Source of the DNA: an uncultured Mycoplasmatota bacterium
GTDB taxonomy: Bacteria; Bacillota_I; Bacilli_A; RF39; UBA660
Length of the DNA stretch: 42,117 bases
Assembly: GCA_946413985.1 (NCBI GenBank)
Contig: CAMKMS010000009.1
Location: 1 to 42,117 of the forward strand
Direction: 5' to 3'
Part shown: in pieces, positions 1-42,117 of the stretch
Layout of the letters: the number at the start of each line of letters is the position of its first letter
How positions within the stretch are numbered: the first letter of the stretch is position 1
Position numbers and translations under genes: made by a program
Notes under the pieces: model-generated
What the model saw: the letters and a program-made list of their open reading frames with translations, nothing else
Databases searched by the model: none
What the model was told of the DNA's origin: nothing

Positions 1-23
1 ATAAAAGTTCAAATGCTTTAATG

Positions 24-32
24 ATTATAGCA
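24..32 (-). promoter_or_regulatory. Extended -10 promoter reading out of the window
   Basis: On the minus strand TGCTATAAT is a perfect extended -10 element just past the rpoZ terminator. There is no good -35. It would drive a gene beyond the left edge of the window. Confidence 0.4.
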
Positions 33-39
33 CAAAATT

Positions 40-68
40 AAAAAAAATACTAGTCATCCCAGTATTTT
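40..68 (-). terminator. Intrinsic terminator after rpoZ
   Basis: On the minus strand AAAATACT and AGTATTTT form an 8-bp stem around a 9-nt loop, followed by a U run. It lies just past the rpoZ stop codon. Confidence 0.7.
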
Positions 69-79
69 AAAAATATTTA

Positions 80-283
80 CTAATCTTTATTTTTTATAGT
101 TATTAGCCCTTTTTCAACTTCTTCTAATGCTCTTCCAATAGCTTTTTTAGAAACATACTCATCTTCATTCATTTGAAAATGTTTATGTTCTTCCATAACC
201 TTAGCTCTATCAGCTACAATATGAACTAATTTATATTTTGAATCAACTATATTAAGTAGTTTATCTATTGAAGGATATATCAC
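80..283 (-). CDS. rpoZ: RNA polymerase omega subunit
   Basis: The 67-residue product is the small omega subunit, which helps fold and hold the beta' subunit of RNA polymerase. It shows the omega pattern YPSIDKLLNIVDSKYKLV near the N-terminus, then ADRAK, then KKAIGRALEEVEKGLI. I chose the GTG at 283. It gives a product that starts M-x-YPSID and has the 67-residue length of the Bacillus protein. It also has AGGGAG nine bases upstream, whereas the ATG at 292 abuts that site and the longer reading from 352 adds 23 residues with no omega similarity. A TATAAT at 305-310 just upstream also argues against a start at 352. The gene stands alone between two terminators, apart from the gmk and coaBC neighbours it often has elsewhere. 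Identification is firm; the start is likely. Confidence 0.88.
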   Translation of the reverse strand: MIYPSIDKLLNIVDSKYKLVHIVADRAKVMEEHKHFQMNEDEYVSKKAIGRALEEVEKGLITIKNKD

Positions 284-375
284 TCTTACCATCTCCCTAT
301 CTCTATTATAAATATACACTATAAATTTTTTCTTTACAATATTACTATACACAACTTTGACAAATAATATTCAAA

Positions 376-405
376 ATAAAAAAGTTAATAATAACTATTA
401 ACTTT
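376..405 (-). terminator. Intrinsic terminator after trmL
   Basis: A perfect 10-bp stem (AAAGTTAATA / TATTAACTTT) with a 5-nt loop overlaps the trmL stop codon and is followed by a U-rich tail on the minus strand. Confidence 0.8.
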
Positions 406-907
406 CTTCTATAAAGTTCTTACTTTTATGTGGTTCATCAAATAGTAAATCTTTATAATTTTGTTGTCTTAATGCTTCATATACCATAATAGCAACAGTA
501 TTTGATACATTAAGAGCTCTAACATTATCTGTCATAGGCATTCTCATACATCTGTCAATATATGGTTTTAATATTTTAGGTGGAATACCAGTACTTTCTT
601 TTCCAAAAAAGAAATAGTAATTTTTATTTGGATCACTATAATCAAAACTAGTATGTGGTTTATGTCCATATCTTGTTAAAAAATAGTATTCTCCTTTATT
701 TTTTTCAAAAAACTCGTCAATGTTTTCATAAACTGTATAATTACACTTATCAATATAATTTACACCACTTCTTTTAACATATTTATCTTCTAAACTAAAA
801 CCAAGCGGCTTTATTAAATGCAAATGTGAATTTGTAGCAACACAAGTTCTCATAATATTACCAGTATTTACAGGTATTTCCGGTTCAAATAATACAACAT
901 TTATCAT
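398..907 (-). CDS. trmL: tRNA (cytidine(34)-2'-O)-methyltransferase, SPOUT family
   Basis: The 169-residue protein belongs to the TrmL (YibK) branch of SpoU/SPOUT methyltransferases, which 2'-O-methylate the wobble base of tRNA-Leu using SAM. The N-terminus VVLFEPEIPVNTGNIMRTC is the family signature. FFGKESTGIPPKIL and MRMPMTDNVRALNVSNTVAI carry the glycine-rich and C-terminal motifs of the trefoil-knot SAM site. The length is normal for TrmL, which lacks extra RNA-binding domains. Its ATG overlaps the stop of the upstream vanZ-like gene by four bases (ATGA), so translation is probably coupled. The family is certain; the exact target base is by homology. Confidence 0.92.
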   Translation of the reverse strand: MINVVLFEPEIPVNTGNIMRTCVATNSHLHLIKPLGFSLEDKYVKRSGVNYIDKCNYTVYENIDEFFEKNKGEYYFLTRYGHKPHTSFDYSDPNKNYYFFFGKESTGIPPKILKPYIDRCMRMPMTDNVRALNVSNTVAIMVYEALRQQNYKDLLFDEPHKSKNFIEES

Positions 908-1353
908 ATTTTTCTCCTTTTAAATATATAAAATAATAATAATCCTAATGAAACTCCAATATTATCTTTAATAATGTCTCGTATTTCTCCACTTCTTCCA
1001 GGAATTAATAACTGATGTACTTCATCACTTATTGAATATATAAAACAAACAACAAATGATATAAATATTGTTTTAGATAATGAACTATTATATTCACTTG
1101 CTAAATTGCATACTAAAATAGCAAGAATAAAAAACTCTATTACGTGTGCAACTTTTCTAAATAATCTATCAACATTCTCCAATGCTGTATCATTAGTTAC
1201 ACTATTTTTCTCTTCATATATTTCAACTATATTTGTTTTACTAACAATACTTCTACTTTGATTTGTAGATTTTACACTATTAAAATTAGAAAAATAGAAT
1301 ATTACTCCCATCCAAATAACTACTAAAATCCATTTAATTATTTTCTTTTTCAT
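904..1353 (-). CDS. VanZ-like membrane protein
   Basis: The 149-residue protein has an N-terminal membrane helix (about residues 5-22), the motif RKVAHVIEFFILAIL near residues 66-80, then SISDEVHQLLIPGRSG and a closing hydrophobic helix. These match the VanZ-like family (RK-x-AH-x-EY and DE-x-HQ-x-PGR). Members are found near teicoplanin-resistance and other envelope genes, but the biochemical role of most is unknown. The gene overlaps the NUDIX gene by 20 bases and trmL by 4, so the three form one operon. It has no clear Shine-Dalgarno sequence of its own and is probably translationally coupled. The family is clear; the function is not. Confidence 0.8.
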   Translation of the reverse strand: MKKKIIKWILVVIWMGVIFYFSNFNSVKSTNQSRSIVSKTNIVEIYEEKNSVTNDTALENVDRLFRKVAHVIEFFILAILVCNLASEYNSSLSKTIFISFVVCFIYSISDEVHQLLIPGRSGEIRDIIKDNIGVSLGLLLFYIFKRRKI

Positions 1354-1750
1354 TTACTATATATACACTAACCTTTTCTTTAATATTATTCCACAATCTT
1401 TTTAATGATGCATAAGTTAAAGTTTCCTCTACTTTATCAAAATCTACCCAAACCAAATCGTGGGTGTCAAGAGAATCATTATTACTTTTACCAGCATCCA
1501 TCCCTAAATAATAATGGCATCTACATTTATTTCCTTTAGAGTCTAAATAATCTTCAATATATATTTCTTCATCAATTAATAATTTTACTTCTCGTTTAGT
1601 TTCTTCATTTGTTTCACGAATAGCACATTCTTTTAAAGATTCACCACTTTCTAAATGACCTTTAGGAAAAGAATAATCTTTATAATTATTTCTATATATT
1701 AAACCTATTTTATTTTTATTAATTAGTATTGTTCCTGCTTTTAATATCAT
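1334..1750 (-). CDS. NUDIX hydrolase
   Basis: The 138-residue protein has the NUDIX box at about residues 32-54: GHLESGESLKECAIRETNEE, matching G-x5-E-x7-RE-x2-EE, the metal-binding pyrophosphohydrolase motif. The start (MILKAGTILINKNKIGLIYR) and the FPKGH before the box resemble bis(5'-nucleosyl)-tetraphosphatase-like members, but NUDIX substrates cannot be read from sequence. A GAGGG ribosome site precedes the ATG, and an extended -10 (TGTTATAAT, 1773-1781) makes it the first gene of a NUDIX-vanZ-trmL operon. The enzyme class is firm; the substrate is open. Confidence 0.88.
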   Translation of the reverse strand: MILKAGTILINKNKIGLIYRNNYKDYSFPKGHLESGESLKECAIRETNEETKREVKLLIDEEIYIEDYLDSKGNKCRCHYYLGMDAGKSNNDSLDTHDLVWVDFDKVEETLTYASLKRLWNNIKEKVSVYIVNEKENN

Positions 1751-1772
1751 AATAATCCCTCAACTTTTATTA

Positions 1773-1781
1773 ATTATAACA
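1773..1781 (-). promoter_or_regulatory. Extended -10 promoter for the NUDIX-vanZ-trmL operon
   Basis: TGTTATAAT on the minus strand is a perfect extended -10, about 22 bases upstream of the NUDIX start codon. No good -35 is visible. Confidence 0.5.
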
Positions 1782-1792
1782 CAATAATTATT

Positions 1793-1824
1793 TAAAAAAA
1801 ATAAAACCCTATTATTTAGGGTTT
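1793..1824 (-). terminator. Intrinsic terminator after the CotD-like gene
   Basis: AAACCCTA / TAGGGTTT form an 8-bp stem with a 5-nt loop, followed on the minus strand by a U-rich tail. Confidence 0.85.
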
Positions 1825-1827
1825 ATC

Positions 1828-2133
1828 TTACATAAACATAGGTCCACAAGCATTTACATTACAAAATTCATTTTCTTCTGTACAAGTATAACATGGTGTA
1901 TAAGTGTGTCTATAAATATGGTGATTTATAATTCTAGTGTTAATTGGTTTAATATGATTTACATCATGAATTATTTGTTTATGTATACATCTTTCTTCAG
2001 GGCATTCATATACTGGCATACACATTTGTGGAGCACATGAATTTGTATCCATTACTGCTTTATCAGGTGTAACCTTTATTTCAGCACTACCTTCAACATT
2101 ATAATTTTGATACATACCTTCAGTATTTACCAT
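1828..2133 (-). CDS. CotD-like spore coat protein
   Basis: The 101-residue protein is rich in His and Cys and has the CotD-type core IKPINTRIINHHIYRHTYTP, flanked by cysteines (C45, then CYTC and CNVNACG near the C-terminus). CotD in Bacillus is an inner-coat protein made late in the mother cell. The core matches the repeated N-H-x-H pattern of that family, but the N-terminal 35 residues I do not recognise. The ATG has a strong AAAGGAGTGA site. Upstream is a match to the sigma-K promoter (AC-16-CATANNNTA; 2157-2183), the sigma that drives cotD in Bacillus. It is a one-gene unit with its own terminator. Alternative: a generic cysteine-rich metal-binding protein. Confidence 0.72.
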   Translation of the reverse strand: MVNTEGMYQNYNVEGSAEIKVTPDKAVMDTNSCAPQMCMPVYECPEERCIHKQIIHDVNHIKPINTRIINHHIYRHTYTPCYTCTEENEFCNVNACGPMFM

Positions 2134-2156
2134 TTATTTCACTCCTTTTCTATTAT

Positions 2157-2183
2157 TAATTTATGTGTTTAATAAAAGAGTGT
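2157..2183 (-). promoter_or_regulatory. Sigma-K-type promoter before the CotD-like gene
   Basis: On the minus strand AC (2183-2182), 16 bases, then CATAAATTA (2165-2157) matches the mother-cell sigma-K consensus AC-16/17-CATANNNTA. It lies about 25 bases upstream of the CotD-like ATG. No sigma-A -35/-10 pair stands out here. Confidence 0.55.
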
Positions 2184-2195
2184 TTAGGTAAACAC
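2180..2195 (-). repeat. Perfect 6-bp inverted repeat upstream of the CotD-like gene
   Basis: GTGTTT-AGGT-AAACAC overlaps the -35 side of the putative sigma-K promoter. It is placed well for a DNA-binding operator, or could simply be a second hairpin after the ffh terminator. Confidence 0.4.
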
Positions 2196-2196
2196 A

Positions 2197-2223
2197 ACAA
2201 AAAAAGTAGATTTCTCTACTTTT
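2197..2223 (-). terminator. Intrinsic terminator after ffh (GAAA tetraloop)
   Basis: AAAAGTAGA-GAAA-TCTACTTTT on the minus strand is a 9-bp stem closed by a GNRA loop and followed by U residues. Confidence 0.85.
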
Positions 2224-3517
2224 AAAATTTCATGTTCTTCATTTGTTTCATCATTTTTTTCATTTCTTCAAATTGCTTAAGTAATCTATTAACATCTTCT
2301 ACTCTTTGACCACAACCAGATGCTATTCTTTGTTTGCGACTAGCTTTTATAATATCAGGATTTCGTCTTTCTTCCGGTGTCATAGATAGAACAATTGCTT
2401 CTATTCGTCCCATCATTTTAGGATCAATATTTACGTTATTAAGTCCCATTTTAGATGCACCTGGAACTAATTTTAATAAGTTTTCAAGTGGACCCAATTT
2501 TCTTATTTGTTTCATTGATTTTAAGAAGTCTTCAAGATCAAATTTACCTCTTTGCATTTTCTTAGTAACACTCATCATTTCATCTTGATCAAGTTCTGCT
2601 TCTGTTTTTTCAATAATTGAAAGTAAATCTCCCATTCCAAGTATTCTATTTGCTATTCTATCTGGATAAAATTCACTTATTCCATCTAATTTTTCAGAGT
2701 CTCCAATTAATTTTATTGGAATGTTTGTCAAATGTCTTAAAGATAGTGCAACTCCACCCTTAGTATCTCCATCCATTTTTGTAAGAACACATCCAGTAAG
2801 ATTTAATTTATCATTAAAACCAGTAATAACATTAATAGCATCTTGTCCCATCATAGCATCAATCACTAATAATTCTTCATGAGGTTTAACTGCACTTTCA
2901 ATATTAACAAGTTCATTCATTAATACTTCATCTATTTGAAGACGACCGGCAGTATCTATTAAAATATAATCATATCCTTTACTTTTAGCATATTCTATTC
3001 CATTTTTAGCAATTTCAACTGGATTATTTTTTCCTTCATCATATACTTCAATATTAAGTTGTTTTCCAATGCTTTTTAATTGATCAATAGCAGCAGGTCT
3101 ATAAACATCACATGCGATAAACATAGGTTTTTTATGATGCTTTTTTCTTACCATATTACCTATTTTTCCAATAGTAGTAGTTTTTCCACCACCTTGAAGA
3201 CCAACTATCATAACAATTGTTGGATTTTTACTTACTTCTAAAGGAGAAGAATCTCCACCTAAGAGTTCTACAAGTTCATCTTTTAGTATTTTTACAAACA
3301 TATCACCTGGTTTAATTGATTTTCTAACCTCTTCTCCAAGTGCTTTTTCTTTTACTTTATCTATAAACTCTTTTACTATTTTTACATTTACATCTGCTTC
3401 TAAAAGACATAATCTAATTTCACGAACTATATCACTAATGTTATCTTCATTTATTACACCTCTAGATTTAATATTACTAACAGCACGTTGTAATCTTTCA
3501 CTTAAGTTTTCAAACAT
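2222..3517 (-). CDS. ffh: Signal recognition particle protein Ffh (SRP54)
   Basis: The 431-residue GTPase of the signal recognition particle binds SRP RNA and signal sequences and delivers ribosomes to FtsY at the membrane. The N domain is residues 1-95. The G domain carries the P-loop GLQGGGKTTT near residue 105, DVYRPAAIDQL, DTAGRLQIDE and TKMDGDTKGG. The methionine-rich M domain follows, ending in a run of Met and Lys. Length is slightly below the usual 440-450, with a short C-terminal tail. The P-loop has Gly where Ser is common. It does not sit beside ylxM and ftsY, which lie 25 kb away, and it has its own extended -10 promoter (3533-3541) and terminator, so this is a separate transcription unit. 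Confidence 0.97.
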   Translation of the reverse strand: MFENLSERLQRAVSNIKSRGVINEDNISDIVREIRLCLLEADVNVKIVKEFIDKVKEKALGEEVRKSIKPGDMFVKILKDELVELLGGDSSPLEVSKNPTIVMIVGLQGGGKTTTIGKIGNMVRKKHHKKPMFIACDVYRPAAIDQLKSIGKQLNIEVYDEGKNNPVEIAKNGIEYAKSKGYDYILIDTAGRLQIDEVLMNELVNIESAVKPHEELLVIDAMMGQDAINVITGFNDKLNLTGCVLTKMDGDTKGGVALSLRHLTNIPIKLIGDSEKLDGISEFYPDRIANRILGMGDLLSIIEKTEAELDQDEMMSVTKKMQRGKFDLEDFLKSMKQIRKLGPLENLLKLVPGASKMGLNNVNIDPKMMGRIEAIVLSMTPEERRNPDIIKASRKQRIASGCGQRVEDVNRLLKQFEEMKKMMKQMKNMKF

Positions 3518-3532
3518 AATATCACCTATTTA

Positions 3533-3541
3533 ATTATATCA
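3533..3541 (-). promoter_or_regulatory. Extended -10 promoter for ffh
   Basis: TGATATAAT on the minus strand is a perfect extended -10. Transcription would start about 10 bases before the AGGTGAT ribosome site of ffh. Confidence 0.55.
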
Positions 3542-3644
3542 AATTATAAAAATCTTTCCTACTATTTAATAAATAATTGATTTTATTTTAAAATAAAAAT
3601 AGTTTTTAATCAAACTATTCTATTTAAAACTATTATTTAATGAT

Positions 3645-3673
3645 TTGATTAAATAATATAAATATTTTATTAT
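3645..3673 (+). promoter_or_regulatory. Plus-strand promoter of the small peptide gene
   Basis: TTGATT, 17 bases, TATTAT on the plus strand. The predicted start at about 3680 is the first base of the GAACAATTAGC element that pairs with the 3' end of the same transcript. Confidence 0.6.
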
Positions 3674-3679
3674 CTTTAA

Positions 3680-3884
3680 GAACAATTAGCTGTTAGGTTT
3701 TCCTCTTTTTATTTTTTTAATAAGGAGGTGAGATATGTCTAAGAAAGATTTTTTGATTTTATCTTTGATAATAATCATACATTTCTTATTAGTCACTCTT
3801 CTTATAGTTCTTCTGTAAGAAAAAACCTAACTAACAGTTAGGAAAACACTTAGAGGATTACCTAAATACTAAGGCTAATTGTTC
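3680..3884 (+). repeat. Nested inverted repeats enclosing the small peptide gene
   Basis: GAACAATTAGC (3680-3690) is perfectly complementary to GCTAATTGTTC (3874-3884). Inside it GTTAGGTTTT (3692-3701) is perfectly complementary to AAAACCTAAC (3822-3831). The two left arms are separated by one base. The right arms enclose a 42-base insert with further CTAAC/GTTAG and CCTAA/TTAGG pairing. In the plus-strand RNA the 5' end would fold onto the 3' end and enclose the coding region. Confidence 0.8.
3735..3818 (+). CDS. 27-residue hydrophobic peptide, possible type I toxin
   Basis: The peptide starts MSKKDFLILSL and continues as one unbroken hydrophobic stretch, with a single His at 16, to the C-terminal Leu-Leu. 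This is one transmembrane helix with a short basic cytoplasmic start. I do not recognise the family. Support for translation is strong: AAGGAGGTGA (3722-3731) is a 10-base perfect complement of the 16S rRNA tail, six bases from GGAGG to the ATG. The gene has its own promoter (3645-3673), opposes its neighbours, and its 5' and 3' untranslated parts are mutually complementary. A convergent antisense promoter lies downstream. This arrangement is known from type I toxin-antitoxin pairs (TxpA/RatA, BsrG/SR4, Fst), but no sequence similarity to those toxins is evident. It could instead be a small regulatory membrane peptide. Confidence 0.72.
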   Translation: MSKKDFLILSLIIIIHFLLVTLLIVLL

Positions 3885-3889
3885 CCTCT
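3819..3889 (-). ncRNA. Predicted antisense RNA overlapping the peptide mRNA 3' region
   Basis: A minus-strand promoter at 3896-3924 would start an RNA near 3889. CCTAAC-TGTTA-GTTAGG followed by six U forms an intrinsic terminator at 3820-3842, so the RNA is about 70 nt. It is fully antisense to the 3' untranslated part of the peptide mRNA and stops one base beyond its stop codon. It also contains copies of GAACAATTAGC and GTTAGGTTTT, the two 5' UTR segments, so it would compete with the 5' end for the same 3' targets. No known RNA family is recognised. Confidence 0.6.
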
Positions 3890-3895
3890 ATACAC

Positions 3896-3924
3896 ATAAT
3901 AGCATCTTTTATATTTTTTGTAAA
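3896..3924 (-). promoter_or_regulatory. Minus-strand promoter of the antisense RNA
   Basis: TTTACA (3924-3919), 17 bases, TATTAT (3901-3896) on the minus strand, immediately downstream of the rpoC terminator. Both promoters of this locus use the same -10 hexamer, TATTAT. Confidence 0.6.
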
Positions 3925-3956
3925 CAAAAAAGAAAATGATTTCTCATTTTCTTTTA
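3925..3956 (-). terminator. Terminator after rpoC, probably bidirectional
   Basis: On the minus strand AAAAGAAAATGA-GAAA-TCATTTTCTTTT is a 12-bp stem with a GNRA loop and trailing U residues. Read on the plus strand the same hairpin ends in TTTT and could also stop the small peptide mRNA. Confidence 0.85.
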
Positions 3957-3960
3957 CGTT

Positions 3961-6900
3961 TTATTCAGCTTGAGAAGCAACTACTTCTTCATTCTTATCA
4001 TCAGTTAAGAATTTTTCTTCTAGTACTTCTGAAGCATCATCATCAAGTAGTTCATTTTTAAGCATAACTTCAATATTGTTATATTGTTTTGCTCCAGTAC
4101 CTGCTGGGATTAATTTACCAAGAATAACATTTTCTTTTAAACCATTTAGCATATCTACTTTACCACGAGTAGCAGCATCTGTTAATATTCTTGTTGTTTC
4201 TTGGAATGAAGCAGCAGATAAGAATGAATCTGTTTCAAGTGATGCTTTAGTAATACCAAGCATAACTGGTTTTCCAGTTGCAGGTACTCCACCATTTAAG
4301 ATTACTGGCTTATTAATATCAGCAAATTCTCTTAGAGGAACACTTAATCCTTCAATAAGATTTGTATCTCCTGGATTAACTACTTTAACCTTAGTAATCA
4401 TTCTCTTAATAACAGTTTCAATATGTTTATCTGAAACATCAACACCTTGAGATTTATATACTTTTTGAACTTCTTTTAATATATATTCTTGAACTGTTGT
4501 TGGATCTGTTACTGCAAGTAATTCTTTTGGACTGATGCTTCCTTCAGTTAAAGCAGTACCAGCATCAATGATATCACCCTTTTCAACTTTTAATTTAGCA
4601 TTATATTGAGTGATATGTTCACGAGTCTCAACATTATTTGTAATATATATTTTAAATCTACCATTTTTATCATCAGAAATTTTAGTAATTTTTCCACCAA
4701 TTTCAGCAATAGTAGCTTTAGCTTTTGGAATTCTTGCTTCAAATAGCTCTTCTACTCTTGGAAGACCTTGAGTAATATCAGCAGCTGATGCAACACCACC
4801 TGTATGGAATGTACGCATTGTTAACTGAGTACCAGGTTCACCAATTGATTGAGCAGCCATAATACCAGTAGCTTCACCTACTTCAACAACATTTCCTGTT
4901 GCTAAGTTAAGTCCATAACATTTTTGACAAATTCCATTTGCACATCTACATGTTAGAATGCTTCTAATTTCCATTTTTGTAATTCCAGCACCAACAATTT
5001 TATCAGCAATTTTTTCAGTAATTAATGCACCCTTATCAACTAAAACTTCTTTAGTTTCTGGATGTAATACTTTTTGATTTGAGTATCTACCTAAAATTCT
5101 ATCTCTGAATGATTCAATAACAGCACCACTATTTTCATCAGTAAATGCTTCTACTTCTAATCCTTGGATAGTTCCACAATCTTCTTCTTTTACAATTATA
5201 TCTTGAACAACATCAACTAAACGTCTTGTTAAGTATCCAGCATCTGCTGTCTTTAAGGCAGTATCAGCTGTTCCTTTTCTAGAACCATGTGTTGATAAGA
5301 AGAATTCTTGAACGTCTAATCCTTCACGGAATGAAGCAAGAATTGGAATTTCTACTTGACCACCATCTGGTTTAGCCATGATACCACGCATACCAGCTAA
5401 TTGTCCTAATTGGTTAGCAGAACCTCTGGCTCCAGAATTGATAATCATTGAAAGTGGATTTTCAACATCCTCTTTTAAGATATCTCCTAATTTTCCTTGA
5501 ACATTATTAGTAGCATCTGTCCATAATTTAATAACTTTATTATGTCTTTCTTCATCAGTTATAAGACCACGTTTATATTGTTTATTAATCTTTTCAACTG
5601 CTTCATTTGTTTCTTTAATAATTTCTTCTTTTTCATGATTGATTGGAATATCAGAAAGAGAAATTGTAATACCAGATTTAGTACTATACTTAAATCCTTG
5701 ATCTTTTAGTGCATCTAAGAATATTGAAGTTTCAGTAGTCTTATATCTTTTAAATATTTGAGTAATTATTTTTCCTAAATCTTTTTTAACTAATGCAGGA
5801 ATTAAAGGCATTTTTGCAACTTCTTCTGGTAAATTCTTTCCTTTTTCAATAAAGAATTTATCTGGAGTCATTAATTCAATATTTTCTTTACTTCCTTCAC
5901 AAATGAATGGATAAGTATCAGGTAATATTTCATTAAATATAATTTTTCCTGCTGTTGTAACTAAATATTTTTCTCTTTGTTCATCAGTCCATATCTTATG
6001 TCTGAAAGCTTTAGCAGGTACACATACTCTTGTATGAAGAGTAATATCTCTTCTTTCATATGCCATTAATATCTCATTTGCATCTTTATATGCTTTACCT
6101 TCATTAGGTTCACCTGCAAGCTCTAGTGTTAAATAATAATTTCCTAAAACCATATCTTGAGATGGTGTAACAATTGGTTTTCCATCTTTTGGATCTAAGA
6201 TATTATTAGCACCTAACATTAAAAGTCTTGCTTCAGCTTGAGCCTCTTCACTAATTGGAATATGGATAGCCATTTGGTCTCCATCAAAGTCTGCATTAAA
6301 TCCACCACAAACAAGTGGGTGTAATCTAAGAGCTTTTCCACTAACTAGTACTGGTTCAAAAGCTTGAATTGAAAGTCTATGTAGTGTTGGAGCACGGTTT
6401 AACATAACTGGATGTTCACGAATAACATCTTCTACTACATCCCATACTCTTTCATCTTGTACATCTATAATCTTTTTAGCAGCTTTAACATTGTGTGCTA
6501 TACCTCTTTCAACTAATTGTTGCATTACATATGGTTTAAATAACTCTAAAGCCATTTCTTTTGGTACACCACATTGATACATCTTTAGGCTTGGCCCTAC
6601 AGCAATAACACTACGTCCTGAGTAATCAACTCTTTTACCAAGTAGGTTTTGTCTAAATCTACCTTGTTTACCTTTTAACATAGAAGATAATGATTTAAGT
6701 GGTCTATTACCAACTCCTGAAACACTTCTTCCACGTCTTCCATTATCAATTAGAGCATCTACTGCTTCTTGAAGCATACGTTTTTCATTTTGAACAATGA
6801 TTGTTGGTGCTTCTAATTCTAATAATTTTTTAAGACGATTATTTCTATTAATAATTCTTCTATATAAATCATTTAAATCACTTGTTGCAAATCTTCCACC

Positions 6901-7635
6901 TGGAAGTTGAATCATTGGTCTTAAATCTGGTGGAATAACTGGAAGAACATCCAAAATCATCCATTCAGGTCTATTACCGCTTTCCAAAAATGCATTTAAG
7001 CAATCAAGTCTTTTAATTAATCTCATTTTCTTTTGACCTTGAGATTTTTCAACTTCTTTCTTAAGAGCATTTACTTCTTTTTCTAGATCTACTTCACTAA
7101 GTAATTCTTTTATAGCTTCAGCACCCATTCCAACTCTGAATTCATCACCATATTTTTCATAATATGCTCTGTATTCTTTGTCAGATAAAGTTTGTTTTTT
7201 AACAAGTGGTGCAATTCCTGGATCAAGTACTATATAACTTACAAAGTATAGTACTTCTTCAAGTTCACGAGGAGAAATATCTAGTACAAGGCCCATTTTT
7301 GGAGGTACACCTTTAGCATACCAAATGTGGCTTACTGGACAAGCAAGTTCAATATGTCCCATTCTTTCACGTCTTACTTTAGCACGTGTAACTTCTACAC
7401 CACATCTATCACAAATTACATTTTTATATCTTAATCTTTTGTACTTCTTACAAGCACATTCAAAATCTTTAGTTGGTCCGAAAATCTTTTCACAGAAAAG
7501 TCCATCCCTCTCAGGGCTTAGAGTTCTATAGTTAATTGTTTCAGGTTTCTTAACTTCTCCATAAGACCATTCACGAATTTTATCAGGAGATGCTATTCCT
7601 ATACGAATTCCTTCAAAATCATTAACTTCGTCCAT
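3961..7635 (-). CDS. rpoC: DNA-directed RNA polymerase subunit beta'
   Basis: The 1224-residue beta' subunit carries the catalytic magnesium site in [17 protein letters not shown] near residue 450. The N-terminal zinc ribbon [19 protein letters not shown] is near residues 60-78, and the second zinc site uses CG at about 820 with [11 protein letters not shown] near 890. Bridge and trigger regions are intact ([16 protein letters not shown]). Length is typical for Bacilli. The ATG overlaps the rpoB stop by one base (TAATG) with GAGGGGTGA as ribosome site, so the pair is translationally coupled. It ends the rplJ-rplL-methyltransferase-rpoB-rpoC cluster and is closed by a GNRA-loop terminator. Confidence 0.99.
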
Positions 7636-10600
7636 TATTCTTCACCCCTCTCATATTCATCAGAATAATTATCATCTAGACCATATTCTTCAGTGTATTC
7701 CAAGTCTTCATCACTTGGTTCTTCATCATCAAAACCATCATCGAAATCTTCATAATCTCCATCTTCTGGTTGAACATCTTCATACTCTGATTCATCAACC
7801 TCTGGTTCTTCCTTCTTAGTTAATTCTTCGATTGATACTGGTGTATCATCTTTATCTTCTTCATCTTCTAAAGACTTAATATCTTTTAAGCTTCCATCTC
7901 TATTAATCATTTGAACATCAAGTCCTAAAGCTTGGAATTCTTTAATTAATACTCTAAATGATTCTGGAACTCCTGGAGCTGGAACTGGTTTACCTTTAAC
8001 AAGTGCTTCATATACTCTAACTCTTCCAACTACATCATCTGATTTAACAGTGATTACTTCTTGTAAGATATGTGCAGCACCATATGCATATAATGCCCAA
8101 ACTTCCATTTCTCCAAATCTTTGACCACCAAATTGAGCTTTTCCACCAAGTGGTTGCTGAGTAACTAAACTATAAGGTCCTGTAGCACGAGCATGAATCT
8201 TATCATCAACCATGTGGATAAGTCTAATCATGTACATAACTCCAACACTTACACGTTTATCAAATCTTTCACCAGTACGTCCATCATAAACCCAAGTTTT
8301 ATAATCTTCATCCATACCAGCTTCTTTTATTTCTTGTTTTAAGTCTTCTTCAGTTGCACTATTGAAGATTGGTGTTGCATAATGAACACCTAATTTTTTA
8401 CCAGCCATTCCTAAATGTAATTCAAGAATTTGTCCTATATTCATACGAGAAGGAACACCTAATGGATTTAATATTACATCTACTGGAGTACCATCTGGTA
8501 AATATGGCATATCTTCTTCAGGTAATATTAATGAACAAACACCTTTATTACCATGACGACCTGACATTTTGTCTCCAATTTGAATCTTTCTTTTCTTTAT
8601 AATATATACTCTAACTATTTTAGATACACCTGCTGGTAACTCATCTGAGTTTTCCTTTGTAAAGATTTGTACATCATGTACAATTCCAGAGCATCCATGT
8701 GATACTCTAAGTGATGTATCTCTAACTTCTCTAGTTTTTTCACCAAATATTGCATGTAATAGTTTTTCTTCACTTGATAATTCTTGCATTCCTTTTGGTG
8801 TAACTTTTCCAACTAGAATATCATTTTCTTTTACTTCTGTACCTATTCTAACAATACCATTTTCATCTAAATTCTTACGAGCATCTTCACTAATATTTGG
8901 AATATCTCTTGTGAATTCTTCTGGTCCTAGTTTAGTATCACGACATTCAATTTCTTTCATTTCAATATGAATAGAAGTATACACATCATCCTTAACTATT
9001 CTTTCATTTAGAATTACAGCATCTTCATAGTTATAACCATTATAAGTCATGAATGCTACAACTACATTTTTACCTAATGCAAGTTCACCTTTATCAGTAC
9101 TTGGTCCATCAGCAATAACTTCACCTTTATGAACTTTTTCACCTTTTTTAACAATTGGTCTTTGATTATAACATGTTTCATTATTACTTCTTTGATAACT
9201 AACTAGTTCATATGTTTTCTTTTGATCAACGCCAGCAACTATAATCTTCTTAGCATCAACATATTCAACTACTCCATCTGATTCAGCTACACAAGAACAT
9301 CCTGAATCTCTTGCTATTGATGCTTCAACTCCAGTTCCTACAATTGGAGCTTCAGTAATCATTAGTGGAACAGCTTGACGTTGCATGTTAGAACCCATAA
9401 GTGTTCTATTAGCATCATCATGTTCCAAGAATGGAATAATACTTGTAGTAACAGAAACAATTTGTGATGGTGAAACATCAATATAATTTACTTTTTCTGT
9501 ATCTACAATTAAGTTATCTTTATTAAACCTAACTGGTACTTTTTCATCTAATATATTACCATCTTTATCAGCATTAATTGTTGCTTGACTAATGTAATAA
9601 TCTTCTTCTTCATCAGCAGTCATATAAACTACTTCATCAGTAATTTTTTTATTAACTACTTTTCTATATGGAGTCATAATAAATCCATATTCATTTACTC
9701 TAGCATAACTAGAAAGTGATGTAATAAGTCCAATATTTTGTCCTTCTGGTGTCTCAATTGGACAAATTCTACCATAGTGTGATGGGTTAACATCACGAAC
9801 TTCCATACCAGCTCTATCTCTTGAAAGTCCTCCTGGTCCTAAAGCACTAAGTCTTCTCTTATCAGCAAGTTCAGAAAGTGGATTAATTTGATCCATGAAC
9901 TTAGATAATTGTGAAGAACCAAAGAATTCTTTTAAAGCAGCAGTTACTGGTCTAATATTAATTAATGTTTTAGGAGTAACTGTATCAATCTCTTGAGTAG
10001 ACATTTTATCTCTAATTTGTCTTTCCATACGAGCGATACCAATTCTAAATTGATTTTGAATTAATTCTCCTACTTGTCTTACACGTCTATTTCCTAAGTG
10101 ATCTATTTCATCATATTTACCAATACCATATAATAAACATATATAATATGATAAAGATGCATATACATCAGATATTGTTAATCTCTTAGTATCGATACTT
10201 TGATCATTACCAATAACTTTAATTACTTTTTCGCTTCCGTCATTAGCATACACTAAAACTTCTTGGATTTTATTATATGTATCCAATTCTTCATTAATAG
10301 TTACTTCTTTATAAGCATATCCATCATTAAAGTAAGGTCTAATACTTTCTAGTATTTCTTTAGTAATAACTGTTCCTTTTTTAACAATTACTTCTTTTCC
10401 TACTTTAATATCTTGTGCTATTTTGTTATTTAATAATCTATCTAATACATTTAGTTTCTTATTGAATTTATATCTACCAACTTTACCTAAATCATATCTA
10501 AATTTATCAAAGAATCTTACGATTAATTGGTTTTTAGCTGAATCTAGTGTAGCTGGTTCTCCTGGTCTTAATTTTTCATATATTTCAATTAATGCTTCAT

Positions 10601-11288
10601 CAGTATTCTTAGTAGAATCTTTTTCTAAAGTATTAATCAAATATTCATCTTTTCCAAACACTTCTAAAATCTCATCATTTGATGATAAACCTAATGCACG
10701 AAGTAATGTAGTAACAGGAACCTTACGAGTTCTATCTATTCTTACATATAAGATACCTCTTGCATCTAATTCATATTCTAGCCAAGTTCCTTTGTTTGGA
10801 CGAACTTCACTTGTTATGATATTTCTTCCACTCTTGTCTGTTTCATTTTTATAGTAACAAGATGGTCCCATAACAAGTTGTGAGTTAATAACTCTTTCTG
10901 CACCATTTATAATAAATGATCCAGTATCAGTCATTAAAGGCATATCGCCTAAGAATACTTCTTGTTCTTTAACTTCCCCTGTTTCATTAATAAATAGTCT
11001 TGCTTGTACTTTTAAAGGTGCGGCATAAGTAACTTTTCTTTCTTTACTTTCCTTAACAGTATATTTAGGCTCACCAAAACTATAATCACCAAATTCTAGT
11101 GATAATGAACCTGAAAAACTTTCAACAGGAAAAATATCGTCAAATACTTCCCTAATTCCTTCCTTTAAAAATAAGTTAAATGAATCTTTTTGAACCTCCA
11201 ATAAATTTGAAAGTTCCATTGTACTATACTTAGTTGAGAAACTTCTTCTTTCTCTATGGTCACCAAATTTTTTTACTTTGTAAGCCAC
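7635..11288 (-). CDS. rpoB: DNA-directed RNA polymerase subunit beta
   Basis: The 1217-residue beta subunit is full length, with a long acidic C-terminal tail (about the last 70 residues, rich in Asp and Glu). The rifampicin pocket is [20 protein letters not shown] at residues 457-477. Residue 476 is Asp (codon GAT, 9861-9863) where E. coli has His526 and Bacillus His482, and 475 is Ala instead of Thr. The core [20 protein letters not shown] and [11 protein letters not shown] are intact. Translation starts at GTG (11288) with GGGGTGA four bases before it. A TTGACT-18-TAAAAT promoter (11360-11389) lies between this gene and the methyltransferase gene, so rpoBC can be expressed apart from the ribosomal protein operon. 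Confidence 0.99.
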
Positions 11289-11359
11289 TATTTCACCCCA
11301 ATCCTAAATTTTTAAAGAACACAAATTTTATAAATAAAACAAATGTACTGCAATTTAAA

Positions 11360-11389
11360 ATTTTATCACATTTATTTCAAGTAAGTCAA
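11360..11389 (-). promoter_or_regulatory. Sigma-A promoter for rpoB-rpoC
   Basis: TTGACT (11389-11384), 18 bases, TAAAAT (11365-11360) on the minus strand, giving a leader of about 65 nt before rpoB. Confidence 0.65.
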
Positions 11390-11396
11390 TGCTTTT

Positions 11397-11990
11397 TTAT
11401 AATTTTATAGATTTAAAAACGAAATATCCTTTGTCTTTATTTATAATTTCTATTTTTTGTGTACTTTCTAATCTTTTACTAATAGATAATGCCCCTTGAT
11501 CTTTACGAATTACAAAGTATAATTCTCCATTACTATTTAAATGATCAAATGCACTTTCTAATATTTCTAATACTTTACTTTTTCCAACTCTTATAGGTGG
11601 ATTTGTAATAATCACATCGTACTTACCATTTATATTTTGATAGGCATCGCTAATAAATGCTTTTGCATTTAAACTTTTGTACCTTTTAATATTCTTTTCA
11701 GTTAAATGGACTGCTCTTTTATTTACATCAACCATATCTACATATGAATTTGTTAAAACACCAATAACTATTCCTATAAAACCATATCCACATCCTACAT
11801 CTAAAACTCTAATATTGTTTTTAGCGCTTTTTAAATATGATTCAAGTAATAATTTACTACCATAATCAATATAATTTTTACTGAACACTCCATTGTCACT
11901 ATAAAACGCAAAAAAAGAAGAATCGTATTTATAACTTAACTCTTTTAATTCGCTTTTTAAGTTGTTATCATTCTCAAAATAATGACTCAT
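11397..11990 (-). CDS. Class I SAM methyltransferase, RsmC/YbxB type
   Basis: The 197-residue protein has the SAM-binding motif VLDVGCGYGFIGI (residues 63-75) and the N6/N2 methylation motif NPPIRVG near residues 130-136, as in RsmC-type 16S rRNA guanine-N2 methyltransferases. Its place between rplL and rpoB is that of ybxB in Bacillus, which supports the assignment. Length equals the single-domain YbxB form rather than the two-domain RsmC of Gammaproteobacteria. The ribosome site is AAGGAGAATTG-ATG. A terminator sits between rplL and this gene, so expression likely comes from partial read-through. The exact methylated base is not established from sequence. Confidence 0.87.
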   Translation of the reverse strand: MSHYFENDNNLKSELKELSYKYDSSFFAFYSDNGVFSKNYIDYGSKLLLESYLKSAKNNIRVLDVGCGYGFIGIVIGVLTNSYVDMVDVNKRAVHLTEKNIKRYKSLNAKAFISDAYQNINGKYDVIITNPPIRVGKSKVLEILESAFDHLNSNGELYFVIRKDQGALSISKRLESTQKIEIINKDKGYFVFKSIKL

Positions 11991-12012
11991 TCAATTCTCC
12001 TTTTATATACGC

Positions 12013-12035
12013 AAAAAAGCCTAATTGATAGGCTT
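12013..12035 (-). terminator. Terminator or attenuator after rplL
   Basis: AAGCCTA / TAGGCTT form a 7-bp stem with a 5-nt loop followed by U residues. It probably limits read-through from rplJL into the methyltransferase and rpoBC. Confidence 0.8.
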
Positions 12036-12044
12036 ACTTTTAAA

Positions 12045-12422
12045 TTATGCTAATTCTACAGTAGCTCCAGCTTCTTCTAATTTAGCTTTTAATTCTTCAG
12101 CTTCACTAGCAGGAATTCCTTCTTTAACATTTCCACCAGCATCAGCAATATCTTTAGCTTCTTTTAGTCCAAGTCCAGTAGCTTCTCTAATAACTTTAAT
12201 TACTTGAAGTTTTTGAGCTCCAGCTTCTTTTAATACAACTGTTTTAACTCCAGATGCTCCATTGTCTTCTGCTTCACTAGCAGCTGCTGGTGCAGCAGCA
12301 ACAGCAACAGCACTAGGATCTACTCCAAATTCTTCTTTCATCATATCAACTAATTCTTTAACTTCAAGAATAGTTTTTTCTTTTAAAGCTTCAATAATAT
12401 CTTTGTTTTCAATTTTTGCCAT
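12045..12422 (-). CDS. rplL: 50S ribosomal protein L7/L12
   Basis: The 125-residue acidic stalk protein recruits translation factors to the ribosome. The N-terminal dimerisation helices are followed by an Ala-rich hinge (residues about 38-55) and the conserved C-terminal domain with [20 protein letters not shown] and [12 protein letters not shown]. The ATG overlaps the rplJ stop by one base, with GGAGG within the end of rplJ. This is a typical coupled L10-L12 pair. Confidence 0.98.
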
Positions 12423-12925
12423 TAGTTATTTCCTCCTTTTTCTAACTTTTCAGCATATAAATTAAGTCCAATACTTAAATTTCTAACATGTTCAATTAAT
12501 CCACCAGCAAACATAGTAAGAAGTCCTTCCATACTTGGTATAGTTGCATATTGACTAATAACTTTAGTATCAACCATTTCATTATCAATATATCCAACTC
12601 TTACTTCAAGTGCAGGATGTTCTTTAGCAAATTTGCTAACTACTTTAATTGGTTCAATAATTGATTCTGAGAATAAATAAGCATTAGGTCCACTCATATA
12701 ATCATTTAATTCAATATTCTTATTCTTTAGCGCTAAATTCATAAGAGTATTTTTATAAACTTTTATATCAGAGTTTACTTCTCTTAAACTACTTCTTAAT
12801 TCTGCCATTTCACTAACTGTTAATCCTTGGTAATTTAATAACAAGAATGTTTTAGAATTACTAATCTTATCAGTTATTTCTTTAACAGTATTTTCTTTTT
12901 GTTCAAGAATTCTTTTACTTGCCAT
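12422..12925 (-). CDS. rplJ: 50S ribosomal protein L10
   Basis: The 167-residue protein anchors the L12 stalk on 23S rRNA. It shows the L10 pattern [20 protein letters not shown] near residues 29-48, then [11 protein letters not shown], and the C-terminal helix that binds L12 dimers. A ribosome site (GGAGACTC) precedes the ATG. The upstream leader, with its attenuator hairpin, is where L10(L12)4 normally represses its own synthesis. rplK and rplA, which often lie just upstream, are not here; cdaR is. Confidence 0.98.
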
Positions 12926-13049
12926 ATGAGTCTCCTTTCAAATATTTAAAAAGTTTCCTTAGGGCAAGGAAACTTGTAATAATCGTCATTATACATTTGT
13001 TTCCTCGGTAAGATTTATTTTTGTACTTACTGTCTTTGGTCACTTCACG
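12926..13049 (-). ncRNA. Ribosomal protein L10 leader
   Basis: From a promoter at 13056-13084 the transcript begins near 13049. The leader holds the kink-turn-like part GACAGTAAG...CTTACCGAGG, as in the Bacillus L10 leader. It ends in the hairpin AAGTTTCCTT-GCCCT-AAGGAAACTT (12951-12975) with a U run, just before the rplJ ribosome site. L10 with L12 would bind here and promote termination. Boundaries are approximate. Confidence 0.82.
12946..12975 (-). terminator. Attenuator hairpin of the L10 leader
   Basis: A 10-bp stem with U run lies about 20 bases before rplJ. It acts as the regulated terminator of the leader. Confidence 0.8.
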
Positions 13050-13055
13050 CAAATG

Positions 13056-13084
13056 ATTATATAACACTTTTTATAGTTTGTAAA
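13056..13084 (-). promoter_or_regulatory. Sigma-A promoter for rplJ-rplL
   Basis: TTTACA (13084-13079), 17 bases, TATAAT (13061-13056) on the minus strand, a near-consensus promoter. Confidence 0.75.
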
Positions 13085-13096
13085 GTGTTTTTTATT

Positions 13097-13126
13097 AAAA
13101 AGAAAAAGAAGTATTTCTACTTCTTT
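13097..13126 (-). terminator. Terminator after cdaR (GAAA tetraloop)
   Basis: AAAGAAGTA-GAAA-TACTTCTTT with trailing U residues overlaps the cdaR stop codon. Confidence 0.85.
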
Positions 13127-14487
13127 GATATTACTACTTCAATAGATGTTGTTCTTGATGTATAAGAAAGTCTTACATCACTTCCTGTTACTTGAACTGG
13201 TACTCTTATAGTACCTTCTGATAAATCAGATAAATCAACATAAGCTTTTATGTCATCAGCAGATAGTTTATTTAATATTGATTTAACTCCTTTAACAATA
13301 ACATCTACTTTAGTTTCTTCAGCAGTCTTAGCAAGAGCCCTATACTTAGAAGAATCTAAATTTTCAAATTGAATTGGCACTCCTATAAACTCTTTACTAG
13401 TCTCTTTTTCCATTGTTACTTTAACTGTAACATTTGTATTAGACATTGATCTAATTCCTGTAGGTTTAATGATTGTTTCTTGATATGTCTTATCTTCACT
13501 TAAACCATTTACATTTATTTCTACTTTGATATCATCAATTGCATCCAATACTGAATCTTCACCATAAAGTGTAATAGTATTAACATTTGATGTAATTGTG
13601 TTTATAGCACTTCCACTAGCCACTTCTCCAACTGGTACTATCTTAATAGGAACAACTTTACTTGGACTTGTTATAGTTACTGTTGCTGTAACTGTTTCAG
13701 GTACAATTTCAATATCATTTATTTCTGTACCTTTCTCATCATAAGCAATTAATTTAACATTTTCAAGAGTATATGTTCCTGCTTGTGAAGCATTTAATAC
13801 ATTTACATCAACTAATGCTTTAACACTTGCAACCTTAGCAAGTTTTTCTTTTGATGATTTTATTATTACCTCATCTCTATCAAGTTCAACATTACTTATT
13901 ACAAGTGTACTTCCTAGTTTATCAGTATTTAATATATCCGTAGTTAAAGTTTTTGACTCACTTACTTTTGGAGCTATAACAATTGTTACTCTTGATGGAT
14001 CAACTTTATAATCTAATGAATTAATTGGATTATTATATTTTATATTAACCTTATGAGTTCCCTCACTTAAATCAGTTAAGTCTAATGATAATTGGTGATC
14101 TCCTAATTGTTCTGCTAAATATAAATCACTTTTTCTTCCTATTAATACTATGTCGGCAGAAGATGGAATACCATCAACTACATAAGCTTCTTCATTATAT
14201 TCTGCTTTTATAGTTTGATTTGATAAAACTAATGCTCCTTGATCACTTAAATCTATAACTTTTCTATCTATTGTATAAAATATAATACAAGCAAGTACTA
14301 ATGATAAATATATTAACGTATTTGAATTATTTAATAATTTATCAATTCTTCCTTTTCCACTAATACTATCACCAATAAAATATATTAATTTAGAAATTGG
14401 AGTAATTATTATTTTATCAAGTATTCTATATAAAAATTTAAATATTCCAGCAAAGAATTTTAAGAATCTATTTTGTTTCTTCTTCAT
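13117..14487 (-). CDS. cdaR: CdaR, YbbR-domain regulator of diadenylate cyclase
   Basis: The 456-residue protein has a basic N-terminus, one or two membrane segments (a clear one about residues 57-77) and several extracytoplasmic YbbR repeats, each with a pattern like I-V-P-V-x-V. CdaR binds and modulates CdaA and so tunes c-di-AMP, which controls potassium and osmolyte balance. The ATG at 14487 has AAGGTGA six bases upstream; a GTG five codons earlier (14502) would place this site inside the gene, so I prefer 14487. It overlaps cdaA by 20 bases. glmM, the usual third gene of this operon, is missing: a terminator follows directly. Confidence 0.92.
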   Translation of the reverse strand: MKKKQNRFLKFFAGIFKFLYRILDKIIITPISKLIYFIGDSISGKGRIDKLLNNSNTLIYLSLVLACIIFYTIDRKVIDLSDQGALVLSNQTIKAEYNEEAYVVDGIPSSADIVLIGRKSDLYLAEQLGDHQLSLDLTDLSEGTHKVNIKYNNPINSLDYKVDPSRVTIVIAPKVSESKTLTTDILNTDKLGSTLVISNVELDRDEVIIKSSKEKLAKVASVKALVDVNVLNASQAGTYTLENVKLIAYDEKGTEINDIEIVPETVTATVTITSPSKVVPIKIVPVGEVASGSAINTITSNVNTITLYGEDSVLDAIDDIKVEINVNGLSEDKTYQETIIKPTGIRSMSNTNVTVKVTMEKETSKEFIGVPIQFENLDSSKYRALAKTAEETKVDVIVKGVKSILNKLSADDIKAYVDLSDLSEGTIRVPVQVTGSDVRLSYTSRTTSIEVVISKK

Positions 14488-15295
14488 TTTCTTCACCTTC
14501 ACTTTCTGTATCTACTTCATAAAATGTTTCTTTTTTAGGTTGTAATTCTTCTAATAATAATAGCTTAGCATCATCAAGTGATAAATTATAGTTTAGTTCA
14601 CTTTTAATAGCAATTGATACTCTTCCTGTTTCTTCACTAACGATTAGAGCAATTGCATCACTTATTTCACTAATTCCAAGTGCAGCTCTATGACGTGTTC
14701 CAAGTCTCTTAGAAATGTTTGGATTCATGCTTGTTGGGAAAACACTTCCTGCACAAGTAACTTTATCTCCTTGTATAATAACTCCTCCATCATGAAGTGG
14801 ATTATTTGGCCAGAATATTGATATCAATAATTCGCTACTAATATCAGCATATATTTTATTTGCTGGCTCAATATATTGTGCTAAACTATAATCTCTTTCT
14901 ATAACAATTAATGCACCTATTTTATTTTTCTTTAAGTATTCTACAGCATTAATTATCTCATAAACCATTTTTTCTCTTTCATCTACAGTTAGTGTCTTAT
15001 GGCGACCAAGTAATTGACTTCTTCCAATGCTTTCTAAAACATTTCTAATTTCAGGTTGAAAAATAATTATAATTGCAAGTGGTCCCCAAGATATAACATA
15101 CTCAAGTATAATACCAACCGTATTTAAATTTAACCAATCACTTAACAATTTTAATAAAACAATTATAAGCACACCCTTAAAAATTAGTGTTAATTTAAAA
15201 TTAGTTCTAGCATATTTTAATAATTCATATAAAATAAACCATACGATAGCTATATCTAAAACTTTTGCAAAAATATTTATTATGGTTGTTAACAT
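14468..15295 (-). CDS. cdaA: Diadenylate cyclase CdaA
   Basis: The 275-residue membrane enzyme makes c-di-AMP from two ATP. Three N-terminal membrane helices (about residues 5-25, 35-53 and 60-80) are followed by the DAC domain with NPLHDGGVIIQ near residue 167 and GTRHRAALGISE near residue 200. The usual DGA motif is DGG here, a conservative change; RHR is intact. The C-terminal tail is acidic (about 15 residues rich in Glu). A possible -10 TATAAT at 15318-15323 stands 23 bases upstream. Activity is likely but rests on homology. Confidence 0.95.
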   Translation of the reverse strand: MLTTIINIFAKVLDIAIVWFILYELLKYARTNFKLTLIFKGVLIIVLLKLLSDWLNLNTVGIILEYVISWGPLAIIIIFQPEIRNVLESIGRSQLLGRHKTLTVDEREKMVYEIINAVEYLKKNKIGALIVIERDYSLAQYIEPANKIYADISSELLISIFWPNNPLHDGGVIIQGDKVTCAGSVFPTSMNPNISKRLGTRHRAALGISEISDAIALIVSEETGRVSIAIKSELNYNLSLDDAKLLLLEELQPKKETFYEVDTESEGEENEEETK

Positions 15296-15370
15296 ATACT
15301 CACCTAACCTCTATTTTATTATACACTATTTATTTTTAATTTTCTATTATTTTAATAATTTTTACAAATT

Positions 15371-15396
15371 AAAAAATGAACTTTAATAGTTCATTT
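15371..15396 (-). terminator. Terminator after spoVS
   Basis: AAATGAACT / AGTTCATTT form a 9-bp stem with a 5-nt loop followed by U residues. It overlaps the spoVS stop codon. Confidence 0.85.
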
Positions 15397-15654
15397 ATTT
15401 ACAACTAATAATTTAATGGCTGTTTTTTCCTTACCATCAATCATAATATCATAAAATGCAGGGGTACAAACTAAATTCATTCCAAGAGGTGCTACAAATC
15501 CTCTTGCTATTGATATTGCTTTTATAGCTTGATTTACTGCACCAGCTCCTATAGTTTGTATTTCAACACTACTTGATCCTTCTCTAAAAGAGTTTGCAAT
15601 ACTTCCTGCTACTTTTTGAGAAATACTTTTACTTGATACTTTTATAATATCCAT
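15391..15654 (-). CDS. spoVS: Stage V sporulation protein S
   Basis: The 87-residue Alba-like protein is a very clear SpoVS: IKVSSKSISQKVAGSIA at the start, IQTIGAGAVNQAIKAISIAR in the middle, then GMNLVCTPAFYDIMIDG and TAIKLLV at the end. In Bacillus SpoVS is needed for coat assembly and septation control during sporulation, with nucleic-acid binding suspected from its fold. The ribosome site GAGGTGA can pair with CCTCA 13 bases upstream (hairpin at 15660-15682), which might modulate translation. Homologues also occur in some non-sporulating bacteria, so presence alone does not prove spore formation. Confidence 0.95.
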   Translation of the reverse strand: MDIIKVSSKSISQKVAGSIANSFREGSSSVEIQTIGAGAVNQAIKAISIARGFVAPLGMNLVCTPAFYDIMIDGKEKTAIKLLVVNK

Positions 15655-15684
15655 AATTCACCTCATTAATAATATGTTTGAGGT

Positions 15685-15709
15685 AAAAAGAAAAGACTAT
15701 TTTCTTTTT
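15685..15709 (-). terminator. Terminator before spoVS
   Basis: AAAAAGAAAA-TAGTC-TTTTCTTTTT is a perfect 10-bp stem overlapping the end of the upstream membrane-protein gene. The U tract is part of the stem, so efficiency is uncertain. Confidence 0.55.
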
Positions 15710-16446
15710 ATTTTTTTAATAGTCCTATTCTTTACAACTTTTTTGCTATTCTTTTCTTTCTTTACTTCAACACTTGCTTTTTTTGCTTTTAACTTTTCTT
15801 CTTTAACTTTTGGTATTTCATTCTTTGTTTCTTTCTTCTCTTCTTTTGGTTCTTCAATAGTTAAATAATTTAATATCCTCTTTTGATAGCTTTTATTACT
15901 AACAATAATAGTAGTAAATATTTCTAATAAACTTAATAATCCAAATGCTGAAAAATAATATCCTAATATTAGTGTTCCAAACTCAACTTTATCATATAGA
16001 GCTGAAATTACAAAAACACCAAGAAATAACAACATAAATGTAACTGCTATTTTCATAAATACAGATACATCTTTATTTTTAAATAATCTAATACATGTAT
16101 AACAACTATTTAAAACATTTAAAATAGCATATAGTAAAACTGCATCAGCTAATATAAATCCACTATCAGGATAAATTCTATTTATCAAAACAAATGTACC
16201 TGTGATAACATTTATCAATCCAAAATATAATAATTCATAATTACCTTTTATCCTATTACTAAAATATGCAAATAATGACAAAAATGCAAAGACAAAGAAT
16301 ATTACTGGAACATACTTAATTGGATTTGTAAAGCCTAAATCTGAAAAATGTAATAATTCAAATCCTACTAAAGTAAATAATCCATAAAATAAAATCTTTA
16401 TCCATAAATATTCCTTTTTAAATTCTTTTAATACTTCCTTTTTCAT
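15697..16446 (-). CDS. Polytopic membrane protein with Lys-rich tail, unknown function
   Basis: The 249-residue protein has about six hydrophobic helices between residues 14 and 190 (for example KYVPVIFFVFAFLSLFAYF and IAVTFMLLFLGVFVISALY). It ends in a 50-residue cytoplasmic tail made mostly of Lys and Glu (EEPKEEKKETKNE, then KKVVKNRTIKKIKRK). The helix arrangement resembles DUF308/HdeD-like proteins, but I see no motif that fixes the family. The basic tail could bind membrane lipid, RNA or ribosomes; that is speculation. It starts 10 bases after the permease gene with AGGAG upstream, so the two are one operon. Confidence 0.75.
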   Translation of the reverse strand: MKKEVLKEFKKEYLWIKILFYGLFTLVGFELLHFSDLGFTNPIKYVPVIFFVFAFLSLFAYFSNRIKGNYELLYFGLINVITGTFVLINRIYPDSGFILADAVLLYAILNVLNSCYTCIRLFKNKDVSVFMKIAVTFMLLFLGVFVISALYDKVEFGTLILGYYFSAFGLLSLLEIFTTIIVSNKSYQKRILNYLTIEEPKEEKKETKNEIPKVKEEKLKAKKASVEVKKEKNSKKVVKNRTIKKIKRK

Positions 16447-16456
16447 TCCCTTACTC

Positions 16457-17611
16457 CTAATCTTCTTCCTTATCTAAAAAATTGAATAAATCATATTTTT
16501 CATCTAAGAACTTATAAACTATTTTTAATATTGCTACAACAGGTGTTGCTATTACCATACCAATTATACCAAACATATATTCAAATATTAATAATGAAAT
16601 AATAATTGTTATTGGATTCAAATCCATCTTCTTACTCATTACTATTGGATGAAGTATTTCCCCTTCTAATGTTTGCGTAACTAGTATAAATACTAAAGTT
16701 AAAATTCCAACTATAGGGCTTTCAGCAAAACCTATTGCTCCTGCAACTGCAGCTCCTAAATATGGTCCAATATATGGAATTAAATTGGTTACTACACAAA
16801 TAAATGCAATTAATACTGGAGCATTTAAACCAATTATTGAAAATCCAATTACTGAAACCACAAATAATAGAAAAGATAACCACAATGTTCCACTTATAAA
16901 TGAATATAAGGTTTCATTTAATTTACTCATTAATTCTGAAATATCTTTTCTTGATTTTTTGGGAAATAAATTCAAAAATCCACTAGATACTTTATCAAAA
17001 TCAAATAAAATATAAAATCCAAGAATCAAACTTATAACAATTTTTCCAATTCCACTTGCTACTGATGAAACTACTGCAACAGCAGTCTCAGGTAAACTAG
17101 TTTGTAATGAAGTTGATATTGACTCTATCTTAGATAAAAATGATACTTTTACACTATCTAGATTTTCTAAACTTAAATTTGAAAGTTTAACAAATATATT
17201 ATCTATCCAGTCTTTAACATCATTTGCTATTTTAGGAACAGCAGATACAATATCACTTATTTGGCTTCCAAGGGATGGAATTGTAAACCTCATAATTAAT
17301 GCCACAATAATCATCATAGATAAATATGCAATTGTAACAGCCAGTCCTCTTTTTACACCTTTATCTCCTAGTTTCTTTACTAAAGGATTTAACATCCATG
17401 CTATAAACCACCCAATAAAAAGTGGAGATATAACAGAAATAATCTTTCCAATAAATGATAAAATATGCCATTCTCTAAATATTAAAGTTATAACATATAT
17501 AAGTAATATTATAAATAGAATGTATAGTATTTTACCAATTTTATTACCTAAAGAAACAAGCTGATTAATTTTTCTGGTACTAATTTTCCTTTCCTTCTTC
17601 TCCTCTTCCAT
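16457..17611 (-). CDS. AI-2E family transporter (PerM/YdiK type permease)
   Basis: The 384-residue membrane protein has two N-terminal helices (residues 31-50 and 58-75), a soluble loop of about 90 residues with serine-rich helices, and then five or six helices. The family signature NLIPYIGPYLGAAVAGAIGF is near residues 275-294, followed by EGEILHPIVMSKKMDLNPI. The family was named for autoinducer-2 export, but many members transport other small molecules or sodium/protons, so the substrate is unknown. The ribosome site is AGGGAG about eight bases before the ATG. The gene follows the terminator of the small ORF at 17653-17681 and is cotranscribed with the next membrane gene. Confidence 0.9.
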   Translation of the reverse strand: MEEEKKERKISTRKINQLVSLGNKIGKILYILFIILLIYVITLIFREWHILSFIGKIISVISPLFIGWFIAWMLNPLVKKLGDKGVKRGLAVTIAYLSMMIIVALIMRFTIPSLGSQISDIVSAVPKIANDVKDWIDNIFVKLSNLSLENLDSVKVSFLSKIESISTSLQTSLPETAVAVVSSVASGIGKIVISLILGFYILFDFDKVSSGFLNLFPKKSRKDISELMSKLNETLYSFISGTLWLSFLLFVVSVIGFSIIGLNAPVLIAFICVVTNLIPYIGPYLGAAVAGAIGFAESPIVGILTLVFILVTQTLEGEILHPIVMSKKMDLNPITIIISLLIFEYMFGIIGMVIATPVVAILKIVYKFLDEKYDLFNFLDKEED

Positions 17612-17652
17612 ATTTTTTTAATCTCCCTATCATAATAATATCATATTTTTTA

Positions 17653-17681
17653 GAAAAAAAATAGTTCAAATGAACTATTTT
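17653..17681 (-). terminator. Terminator after the small ORF downstream of recD2
   Basis: AAAATAGTTCA-TT-TGAACTATTTT is an 11-bp stem followed by a U run on the minus strand. It overlaps the stop codon of the 37-residue ORF. Confidence 0.9.
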
Positions 17682-17793
17682 AATCACTCATACTTTTTGA
17701 TGCTTTCTTCATATACTTGCTAATATCTTTTTCATATTTTTTATAAAGTAATCCAATACCCACGCCTCCAATAAAAGCAATCATATTTTCCAT
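17680..17793 (-). CDS. 37-residue small membrane-associated protein
   Basis: The predicted peptide begins MENMIAFIGGVGIGLLYKKY and ends in a charged stretch with KDISKYMKKASKSMSD: a glycine-containing hydrophobic helix and a basic amphipathic tail. I know no family. It lies 43 bases after recD2 and ends in a strong terminator. A perfect AAGGAGG (17811-17817) precedes it, but 17 bases before the ATG. Nearer in-frame codons are ATT (17805, 17802), giving up to 41 residues. The AAGGAGG sits in the 9-nt loop of a perfect 9-bp hairpin (AATAATATC / GATATTATT), so the ribosome site may be folded or the start may be non-standard. Codon use and topology look real; the start is open. Confidence 0.55.
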   Translation of the reverse strand: MENMIAFIGGVGIGLLYKKYEKDISKYMKKASKSMSD

Positions 17794-17796
17794 AGT

Positions 17797-17823
17797 TTTA
17801 ATAATATCATCCTCCTTGATATT
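17797..17823 (-). promoter_or_regulatory. Hairpin presenting a Shine-Dalgarno sequence in its loop
   Basis: On the minus strand AATAATATC, then AAGGAGGAT as a 9-nt loop, then GATATTATT: a perfect 9-bp A/U stem with the complete ribosome site exposed in the loop. It lies between the recD2 stop and the small ORF. Confidence 0.6.
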
Positions 17824-17836
17824 ATTATTGATAAAA

Positions 17837-20005
17837 CTATTCACTTTTATGCATTTTTAAATAAGTATTTCTTTTTTCAGCATAAGATGTTTGAATAGAT
17901 ATATTAAGTGAATCTAATGTTCCTATAATAATAAGTGATGATTTAGCTCTAGTAATAGCAGTATATATTAATTTATTATAAAACATTCTTTTGAAACTTT
18001 TTGCGAGTACTACTACTACATTATCATATTCACTTCCCTGAGATTTATGAATACTAATAGCATATGCAAGATTAAATCTATCAAATTCACCATTTTTATA
18101 TGTTACTTTATTTCCTTCAAAATCTATAGTTACTTCCATTTTTTTATTAATAACTTCTATATCACTTATATATCCTATATCGCCATTAAAAACATTGTTT
18201 TCAACATCATTTATTAATTGTATTACTTTGTCTCCTATTCTATAGTATTTTTCTCCTATTAGATATTCTTCTTTATTAGGATTAAATATACTAGCTAACA
18301 TATCATTTAAATTATCTATTCCATTTAATCCTTTATACATTGAAGCTAATACTTGAAAAGAATCAATGCTAATATTTTTATTTTTAACTTTATTACATAT
18401 TTCTTTTAAATAACTTCTAATATCATCATCACTACTTTCAATAAATTTAAAATCATCATAACTATTATCAATTCTATCGAATACTTTTTTATCTTTTATA
18501 TCTTTCGCTAAATATGTAATATAGCTACCATCTTTTACTCTATAAATAATACTTAAGTAAGTTCTTTTTATGTTATCAAAACTTAACAAATCATTTAAAA
18601 CATCTCCAGGAGCAATAGATGGAAGTTGATTAGCATCCCCAATAAGTAATAATTTAACATTTATTCTTAATGCTTTTAATAATGCACTAAACAAAAATAT
18701 ATCAATCATACTTGCTTCATCAACTATAATAACTCTTTCACTTGCTTTATTGTATTCATCTAATCCAAATGTTTCAGTTTCTTTATTCCATTTTAAAAAT
18801 TTATGAATTGTATATGCATTTACACCAACACTTTCACTAACTCTTTTAGCACTTTTCCCAGTTGGTGCAAGAAGTGCTATTTCACTTTTATCAATTTTAT
18901 TAATAGATTCAAGTATTTCAACAATTGCTTTAATTATAGTTGTTTTTCCTGTTCCAGGTCCTCCAGTAATAATATAAAAATTATTCATAATAGATTCTCT
19001 AATAGCATTTATTTGTTCTTTATTAAATTCTATTTTATTTCTTTTTTCAAATAATTCTATATGACTATCTATTTTTTTGCTATCACTTGTTTCTTTTATA
19101 CTACATAATCTATTAACACTATTTAATATATTAGTTTCTGCTTCATAAAAATCATAAAGCATTACTTTATCATTTATTTCTACTACTTCATAATCAGCAA
19201 TCAACTCATTTAAATGAGCAATGTATGTATTAGAATCCAAATTATCACTAAAGAATCTTTTTAGTCTTATAAATAATTCATCTTTATATATTAAAGTATC
19301 TCCATTTTCATAACACATAATATATATTAAATGTTTAATTAATGCCTTAATTCTAATACTACTCATTTCATAATTGCCATTTTTCAAATATATTAAATCA
19401 AGTTTATCAAAAGATACATAATCTATAAGTTCATATATATTTTCATCAATTATTTTTAATAATTCAAGTCCATATATATTAGATAAATCAATTGATTCTT
19501 TTATACTAAAACCATATCCATTTAATTTAATTATTAAATCTTGATTCATTTCATTTGACAATACTTTATCATGAATCATTTTAGCTTTTTTTAAATTCAT
19601 TCCACTAATCAAAGCTAAACTCTCATAATCATTTTTTATTATTTCAATCGTATCATTACCAAATTTTTCAACAATCTTTTTAGCAGTTTTGCATCCTATT
19701 CCTTTAAATAATCCGCTACTTAAATATAGTATTAATCCATCTTCATCACTAGGCATATTTATTTCATATGATTCACTACTAAATTGTAAACCATATTTTG
19801 GATGTATAACCATTGAACCATATAATTTATATTCAACATCTTCATTTATTTCATTAAATGAACCTGTAAATCCAATTACTTTATTAATATACTCTTTTAA
19901 ATCCTCATCATTAGTCTCCTTCACTTTAAAAAGACCAACTTTATATGGCCCAGTATTGCTTTCAAAAATTATTTTTCTAATACTACCTAATATATATTTC
20001 TTCAT
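17837..20005 (-). CDS. recD2: RecD2-type ATP-dependent DNA helicase
   Basis: The 722-residue 5'-3' helicase belongs to the RecD2 branch found in bacteria without RecBCD. After an N-terminal OB-like region come helix-hairpin-helix segments (LFKGIGCKTAKKIVEKFG near residue 100). The superfamily 1 motor follows: Walker A TGGPGTGKTTII near residue 348, DEASMID, GDANQLPSIAPGDV, and the C-terminal AISIHKSQGSEYDNV and YTAITRAK. The start MKKYILGSIRKIIFE fits the family. No ribosome site precedes the ATG. Instead TGATATTAT, an extended -10, ends seven bases before it, so the mRNA may be leaderless. A terminator 16 bases upstream isolates it from the previous gene. Confidence 0.96.
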   Translation of the reverse strand: MKKYILGSIRKIIFESNTGPYKVGLFKVKETNDEDLKEYINKVIGFTGSFNEINEDVEYKLYGSMVIHPKYGLQFSSESYEINMPSDEDGLILYLSSGLFKGIGCKTAKKIVEKFGNDTIEIIKNDYESLALISGMNLKKAKMIHDKVLSNEMNQDLIIKLNGYGFSIKESIDLSNIYGLELLKIIDENIYELIDYVSFDKLDLIYLKNGNYEMSSIRIKALIKHLIYIMCYENGDTLIYKDELFIRLKRFFSDNLDSNTYIAHLNELIADYEVVEINDKVMLYDFYEAETNILNSVNRLCSIKETSDSKKIDSHIELFEKRNKIEFNKEQINAIRESIMNNFYIITGGPGTGKTTIIKAIVEILESINKIDKSEIALLAPTGKSAKRVSESVGVNAYTIHKFLKWNKETETFGLDEYNKASERVIIVDEASMIDIFLFSALLKALRINVKLLLIGDANQLPSIAPGDVLNDLLSFDNIKRTYLSIIYRVKDGSYITYLAKDIKDKKVFDRIDNSYDDFKFIESSDDDIRSYLKEICNKVKNKNISIDSFQVLASMYKGLNGIDNLNDMLASIFNPNKEEYLIGEKYYRIGDKVIQLINDVENNVFNGDIGYISDIEVINKKMEVTIDFEGNKVTYKNGEFDRFNLAYAISIHKSQGSEYDNVVVVLAKSFKRMFYNKLIYTAITRAKSSLIIIGTLDSLNISIQTSYAEKRNTYLKMHKSE

Positions 20006-20012
20006 ACAAAAT

Positions 20013-20021
20013 ATAATATCA
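20013..20021 (-). promoter_or_regulatory. Extended -10 adjoining the recD2 start codon
   Basis: TGATATTAT on the minus strand places the predicted transcription start at 20006 or 20005, the A of the ATG itself. No purine-rich ribosome site exists between the preceding terminator and the ATG. Confidence 0.5.
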
Positions 20022-20050
20022 AAAAAAAGAAAGAATTAAAACTTTCTTTC
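20021..20050 (-). terminator. Terminator between the unknown gene and recD2
   Basis: GAAAGAA / TTCTTTC form a 7-bp stem with an 8-nt loop and a run of eight U on the minus strand, overlapping the end of the upstream gene. Confidence 0.8.
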
Positions 20051-20509
20051 ATTACTTTTTAATGCATCCATTAAAATAGTTTTATATGATTCATCTTTTA
20101 TATAAAAATCAATAATTAATTTATAAAAAATATCCATAGTTTCACTATTTCCAATATCAAAAATTTCTTCATCTTTTAATTCTTGCATTAATCTAACAAT
20201 ATAATCAGTATCTTTATCTCTGGAATTAAGCGAAGATACTACTTTTAAAATTTTTTGATCAAGAATTTCTTTATCTGAATCAAAAAATTTTTCTGACATT
20301 TTATCTCCATCAAAATATAGATCTCCATATAAAAATTCATGTAATCTTATTAAATAAATAATTCCATAATAACTCGTATCAAATGTAAATTCCTTACTAA
20401 TTAATCTTGATTTTGCTTCTATAATTTCACTTTCTATGTATTTCATTTTTTCATCAGGTAATCCAAGCTTATTAATATTAGTAAGATTTAAATCTTCCAA
20501 TTCTTCCAT
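20036..20509 (-). CDS. Hypothetical cytoplasmic protein
   Basis: The product, 157 residues from the ATG at 20509, is acidic, helical and lacks signal or membrane segments. I chose this ATG because AAGGGTG stands six bases upstream; a GTG at 20518 would lie within that site. No family is recognised. A stretch LIRLHEFLYGDLYFDGDKMS (about residues 53-72) looks slightly like the first helices of Fic domains, but the catalytic HPFxxGNGR motif is absent, so I do not call it Fic. It follows tRNA-Arg by 29 bases with no terminator between, so it may be cotranscribed with the tRNA. Confidence 0.75.
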   Translation of the reverse strand: MEELEDLNLTNINKLGLPDEKMKYIESEIIEAKSRLISKEFTFDTSYYGIIYLIRLHEFLYGDLYFDGDKMSEKFFDSDKEILDQKILKVVSSLNSRDKDTDYIVRLMQELKDEEIFDIGNSETMDIFYKLIIDFYIKDESYKTILMDALKSNERKF

Positions 20510-20538
20510 TATACACACCCTTTATAATATCAATTAAA

Positions 20539-20615
20539 TGGCGTCCCCGATTGGAATCGAACCAACGACCTATTGCTTAGGAGGCAATCGCTCTATCCTA
20601 CTGAGCTACGAGGAC
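20539..20615 (-). tRNA. tRNA-Arg (anticodon CCT)
   Basis: A 77-nt cloverleaf: acceptor GTCCTCG / CGGGGAC with one G-U pair, D-arm AGCTCAGTAGGATAGAGC, anticodon stem ATTGC / GCAAT with loop CTCCTAA, T-arm with GGTTCGATTCC, and CCA encoded. It reads AGG codons. Its 5' end lies 10 bases beyond the stop of the HD-domain gene. A candidate promoter ATGATA-17-TATAAT (-10 at 20633-20638) overlaps that gene's last codons. Confidence 0.97.
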
Positions 20616-20625
20616 AAAAGAGAAA

Positions 20626-21105
20626 CTATTTAATTATAAAGAGAATGAATAAATGTATCATAAAATTAACTTGGTATCTAAAAAATTCATAACAACTAAC
20701 CAATTTATCACATAAACAAACTATTTTAGATTCTGCATATTTAGGTCTACCTTTTACAATTGGAAACATATGCGTAAGAATAATATCTTCTTCTATTTCA
20801 TTTAATTCAAAATATTTTTTTGAATTATTAAGAGATATTCGAGGATGTTCATGAAGAAAATCATTATATTTTTCATTAGATCTACTTATATCTTCTACAG
20901 TAAAAAAGTCATGTAAGAGAGCTCCTCTTGTACACGAAATATAATCAAATCCCATCTTTTTAGATAAATAAAAACTCATTTTAGATACTCTATTAATATG
21001 ATCTAATCTGTTATTTCCATGATGAGACATATTTTTTAATTCTCTATATTTATTAACACTATAAAATTCACTAAAAATATTATAATATATATTCTTATTA
21101 CTCAT
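20626..21105 (-). CDS. HD-domain phosphohydrolase
   Basis: The 159-residue protein carries the HD metal-binding pattern: H36 in NRLDHINRVSK, H65-D66 in GALLHDFF, then HEHPRISLNNSKKYFELNEIEEDIILTHMFP with the later His ligands, and a C-terminal AESKIVCLCDKLVS. This matches a Bacillota family of small HD proteins of about 150-180 residues. HD enzymes hydrolyse phosphoester bonds of nucleotides or related compounds; the substrate is unknown. The ribosome site before the ATG is weak (GTGAT). The last 13 residues are very hydrophobic and overlap the likely tRNA-Arg promoter. Confidence 0.82.
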   Translation of the reverse strand: MSNKNIYYNIFSEFYSVNKYRELKNMSHHGNNRLDHINRVSKMSFYLSKKMGFDYISCTRGALLHDFFTVEDISRSNEKYNDFLHEHPRISLNNSKKYFELNEIEEDIILTHMFPIVKGRPKYAESKIVCLCDKLVSCYEFFRYQVNFMIHLFILFIIK

Positions 21106-21123
21106 AATTTATCACGACAATAT

Positions 21124-21495
21124 TTATATCCATCTAGGTATATATAAATTCCTTGTAAATCCTTCCATATATTTATCATATTCTTTAATAATAGACTTTG
21201 CAATAAATGCAATCACATCAGTTTCTTTTTTTGAAACTTTTAAAGATGATAAAAAATTATTTAAAATTGTCCTAAACTCCCTATCTTCAAAATATCTAAC
21301 AATCGCTGTATTTAAGTCAGTTGCTTTTTTTATTTCAGCTTTACTTTTTATATTAACTGAAAATATAAAAGACTGATATATTTGAATAATTTTATCACTC
21401 ATATAATCAAGTTCATTAAATTCTTCATTAATAATTTTATAATAATCTTTACAATATTTAAGTATTATCTTATTTTCAAGATATCTATTTTCCAT
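21124..21495 (-). CDS. Hypothetical helical protein downstream of rseP
   Basis: The product, 123 residues from the ATG at 21495, begins MENRYLENKIILKYCKDYY and is predicted all-helical, with no membrane segment. I recognise no family. The ATG begins one base past the rseP stop codon (TAGTATG), with GGTGGGG in the end of rseP as ribosome site; the longer reading from 21510 would overlap that site. It lies where proS or polC often follows rseP in other Bacilli. Next comes the HD-domain gene, 18 bases on, so it is probably part of a cdsA-rseP operon. Confidence 0.75.
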   Translation of the reverse strand: MENRYLENKIILKYCKDYYKIINEEFNELDYMSDKIIQIYQSFIFSVNIKSKAEIKKATDLNTAIVRYFEDREFRTILNNFLSSLKVSKKETDVIAFIAKSIIKEYDKYMEGFTRNLYIPRWI

Positions 21496-21496
21496 A

Positions 21497-22558
21497 CTAC
21501 CCCACCACAAGTCTTGTTATATCATTAAATGTTACAAATAACATAAGTAGAATCATTAAGCCAAACCCAACATAATTTAAAATATTTTCTAATTTTTCAC
21601 CTGTTTTTCTTTTTATTATTTTTTCAATAATTAGTATTAATACTCTACCACCATCAAATACTGGAATTGGAATTAGATTAACTATTCCAACATTAATACT
21701 TAAGTAAGCAGTTAAATATAATAATGTAATAAATCCTTGGGATTTTACTTGATCTACTATTGAATAAATTCCAACTGGTCCACTTAAACTTTTAACAGAT
21801 ACTTGTCCAGTAAATAAAGAAGCTATTATTTTAAAAATTGTTACTGAATTTTCATAAGTACCAACAAATGCATAACTAATAGCATTTAATAAACCTTTTT
21901 TATAAACTGTTCCATTTGATACTATTCCAAATACTCTTGTTTCCTCACCTTTTTCATTTTTTATAACTTCTGGAACAATATTATAATTCTTTATTTCACC
22001 ACTTGATTTTTTTACAACAAATTCATAATTATCTTTTAATTTCTTAGCAGATACTTCTAATAAAAAATCATCCCATGTATTAATACTCACACCATTAATA
22101 GATATAATTCTATCTCCAGCTTCTATTCCTGCTAAATAAGCGGCTTTTCCTTCAACAGTTTCTTTTACTATTGGTTCATTAACAGGTTTGCCATATATAA
22201 GTCCACTAATAAAAAATAGTACTATTGCAAGTATAAAATTAAAAACTATTCCATCAATTAATACCCACAATACATGAAAGAATCCTTTATTAGCTAAAAC
22301 TCTATCTTTTTTTATTTTAGAGCCCTTTTCTTCTTTCTCTGCCATTGAAACAAAACCACCTATTGGAAACAATCTAAGTGAATAAGTTGTCTCACTATTT
22401 TTAGGCTTACGTTTAAATATAATTGGTCCCATACCAATAGAGAATTCATCAACATATACACCACTTTTTTTAGCAGCAATGAAATGTCCAAATTCATGTA
22501 TTGAAATAATTAGACCAAGCATTATAAATAATATTAATAATGTTATTATAAAATTCAT
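21497..22558 (-). CDS. rseP: RseP/RasP intramembrane zinc protease (site-2 protease)
   Basis: The 353-residue protease has the HEFGH zinc motif at residues 21-25 in the first membrane helix. A single PDZ domain spans about residues 115-195 (AGIEAGDRIISINGVSINTWDDF). The second active-site motif is NLIPIPVFDGGRV near residue 290, where the usual Leu before DG is Phe. There are four membrane helices. Such proteases cleave anti-sigma factors and leftover signal peptides within the membrane. It follows cdsA by 10 bases as in many bacteria, but dxr, usually between them, is absent. The ribosome site is AGGAGG. Confidence 0.95.
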   Translation of the reverse strand: MNFIITLLILFIMLGLIISIHEFGHFIAAKKSGVYVDEFSIGMGPIIFKRKPKNSETTYSLRLFPIGGFVSMAEKEEKGSKIKKDRVLANKGFFHVLWVLIDGIVFNFILAIVLFFISGLIYGKPVNEPIVKETVEGKAAYLAGIEAGDRIISINGVSINTWDDFLLEVSAKKLKDNYEFVVKKSSGEIKNYNIVPEVIKNEKGEETRVFGIVSNGTVYKKGLLNAISYAFVGTYENSVTIFKIIASLFTGQVSVKSLSGPVGIYSIVDQVKSQGFITLLYLTAYLSINVGIVNLIPIPVFDGGRVLILIIEKIIKRKTGEKLENILNYVGFGLMILLMLFVTFNDITRLVVG

Positions 22559-22568
22559 TTATTTCCTC

Positions 22569-23363
22569 CTAAAAGAATGATACTAAATAAGAAAATGCAA
22601 GTATTGCAAATAATAAACTATCAACTCTATCTAAAACTCCACCATGACCTGGCATAATATTTCCATAATCTTTAACACCATATTTTCTTTTTATGGCAGA
22701 AAATACCAAATCACCAAACTCTGCTATTAAAGATAAAGTCATTGAAATAACTATTACCAAAAATAAACTAGCAGAAACATCGATAAAAGTTTTAAAAAAT
22801 ACTGTTCCTAAAAAAGTACCAAAGAAAACTCCTCCTAACATTCCCTCTACTGTTTTATTTGGAGAAACTGCTGGGCATAGTTTATGCTTTCCAATTTTTG
22901 ATCCGAAAAATTGGGCAAAAGTATCAGACATAATAGTTATCAGTACTACGTATATTAAATATAATATATCCATATTCCTTATTGTAATTAAATAACTAAA
23001 TGAAATTCCTAAAAATAATGTAGAAGATACAAGTACTAAAGCATCTTCAGCATCATAATCCTTTCTATCCATAACAATTAATGGAAGAAAGCACACAAAT
23101 AAATCTAAAATAACTAGTCTATAATCAACTAAAAAATTTTCTTTTGAAGTTAGTGGTGAAATAACTATTAATAAATATGAAATTGCAGATAAAAATTTTA
23201 CATAATTAGAAATCTTTTTCTCATTTTCACGAACATGCAATATTTCATAATAACCTATTAATGATAAGATAGCCACTCCTATATAATATGGTATTTTTCC
23301 AATAATTATTAATGGAATTACTATTATTAAAGCAACAATTGCGCTTATCACTTTCTTTTTCAT
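22569..23363 (-). CDS. cdsA: Phosphatidate cytidylyltransferase
   Basis: The 264-residue membrane enzyme makes CDP-diacylglycerol from phosphatidate and CTP, supplying PgsA, whose gene is also in this window. About eight membrane helices fill the protein. The signature SAIKRKYGVKDYGNIMPGHG followed by GVLDRVDS is at residues about 229-256. I chose the ATG at 23363 because AGGTGAT lies six bases upstream; the GTG at 23372 lies inside that site. A good promoter (TTGTTA-17-TATAAT with TGC extension) stands at 23382-23410. uppS and frr, the common upstream partners, are not here. Confidence 0.95.
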   Translation of the reverse strand: MKKKVISAIVALIIVIPLIIIGKIPYYIGVAILSLIGYYEILHVRENEKKISNYVKFLSAISYLLIVISPLTSKENFLVDYRLVILDLFVCFLPLIVMDRKDYDAEDALVLVSSTLFLGISFSYLITIRNMDILYLIYVVLITIMSDTFAQFFGSKIGKHKLCPAVSPNKTVEGMLGGVFFGTFLGTVFFKTFIDVSASLFLVIVISMTLSLIAEFGDLVFSAIKRKYGVKDYGNIMPGHGGVLDRVDSLLFAILAFSYLVSFF

Positions 23364-23381
23364 TCTAATCACCTACACAAT

Positions 23382-23410
23382 ATTATAGCATTTAAAGAAT
23401 CATTTAACAA
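23382..23410 (-). promoter_or_regulatory. Sigma-A promoter for cdsA-rseP
   Basis: TTGTTA (23410-23405), 17 bases, TATAAT (23387-23382), with TGC making an extended -10. Confidence 0.65.
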
Positions 23411-23424
23411 GTTTTATAATATAT

Positions 23425-23453
23425 AAAAAGAATCTATTATTTACATAGATTCT
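23425..23453 (-). terminator. Terminator after the 225-residue anchored protein
   Basis: GAATCTAT / ATAGATTC form an 8-bp stem with a 7-nt loop followed by U5. It overlaps the stop codon. Confidence 0.85.
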
Positions 23454-24114
23454 CTATACCTTTCAAATAAACTAAAGTGGATTGATTATATAGTTTACAC
23501 CACTCTTCACTCATAGAAATTCTTTCATATTTACCACATTTATTATTATCAAAACTTGCTAATTGATAGTTATAGTTCTCACCTTTTAAGCAATACTTTT
23601 TATCATTTTCATCATAAATCCAATCATAATTATCATCGACTTCTTTAAATGTTGGAAATATAACAACATTATATCCATCTTTCTCATCTATTATTTTATA
23701 TTTTTTACTACCAAAATCATTAGCAACCAAAACTGCATTACTAACACTTTTATCATTCTTCATATTTTCAATCATTTCACTAGTATAAGTTCCATCATTA
23801 GTTAATAATTGCAAATCTTTTTTTGATATTTTCAATCCTTCCCTATTTGTATAATATCCATCTACATAATTATAGTTATTTGGACACACTGCTTCTTCAT
23901 CATAAAAAGCTATTTTATACTTTTTATTTGTTTTACAATAATAAACTTTATAAAAAAAAGCCTTATATAATATATCATTTTCACTTTCTATCTTAATTGA
24001 TATTTTAGGATTAGTATTATTTGTTTTTGCATTAAAATAATCTATATAAATAAATGAAACAATAACAATTAAAGTTACAAAAATAATAATTAAATACTTA
24101 ATAATTCTATTCAT
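23437..24114 (-). CDS. Membrane-anchored extracytoplasmic protein, unknown
   Basis: The 225-residue protein has one N-terminal membrane helix (residues about 7-26) without a signal-peptidase site, and a soluble outer domain of about 200 residues. That domain has six cysteines (YYCKTNK, AVCPNNY, KYCLKG, NKCGKY, EWCKLY, NLCK), an even number that allows three disulfides. I recognise no family. It is a single-gene unit, divergent from the next exported protein gene, with AGAGG as ribosome site and its own terminator. Confidence 0.75.
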   Translation of the reverse strand: MNRIIKYLIIIFVTLIVIVSFIYIDYFNAKTNNTNPKISIKIESENDILYKAFFYKVYYCKTNKKYKIAFYDEEAVCPNNYNYVDGYYTNREGLKISKKDLQLLTNDGTYTSEMIENMKNDKSVSNAVLVANDFGSKKYKIIDEKDGYNVVIFPTFKEVDDNYDWIYDENDKKYCLKGENYNYQLASFDNNKCGKYERISMSEEWCKLYNQSTLVYLKGIENLCK

Positions 24115-24223
24115 ATTCTTTAACCTCTATATATAAATTATTATATAAGTATTAAAGAGAAATGTAAACGATTATTATTTTAAAAAACAAAGTTTTATTT
24201 TATAATTATTATTAGGTGATATA

Positions 24224-24829
24224 GTGAAGAAATTATTAATTATATTATTACTATTATTTAGTATTATAAAGGTGCATGCTTATGAAAATGATTATTTTAA
24301 TATTGATATACCAAATAATTATAATTTAACAGAAGAAACAACCAATTCTTATAAATGGATAAAAGATAATAATTATATTGCAATATCGCTATCTAAAAGT
24401 GATTATAATATTAAAGAATTTACAAAAGAAGATATTAACAATCAAAAAATAAGTATTGAAAAAAGAATAAATGATAGATTAAAAGATTTTAATGTAAAAG
24501 CAACTATTACTTCAATAGAAAAACAAAATATAGACGATTTATATTATTTAGAATATGATTTGTATTTACCAAGTAAAAATAGTATTGGATTTGATACTTT
24601 TCAAAAAGGAAGAATCTATACACATAATGGATATTTGATTACATTTATATTTAATAGTGATACAACCATTAATAATGAAGAATATAATACTATAATAAAA
24701 TCATTTATTATCAAAGATTTTACAATAATAAACAAATACAGAGTTTATTTAACATTAACAATTATTATTGGTGCTATAGCAGGAATTATTGGATTCTTTG
24801 TTTCATTAAAAAAAGAAAAACATTATTAA
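24224..24829 (+). CDS. Exported protein with C-terminal membrane anchor, unknown
   Basis: The 201-residue protein starts at GTG (24224) with AGGTGAT upstream. A signal peptide is followed by a likely cleavage after VHA (residue 19), a soluble extracellular domain (FNIDIPNNYNLTEE onward), then a membrane helix near residues 174-193 and a short basic tail. The pattern of the domain recalls PsbP/DUF1795-like stress proteins (Y-F-x-I-x-IP-x-x-Y at the start), but this is only a resemblance. It is one of only three plus-strand genes here and is convergent with the sigma factor gene, sharing a bidirectional terminator. Confidence 0.78.
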   Translation: MKKLLIILLLLFSIIKVHAYENDYFNIDIPNNYNLTEETTNSYKWIKDNNYIAISLSKSDYNIKEFTKEDINNQKISIEKRINDRLKDFNVKATITSIEKQNIDDLYYLEYDLYLPSKNSIGFDTFQKGRIYTHNGYLITFIFNSDTTINNEEYNTIIKSFIIKDFTIINKYRVYLTLTIIIGAIAGIIGFFVSLKKEKHY

Positions 24830-24838
24830 TGTTTTTTT
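24816..24838. terminator. Bidirectional terminator between convergent genes
   Basis: AAAAACATT-ATT-AATGTTTTT with U-rich flanks on both strands, between the exported protein gene and the sigma factor gene. Confidence 0.8.
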
Positions 24839-25469
24839 ATGTGAAATTTTTCTTTATTTTACTTAATATTTGTTTTTCATTTCTTGACACTTTAACTTGA
24901 GTAATGCCCATTAATGTAGCTGTTTCCATCTGAGTATATCCCAAATAGTATCTATAATTAATAAGCAATTTTTCATTTTCATTTAATTCATTTATTCTAT
25001 CATTTAGATTAATAATATCGTCTAAATTAATTTCTTCTTTATCATGAAGTGCATAATCATTTTCTTCTATATTCTTTGATTTACTTATACTTTCAATTAT
25101 ACAAAGCATTTGTATTTCATCAATTTCCATAAAAGAACAAATTTCATGAAATGATACTTCCCTATTATACTTATTACTTAGTAAGTCTTTTACTTTAAGA
25201 TATCTTTTATATAAACTATACATTTCATTACTTATTATTATATTACTATCTTTTCTAATATAATCAATCATTTCACCTAATATATACTTATATGCATATG
25301 TTGAAAATTTTATATTATTATCATTATAATTTTTACTTGCTTTTATTATACCAATACACCCTGCTTGATATAAGTCATCAATACTATAATTTTCTTTATA
25401 TCTTGATGATATTTTATAAATTAACCATTCGTTTTCTTTAATTAACTGTTCTATATTATCTGTTTTCAT
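24837..25469 (-). CDS. RNA polymerase sigma factor, SigF/SigG family
   Basis: The 210-residue sigma-70 family protein has region 2 (SIDDLYQAGCIGIIKASKNY, then FSTYAYKYILGEMIDYIRKD), a region 3 helix-turn-helix (NREVSFHEICSFMEIDEI) and region 4 (ENEKLLINYRYYLGYTQMET, then MGITQVKVSRNEKQIL). These closely match forespore sigmas F and G (compare ISQVQVSRLEKKIL). Length is somewhat shorter than the usual 250-260 because the N-terminus is reduced. It follows a dacF-like gene, as sigF does in Bacillus, but spoIIAA and spoIIAB are absent; one unknown membrane protein gene lies between. No ribosome site precedes the ATG: TATTAT ends six bases before it, so the transcript may be leaderless. Role in sporulation is inferred. 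Confidence 0.88.
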   Translation of the reverse strand: MKTDNIEQLIKENEWLIYKISSRYKENYSIDDLYQAGCIGIIKASKNYNDNNIKFSTYAYKYILGEMIDYIRKDSNIIISNEMYSLYKRYLKVKDLLSNKYNREVSFHEICSFMEIDEIQMLCIIESISKSKNIEENDYALHDKEEINLDDIINLNDRINELNENEKLLINYRYYLGYTQMETATLMGITQVKVSRNEKQILSKIKKNFT

Positions 25470-25489
25470 ACTTAAATAATACTAGATAA

Positions 25490-26026
25490 TTATAATTTTT
25501 TAAATCGATTCGACATAACTAGATTTATTTTTCTATTGCTAATTGTAAAGAAAATAAAGATGAAACTTAAAAAAGATAAAATCATAAATACATAAATATT
25601 ATCATATGTTTTTGGATTTTCTATTTCTTGTGTAATCTCTTCTTCTGGCTTTTCTGGCAAATGTGTTAATGCACAAAAATGTTTAATGCATTCTTTATCA
25701 TTAAAAACTATTGCTCCATTTGAATCCAATAAAACATACTCATTTGTAATATATCTATAAAATGTTTTTTTAGATTCTTCTATTTTTATATAACCATCCA
25801 ATTCTTTATAATACTCTGTTGTTTCTTCTCTTTGAATTTCATTTGTTTCTTCATTTAATACTTCTTTATACCATAAATACCAATCCTCACTTTCATAAAA
25901 TTTACTATCAAGCCAATAAGGATATTCTTCTTGCCATTCACTATAAGTAATATATTCTTTAGCATTTACTTTAACAAAACAAAAACACAATAAAAAAAAT
26001 AAAACTATTATAAAAGTTCCTTTCAT
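25490..26026 (-). CDS. Exported, C-terminally anchored protein between dacF-like and sigma genes
   Basis: The 178-residue protein has a signal peptide (MKGTFIIVLFFLLCFCFVKVNA, likely cleaved after 22). An aromatic-rich outer domain follows (KEYITYSEWQEEYPYWLDSK, with two cysteines in DKECIKHFC). A membrane helix lies near residues 143-161, and a basic cytoplasmic tail of about 16 residues ends the protein. I recognise no family. It has a strong AAGGAGG ribosome site. Its place is that of spoIIAA-spoIIAB in the classic dacF-sigF operon, so a link to the sigma factor is worth considering, but the tail is too short to resemble a known anti-sigma domain. Confidence 0.78.
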   Translation of the reverse strand: MKGTFIIVLFFLLCFCFVKVNAKEYITYSEWQEEYPYWLDSKFYESEDWYLWYKEVLNEETNEIQREETTEYYKELDGYIKIEESKKTFYRYITNEYVLLDSNGAIVFNDKECIKHFCALTHLPEKPEEEITQEIENPKTYDNIYVFMILSFLSFIFIFFTISNRKINLVMSNRFKKL

Positions 26027-26086
26027 GTTTACCTCCTTCTACTAATATTGTTAGCTAAGAAAGTGGCAAAACACTTCTTTTTATAA

Positions 26087-27229
26087 TCATTTTATTTTAG
26101 ATCCACTAATCAAATAAGAAAAAATATTTTCAATAGTATTAATATAACTTGCTTTTTTAACATCTTCTTTAATTATTAGATTATATTCATAACTATTATT
26201 ATCATATGATAGTTTTAATTTACCAATAACATCATTTTTTTTGAGTGGTGCTTTTTTATTATATAATTCTTCGCTTATTTTATAGTTTACGTCTTTATTA
26301 TTCTTATTTACAATTAAATTTACATCACTATCCAAATAATACTTTACATTTCTATTTTTAGCATTATTTATTGTCGTTGTTTTTACATATTCGTTTTTAT
26401 CTATTATTTTTTTACTTCCATACTGGCTAAAACCATATTCCATCATATTAACTGTATCACTACTTCTGTTGTCTTTTGAGTCTTCTTTCATAACAACAGA
26501 TATTAATCTCATATTATTTCTTTCCATTGTTGCAGTTAAACAATAAAGTGCTTTATCCGTATAACCTGTTTTTAATCCATCTATTCCACTATAAAATCTT
26601 ACTAATTTATTTGTATTAACAAGCCAATGATTTTCTCCAGAAACATCAATATAATCTTCATAGGTACTAGTTATTTTAAGTGCTAAAGGATGAGAAACAA
26701 GTTCTCTTGCTATTAATGATAAATCATAAGCTGTTGTTAAATGTCCTTTTTCATCTAATCCATGTGGATTTTTGAAAGTTGTATTTTTACATCCAAGTTC
26801 TTTTGCTCTTTCATTCATCATTCTAACAAAATTATCTTCTGTCCCACCAATATATTCTGCCATTGCAACAGATGCATCATTTGCAGAAGCTATTCCTATT
26901 CCCTTAAGTAATGTTTCAACTTTTATCTTACTTCCCTCTTTTAAGAATATTTGAGTTCCTCCCATAGAAGAAGCATTTTTAGAAATAGTAACCATATCAT
27001 CTAAATTAATTCTACCATCTTCTAATGCTTCTATTGTTAATAATAATGTCATTATTTTTGTCATACTAGCAGGATACATTTTTTTATTCATTTCTTTTTC
27101 ATATATTAATTTTCCAGTTGAAGCTTCTACTAAAATAGCACTTCCTGCATGAGGAGCAATTTCATCTTCACTAGCATATACTCTAAATATAAATAAAAAT
27201 ATTAATACAAAGAAAAAGAGTTTTTTCAT
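26087..27229 (-). CDS. D-alanyl-D-alanine carboxypeptidase, DacF/PBP5-like (S11)
   Basis: The 380-residue penicillin-binding protein removes the last D-Ala of peptidoglycan side chains. After a signal peptide (about residues 1-19) come the three active-site motifs: PASMTKIMT (SxxK, near residue 53), SANDAS (SxN, near residue 113) and GLKTGYT (KTG, near residue 219). The C-terminal beta domain and a final amphipathic anchor helix follow. dacF of Bacillus precedes the sigF operon and is forespore-expressed; here the same order relative to a SigF/G-type sigma gene suggests the DacF branch, though a vegetative DacA role is possible. The ribosome site is AGGTGAT. Confidence 0.92.
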   Translation of the reverse strand: MKKLFFFVLIFLFIFRVYASEDEIAPHAGSAILVEASTGKLIYEKEMNKKMYPASMTKIMTLLLTIEALEDGRINLDDMVTISKNASSMGGTQIFLKEGSKIKVETLLKGIGIASANDASVAMAEYIGGTEDNFVRMMNERAKELGCKNTTFKNPHGLDEKGHLTTAYDLSLIARELVSHPLALKITSTYEDYIDVSGENHWLVNTNKLVRFYSGIDGLKTGYTDKALYCLTATMERNNMRLISVVMKEDSKDNRSSDTVNMMEYGFSQYGSKKIIDKNEYVKTTTINNAKNRNVKYYLDSDVNLIVNKNNKDVNYKISEELYNKKAPLKKNDVIGKLKLSYDNNSYEYNLIIKEDVKKASYINTIENIFSYLISGSKIK

Positions 27230-27277
27230 ATTATCACCTATTTAAATATATGTAATATGATAAAACTCTATTACTAA

Positions 27278-28075
27278 TTATTCTTCTCTATTATTGTGGT
27301 TAACAGCATCAATTACTTTTTTAGCAACACCACCATTACCAGCTTTAAAAGCATCTATCATTTCAATTGGAACACAGAATATCAATGTATTTGATTGATC
27401 TGATGATACATCATTGATAGTTGATAATGTTCTTAAATGCATTGCTCCAGGAGTTTTTGCCATTGTTTCAGCAGCAATAGCTAAATTCTTAGATGCTTCA
27501 ACTTCTCCTCTTGCCTTAGTAATAACAGCGTCTTTTTCTCTTTCAGCTTCAGCAACTTTTGCTATAACTCTCTTCATATCTTCAGGAAGTTGAATATCTT
27601 TTAATTCTACATTTTCAACTTTAATTCCCCATGGATCAGTTGCTGCATCAATAACTTTACAAATATTATCTGATAATTTTTCCCTTTCACTTAATAGTTC
27701 ATCTAGTGATACAGAACCAACTGCATTCCTCATTGTAGTTTGAGCAAGTTGACTAACTGCATAATAGAAATTTTCAACTTCTAAAATAGCTTTAGCTGCA
27801 TCAAATATCTTATAATAGATAACTGCATTAATTCTAACAGATACATTATCTTTAGTAATTGCATCTTGTTCTGGAACATCTACTACTTTTGTTCTAATAT
27901 CCACTTTTTTATAAGTTTCAACAATTGGTAATATTACTCTCCATCCAGGTTTAATTATTTTACTAAATTTACCTAAATGAAATTTAATACCTCTTTCATA
28001 TTCATTAATTTGCACAATACTTCTTAGTAATATAATTAATACTATTACTATTACAAAACCTAAAAAATAATCCAT
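27278..28075 (-). CDS. Slipin, SPFH/band 7 membrane protein
   Basis: The product, 265 residues from the ATG at 28075, has one N-terminal membrane helix (residues about 5-20). The SPFH core of the slipin/stomatin type follows: VQINEYERGIKFHLGKFSKI, IKPGWRVILPIVET, VRINAVIYYKI, TMRNAVGSVSLDELLSER. A coiled-coil then holds AEAEREKDAVITKARGEVEA. Slipins form oligomeric membrane scaffolds; usual partners (NfeD-type proteins) are not adjacent. A GTG three codons upstream (28084) is possible but sits only three bases from GGAG, so I prefer the ATG. An extended -10 TGGTATAAT (28102-28110) makes it the start of its own unit. Confidence 0.92.
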   Translation of the reverse strand: MDYFLGFVIVIVLIILLRSIVQINEYERGIKFHLGKFSKIIKPGWRVILPIVETYKKVDIRTKVVDVPEQDAITKDNVSVRINAVIYYKIFDAAKAILEVENFYYAVSQLAQTTMRNAVGSVSLDELLSEREKLSDNICKVIDAATDPWGIKVENVELKDIQLPEDMKRVIAKVAEAEREKDAVITKARGEVEASKNLAIAAETMAKTPGAMHLRTLSTINDVSSDQSNTLIFCVPIEMIDAFKAGNGGVAKKVIDAVNHNNREE

Positions 28076-28101
28076 AAATCTCACTTCTCCTCTCGGTATA
28101 T

Positions 28102-28110
28102 ATTATACCA
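28102..28110 (-). promoter_or_regulatory. Extended -10 promoter for the slipin gene
   Basis: TGGTATAAT on the minus strand, just after the terminator of the preceding gene pair. Confidence 0.55.
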
Positions 28111-28111
28111 T

Positions 28112-28147
28112 AAAAAAGGTAAAAATTCTACTCTGTAGTCTTTTTAC
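28112..28147 (-). terminator. Terminator after the pseudopilin-like pair
   Basis: GTAAAAA, CTAC, loop, GTAG, TTTTTAC form a two-part hairpin followed by C-U6. It overlaps the stop codon of the 111-residue gene. Confidence 0.85.
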
Positions 28148-28463
28148 CATTACAATTTTTTCTAATACTATATGAGTCAATAAATAGTTCATTTGAATAA
28201 ACAACACCCTCAACACAATATTCTTTTAATTTTTCATCTTCTTTTATATATTGTCCATTTATTAAATCGTCAATATATATAATAACAGATGAACCTAGTT
28301 TAGGACTTATTCTATTATCATGTACATATGTTTTTCCAGCTTGTTTTAATTCTTTTGAAAGATTAATATAATCTCTATCTTGCTGTTTGTACCCAATCAT
28401 AAATATCAGTGTACACATTAGAACTATTACCATTCCCCAGACAAACATTACACCCTTATTCAT
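28128..28463 (-). CDS. Small anchored protein, pseudopilin-like, second of pair
   Basis: The product, 111 residues from the ATG at 28463, starts MNKGVMFVWGMVIVLMCTLI: a short basic start and one long membrane helix, then an outer domain with LSKELKQAGKTYVHDN, YIDDLINGQYI, then C and C near the end. The topology and the block D-x-L-x-x-x-x-Y-[IL] before a Cys resemble its upstream neighbour, so the two look like distant paralogues. The helix-then-domain plan recalls type IV pseudopilins, but no GFTLxE cleavage motif is present. The ATG overlaps the upstream stop by eight bases (ATGAATAA), implying coupled translation. Function unknown. Confidence 0.72.
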   Translation of the reverse strand: MNKGVMFVWGMVIVLMCTLIFMIGYKQQDRDYINLSKELKQAGKTYVHDNRISPKLGSSVIIYIDDLINGQYIKEDEKLKEYCVEGVVYSNELFIDSYSIRKNCNGKKTTE

Positions 28464-28863
28464 AATCTTCACTATACCCCGTGGTTTTATAAAAACCGCA
28501 TCTTATGTATGATACACAAGTTTTATTCTTAAGAATTTTTGCATATCCTCTGCATTCTCTTCCTAAATAATCATATAAAGGTGTTAAATATCCATTATTT
28601 TTTAAAGTATCAACACTGACTATAACAGTATCATAAGCGCCATTTGGATAAGTATTACTATAATATTTTTGTGCAGCTTCTACCACTTTATTTTCTAAAG
28701 CATTATAATCATACTTCTTATTTGAACTTGAACTATATAAGTCACTATCGCCTGAACCTAAAATACCCATCTTTTGTAAACCAATAGTTGCTACTAAAAT
28801 ACAAATTAAAAATAGTAGTAAGAATCCAAGTTCAGCTCTTAGTCCCCATCCTTTTTTATTCAT
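28456..28863 (-). CDS. Small anchored protein, pseudopilin-like, first of pair
   Basis: The product, 135 residues from the ATG at 28863, starts MNKKGWGLRAELGFLLLFLI, reminiscent of a pilin N-terminus (basic residues, Gly, then a Glu inside the start of a long hydrophobic helix). However, the Glu is at +6 after the Gly rather than +5 and FTL is missing. The outer domain has NALENKVVEAAQKYYSN, SVDTLKNNGYL and four cysteines (RECRGY, NKTCVSYIRC). I chose the ATG with AGGGTGA upstream; a GTG at 28872 lies inside that site. No peptidase or pilus ATPase gene is in the window, so a pilus role is unproven. Confidence 0.72.
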   Translation of the reverse strand: MNKKGWGLRAELGFLLLFLICILVATIGLQKMGILGSGDSDLYSSSSNKKYDYNALENKVVEAAQKYYSNTYPNGAYDTVIVSVDTLKNNGYLTPLYDYLGRECRGYAKILKNKTCVSYIRCGFYKTTGYSEDYE

Positions 28864-28899
28864 ATAAATCACCCTTATAAATTAATTATACAACACAAA

Positions 28900-29190
28900 T
28901 TATAATAATTCTATTATTTTGTCTTTTGTATTTTCATCCAAATCTTTAATTATTTGTTTAATTTTATTTCTTTTATTTAATAAGTTTAATGATTTTTCAA
29001 AATTATATAATTTTTTTTCTATTCCATTTATATATTTTCCAACATAAGCTTTACTAACTTCATTATTATCAGCTATTTCTTGCAAACTATAATCCTCAAA
29101 ATAATAATATTCAAAATAAGATTTTTCTTTTTCTGAAAGAAGATTGGAATAGATTTCATATAACGATAATAAATATTCTCTTTCTTTCAT
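28900..29190 (-). CDS. ylxM: YlxM family helix-turn-helix protein of the SRP pathway
   Basis: The 96-residue protein has a sigma-70 region 4-like helix-turn-helix (YFEDYSLQEIADNNEVSKAY, residues about 29-48) and a charged helical C-terminus, as in YlxM, a Bacillota protein encoded between ftsY and ffh and proposed to modulate the signal recognition particle. It overlaps the ftsY stop by one base (TAATG). Unusually ffh does not follow; it lies 25 kb away. Confidence 0.87.
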   Translation of the reverse strand: MKEREYLLSLYEIYSNLLSEKEKSYFEYYYFEDYSLQEIADNNEVSKAYVGKYINGIEKKLYNFEKSLNLLNKRNKIKQIIKDLDENTKDKIIELL

Positions 29191-30227
29191 TAGAACTCCT
29201 TAAATAATCCATATATATATTTTTCAATATCAAAAGGAATCATATCAGTTTCTTTTTCACCAAGTCCAACAAATTTAACTGGAATATTAACAAGTTCACG
29301 AATAGCAAGAACAATTCCACCTTTTGCAGTTCCATCAAGTTTTGTTAAAACAATTCCTGTTATATTAGTAATTTCTTTAAAACTCTTAGCTTGACTTATT
29401 CCATTTTGACCAGTTGTAGCATCTATAACAAGTAATGTTTCAATTGGATTATTTGGAACAATATCTCCAATTACTCTATTCATCTTTTCAAGTTCTTTCA
29501 TAAGATTTACTTTGTTTTGCAAACGACCCGCTGTATCAACTAAAACCACATCATAATTTTCATTTTTTGCCTTAGTTAATCCATCATATATTACAGCAGA
29601 TGGATCTTCTCTATCATCTCCAAAAAATGATACATTTATTTTTTTTGCCCATTCATCAAGTTGAGTTACTGCTCCTGCCCTAAAAGTATCTCCTGCAATT
29701 AACATAACTTTCTTTCCATCATTTTTTAATTTATTTGCTATTTTTGCAATACTTGTTGTTTTTCCTACACCATTAACTCCAACAAATAATATTACATTTA
29801 ATTCTCCATCAACTATATTTAATTTTGAAGATAATATATCATTACCAACATAAATCATAAATAATTCATCAACAATTACTTCTTTTAAATATTCAAAATC
29901 AGTAATATTCTCATCTTTAACACGCTTTTTTAGTCTGTCAACAAAATCCATAACAGTATTAACACCAATATCAGCTGTTATTAGTATTTCTTCAAGTTCA
30001 TCATAAAATTCATCACTAATCTTTGTATATTTAATACCTAGTATTGATAATTTACTAACAAAATTATCTCTAGATTTTGATAAGCCATCAACATATTTTT
30101 CAGTTTCAACTATTTCTTCTTTTTCTTCTTTTCCTATTTTTTCTTCATTAATGGTTTCATTTTTAATTTCTTCTATTTTTTCTTCTTTTTTACTAAATAC
30201 TTCTTTTAGTTTACTAAATAGTCCCAT
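29190..30227 (-). CDS. ftsY: Signal recognition particle receptor FtsY
   Basis: The 345-residue SRP receptor GTPase has a short Lys/Glu-rich N-terminal region (residues 1-45) that serves for membrane contact. The N domain follows, then the G domain with [15 protein letters not shown] near residue 150, [24 protein letters not shown] and [10 protein letters not shown]. It receives the SRP-ribosome complex and hands nascent membrane proteins to the translocon. It begins 10 bases after the methyltransferase gene and is coupled to ylxM. Confidence 0.97.
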
Positions 30228-30237
30228 AATAACACCT

Positions 30238-30822
30238 CTATTTTCTTTTTAAAACAAAATTATTCCAAACTACTCCATTATTGTAATTAGAAGTTACTAT
30301 GTTTTGATTAAATTCTATTAGTTTTAAATCGGCATGAGTAGATAAGTCTTCAAACATATCTTTACTTAAATAAGTAAAAAATCTACCATCGCTTTTTATT
30401 TCTTCACCATTTCCATCTTTAAAGCAAGTATATAAAACACCATCTTCTTTTAAGGAAATTCTAATTTTTTTTAGAATTCCTAATAATTCATTCCTTTTAA
30501 CATGTAATAGTGATGAACATGCCCATACTCCATCATATTTACTAATATCACATAGTTGGCTAAAATCCATACATTTAACATCTAATTGTGTATACTCTCT
30601 AGCAAGCTTACATAACTCTTCACTACCATCTATTGCTACTACTTCATATCCTTGATTTTTAAAATTTAGTGTATCTCTTCCACTACCACATCCAAAATCA
30701 AGAATTGTTCCTGTTTTTGGTAAGTATTTTAAAAACATTCTATATTGTTTTGTCATATCAAGATTGACTGTAGTATCAAAATAATTTTTAGCATTTTTAT
30801 TATAAAAATCTAATGTTGACAT
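30238..30822 (-). CDS. Class I SAM-dependent methyltransferase
   Basis: The 194-residue protein has the SAM motif ILDFGCGSGRDTLNF (near residues 39-53), an acidic residue after the second strand (VVAIDGSEELCKLA), and YDGVWACSSLLHV as the post-motif region. It resembles small-molecule or tellurite-type methyltransferases of the methyltransf_11/25 kind; the substrate is unknown. GGAGGG precedes the ATG. A TTGTCA-17-TATAAT promoter shares its -35 with the divergent rnj promoter. It heads the methyltransferase-ftsY-ylxM unit. Confidence 0.88.
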   Translation of the reverse strand: MSTLDFYNKNAKNYFDTTVNLDMTKQYRMFLKYLPKTGTILDFGCGSGRDTLNFKNQGYEVVAIDGSEELCKLAREYTQLDVKCMDFSQLCDISKYDGVWACSSLLHVKRNELLGILKKIRISLKEDGVLYTCFKDGNGEEIKSDGRFFTYLSKDMFEDLSTHADLKLIEFNQNIVTSNYNNGVVWNNFVLKRK

Positions 30823-30847
30823 ATATTATAACCCTCCACTAAAGATA

Positions 30848-30876
30848 ATTATAATATAAATATGCATTTTTGACAA
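30848..30876 (-). promoter_or_regulatory. Minus-strand promoter for methyltransferase-ftsY-ylxM
   Basis: TTGTCA (30876-30871), 17 bases, TATAAT (30853-30848). Its -35 occupies the same seven base pairs as the -35 of the divergent rnj promoter. Confidence 0.7.
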
Positions 30877-30898
30877 ATATTAAACACTATGATATAAT
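30870..30898 (+). promoter_or_regulatory. Consensus promoter for rnj
   Basis: TTGACA, 17 bases, TATAAT with TG one base upstream (TGATATAAT): consensus at both hexamers plus an extended -10. Confidence 0.85.
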
Positions 30899-30940
30899 GC
30901 TTATTACTGATTTAACTTTTTTTGAAAGGAAATGATAAAA

Positions 30941-32611
30941 ATGATTAGTAATACTAAAGAAACTTTAGTTTGTGCATTAGGTGGTCTTGGTGAAGTAGGA
31001 AAAAATATGTATGTTGTTACTCACGAAGATGAAATCTTTATTATAGATTGTGGCGTAATGTTTCCAGAAGATAACTTAATGGGAATAGATTATGTACTTG
31101 CAGATTATTCTCATTTAAAAAATCTTCAAGATAAAATAAAAGGATTAATTATAACTCATGGACATGAAGATCATATTGGTGGAATACCATTTTTACTTAA
31201 TAATATTAATATACCAGTTATATATGCTCCATTTATAGCAGAAAAACTAATTAAAAATAAATTATCTGAAAGAAATATAAGTTGTCCAAAAGTAATTTGT
31301 ATTAATGAAGACTTACATATAAAAACAAAACATTTTAATATAGAATTCTTTAGAACAACACACTCTATTCCAGATTCTTTTGGAATGGCTATTACTACAG
31401 TAAATGGAACTATTGTAGAAACAGGAGATTTTAAATTTGACTTAACACCTATTGGACCTGTTGCTAATTTTGGAAAAATTGCAACAATTGGAAATAATGG
31501 TGTAACACTTTTACTTAGTGATTCAACAAATGCATTACTTCCAGGATTTTCTAATAGTGAATCTGTAGTTGATGAAGCACTTGCAGAAATATTTTCTGAA
31601 AATACAAAATCAAGAATAATTCTAGCAACATTTGCAAGTAACATATACAGACTTACTCATATTATTGAAACATGTAAAGAGAATAATAGAAAAATTGCTG
31701 TATTTGGAAGAAGTATGAATACAAGTATTGATATAGCACTTGAATGTGGATTTATTAAAGATAAAGATATATTTGTTACTAGTGATGAAGCAAATAAATT
31801 AGAACCTTCAAAAATATGCTTATTATGTACAGGTTCTCAAGGTGAGCCACTTGCAGCATTATCTAGAATTGCTAATGGAAGCGATAAAAATATTACTTTA
31901 ATGCCAGATGACGTAGTAATATTTTCATCATCTCCGATTCCGGGAAATGCAATGTCTATTAATAGAGTCATAAATAAGCTATATTTAAAGGGTGCTAAAG
32001 TATACACAAATGCTACTGATGTTAATGTTCATACAAGTGGTCATGCAAGACAAGATGAATTAAAACTATTATTCAGACTTACAAAACCAAAATATTTTAT
32101 GCCAATGCATGGGGAATATAGAATGTTAGCAGGACACGCTGAACTTGCAAAAGAATGTGGAATTCCTGAAGAAAACACTTTTATATGTAAAAATGGAGAT
32201 ATTATTGCTATAAAAGATAATGTGGTTTATAAAAAAAGATCTATTCCAATAAATGACATATATGTCGATGGTAATAGAATTGGTGATGTTGGACTTACTA
32301 TTATTAAAGATAGAAAAATAATGTCAACAGATGGTGTTCTTATCGTAATTCTAAATTTAGATTTAGAAAAAAGAAAAATGTTAATTGAACCTAATGTCAC
32401 TACACGTGGATTTGTAATAGTAAATGATAATCAAGAACTAATAAAACAAATTGAGGATAAAGTAAATATAATAACTTTAAATGAACTTGAAAAAGACAAC
32501 TTTAGTTTAACAGATTTAAAAAATAGAATAATACTTGAAATAAATTCATACGTTATTGAACTAACTGGTAGAAGACCAATTATTATTCCTATGATATTAA
32601 GTATTAAATAA
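30941..32611 (+). CDS. rnj: Ribonuclease J
   Basis: The product, 556 residues from the ATG at 30941, is a metallo-beta-lactamase/beta-CASP nuclease with 5'-3' exonuclease and endonuclease activity, central to mRNA turnover and rRNA maturation in Bacillota. LGGLGEVGKNMYVV opens the fold, THGHEDHIGG gives the HxHxDH zinc site near residue 75, HTSGHA and MPMHGEYRM carry the beta-CASP motifs, and the C-terminal oligomerisation domain closes the protein. I prefer the second ATG because AAAGGA is one base from the first ATG (30932) but ten from the second. Only one rnj copy is in the window; whether it is J1 or J2 cannot be told. Confidence 0.96.
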   Translation: MISNTKETLVCALGGLGEVGKNMYVVTHEDEIFIIDCGVMFPEDNLMGIDYVLADYSHLKNLQDKIKGLIITHGHEDHIGGIPFLLNNINIPVIYAPFIAEKLIKNKLSERNISCPKVICINEDLHIKTKHFNIEFFRTTHSIPDSFGMAITTVNGTIVETGDFKFDLTPIGPVANFGKIATIGNNGVTLLLSDSTNALLPGFSNSESVVDEALAEIFSENTKSRIILATFASNIYRLTHIIETCKENNRKIAVFGRSMNTSIDIALECGFIKDKDIFVTSDEANKLEPSKICLLCTGSQGEPLAALSRIANGSDKNITLMPDDVVIFSSSPIPGNAMSINRVINKLYLKGAKVYTNATDVNVHTSGHARQDELKLLFRLTKPKYFMPMHGEYRMLAGHAELAKECGIPEENTFICKNGDIIAIKDNVVYKKRSIPINDIYVDGNRIGDVGLTIIKDRKIMSTDGVLIVILNLDLEKRKMLIEPNVTTRGFVIVNDNQELIKQIEDKVNIITLNELEKDNFSLTDLKNRIILEINSYVIELTGRRPIIIPMILSIK

Positions 32612-32638
32612 AAAAAAGATTTTTATAAATCTTTTTTT
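32611..32638. terminator. Bidirectional terminator between rnj and the CPBP gene
   Basis: A7-GATTT, loop TTAT, AAATC-T7: a perfect 12-bp stem with A and T runs that can stop transcription from both sides. Confidence 0.9.
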
Positions 32639-34046
32639 ATTTTATTAAATATAAACTATCATTTATTATTATAAAAGCATCATTATTACTAGATACGAAA
32701 TATGGATGTTTTAATGAATTATTTAAGAATGTAACATATCCTATTTTTGATAATTCTGGTAAATCATATTTTTTGAAAGAATTAGACAAATAATCCATAA
32801 AGTCTTTACTATTTCTTAAATCACACTTGTTAATTTTACTATAATAAATAGTTGCTTCATTTTCTTCTGATTCAATTATTATCAAATAATAATCATCATT
32901 TTCTAATATTTCAATATTTTTAACTTCTTTAATATCAAGTTTATTTTTATAATTTATTAATTCATTTTCAATAATAATTGTTCCATCCCAATTTTTATTA
33001 AATGAAATTTTAATATTTTCTTCACTTTTTATTTCATGTAATGAATTAACATCATCATCAAACCTTGATACTTTTATGGTAGAATCAATAAAGTGTTCTT
33101 GATAATGAGGAAAATGTATTTCATAATTTTTTAACATTTCTGTTTCATTATAATCATAACAAATTACATAATCATCATATTCTGGAACAATTCTTTCAAA
33201 TGGAATAAATGCTAAAATAAATGTTAAAACTATGATTGATGTATATATAGTATCCTTCTTTTTACTTGTTCTCTCTTTTATACCATTTAAAACCTTAAGA
33301 GCACTCATAATCCACAACACACTAAGTATTATAATACTAGTAAATTCTAAAATTCCTACACTTAAAGAAGGTGTTGCGTAAGTACAATCTTTTATTAAAT
33401 TCATTTCTCCTAAGAAAATTGCGAAATCATAAAATGCATGTAAGAAAATAACTGACCATATATTTTTTGTTTTATAGTATATACTTCCAAGTAATACTCC
33501 AACTGATACAGCATTTATTATTTGCAATATAGTTTCAAAAACTGTTTGTTCGCTTAAATTTATAATGTGCATTACTCCAAACACTAAAGATGAAAGAATA
33601 ATAGATTTAATAACTGAATTTCTATCATTAGAAAATCTTTCTATAAATTCATTTTGCAACCATCCTCTACATAGAAATTCTTCTGCTATTCCTACAAATA
33701 AGCATAAAACAAAAACATTAATACAGTTTGATATTGAAAATGAACCCTGATTGAAAAGATTAACAATAAATGTAATTATGGAATATGCGAGCATTGGTAA
33801 TCCCAAATAAATACTATTCCAAAACTTCTTTTTCTTTTCTGTAAAAACATATGAATTATGAAATAATAGCATTACAACTAAAATGGAAAGTGCATAAAAT
33901 ATTTCATATATAACATCTGTTCCATATTTTGCAAATAAACTAGATGAAGCTAATAATTCAGTAACACACATCATAAGAAGATCTAATCCAACAAAAATTA
34001 ATAACATTTTTACAAAAAATTTATATATATTTTTTTCATTTTTCAT
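32637..34046 (-). CDS. CPBP family intramembrane metalloprotease with extracellular domain
   Basis: The 469-residue protein has about eight membrane helices in the first 275 residues. The CPBP (CAAX/Abi) active site is EEFLCRG (EExxxR) near residue 121, VFGVMH near residue 155, and HAFYDF near residue 203. A soluble domain of about 190 residues follows (from about residue 280), probably outside the cell, with charged beta-rich sequence that I do not recognise. Bacillota members cleave membrane proteins and some protect against bacteriocins. The added C-terminal domain is unusual in length. The start has AGGTTGAT as ribosome site. tRNA-Ala lies upstream, separated by a terminator. Confidence 0.87.
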   Translation of the reverse strand: MKNEKNIYKFFVKMLLIFVGLDLLMMCVTELLASSSLFAKYGTDVIYEIFYALSILVVMLLFHNSYVFTEKKKKFWNSIYLGLPMLAYSIITFIVNLFNQGSFSISNCINVFVLCLFVGIAEEFLCRGWLQNEFIERFSNDRNSVIKSIILSSLVFGVMHIINLSEQTVFETILQIINAVSVGVLLGSIYYKTKNIWSVIFLHAFYDFAIFLGEMNLIKDCTYATPSLSVGILEFTSIIILSVLWIMSALKVLNGIKERTSKKKDTIYTSIIVLTFILAFIPFERIVPEYDDYVICYDYNETEMLKNYEIHFPHYQEHFIDSTIKVSRFDDDVNSLHEIKSEENIKISFNKNWDGTIIIENELINYKNKLDIKEVKNIEILENDDYYLIIIESEENEATIYYSKINKCDLRNSKDFMDYLSNSFKKYDLPELSKIGYVTFLNNSLKHPYFVSSNNDAFIIINDSLYLIK

Positions 34047-34110
34047 AAAATCAACCTACTTCCTATTCTAAATCAATTATACTATATTATTAAAAAATTA
34101 AAAAGGTTTT

Positions 34111-34142
34111 TTGAAAAATAAAAAACCTATAAAATATAGGTT
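34111..34142 (-). terminator. Terminator after tRNA-Ala
   Basis: AACCTATA / TATAGGTT form an 8-bp stem with a 3-nt loop followed by a U-rich tail. Confidence 0.85.
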
Positions 34143-34153
34143 AAATTCTAAAA

Positions 34154-34230
34154 TGGTGGAGAATGTGGGACTTGAACCCGCGACCTCCTGCGTGCAAGGC
34201 AGATGCTCTAGCCAACTGAGCTAATTCCCC
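34154..34230 (-). tRNA. tRNA-Ala (anticodon TGC)
   Basis: A 77-nt cloverleaf: acceptor GGGGAAT / ATTCTCC with one G-U pair, D-arm AGCTCAGTTGGCTAGAGC, anticodon loop CTTGCAC with TGC at its centre, T-arm with GGTTCAAGTCC, and CCA encoded. A promoter (34266-34295) and a short CTTGAT-TGTT-ATCAAG hairpin (34243-34258) precede it, and a terminator follows. Confidence 0.98.
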
Positions 34231-34265
34231 ACTAGGTAGGCACTTGATAACAATCAAGCATATTA

Positions 34266-34295
34266 ATACTACCATAATAATCATTAATAAGTCAA
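34266..34295 (-). promoter_or_regulatory. Promoter for tRNA-Ala
   Basis: TTGACT (34295-34290), 18 bases, TAGTAT (34271-34266), with TG one base upstream of the -10. Confidence 0.55.
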
Positions 34296-34306
34296 GCAAA
34301 ATGTAT

Positions 34307-35248
34307 TTATTTTGTTAAAATATTCATTATTTCAAGGCCTAATTTTACGCTATCATGTCTTATCATATCATCATCAATTTTTAAAAGTGGCTTTTTAATA
34401 TTTTCTATTTTGATATTTTCATCATCTACAACTACTAAATCTTTTTGCTCTAAAGTCTCATACTTCTTCTGAATCTTTTTACTAACAACATCACTATTAG
34501 TTATAACAATATCTATTTTTCTTTTTCCTAAATATTCATTTAAAAGATTTATATGATCACTTACTTTAAAGCCATCTGTCTCTCCAGGTTGAGACATCAT
34601 ATTACATATATAAATAATTTTAGCATTGCTTTCATCAATAGCTTTTATTATATCTTTGCACAATAAATTAGGTATAATACTTGTAAATAAACTACCCATA
34701 CTTAAAACAACTGCATCACTATTTTTTATTTTTTCTATAACTTCTTCATTTGCTTTAGGATTCTTTTTATAATATACTCTTTTTATTTTTTTATCACTTT
34801 TTGTTATATTATGTTCGCCTTCTACAATGCTTCCATCTGCCATCTCACCCATTAAAACTACATTATCATCTGTAAGTGGTAAAACTGTACCTTTTAAATT
34901 TAAAATCTTTGTGATATGTTTAATTCCTTCAGACATACTTCCATATATATCCATTAGTGCTGTTAATATTATATTTCCAACAGTATGACCATCAAAATTT
35001 CCATTTGTTTTAAATCTATAATTAACAATTTTACCAATTATATCTTCCGTTTCAGACATAGCAATTAATACTCTTCTAATGTCTCCCATAGCAGGAACAT
35101 TGAATTCTTCCCTTAATTTACCTGTGCTCTTTCCATCATCACAAACACTTACAACTGCAGTAATATCAAAAGGAAATTTTTTTAATCCACTTAATAATAC
35201 TGATTGTCCACTTCCTCCTCCTAAAACAACTATTTTTTTATCTTCCAT
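34307..35248 (-). CDS. yvcK: YvcK/CofD-family UDP-sugar-binding regulator
   Basis: The 313-residue protein has the family start KIVVLGGGSGQSVLLSGLKK, then VSVCDDGKSTGKLREE and PAMGDIRRVLIAMSE, all hallmarks of YvcK. YvcK binds UDP-GlcNAc and is needed for cell shape and growth on gluconeogenic carbon in Bacillus. In Bacillus it sits between yvcJ (rapZ) and whiA (yvcL); neither is here, and a VanY-like gene precedes it with only two bases between stop and start. The usual GGTG in the phosphate loop is GGSG. Confidence 0.95.
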   Translation of the reverse strand: MEDKKIVVLGGGSGQSVLLSGLKKFPFDITAVVSVCDDGKSTGKLREEFNVPAMGDIRRVLIAMSETEDIIGKIVNYRFKTNGNFDGHTVGNIILTALMDIYGSMSEGIKHITKILNLKGTVLPLTDDNVVLMGEMADGSIVEGEHNITKSDKKIKRVYYKKNPKANEEVIEKIKNSDAVVLSMGSLFTSIIPNLLCKDIIKAIDESNAKIIYICNMMSQPGETDGFKVSDHINLLNEYLGKRKIDIVITNSDVVSKKIQKKYETLEQKDLVVVDDENIKIENIKKPLLKIDDDMIRHDSVKLGLEIMNILTK

Positions 35249-35250
35249 AA

Positions 35251-36216
35251 TTATTCTCCTCTATTTACAAAATAAGAATAGTATTCTTCAAAGCAAATAT
35301 TTTCATTATATATTATTTGTGAAGCATCACTTCCAACATATCTAAGTCTCCAAATATCTTCTTGAAACTTTGTTAAATATTCTTTATCACTCTCAAATCT
35401 AAAAATAAACCCATATTTATAAGCATTTTCCCTTAACCATTTGTATTCACTACTATCTTTTACTTTTTTAACTTTCTTAGTATAAATATATGGCTCAAGA
35501 TCAAAGGATAGACCTGTTTGATATTCAGAATGCCCTGCTCTTGCTACATACTCATCTGCTTCACTCTTCCCATAACTACTAGAGGCACTATTATACAATT
35601 TTTTTTGTTCTTTATAACTCCTATAACCACTAGATACTACAAATGTAAATCCTTCTGCTTTTGCATCTTCTATTAAAGATGTAATAGAATCTAAAATACT
35701 ATTACTTATTTTAACATTATCATAAGCATATTTTATTGGAATTGTTGTAATATCTTCAGGAACATAATCTGATGATAAGCCATATAATCTATTTACAAGC
35801 ATTAATTCACCTTTAGATATATCTGTTTGTTTAGCATTATCTATCCATTCAACATTTGCTTCTGTATTAATAATAGAAACAATTGTTGAAAAATCTTTTT
35901 CTTTATTATTCTTTTTATATTCTAAGTAATTATCTAAATTATCATATATAAAAAATTTTTCATTAATAAAAGATATTATATTACTATTTACATCTCTTTT
36001 TAAGATATCTTCAATTTTATTATTATCTAATTTATTAAGTATTATTTTTACTTCTTCATCACTATATCCAATATTTAGTAATTTATATTCATATGTTTTA
36101 GTATATTTAATATTAGATACAATTGTTGAAACGCCATATATAGTACCAATAATAATTCCTATAACTATTATAATGAAAATAGCAAATTTAGTATAATTAA
36201 ATTTTCTTATAGTCAT
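35251..36216 (-). CDS. VanY/LdcB-like (M15) protein with altered zinc ligands
   Basis: The 321-residue protein has an N-terminal membrane anchor (residues about 11-30), a linker region and an M15 domain from about residue 190: VVSSGYRSYKEQKKLYN, ARAGHSEYQTGLSFDL, and EDIWRLRYVGSDAS. In active VanY/LdcB enzymes these read G-x-SEH-QTGL-x-x-D and W-H-x-RYV. Here Tyr232 replaces the first zinc His, and Arg290 the last; Asp239 remains, and a His (229) appears three positions earlier. Thus the D,D- or L,D-carboxypeptidase activity is doubtful, and the protein may bind rather than cut peptidoglycan stems. It is two bases upstream of yvcK, linking it to cell-envelope control. The ribosome site is GGTGAT. 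Confidence 0.85.
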   Translation of the reverse strand: MTIRKFNYTKFAIFIIIVIGIIIGTIYGVSTIVSNIKYTKTYEYKLLNIGYSDEEVKIILNKLDNNKIEDILKRDVNSNIISFINEKFFIYDNLDNYLEYKKNNKEKDFSTIVSIINTEANVEWIDNAKQTDISKGELMLVNRLYGLSSDYVPEDITTIPIKYAYDNVKISNSILDSITSLIEDAKAEGFTFVVSSGYRSYKEQKKLYNSASSSYGKSEADEYVARAGHSEYQTGLSFDLEPYIYTKKVKKVKDSSEYKWLRENAYKYGFIFRFESDKEYLTKFQEDIWRLRYVGSDASQIIYNENICFEEYYSYFVNRGE

Positions 36217-36265
36217 ATTATCACCATACTAATTATACTAAAAAATTAATATTTTTAATAGATTA

Positions 36266-36296
36266 AAACAAAAGATGAGATTTAATCCTCATCCTT
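36266..36296 (-). terminator. Terminator after recA
   Basis: GATGAG-GATTAAAT-CTCATC with A-rich upstream and TTTTGTTTT downstream. It overlaps the recA stop codon. Confidence 0.75.
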
Positions 36297-37292
36297 TTTT
36301 TCATTATTATCAAATAAGTCATGTCTAACTTTTTCTTCAATTTCTTTAAATAGTTCTGGATTTTCTTTTAATAAAAGTTTTACATTTTCTTTACCTTGTC
36401 CAATTTTTTCACCTTTGTAACTAAACCATGCTCCACTCTTATCAATTATTCCAATATTAGAAGCAATATCAATTACTTCTCCAATTCTTGAAATACCTTC
36501 CCCATACATTATTTCAACTTCAGCAGTTTTAAATGGAGGAGCAACTTTATTCTTAACTACTTTAATTACAGTTTTATTTCCAAGAACATCACCATTTACT
36601 TTTATTTGTTCACTACGTCTTACATCTAATCTAATTGTTGAATAAAATTTTAAAGCTCTTCCACCAGGTGTTGTTTCTGGATTTCCAAACATTATACCAA
36701 CCTTTTCTCTCAATTGATTAATAAATATACAAATAGTATTAGTTTTATTAATAACTCCACTTAACTTTCTTAATGCTTGTGACATTAATCTTGCTTGTAA
36801 ACCAACATGTGAATCTCCCATTTCACCTTCTATTTCAGCTTGAGGAACAAGTGCTGCAACTGAATCAATAACTATTATACTCATTGCCTCACTTCTTACA
36901 AGAGCTTCAACTATTTCAAGAGCTTGTTCTCCTGTATCAGGTTGACTCAATAAAAGATTATCAGTATCAACTCCTAATTTTTTTGCATATACAGGATCAA
37001 GCGCATGTTCAGCATCAATAAAAGCAGCTCTACCTCCAAGTTTTTGAACTTCAGCTATAGCATGTAAAGCAATTGTAGTTTTACCACTTGATTCTGGTCC
37101 AAATACTTCAATAATTCTTCCTTTTGGATATCCCCCTACACCTAGTGCTTGATCTAAAGCAATTGATCCACTAGATACAACATCTATATTCTTAACACCT
37201 TTTTCTCCTAATTTCATTATTGCGCCTTTGCCAAATTGTTTTTCAATATCAGCTAAGACTTGATCTAATGTTTTATCTTTCTCTTTTTTCAT
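36282..37292 (-). CDS. recA: Recombinase RecA
   Basis: The 336-residue protein is a complete RecA: Walker [10 protein letters not shown] near residue 66, [19 protein letters not shown]-type Walker B (here [19 protein letters not shown]), loop L2 [20 protein letters not shown], and an acidic C-terminus ending in KKDED. It coats single-stranded DNA, drives strand exchange and triggers LexA self-cleavage. It follows pgsA as in Bacillus, but without cinA. A strong promoter (37319-37347) and a LexA-like inverted repeat (37357-37372) show separate, damage-responsive control. The ribosome site is AAGGAG. Confidence 0.99.
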
Positions 37293-37318
37293 AAGTCTAA
37301 ATCTCCTTCGATAGTTTA

Positions 37319-37347
37319 ATTTTAAAACAATTATTAATCTTTGTCAA
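37319..37347 (-). promoter_or_regulatory. Sigma-A promoter for recA
   Basis: TTGACA (37347-37342), 17 bases, TAAAAT (37324-37319) on the minus strand. Confidence 0.85.
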
Positions 37348-37356
37348 CAATTTTTT

Positions 37357-37372
37357 ACAAACTTTTGTTTGT
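37357..37372. promoter_or_regulatory. LexA-like operator upstream of recA
   Basis: ACAAAC-TTTT-GTTTGT is a perfect 6-4-6 inverted repeat ending nine bases upstream of the recA -35. It differs from the Bacillota SOS box CGAAC-4-GTTCG by one symmetric change in each half (G to A, C to T). Confidence 0.6.
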
Positions 37373-37388
37373 TTATTTTTCAATTATA

Positions 37389-37418
37389 AAAAAATAATTA
37401 TTTGTATAATTATTTTTT
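37389..37418. repeat. Perfect 13-bp A/T hairpin between pgsA and recA
   Basis: AAAAAATAATTAT, TTGT, ATAATTATTTTTT: a symmetric hairpin with T runs on either strand. It may be a second, bidirectional terminator. The rest of the 224-base gap holds the pgsA terminator and the recA promoter and operator. Confidence 0.6.
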
Positions 37419-37490
37419 GTTTTAAAATAGTGATAAATAATTATATTTTATGAGTTTTAATACATATAAATCATCAAAATATAGTTTTAA

Positions 37491-37523
37491 AAAAATAACA
37501 ATATATTTAAATATTGTTATTTT
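37491..37523 (-). terminator. Terminator after pgsA
   Basis: AATAACAATAT / ATATTGTTATT stem with a 6-nt loop and U7 tail on the minus strand. It overlaps the pgsA stop codon. Confidence 0.85.
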
Positions 37524-38107
37524 CCTAAAAACTTTTTATTTTTTTCATAATATTGAATACCACTTATTATTGATAATATTGTAGCAATCAATATCAACAC
37601 TTTAGCAGGATAGAAATTAAATAAAGAGAATGGTAGATCATAGAAGAATAATAATGTAACTCCTATCATCATGCACATAGTTTTTGCTTTTCCTGCTTTA
37701 GAAGCACCAACTGCCCCATTTTTTTGACCTGCAACCATTTTAATTGAATCAACAACTATATCTCTTGATACTATTATAACTGGAACTACAACACTAATAT
37801 AACCTTCATTTGCAAGAACTATAAGTACTCCATTTACAAGAATTTTATCTGCAATAGCATCCATTACTTTTCCAATATCAGTAACCATATTATATTTTCT
37901 TGCTAAATGTCCATCAAGAAAATCAGTAAGAGCAGCAATCATAAATATAACGCCACTTATTAAATATTTACTATCAATAATGAAAGTTGGACTTATTGAT
38001 AGTTCTGGAAAACTAATTCCTATTTTCTCAAGAGGAAATATCAATATTATTAATAATAATACTGATAAAGCTATTCTACATATTGTGATCTTATTTGGTA
38101 CATTCAT
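37517..38107 (-). CDS. pgsA: CDP-diacylglycerol-glycerol-3-phosphate 3-phosphatidyltransferase
   Basis: The 196-residue membrane enzyme makes phosphatidylglycerolphosphate, the first step to phosphatidylglycerol and cardiolipin. The CDP-alcohol phosphotransferase motif D-x2-DG-x2-AR-x8-G-x3-D-x3-D is complete in DFLDGHLARKYNMVTDIGKV followed by MDAIAD (residues about 62-87). It starts MNVPNKITICRIALS, typical of PgsA. The ATG lies two bases past the rodZ-like stop, and a terminator overlaps the end of the gene. Confidence 0.96.
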   Translation of the reverse strand: MNVPNKITICRIALSVLLLIILIFPLEKIGISFPELSISPTFIIDSKYLISGVIFMIAALTDFLDGHLARKYNMVTDIGKVMDAIADKILVNGVLIVLANEGYISVVVPVIIVSRDIVVDSIKMVAGQKNGAVGASKAGKAKTMCMMIGVTLLFFYDLPFSLFNFYPAKVLILIATILSIISGIQYYEKNKKFLGK

Positions 38108-38109
38108 AT

Positions 38110-38604
38110 TTACATCTCCATTTCAACTATATTATTTATAATATAATTATTCTTTTCTTGTTTATCTGTAAAATGTTTAACAATTAGAATAACAAGAATA
38201 ACTAATATTATTACAGATATAATATAAATTATTGCATATTTAATTCCATTTGTTTTTTTTCTTTTAACAGTATAAGGAGAAACTATTCTATTTTCATTAT
38301 TCTTACTCTCTAATATTTTAATTTCTCTTGTCTGTTCTAATATATCTTCCACTGGAATTCTAGAAGTATAATTAAACATAAAATCATTAAATTTATCAAT
38401 TATATCATCTTCATCTAAGTTTAAATACTTAGCATATTTCTTAATTGTTTCTTTTAAAAAAAATACATCTTTAAAAGCATTAATATTACCATCTTCAAGA
38501 TTATCAAGTTGACTTTCAGTTATGTTTAAATCTTTGATTACTTCACTTTTGGATATTCCTATAGTTTCTCTAGCTTCCCTAAAACTTTCACCAATTTCCT
38601 TCAT
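38110..38604 (-). CDS. rodZ: RodZ-like helix-turn-helix membrane protein
   Basis: The 164-residue protein has an N-terminal HTH_25 domain (IGESFREARETIGISKSEVI, then ITESQLDNLEDGNINAF, residues 3-44). A basic stretch (VKRKKTNGIKYA) precedes one membrane helix at about residues 125-144, and the outer tail is only about 20 residues. RodZ links MreB to the cell wall synthesis machinery; Bacillus YmfM occupies the same place before pgsA. It lacks the large outer beta domain, so it is a minimal form. AGGAGAT precedes the ATG, 22 bases after the RNase P RNA. Confidence 0.85.
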   Translation of the reverse strand: MKEIGESFREARETIGISKSEVIKDLNITESQLDNLEDGNINAFKDVFFLKETIKKYAKYLNLDEDDIIDKFNDFMFNYTSRIPVEDILEQTREIKILESKNNENRIVSPYTVKRKKTNGIKYAIIYIISVIILVILVILIVKHFTDKQEKNNYIINNIVEMEM

Positions 38605-38626
38605 GAATATATCTCCTATAATAAAT

Positions 38627-38978
38627 AATAATTCTTAATAAGCCATGTTCTGTACCTAAAAGGTGACAAACATTTATCTAAGGATTACTCCTTCCCTCAA
38701 AAATTTCTTATTCATTCTTGATGGGTTCCCCTACCAAATTTGGGTTTCTCACTCGTGGGGTTTACCTCGTTCCACCATCATTATTCCTAATGACATCGTC
38801 TCTATGGCACTTTTATATCTACGCGTAATCAGGTCTTGATTACCTCGAAGCCGTTAATATTTTCATATTACCTAGGGTTATTTTTTTCCCTAGCACGAAC
38901 GTTTCAAACATCACAGTTTGAGTGAGCATGGACTTTCCTCTACATATAAGATATGCAGCGTTTGTCTAAAGAATTATT
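38627..38978 (-). ncRNA. rnpB: RNase P RNA, class B (Bacillus type)
   Basis: The RNA component of RNase P, which matures tRNA 5' ends. Conserved parts are plain on the minus strand: AGAGGAAAGTCCATGCTCAC near the 5' end, the AACGAGGTAAACCCC part, GAGAAACCCAAATTTGGTAG, and ACAGAACATGGCTTA at the 3' end. The ends are set by a perfect P1 helix, AATAATTCTT (38978-38969) with AAGAATTATT (38636-38627). The 5' strand of P1 includes the gpsB stop codon, so the RNA is made from the gpsB promoter or one inside gpsB. No terminator separates it from rodZ. Confidence 0.95.
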
Positions 38979-39288
38979 CTCCATATACTACTTTTTCTAA
39001 GTCACTAATTCTCTTTAATAAGTCAACATTAGTAACTCCTTTATTAGAGCCAGCTATATCTAAAGATGCTTTTAGATTTCTATTTTCTGATTTTAACTTA
39101 GAATTTTCATCTTCAAGTCTTTTAATTTCGCTAATCATCTTTTTAGTTGTTGTTTCAAATTCAACATAGTCTTTTATAATCATATCTAAAAATTGATCAA
39201 CTTCTTGTGGTCTATATCCCCTTGCATCAATTTTAAAATCTTTTTCTAATATTTCTCTAGCCGTTAAAAACTTCTTTTCTTCGTACAT
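38974..39288 (-). CDS. gpsB: GpsB/DivIVA-like cell division protein
   Basis: The 104-residue protein has the DivIVA/GpsB N-terminal lipid- and partner-binding domain (FKIDARGYRPQEVDQFLDMI, residues about 17-36), followed by a coiled coil (ISEIKRLEDENSKLKSENRN) and a short C-terminal helix. GpsB coordinates penicillin-binding proteins between side wall and septum. I chose the ATG at 39288, preceded by GAGAGG; the longer reading to 39390 runs through a consensus promoter and a terminator and is not coding. The gpsB-rnpB order matches Bacillus. Confidence 0.92.
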   Translation of the reverse strand: MYEEKKFLTAREILEKDFKIDARGYRPQEVDQFLDMIIKDYVEFETTTKKMISEIKRLEDENSKLKSENRNLKASLDIAGSNKGVTNVDLLKRISDLEKVVYGE

Positions 39289-39313
39289 CTTTTTTAGCCT
39301 CTCTTCCAGTCTA

Positions 39314-39342
39314 ATTTTACGACAAATAGGCATTTTTGTCAA
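39314..39342 (-). promoter_or_regulatory. Consensus sigma-A promoter for gpsB-rnpB
   Basis: TTGACA (39342-39337), 17 bases, TAAAAT (39319-39314) on the minus strand, directly after the terminator hairpin of the preceding small transcript. Confidence 0.85.
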
Positions 39343-39372
39343 TAAAAGAGCAAAACCTATAAGATTTTGCTC
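39343..39372 (-). terminator. Terminator of the small transcript before gpsB
   Basis: GAGCAAAA / TTTTGCTC form an 8-bp stem with a 9-nt loop and then UUUUAUU; it contains the stop codon of the 29-codon ORF. Confidence 0.85.
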
Positions 39373-39446
39373 TCTATATTTAAAATACATTTATTTAATT
39401 CACTATCTAATTCCTTAAAAATACTATTAATATTGTCTATTATCAT
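39357..39446 (-). CDS. Possible 29-residue small ORF in its own transcript
   Basis: A short ORF (MIIDNINSIFKELDSELNKC and nine more residues) lies between an extended -10 TGCTATTAT (39460-39468) and a terminator. The predicted RNA starts at 39453 with GGGAGGG immediately followed by ATG. The ribosome site therefore abuts the start with no spacing, which is poor for translation. The peptide looks like an acidic amphipathic helix and matches no family I know. The locus may be a small RNA of about 110 nt rather than a gene for a peptide. Confidence 0.35.
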   Translation of the reverse strand: MIIDNINSIFKELDSELNKCILNIESKIL

Positions 39447-39459
39447 CCCTCCCAAAACT

Positions 39460-39468
39460 ATAATAGCA
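39460..39468 (-). promoter_or_regulatory. Extended -10 of the small transcript before gpsB
   Basis: TGCTATTAT on the minus strand; no good -35. Confidence 0.45.
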
Positions 39469-39506
39469 CTTTAATAATATTTTTCATTACTTTCGACATA
39501 TAAAGA

Positions 39507-40217
39507 TTATTTTTTTAAAGTGTCTTTAAATACTTCTAGTAAATTACTATAATCATTAGCATTAACTTTTTTAATTGAAATATCATATGTTAGCATACTA
39601 CCATTATTAATAATTTTATTTATTTCAGAATAATCAACACTTATATTACTAACAATAGTACCATGTTTAATCTTAAATAATACTTTTTCTTCACCATTAT
39701 ATTCATAATCAGTTTTATAATAATTATTATATTCATCAATATAATCACTTATATCTATATAGCAATTAAATCTCGAAGTTTTTACATCCTCTATATTACA
39801 ATGTTTAGTCACTTTTTTAAAAAAATCTATATTTGTAAATTTGTCATTTATATAATCAGGTTTTTTTGTTACTTCTTTTATTTTAGTTTTACTTGATTCT
39901 ACATAATATGTTTTTCCTTTATATATTAAATATCCATTTTCTTTGTCATTTGTATTATATAATTCCAAATTACCATCTGTAATATATTCAATAGTATCAC
40001 TACTATTATCAGATGTTTTATAAATAGTAAGTGAATAATTATTCTTTATTGGTTCAAGCATTTTTTCAATATCAATATTATCTCTACTATTTATTAATTT
40101 ACTAATACCATTATTACTAGAAAAAATACTATATATTAAAATTCCCAATAAAACTGCTACGATAGCTATTAGTTTTAATATTTCCTCATTAGTTAATTTC
40201 TTTTTCTCTTCTTCCAT
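39507..40217 (-). CDS. Membrane-anchored extracytoplasmic protein, unknown
   Basis: The 236-residue protein has a charged start (MEEEKKKLTNEEILKLI), one membrane helix at about residues 15-32 and an outer domain of about 200 residues, rich in Asn, Tyr and beta-strand patterns (KENGYLIYKGKTYYVESSKT), with two cysteines (KHCNIED, FNCYID) that may form a disulfide. I recognise no family. Its ATG overlaps the fmt stop by one base (TAATG), so it is coupled to fmt, in the place where rsmB or def is found elsewhere. Similar orphan anchored proteins occur at 23437-24114. Confidence 0.78.
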   Translation of the reverse strand: MEEEKKKLTNEEILKLIAIVAVLLGILIYSIFSSNNGISKLINSRDNIDIEKMLEPIKNNYSLTIYKTSDNSSDTIEYITDGNLELYNTNDKENGYLIYKGKTYYVESSKTKIKEVTKKPDYINDKFTNIDFFKKVTKHCNIEDVKTSRFNCYIDISDYIDEYNNYYKTDYEYNGEEKVLFKIKHGTIVSNISVDYSEINKIINNGSMLTYDISIKKVNANDYSNLLEVFKDTLKK

Positions 40218-41146
40218 TATATCTTTGCTCCCTTTAATTCTTCTATATTTCTTCCATTTATAAAATCGCGAGCGCTCATTTCTTTTTTTCCACTTGGTTT
40301 AACTCTAGTTATTAGTATTTCTCTATCTTTACATTTTATTCCAATACTATCTTTATAAACATTTGTTATAGTAGAAGATTCTCCACTTAATTCTTTTCCA
40401 ACTTTACTTTCACATAACTTAACTACTTCACCATTTATTACTGTATATGCACATGGGAATGGATATAATCCTCTAATATGATTAAATACTTCTCTAGCAG
40501 TTTTGTTGAAATCTACTTTTTCTTCTTCCCTTTTGATATTATAAGCAAAAGTAACTTTGCTTTCATCCTGATGAATTCTCTTATTAGTTCCATCAAATAT
40601 AGATGGTAATGTTTCATATAATAATTCACTACCAAGAATACTTAGTTTATCATGAATAGTTCCAACATTATCTTCATCTGTTATATTAATACTTCTTGAA
40701 GTAATTATATCACCATCATCCATTCCAGGAGCCATATACATAATAGTTATTCCAGTTTCAGAGTAACCATTCATAATTGCTCTATGAAGTGGACTACCAC
40801 CTCTTAATTTAGGAAGCAATGATGCATGAACATTAATTGCTTTATATTTTGGAGCATCTAATAATTCATTTGGTATTATTTGTCCATATGCACAAGTGAT
40901 AATAATATCAGGTTTTACTTCCAAAACATGATCAAATTCTTTTCTAATTCTTTCTGGTTGATAAACTTCAATATTATTTTTTAATGCAACTTTTTTAATA
41001 GGTGAATATGAAAGTTCATGATGACGTCCAACATAACTATCAGGTTGAGTTACAACCATAATCACATTAGTGTTTTTTATAAGCATTTCTAAAACTGGTA
41101 CACTAAATTCAGGTGTTCCCATAAAAACTACTCTTTTATCTTTCAT
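40217..41146 (-). CDS. fmt: Methionyl-tRNA formyltransferase
   Basis: The 309-residue enzyme formylates initiator Met-tRNA with 10-formyl-tetrahydrofolate. KRVVFMGTPEFSVPVLEML opens the Rossmann domain; the active site is INVHASLLPKLRGGSPLHRA (Asn and His near residues 107-109) with Asp in MAPGMDDGDII. The C-terminal OB-like tRNA-binding domain is complete. I chose the ATG at 41146 because GAGGTGAG stands just upstream; the GTG at 41155 lies inside that site. The priA-fmt order matches Bacillus except that def, usually between them, is missing. Confidence 0.97.
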   Translation of the reverse strand: MKDKRVVFMGTPEFSVPVLEMLIKNTNVIMVVTQPDSYVGRHHELSYSPIKKVALKNNIEVYQPERIRKEFDHVLEVKPDIIITCAYGQIIPNELLDAPKYKAINVHASLLPKLRGGSPLHRAIMNGYSETGITIMYMAPGMDDGDIITSRSINITDEDNVGTIHDKLSILGSELLYETLPSIFDGTNKRIHQDESKVTFAYNIKREEEKVDFNKTAREVFNHIRGLYPFPCAYTVINGEVVKLCESKVGKELSGESSTITNVYKDSIGIKCKDREILITRVKPSGKKEMSARDFINGRNIEELKGAKI

Positions 41147-41179
41147 TTGTCTCACCTCATTTTATACATATAAATTATA

Positions 41180-42117
41180 TTAAATATTTATATTAATATC
41201 AACATTCACATTTTTAATTTCTATATTATTAACAACCCTTAATACTTCATATAGTTTATCTGATTTTTTATATTTTATCATAATATTAAATCTATATTTA
41301 TTATTTAGTTTTGCTATTCCTGATACACTAGGTCCTAAAACAATATATTCACTAGTTAATGATGAATCTAAGTATTTTTTAATTTTATTTGCTCCAGTAC
41401 TTGCATTATTATAATCACTACTAGTAACCAAAACATCACAAATGTAATAATATGGTGGATAAGATAATTTCTTTCTAATATTCATTTCATAATTAAAGAA
41501 TGAATCAAAATCATTTTTAATTACACTTTCATATACATAATTAGTTGGATTATATGTTTGAATAATAACTTTTCCAGGTAAATTAAATCTACCAACTCTT
41601 CCTGCAGTTTGACTTAATAATTCATATGTCCTTTCACTACTTCTAAAGTCAGGAATTGATAAAGAGGCATCAGGATTTATTATTCCTACAAGACTTACAT
41701 TTTCAAAATTTAATCCTTTAGATATCATTTGAGTCCCAACAAGTACATTATAATTCCCACTACTAAATTCTTTTATTAATTTAGAATGTGCATTTTTAGT
41801 ACTAGTAGTATCTGCATCCATTCTAAGAACACGAGCATTATATTTTTTTTCAATTAAACTTTCTAATTTTTCAGTACCAAGACCTAAGTCTTTAATAGCT
41901 TCTTCATGACATTTTGGACATACATCACTTTTAGTACATCTATATCCACAATAATGACATAAATATGAATTACTACTCTTATGATAAATAAGTGAAATAT
42001 CACAATTAGGGCACTTATATACATATCCACAATTAGTACATGATAAAAATGTTGAATATCCCCTTCTATTCAATAATAAAATAACTTGTTCATTATTTGA
42101 TAATGATTTTTTTATTT
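41180..42117 (-). CDS. priA: Primosomal helicase PriA, C-terminal part (cut by window edge)
   Basis: About 311 residues of the replication restart helicase are present, open to the right edge. The frame continues upstream of the first visible start-like codon as EQVILLLNRRGYSTF, the PriA motif, so the 5' part lies beyond the window. Zinc-binding pairs follow: CTNCGYVYKCPNC, CHYCGYRC and CPKCHEE, the module that holds the helicase lobes together. Later come GTQMISKGLNFENVSLVGI and LLSQTAGRVGRFNLPGKVII (helicase motifs V and VI). The C-terminus is normal. Confidence 0.97.
   Translation of the reverse strand, partial: IKKSLSNNEQVILLLNRRGYSTFLSCTNCGYVYKCPNCDISLIYHKSSNSYLCHYCGYRCTKSDVCPKCHEEAIKDLGLGTEKLESLIEKKYNARVLRMDADTTSTKNAHSKLIKEFSSGNYNVLVGTQMISKGLNFENVSLVGIINPDASLSIPDFRSSERTYELLSQTAGRVGRFNLPGKVIIQTYNPTNYVYESVIKNDFDSFFNYEMNIRKKLSYPPYYYICDVLVTSSDYNNASTGANKIKKYLDSSLTSEYIVLGPSVSGIAKLNNKYRFNIMIKYKKSDKLYEVLRVVNNIEIKNVNVDININI

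Follow-up and report, generated by a model that had tools for sequence, protein, structure and literature searches.

The sigF locus analysed here probably belongs to spore-forming Bacilli in which the SpoIIAA/SpoIIAB/SpoIIE switch has been dismantled, SigF activity is set mainly by Spo0A~P-dependent synthesis, and an exported protein encoded upstream of sigF is a mere neighbour. The textbook example of two genetically identical cells adopting different fates is the SpoIIE-SpoIIAA-SpoIIAB switch, and SpoIIAB serves as a marker of spore formers. The locus lies in the window, meaning the whole stretch of 42,117 nucleotides that was analysed. This stretch forms contig C9 in the draft genome G000 (1.19 Mb, 51 contigs, completeness 77%). 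The genomes of the window's family are drafts throughout and the bacteria are probably uncultured, and sporulation is read from the genes alone.

The three open reading frames named in the preliminary description, a dacF-like gene, a gene for an exported protein and sigF, were confirmed at the positions listed in Table 1, all on the minus strand. Neither spoIIAA nor spoIIAB was found between or beside these three genes, in agreement with its statement that both are missing from the locus. The dacF gene upstream and the Spo0A box in front are shared with the Bacillus spoIIA operon (dacF-spoIIAA-spoIIAB-sigF). Most relatives also share a SpoIIAA-type STAS gene before sigF, and most relatives outside the window's genus share the spoVA genes downstream of it. 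A dacF-like gene is located directly upstream of spoIIAA-spoIIAB-sigF in SpoIIAB-containing outgroups, too. Unlike Bacillus with its SpoIIE switch, the family has no SpoIIAB and no SpoIIE, and its SpoIIAA has no phospho-serine. The window also lacks SpoIIAA, and the exported-protein gene stands between dacF and the sigF unit. Window positions 24224-24829 (+), 3' of sigF, encode a conserved convergent exported protein of ~200 aa with no Pfam family, which occupies this place in most genus members.

Table 1. Positions of the genes and sequence elements of the sigF locus in the window
Feature	Position	Strand	Basis or remark
dacF-like D,D-carboxypeptidase, 380 aa	26087..27229	-	Pfam Peptidase_S11 (5.9e-79) and PBP5_C (1.1e-11)
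Exported surface protein, 178 aa	25490..26026	-	Alignment A1, 22 members; no Pfam family
NPKTYDN motif before the C-terminal TM helix	25598..25618	-	NP[KQ]TxDN in most genus members; putative sortase-type sorting signal
Spo0A box TGTCGAA	25509..25515	-	Exact; inside the 3' end of the exported-protein gene and 46 nt before the start of sigF
Candidate -10 element TATTAT	25476..25481	-	Aligns with TATTAT/TATATT-type hexamers at equal box distance in genus-mates
First four sigF codons ATGAAAACAGAT (MKTD)	25458..25469	-	Leftover of the spoIIAA start
sigF (spoIIAC) orthologue, 210 aa	24837..25469	-	Within the family SigF clade (tree)

The window's sigma factor carries the Pfam domains Sigma70_r2 and Sigma70_r4. 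Its best NCBIfam model is spore_sigF (TIGR02885, 5.8e-40), at 137.6 bits and thus below the curated cut-off of 321, and the protein is diverged as judged from its sequence. The best match among solved structures is the SigF chain of 1l0o, the Geobacillus SigF-SpoIIAB complex. In a tree of 73 sigma factors, where SigE and SigK were present as rows without named references for comparison, the window's protein fell within the clade of its genus (99) and within the family SigF clade (SH-aLRT 97, 34 rows). This clade grouped with SigF of the outgroup Bacilli, apart from the SigG clade (99). Genes resembling spoVAC-spoVAD-spoVAE (named by eye) lie 3' of sigF in most relatives outside the genus and in outgroups; they do not in the window's genus. 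Because of the tree placement, together with this downstream synteny in most non-genus relatives, the protein is assigned as a true SigF orthologue. The SigF/SigG family proposed for it earlier was borne out, with a position inside SigF and outside the SigG clade. Selection on sigF is purifying in the pairs tested (dN/dS 0.07-0.41), and the family SigF is fast-evolving in the tree. A comparison by eye of the SigF residues that contact SpoIIAB gave no discrimination.

SpoIIAB was searched with TIGR01925 against its cut-off, and SpoIIE with TIGR02865. No SpoIIAB above the TIGR01925 cut-off was detected in any of the 37 family genomes, whereas all eight SpoIVA-positive outgroup genomes had one. 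Family matches to SpoIIE were weak, at 16-22 bits to short ORFs (~250 aa), compared to 158-274 bits in the eight SpoIVA-positive outgroups. Across 395 genomes sampled from the whole class, SpoIIAB was present in 0/45 SpoIVA-positive genomes inside the family versus 69/72 outside it (Fisher p 3e-29, a value that ignores shared ancestry). A single ancestral loss is likely. Relocation of SpoIIAB to another place in the genome was considered and rejected: the GHKL matches examined in the family are histidine kinases or fragments of them, and the best match to the SpoIIAB model in the window's genome is a 650-aa hybrid histidine kinase. An intact spoIIAA-spoIIAB-sigF set elsewhere was looked for and was not found. 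The reduced sporulation control suggested in the preliminary description is supported by these results, as neither SpoIIAB nor SpoIIE was found in the genome or the family and the window's genome carries SpoIIGA, SigE, SpoIVA and a sigma factor of SigK type.

The SpoIIAA-type gene was followed across 34 loci, which came from 33 family genomes and contig L006 (family not known). It lies beside sigF in 26 of them, counting G018, where metK alone intervenes, and is missing in eight, the window and seven others. Its stop codon often overlaps the sigF start. The 26 family SpoIIAA rows were aligned with eight outgroup rows (alignment A2), and the conclusions rest on these outgroup rows and not on the B. 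subtilis SpoIIAA row. TIGR02886 matched 32 of the 34 rows; the genus row tested gave 37 bits, below the cut-off of 114.75. The AlphaFold2 model of a genus-member SpoIIAA has the STAS fold (pLDDT 95.7), and its best Foldseek matches are SpoIIAA from the SpoIIAB complex (TM 0.92). SpoIIAB phosphorylates and SpoIIE dephosphorylates a serine of SpoIIAA, Ser58 in B. subtilis (PMC3517971). This position holds another residue in 25/26 family rows, whereas DSSG is found in 8/8 outgroup rows. Purifying selection still acts on spoIIAA, with dN/dS at 0.11-0.30 in four pairs. With SpoIIAB and SpoIIE absent and Ser58 lost, the kinase, the phosphatase and the phosphosite are thus all gone, and the protein body was kept.

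These properties bear on two alternatives. In the relatives that keep SpoIIAA, the protein without its phosphosite might regulate SigF or RNA polymerase directly, a role with which the intact STAS fold, the dN/dS values, the frequent overlap with the sigF start and the separate Spo0A box found where the two genes are split in G018 are all consistent. We consider it unlikely, because the gene is missing in the window and seven other sigF-bearing loci, and to our knowledge no STAS protein is known to bind a sigma factor directly. Alternatively, the family may have a SpoIIAB that has diverged beyond the reach of TIGR01925, or an anti-sigma factor of other descent. Such an unrecognised factor would hold SigF until the forespore, and the switch would have been replaced, not lost. 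Some control of this kind is expected, since restriction of SigF to the forespore is thought to be essential in Bacillus (PMC3517971), and the purifying selection on the STAS protein beside sigF is as it would be with a surviving partner. However, no gene next to sigF that could encode it is conserved in every member, and the GHKL matches named above offer none. Both the fast evolution of SigF and the lack of the STAS gene in 8/34 loci fit a binding partner that has departed. An unrecognised anti-sigma factor is a possibility to be taken seriously, though a doubtful one.

A scar of spoIIAA was detected in the window. Over the 60 nt around its sigF start, the window agrees with the closest relatives' spoIIAA start at 47-48/60 positions, compared to 17-25/60 for the relatives' sigF start. 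The window's sigF and the relatives' spoIIAA open with identical bases over the first four codons (ATGAAAACAGAT, twelve bases), and both start 46 nt from the Spo0A box. Since the start region matches spoIIAA and not sigF, a deletion of spoIIAA has fused its promoter and first four codons to sigF.

TGTCGAA is the consensus core Spo0A site (PMC3485338). Upstream of the spoIIAA-sigF unit, or of sigF where spoIIAA is absent, an exact copy was found in 32/34 loci; the expectation from shuffles was 0.09 over 38 loci, and the control gave 2/278 for other genes of the same loci. In several loci, another exact box stands 26 nt upstream of the first. In G018 (locus L099), spoIIAA and sigF, with metK between them, each have their own box, 57 and 64 nt upstream. 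No box was found in the three loci that have the exported-protein gene and no sigF. Spo0A-box control is probably ancestral, because an exact box 55-75 nt before spoIIAA is present in G043, G046 and G057, three out of four outgroups examined. With the candidate -10 element, the mRNA of the window would have its 5' end at or near the sigF ATG, which makes it a putative leaderless message. We conclude from the sequence that sigF is probably controlled by a Spo0A-box promoter, without a partner switch. The sole other exact Spo0A box in the window (39492-39498, -) lies ~100 nt upstream of an ORF (38974-39390, -) that resembles DivIVA/GpsB by eye and may be a division gene under Spo0A control.

In the genus of the window, the Spo0A box of sigF is usually located inside the 3' end of the exported-protein gene. 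There it reads as the C-terminus FVES[IL] in one frame (TTT GTC GAA TCG ATT) and as LSN or MSNR in another. As it is translated in differing frames, what is conserved is the DNA and not the peptide, and the exported protein has a conserved tail because a Spo0A box belonging to sigF is embedded in it. The FVES[IL] tail had been considered as a binding peptide and was rejected as a translation of the box.

The exported protein itself has recognisable relatives in 17/17 genus-mates searched, and its gene stands beside sigF wherever these have sigF; therefore, the 178-aa ORF is a real gene, and the conservation beside the sigma gene on which the preliminary description had proposed a check was confirmed. 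The family of this protein was found only in the genome family of the window and in contig L006. It is present as a single copy, either at the sigF locus or at the place that sigF once occupied. Numerous further large ORFs in these genomes match its profile in the C-terminal part only. Compared with its relatives of 340-450 aa, the 178-aa form is missing the central beta domain (alignment A1), and the AlphaFold2 model of a 358-aa relative shows an all-beta ectodomain (pLDDT 87). A fold search returned weak matches, among them a weak resemblance to DUF4425, which is galactose-binding-like. Matches to the NCBIfam models LPXTG_anchor and EF0750_LPXTG were also weak, and the alignment shows a signal peptide, the motif, a TM helix and a basic tail. 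The signal peptide, an NPxTxDN motif, the TM helix and the basic tail are shared with sortase-anchored Gram-positive surface proteins, from which the exported protein differs by an ectodomain that has no Pfam match and resembles DUF4425 weakly.

The preliminary description saw in this gene a replacement of spoIIAA and spoIIAB, and possibly a new membrane partner for a repurposed sigma factor. The first claim is not upheld, since most relatives with the gene still have spoIIAA downstream of it. As a membrane partner, the protein would be an anti-sigma factor or a signal receptor for SigF, and its position adjoining sigF or spoIIAA-sigF in 15/15 sigF-bearing genus members and in several other genera would agree with this. 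However, about a dozen family members with SigF and without SpoIIAB lack the gene, and it is retained in G005, G006 and G008, where no sigF was found. Only ~15-20 residues are predicted to be cytoplasmic, their conservation tracks the Spo0A box in any frame, and the C-terminus is of a common sorting type. A role as SigF partner was rejected on this distribution and on the frame-independent tail, and the idea can hardly be upheld. With about a dozen SigF-bearing members lacking it, the protein is instead an outward-facing neighbour and not a substitute for SpoIIAA and SpoIIAB. It would be a cell-surface protein that is encoded upstream of sigF by chance.

By gene content, the family still consists of spore formers. 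SpoIVA was detected in 33/37 family genomes, mostly at full length, and in the window's genome it matched at 601 bits over the full length; YlbJ (TIGR02871) is also among the sporulation genes that support this status. The window's genome has SigA, a SpoIIGA-like gene overlapping the SigE gene, and a SigK-type sigma gene, the names SigE, SigK and SpoIIGA resting on reading of sequence and gene order by eye. SigG is present in most family members. In the draft G000, neither SigG nor its flanking gene was found; the missing flanking gene suggests an assembly gap, and a genuine loss of SigG is possible. Since SpoIVA is kept in 33/37 genomes, loss of the switch is not coupled to a general loss of sporulation genes.

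Sporulation might instead be decaying in the lineage, which would make the sigF locus a functionless relic. Genomes G005, G006, G008 and G022 without SpoIVA, in which no SigF or SigG match was found either, would agree with such a decay, as would the missing SigG of G000. It is quite improbable in view of the SpoIVA counts, the purifying selection on sigF and the retention of the Spo0A box together with sigF. Three genus-mates, G005, G008 and G006 (loci L130, L131 and L132), have no sigF, SigG or SpoIVA and retain the exported-protein gene at the same site; they are apparent recent losses of sporulation.

In the dismantled-switch reading that we prefer, SigF would be synthesised at the onset of sporulation from a Spo0A~P-dependent promoter, and its activity would be set mainly by the time and place of synthesis and not by an anti-sigma factor letting it go. 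Where relatives retain the STAS protein without a phosphosite, that protein would have taken a new role close to SigF. As the partner switch is lost, the family must restrict SigF to the forespore some other way, and transcriptional control alone is insufficient as an explanation of forespore specificity. Confinement would have to come from another asymmetry, an unrecognised anti-sigma factor or the STAS protein in a new role. The last is excluded as a general answer because the window's species has no STAS protein. It is somewhat unlikely that these endospore formers obtain forespore-specific SigF without any anti-sigma factor, through Spo0A-driven synthesis and an asymmetry other than the switch. 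If they do, endosporulation can proceed without the textbook partner switch.

Field, Bowerman and Hugenholtz (2024; PMC10868615) have already tabulated that the order RF39 lacks spoIIAB and spoIIE. The window's family shares the lack of both genes and, judged by this pattern, probably belongs to RF39. In the sections examined, that paper deals with neither the locus nor the lost phosphosite, nor with the embedded Spo0A box, the exported protein or the scar of spoIIAA. A literature phrase search for loss or lack of SpoIIAB gave no match. The bare absence is thus known, and as far as we found, no description exists of the rewired locus, the loss of the phosphosite or the box embedded in the neighbouring gene. 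The SpoMAG spore predictor reports spoIIAB in all predicted spore formers and scored RF39 MAGs at 0% (PMC12536801). Marker-based spore predictors will miss spore formers of the kind described here. A lineage without the switch that has SigF, in most members SigG and SpoIVA, in G000 also SigE and SpoIIGA, and a matching loss of the phosphosite makes forespore specificity without a switch testable. Furthermore, the Spo0A box within the coding sequence of a neighbour is a clear case of a regulatory site moulding a protein tail.

Several minor observations were made on other sporulation genes. Capture of SigF by CsfB was considered and rejected; by eye, Asn occupies the equivalent of B. subtilis Glu39 in one family SigF only (G028). 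Asn45 of B. subtilis SigG is required for CsfB binding (PMC3174212). At the equivalent position, SigG of the genus-mates (L028, L030, L032-L036) has Glu or Lys, and most other family members have Asn; CsfB control of SigG may also have changed in the window's genus. A 101-aa Cys/His-rich protein encoded at window positions 1828-2133 (-) resembles a CotD-type spore coat protein by eye. The pro-sequence of B. subtilis SigE comprises 27 residues. SigE of the window's genome (L003, 1351-2031) has a short pro-sequence, with ~17 residues before the predicted cleavage region.
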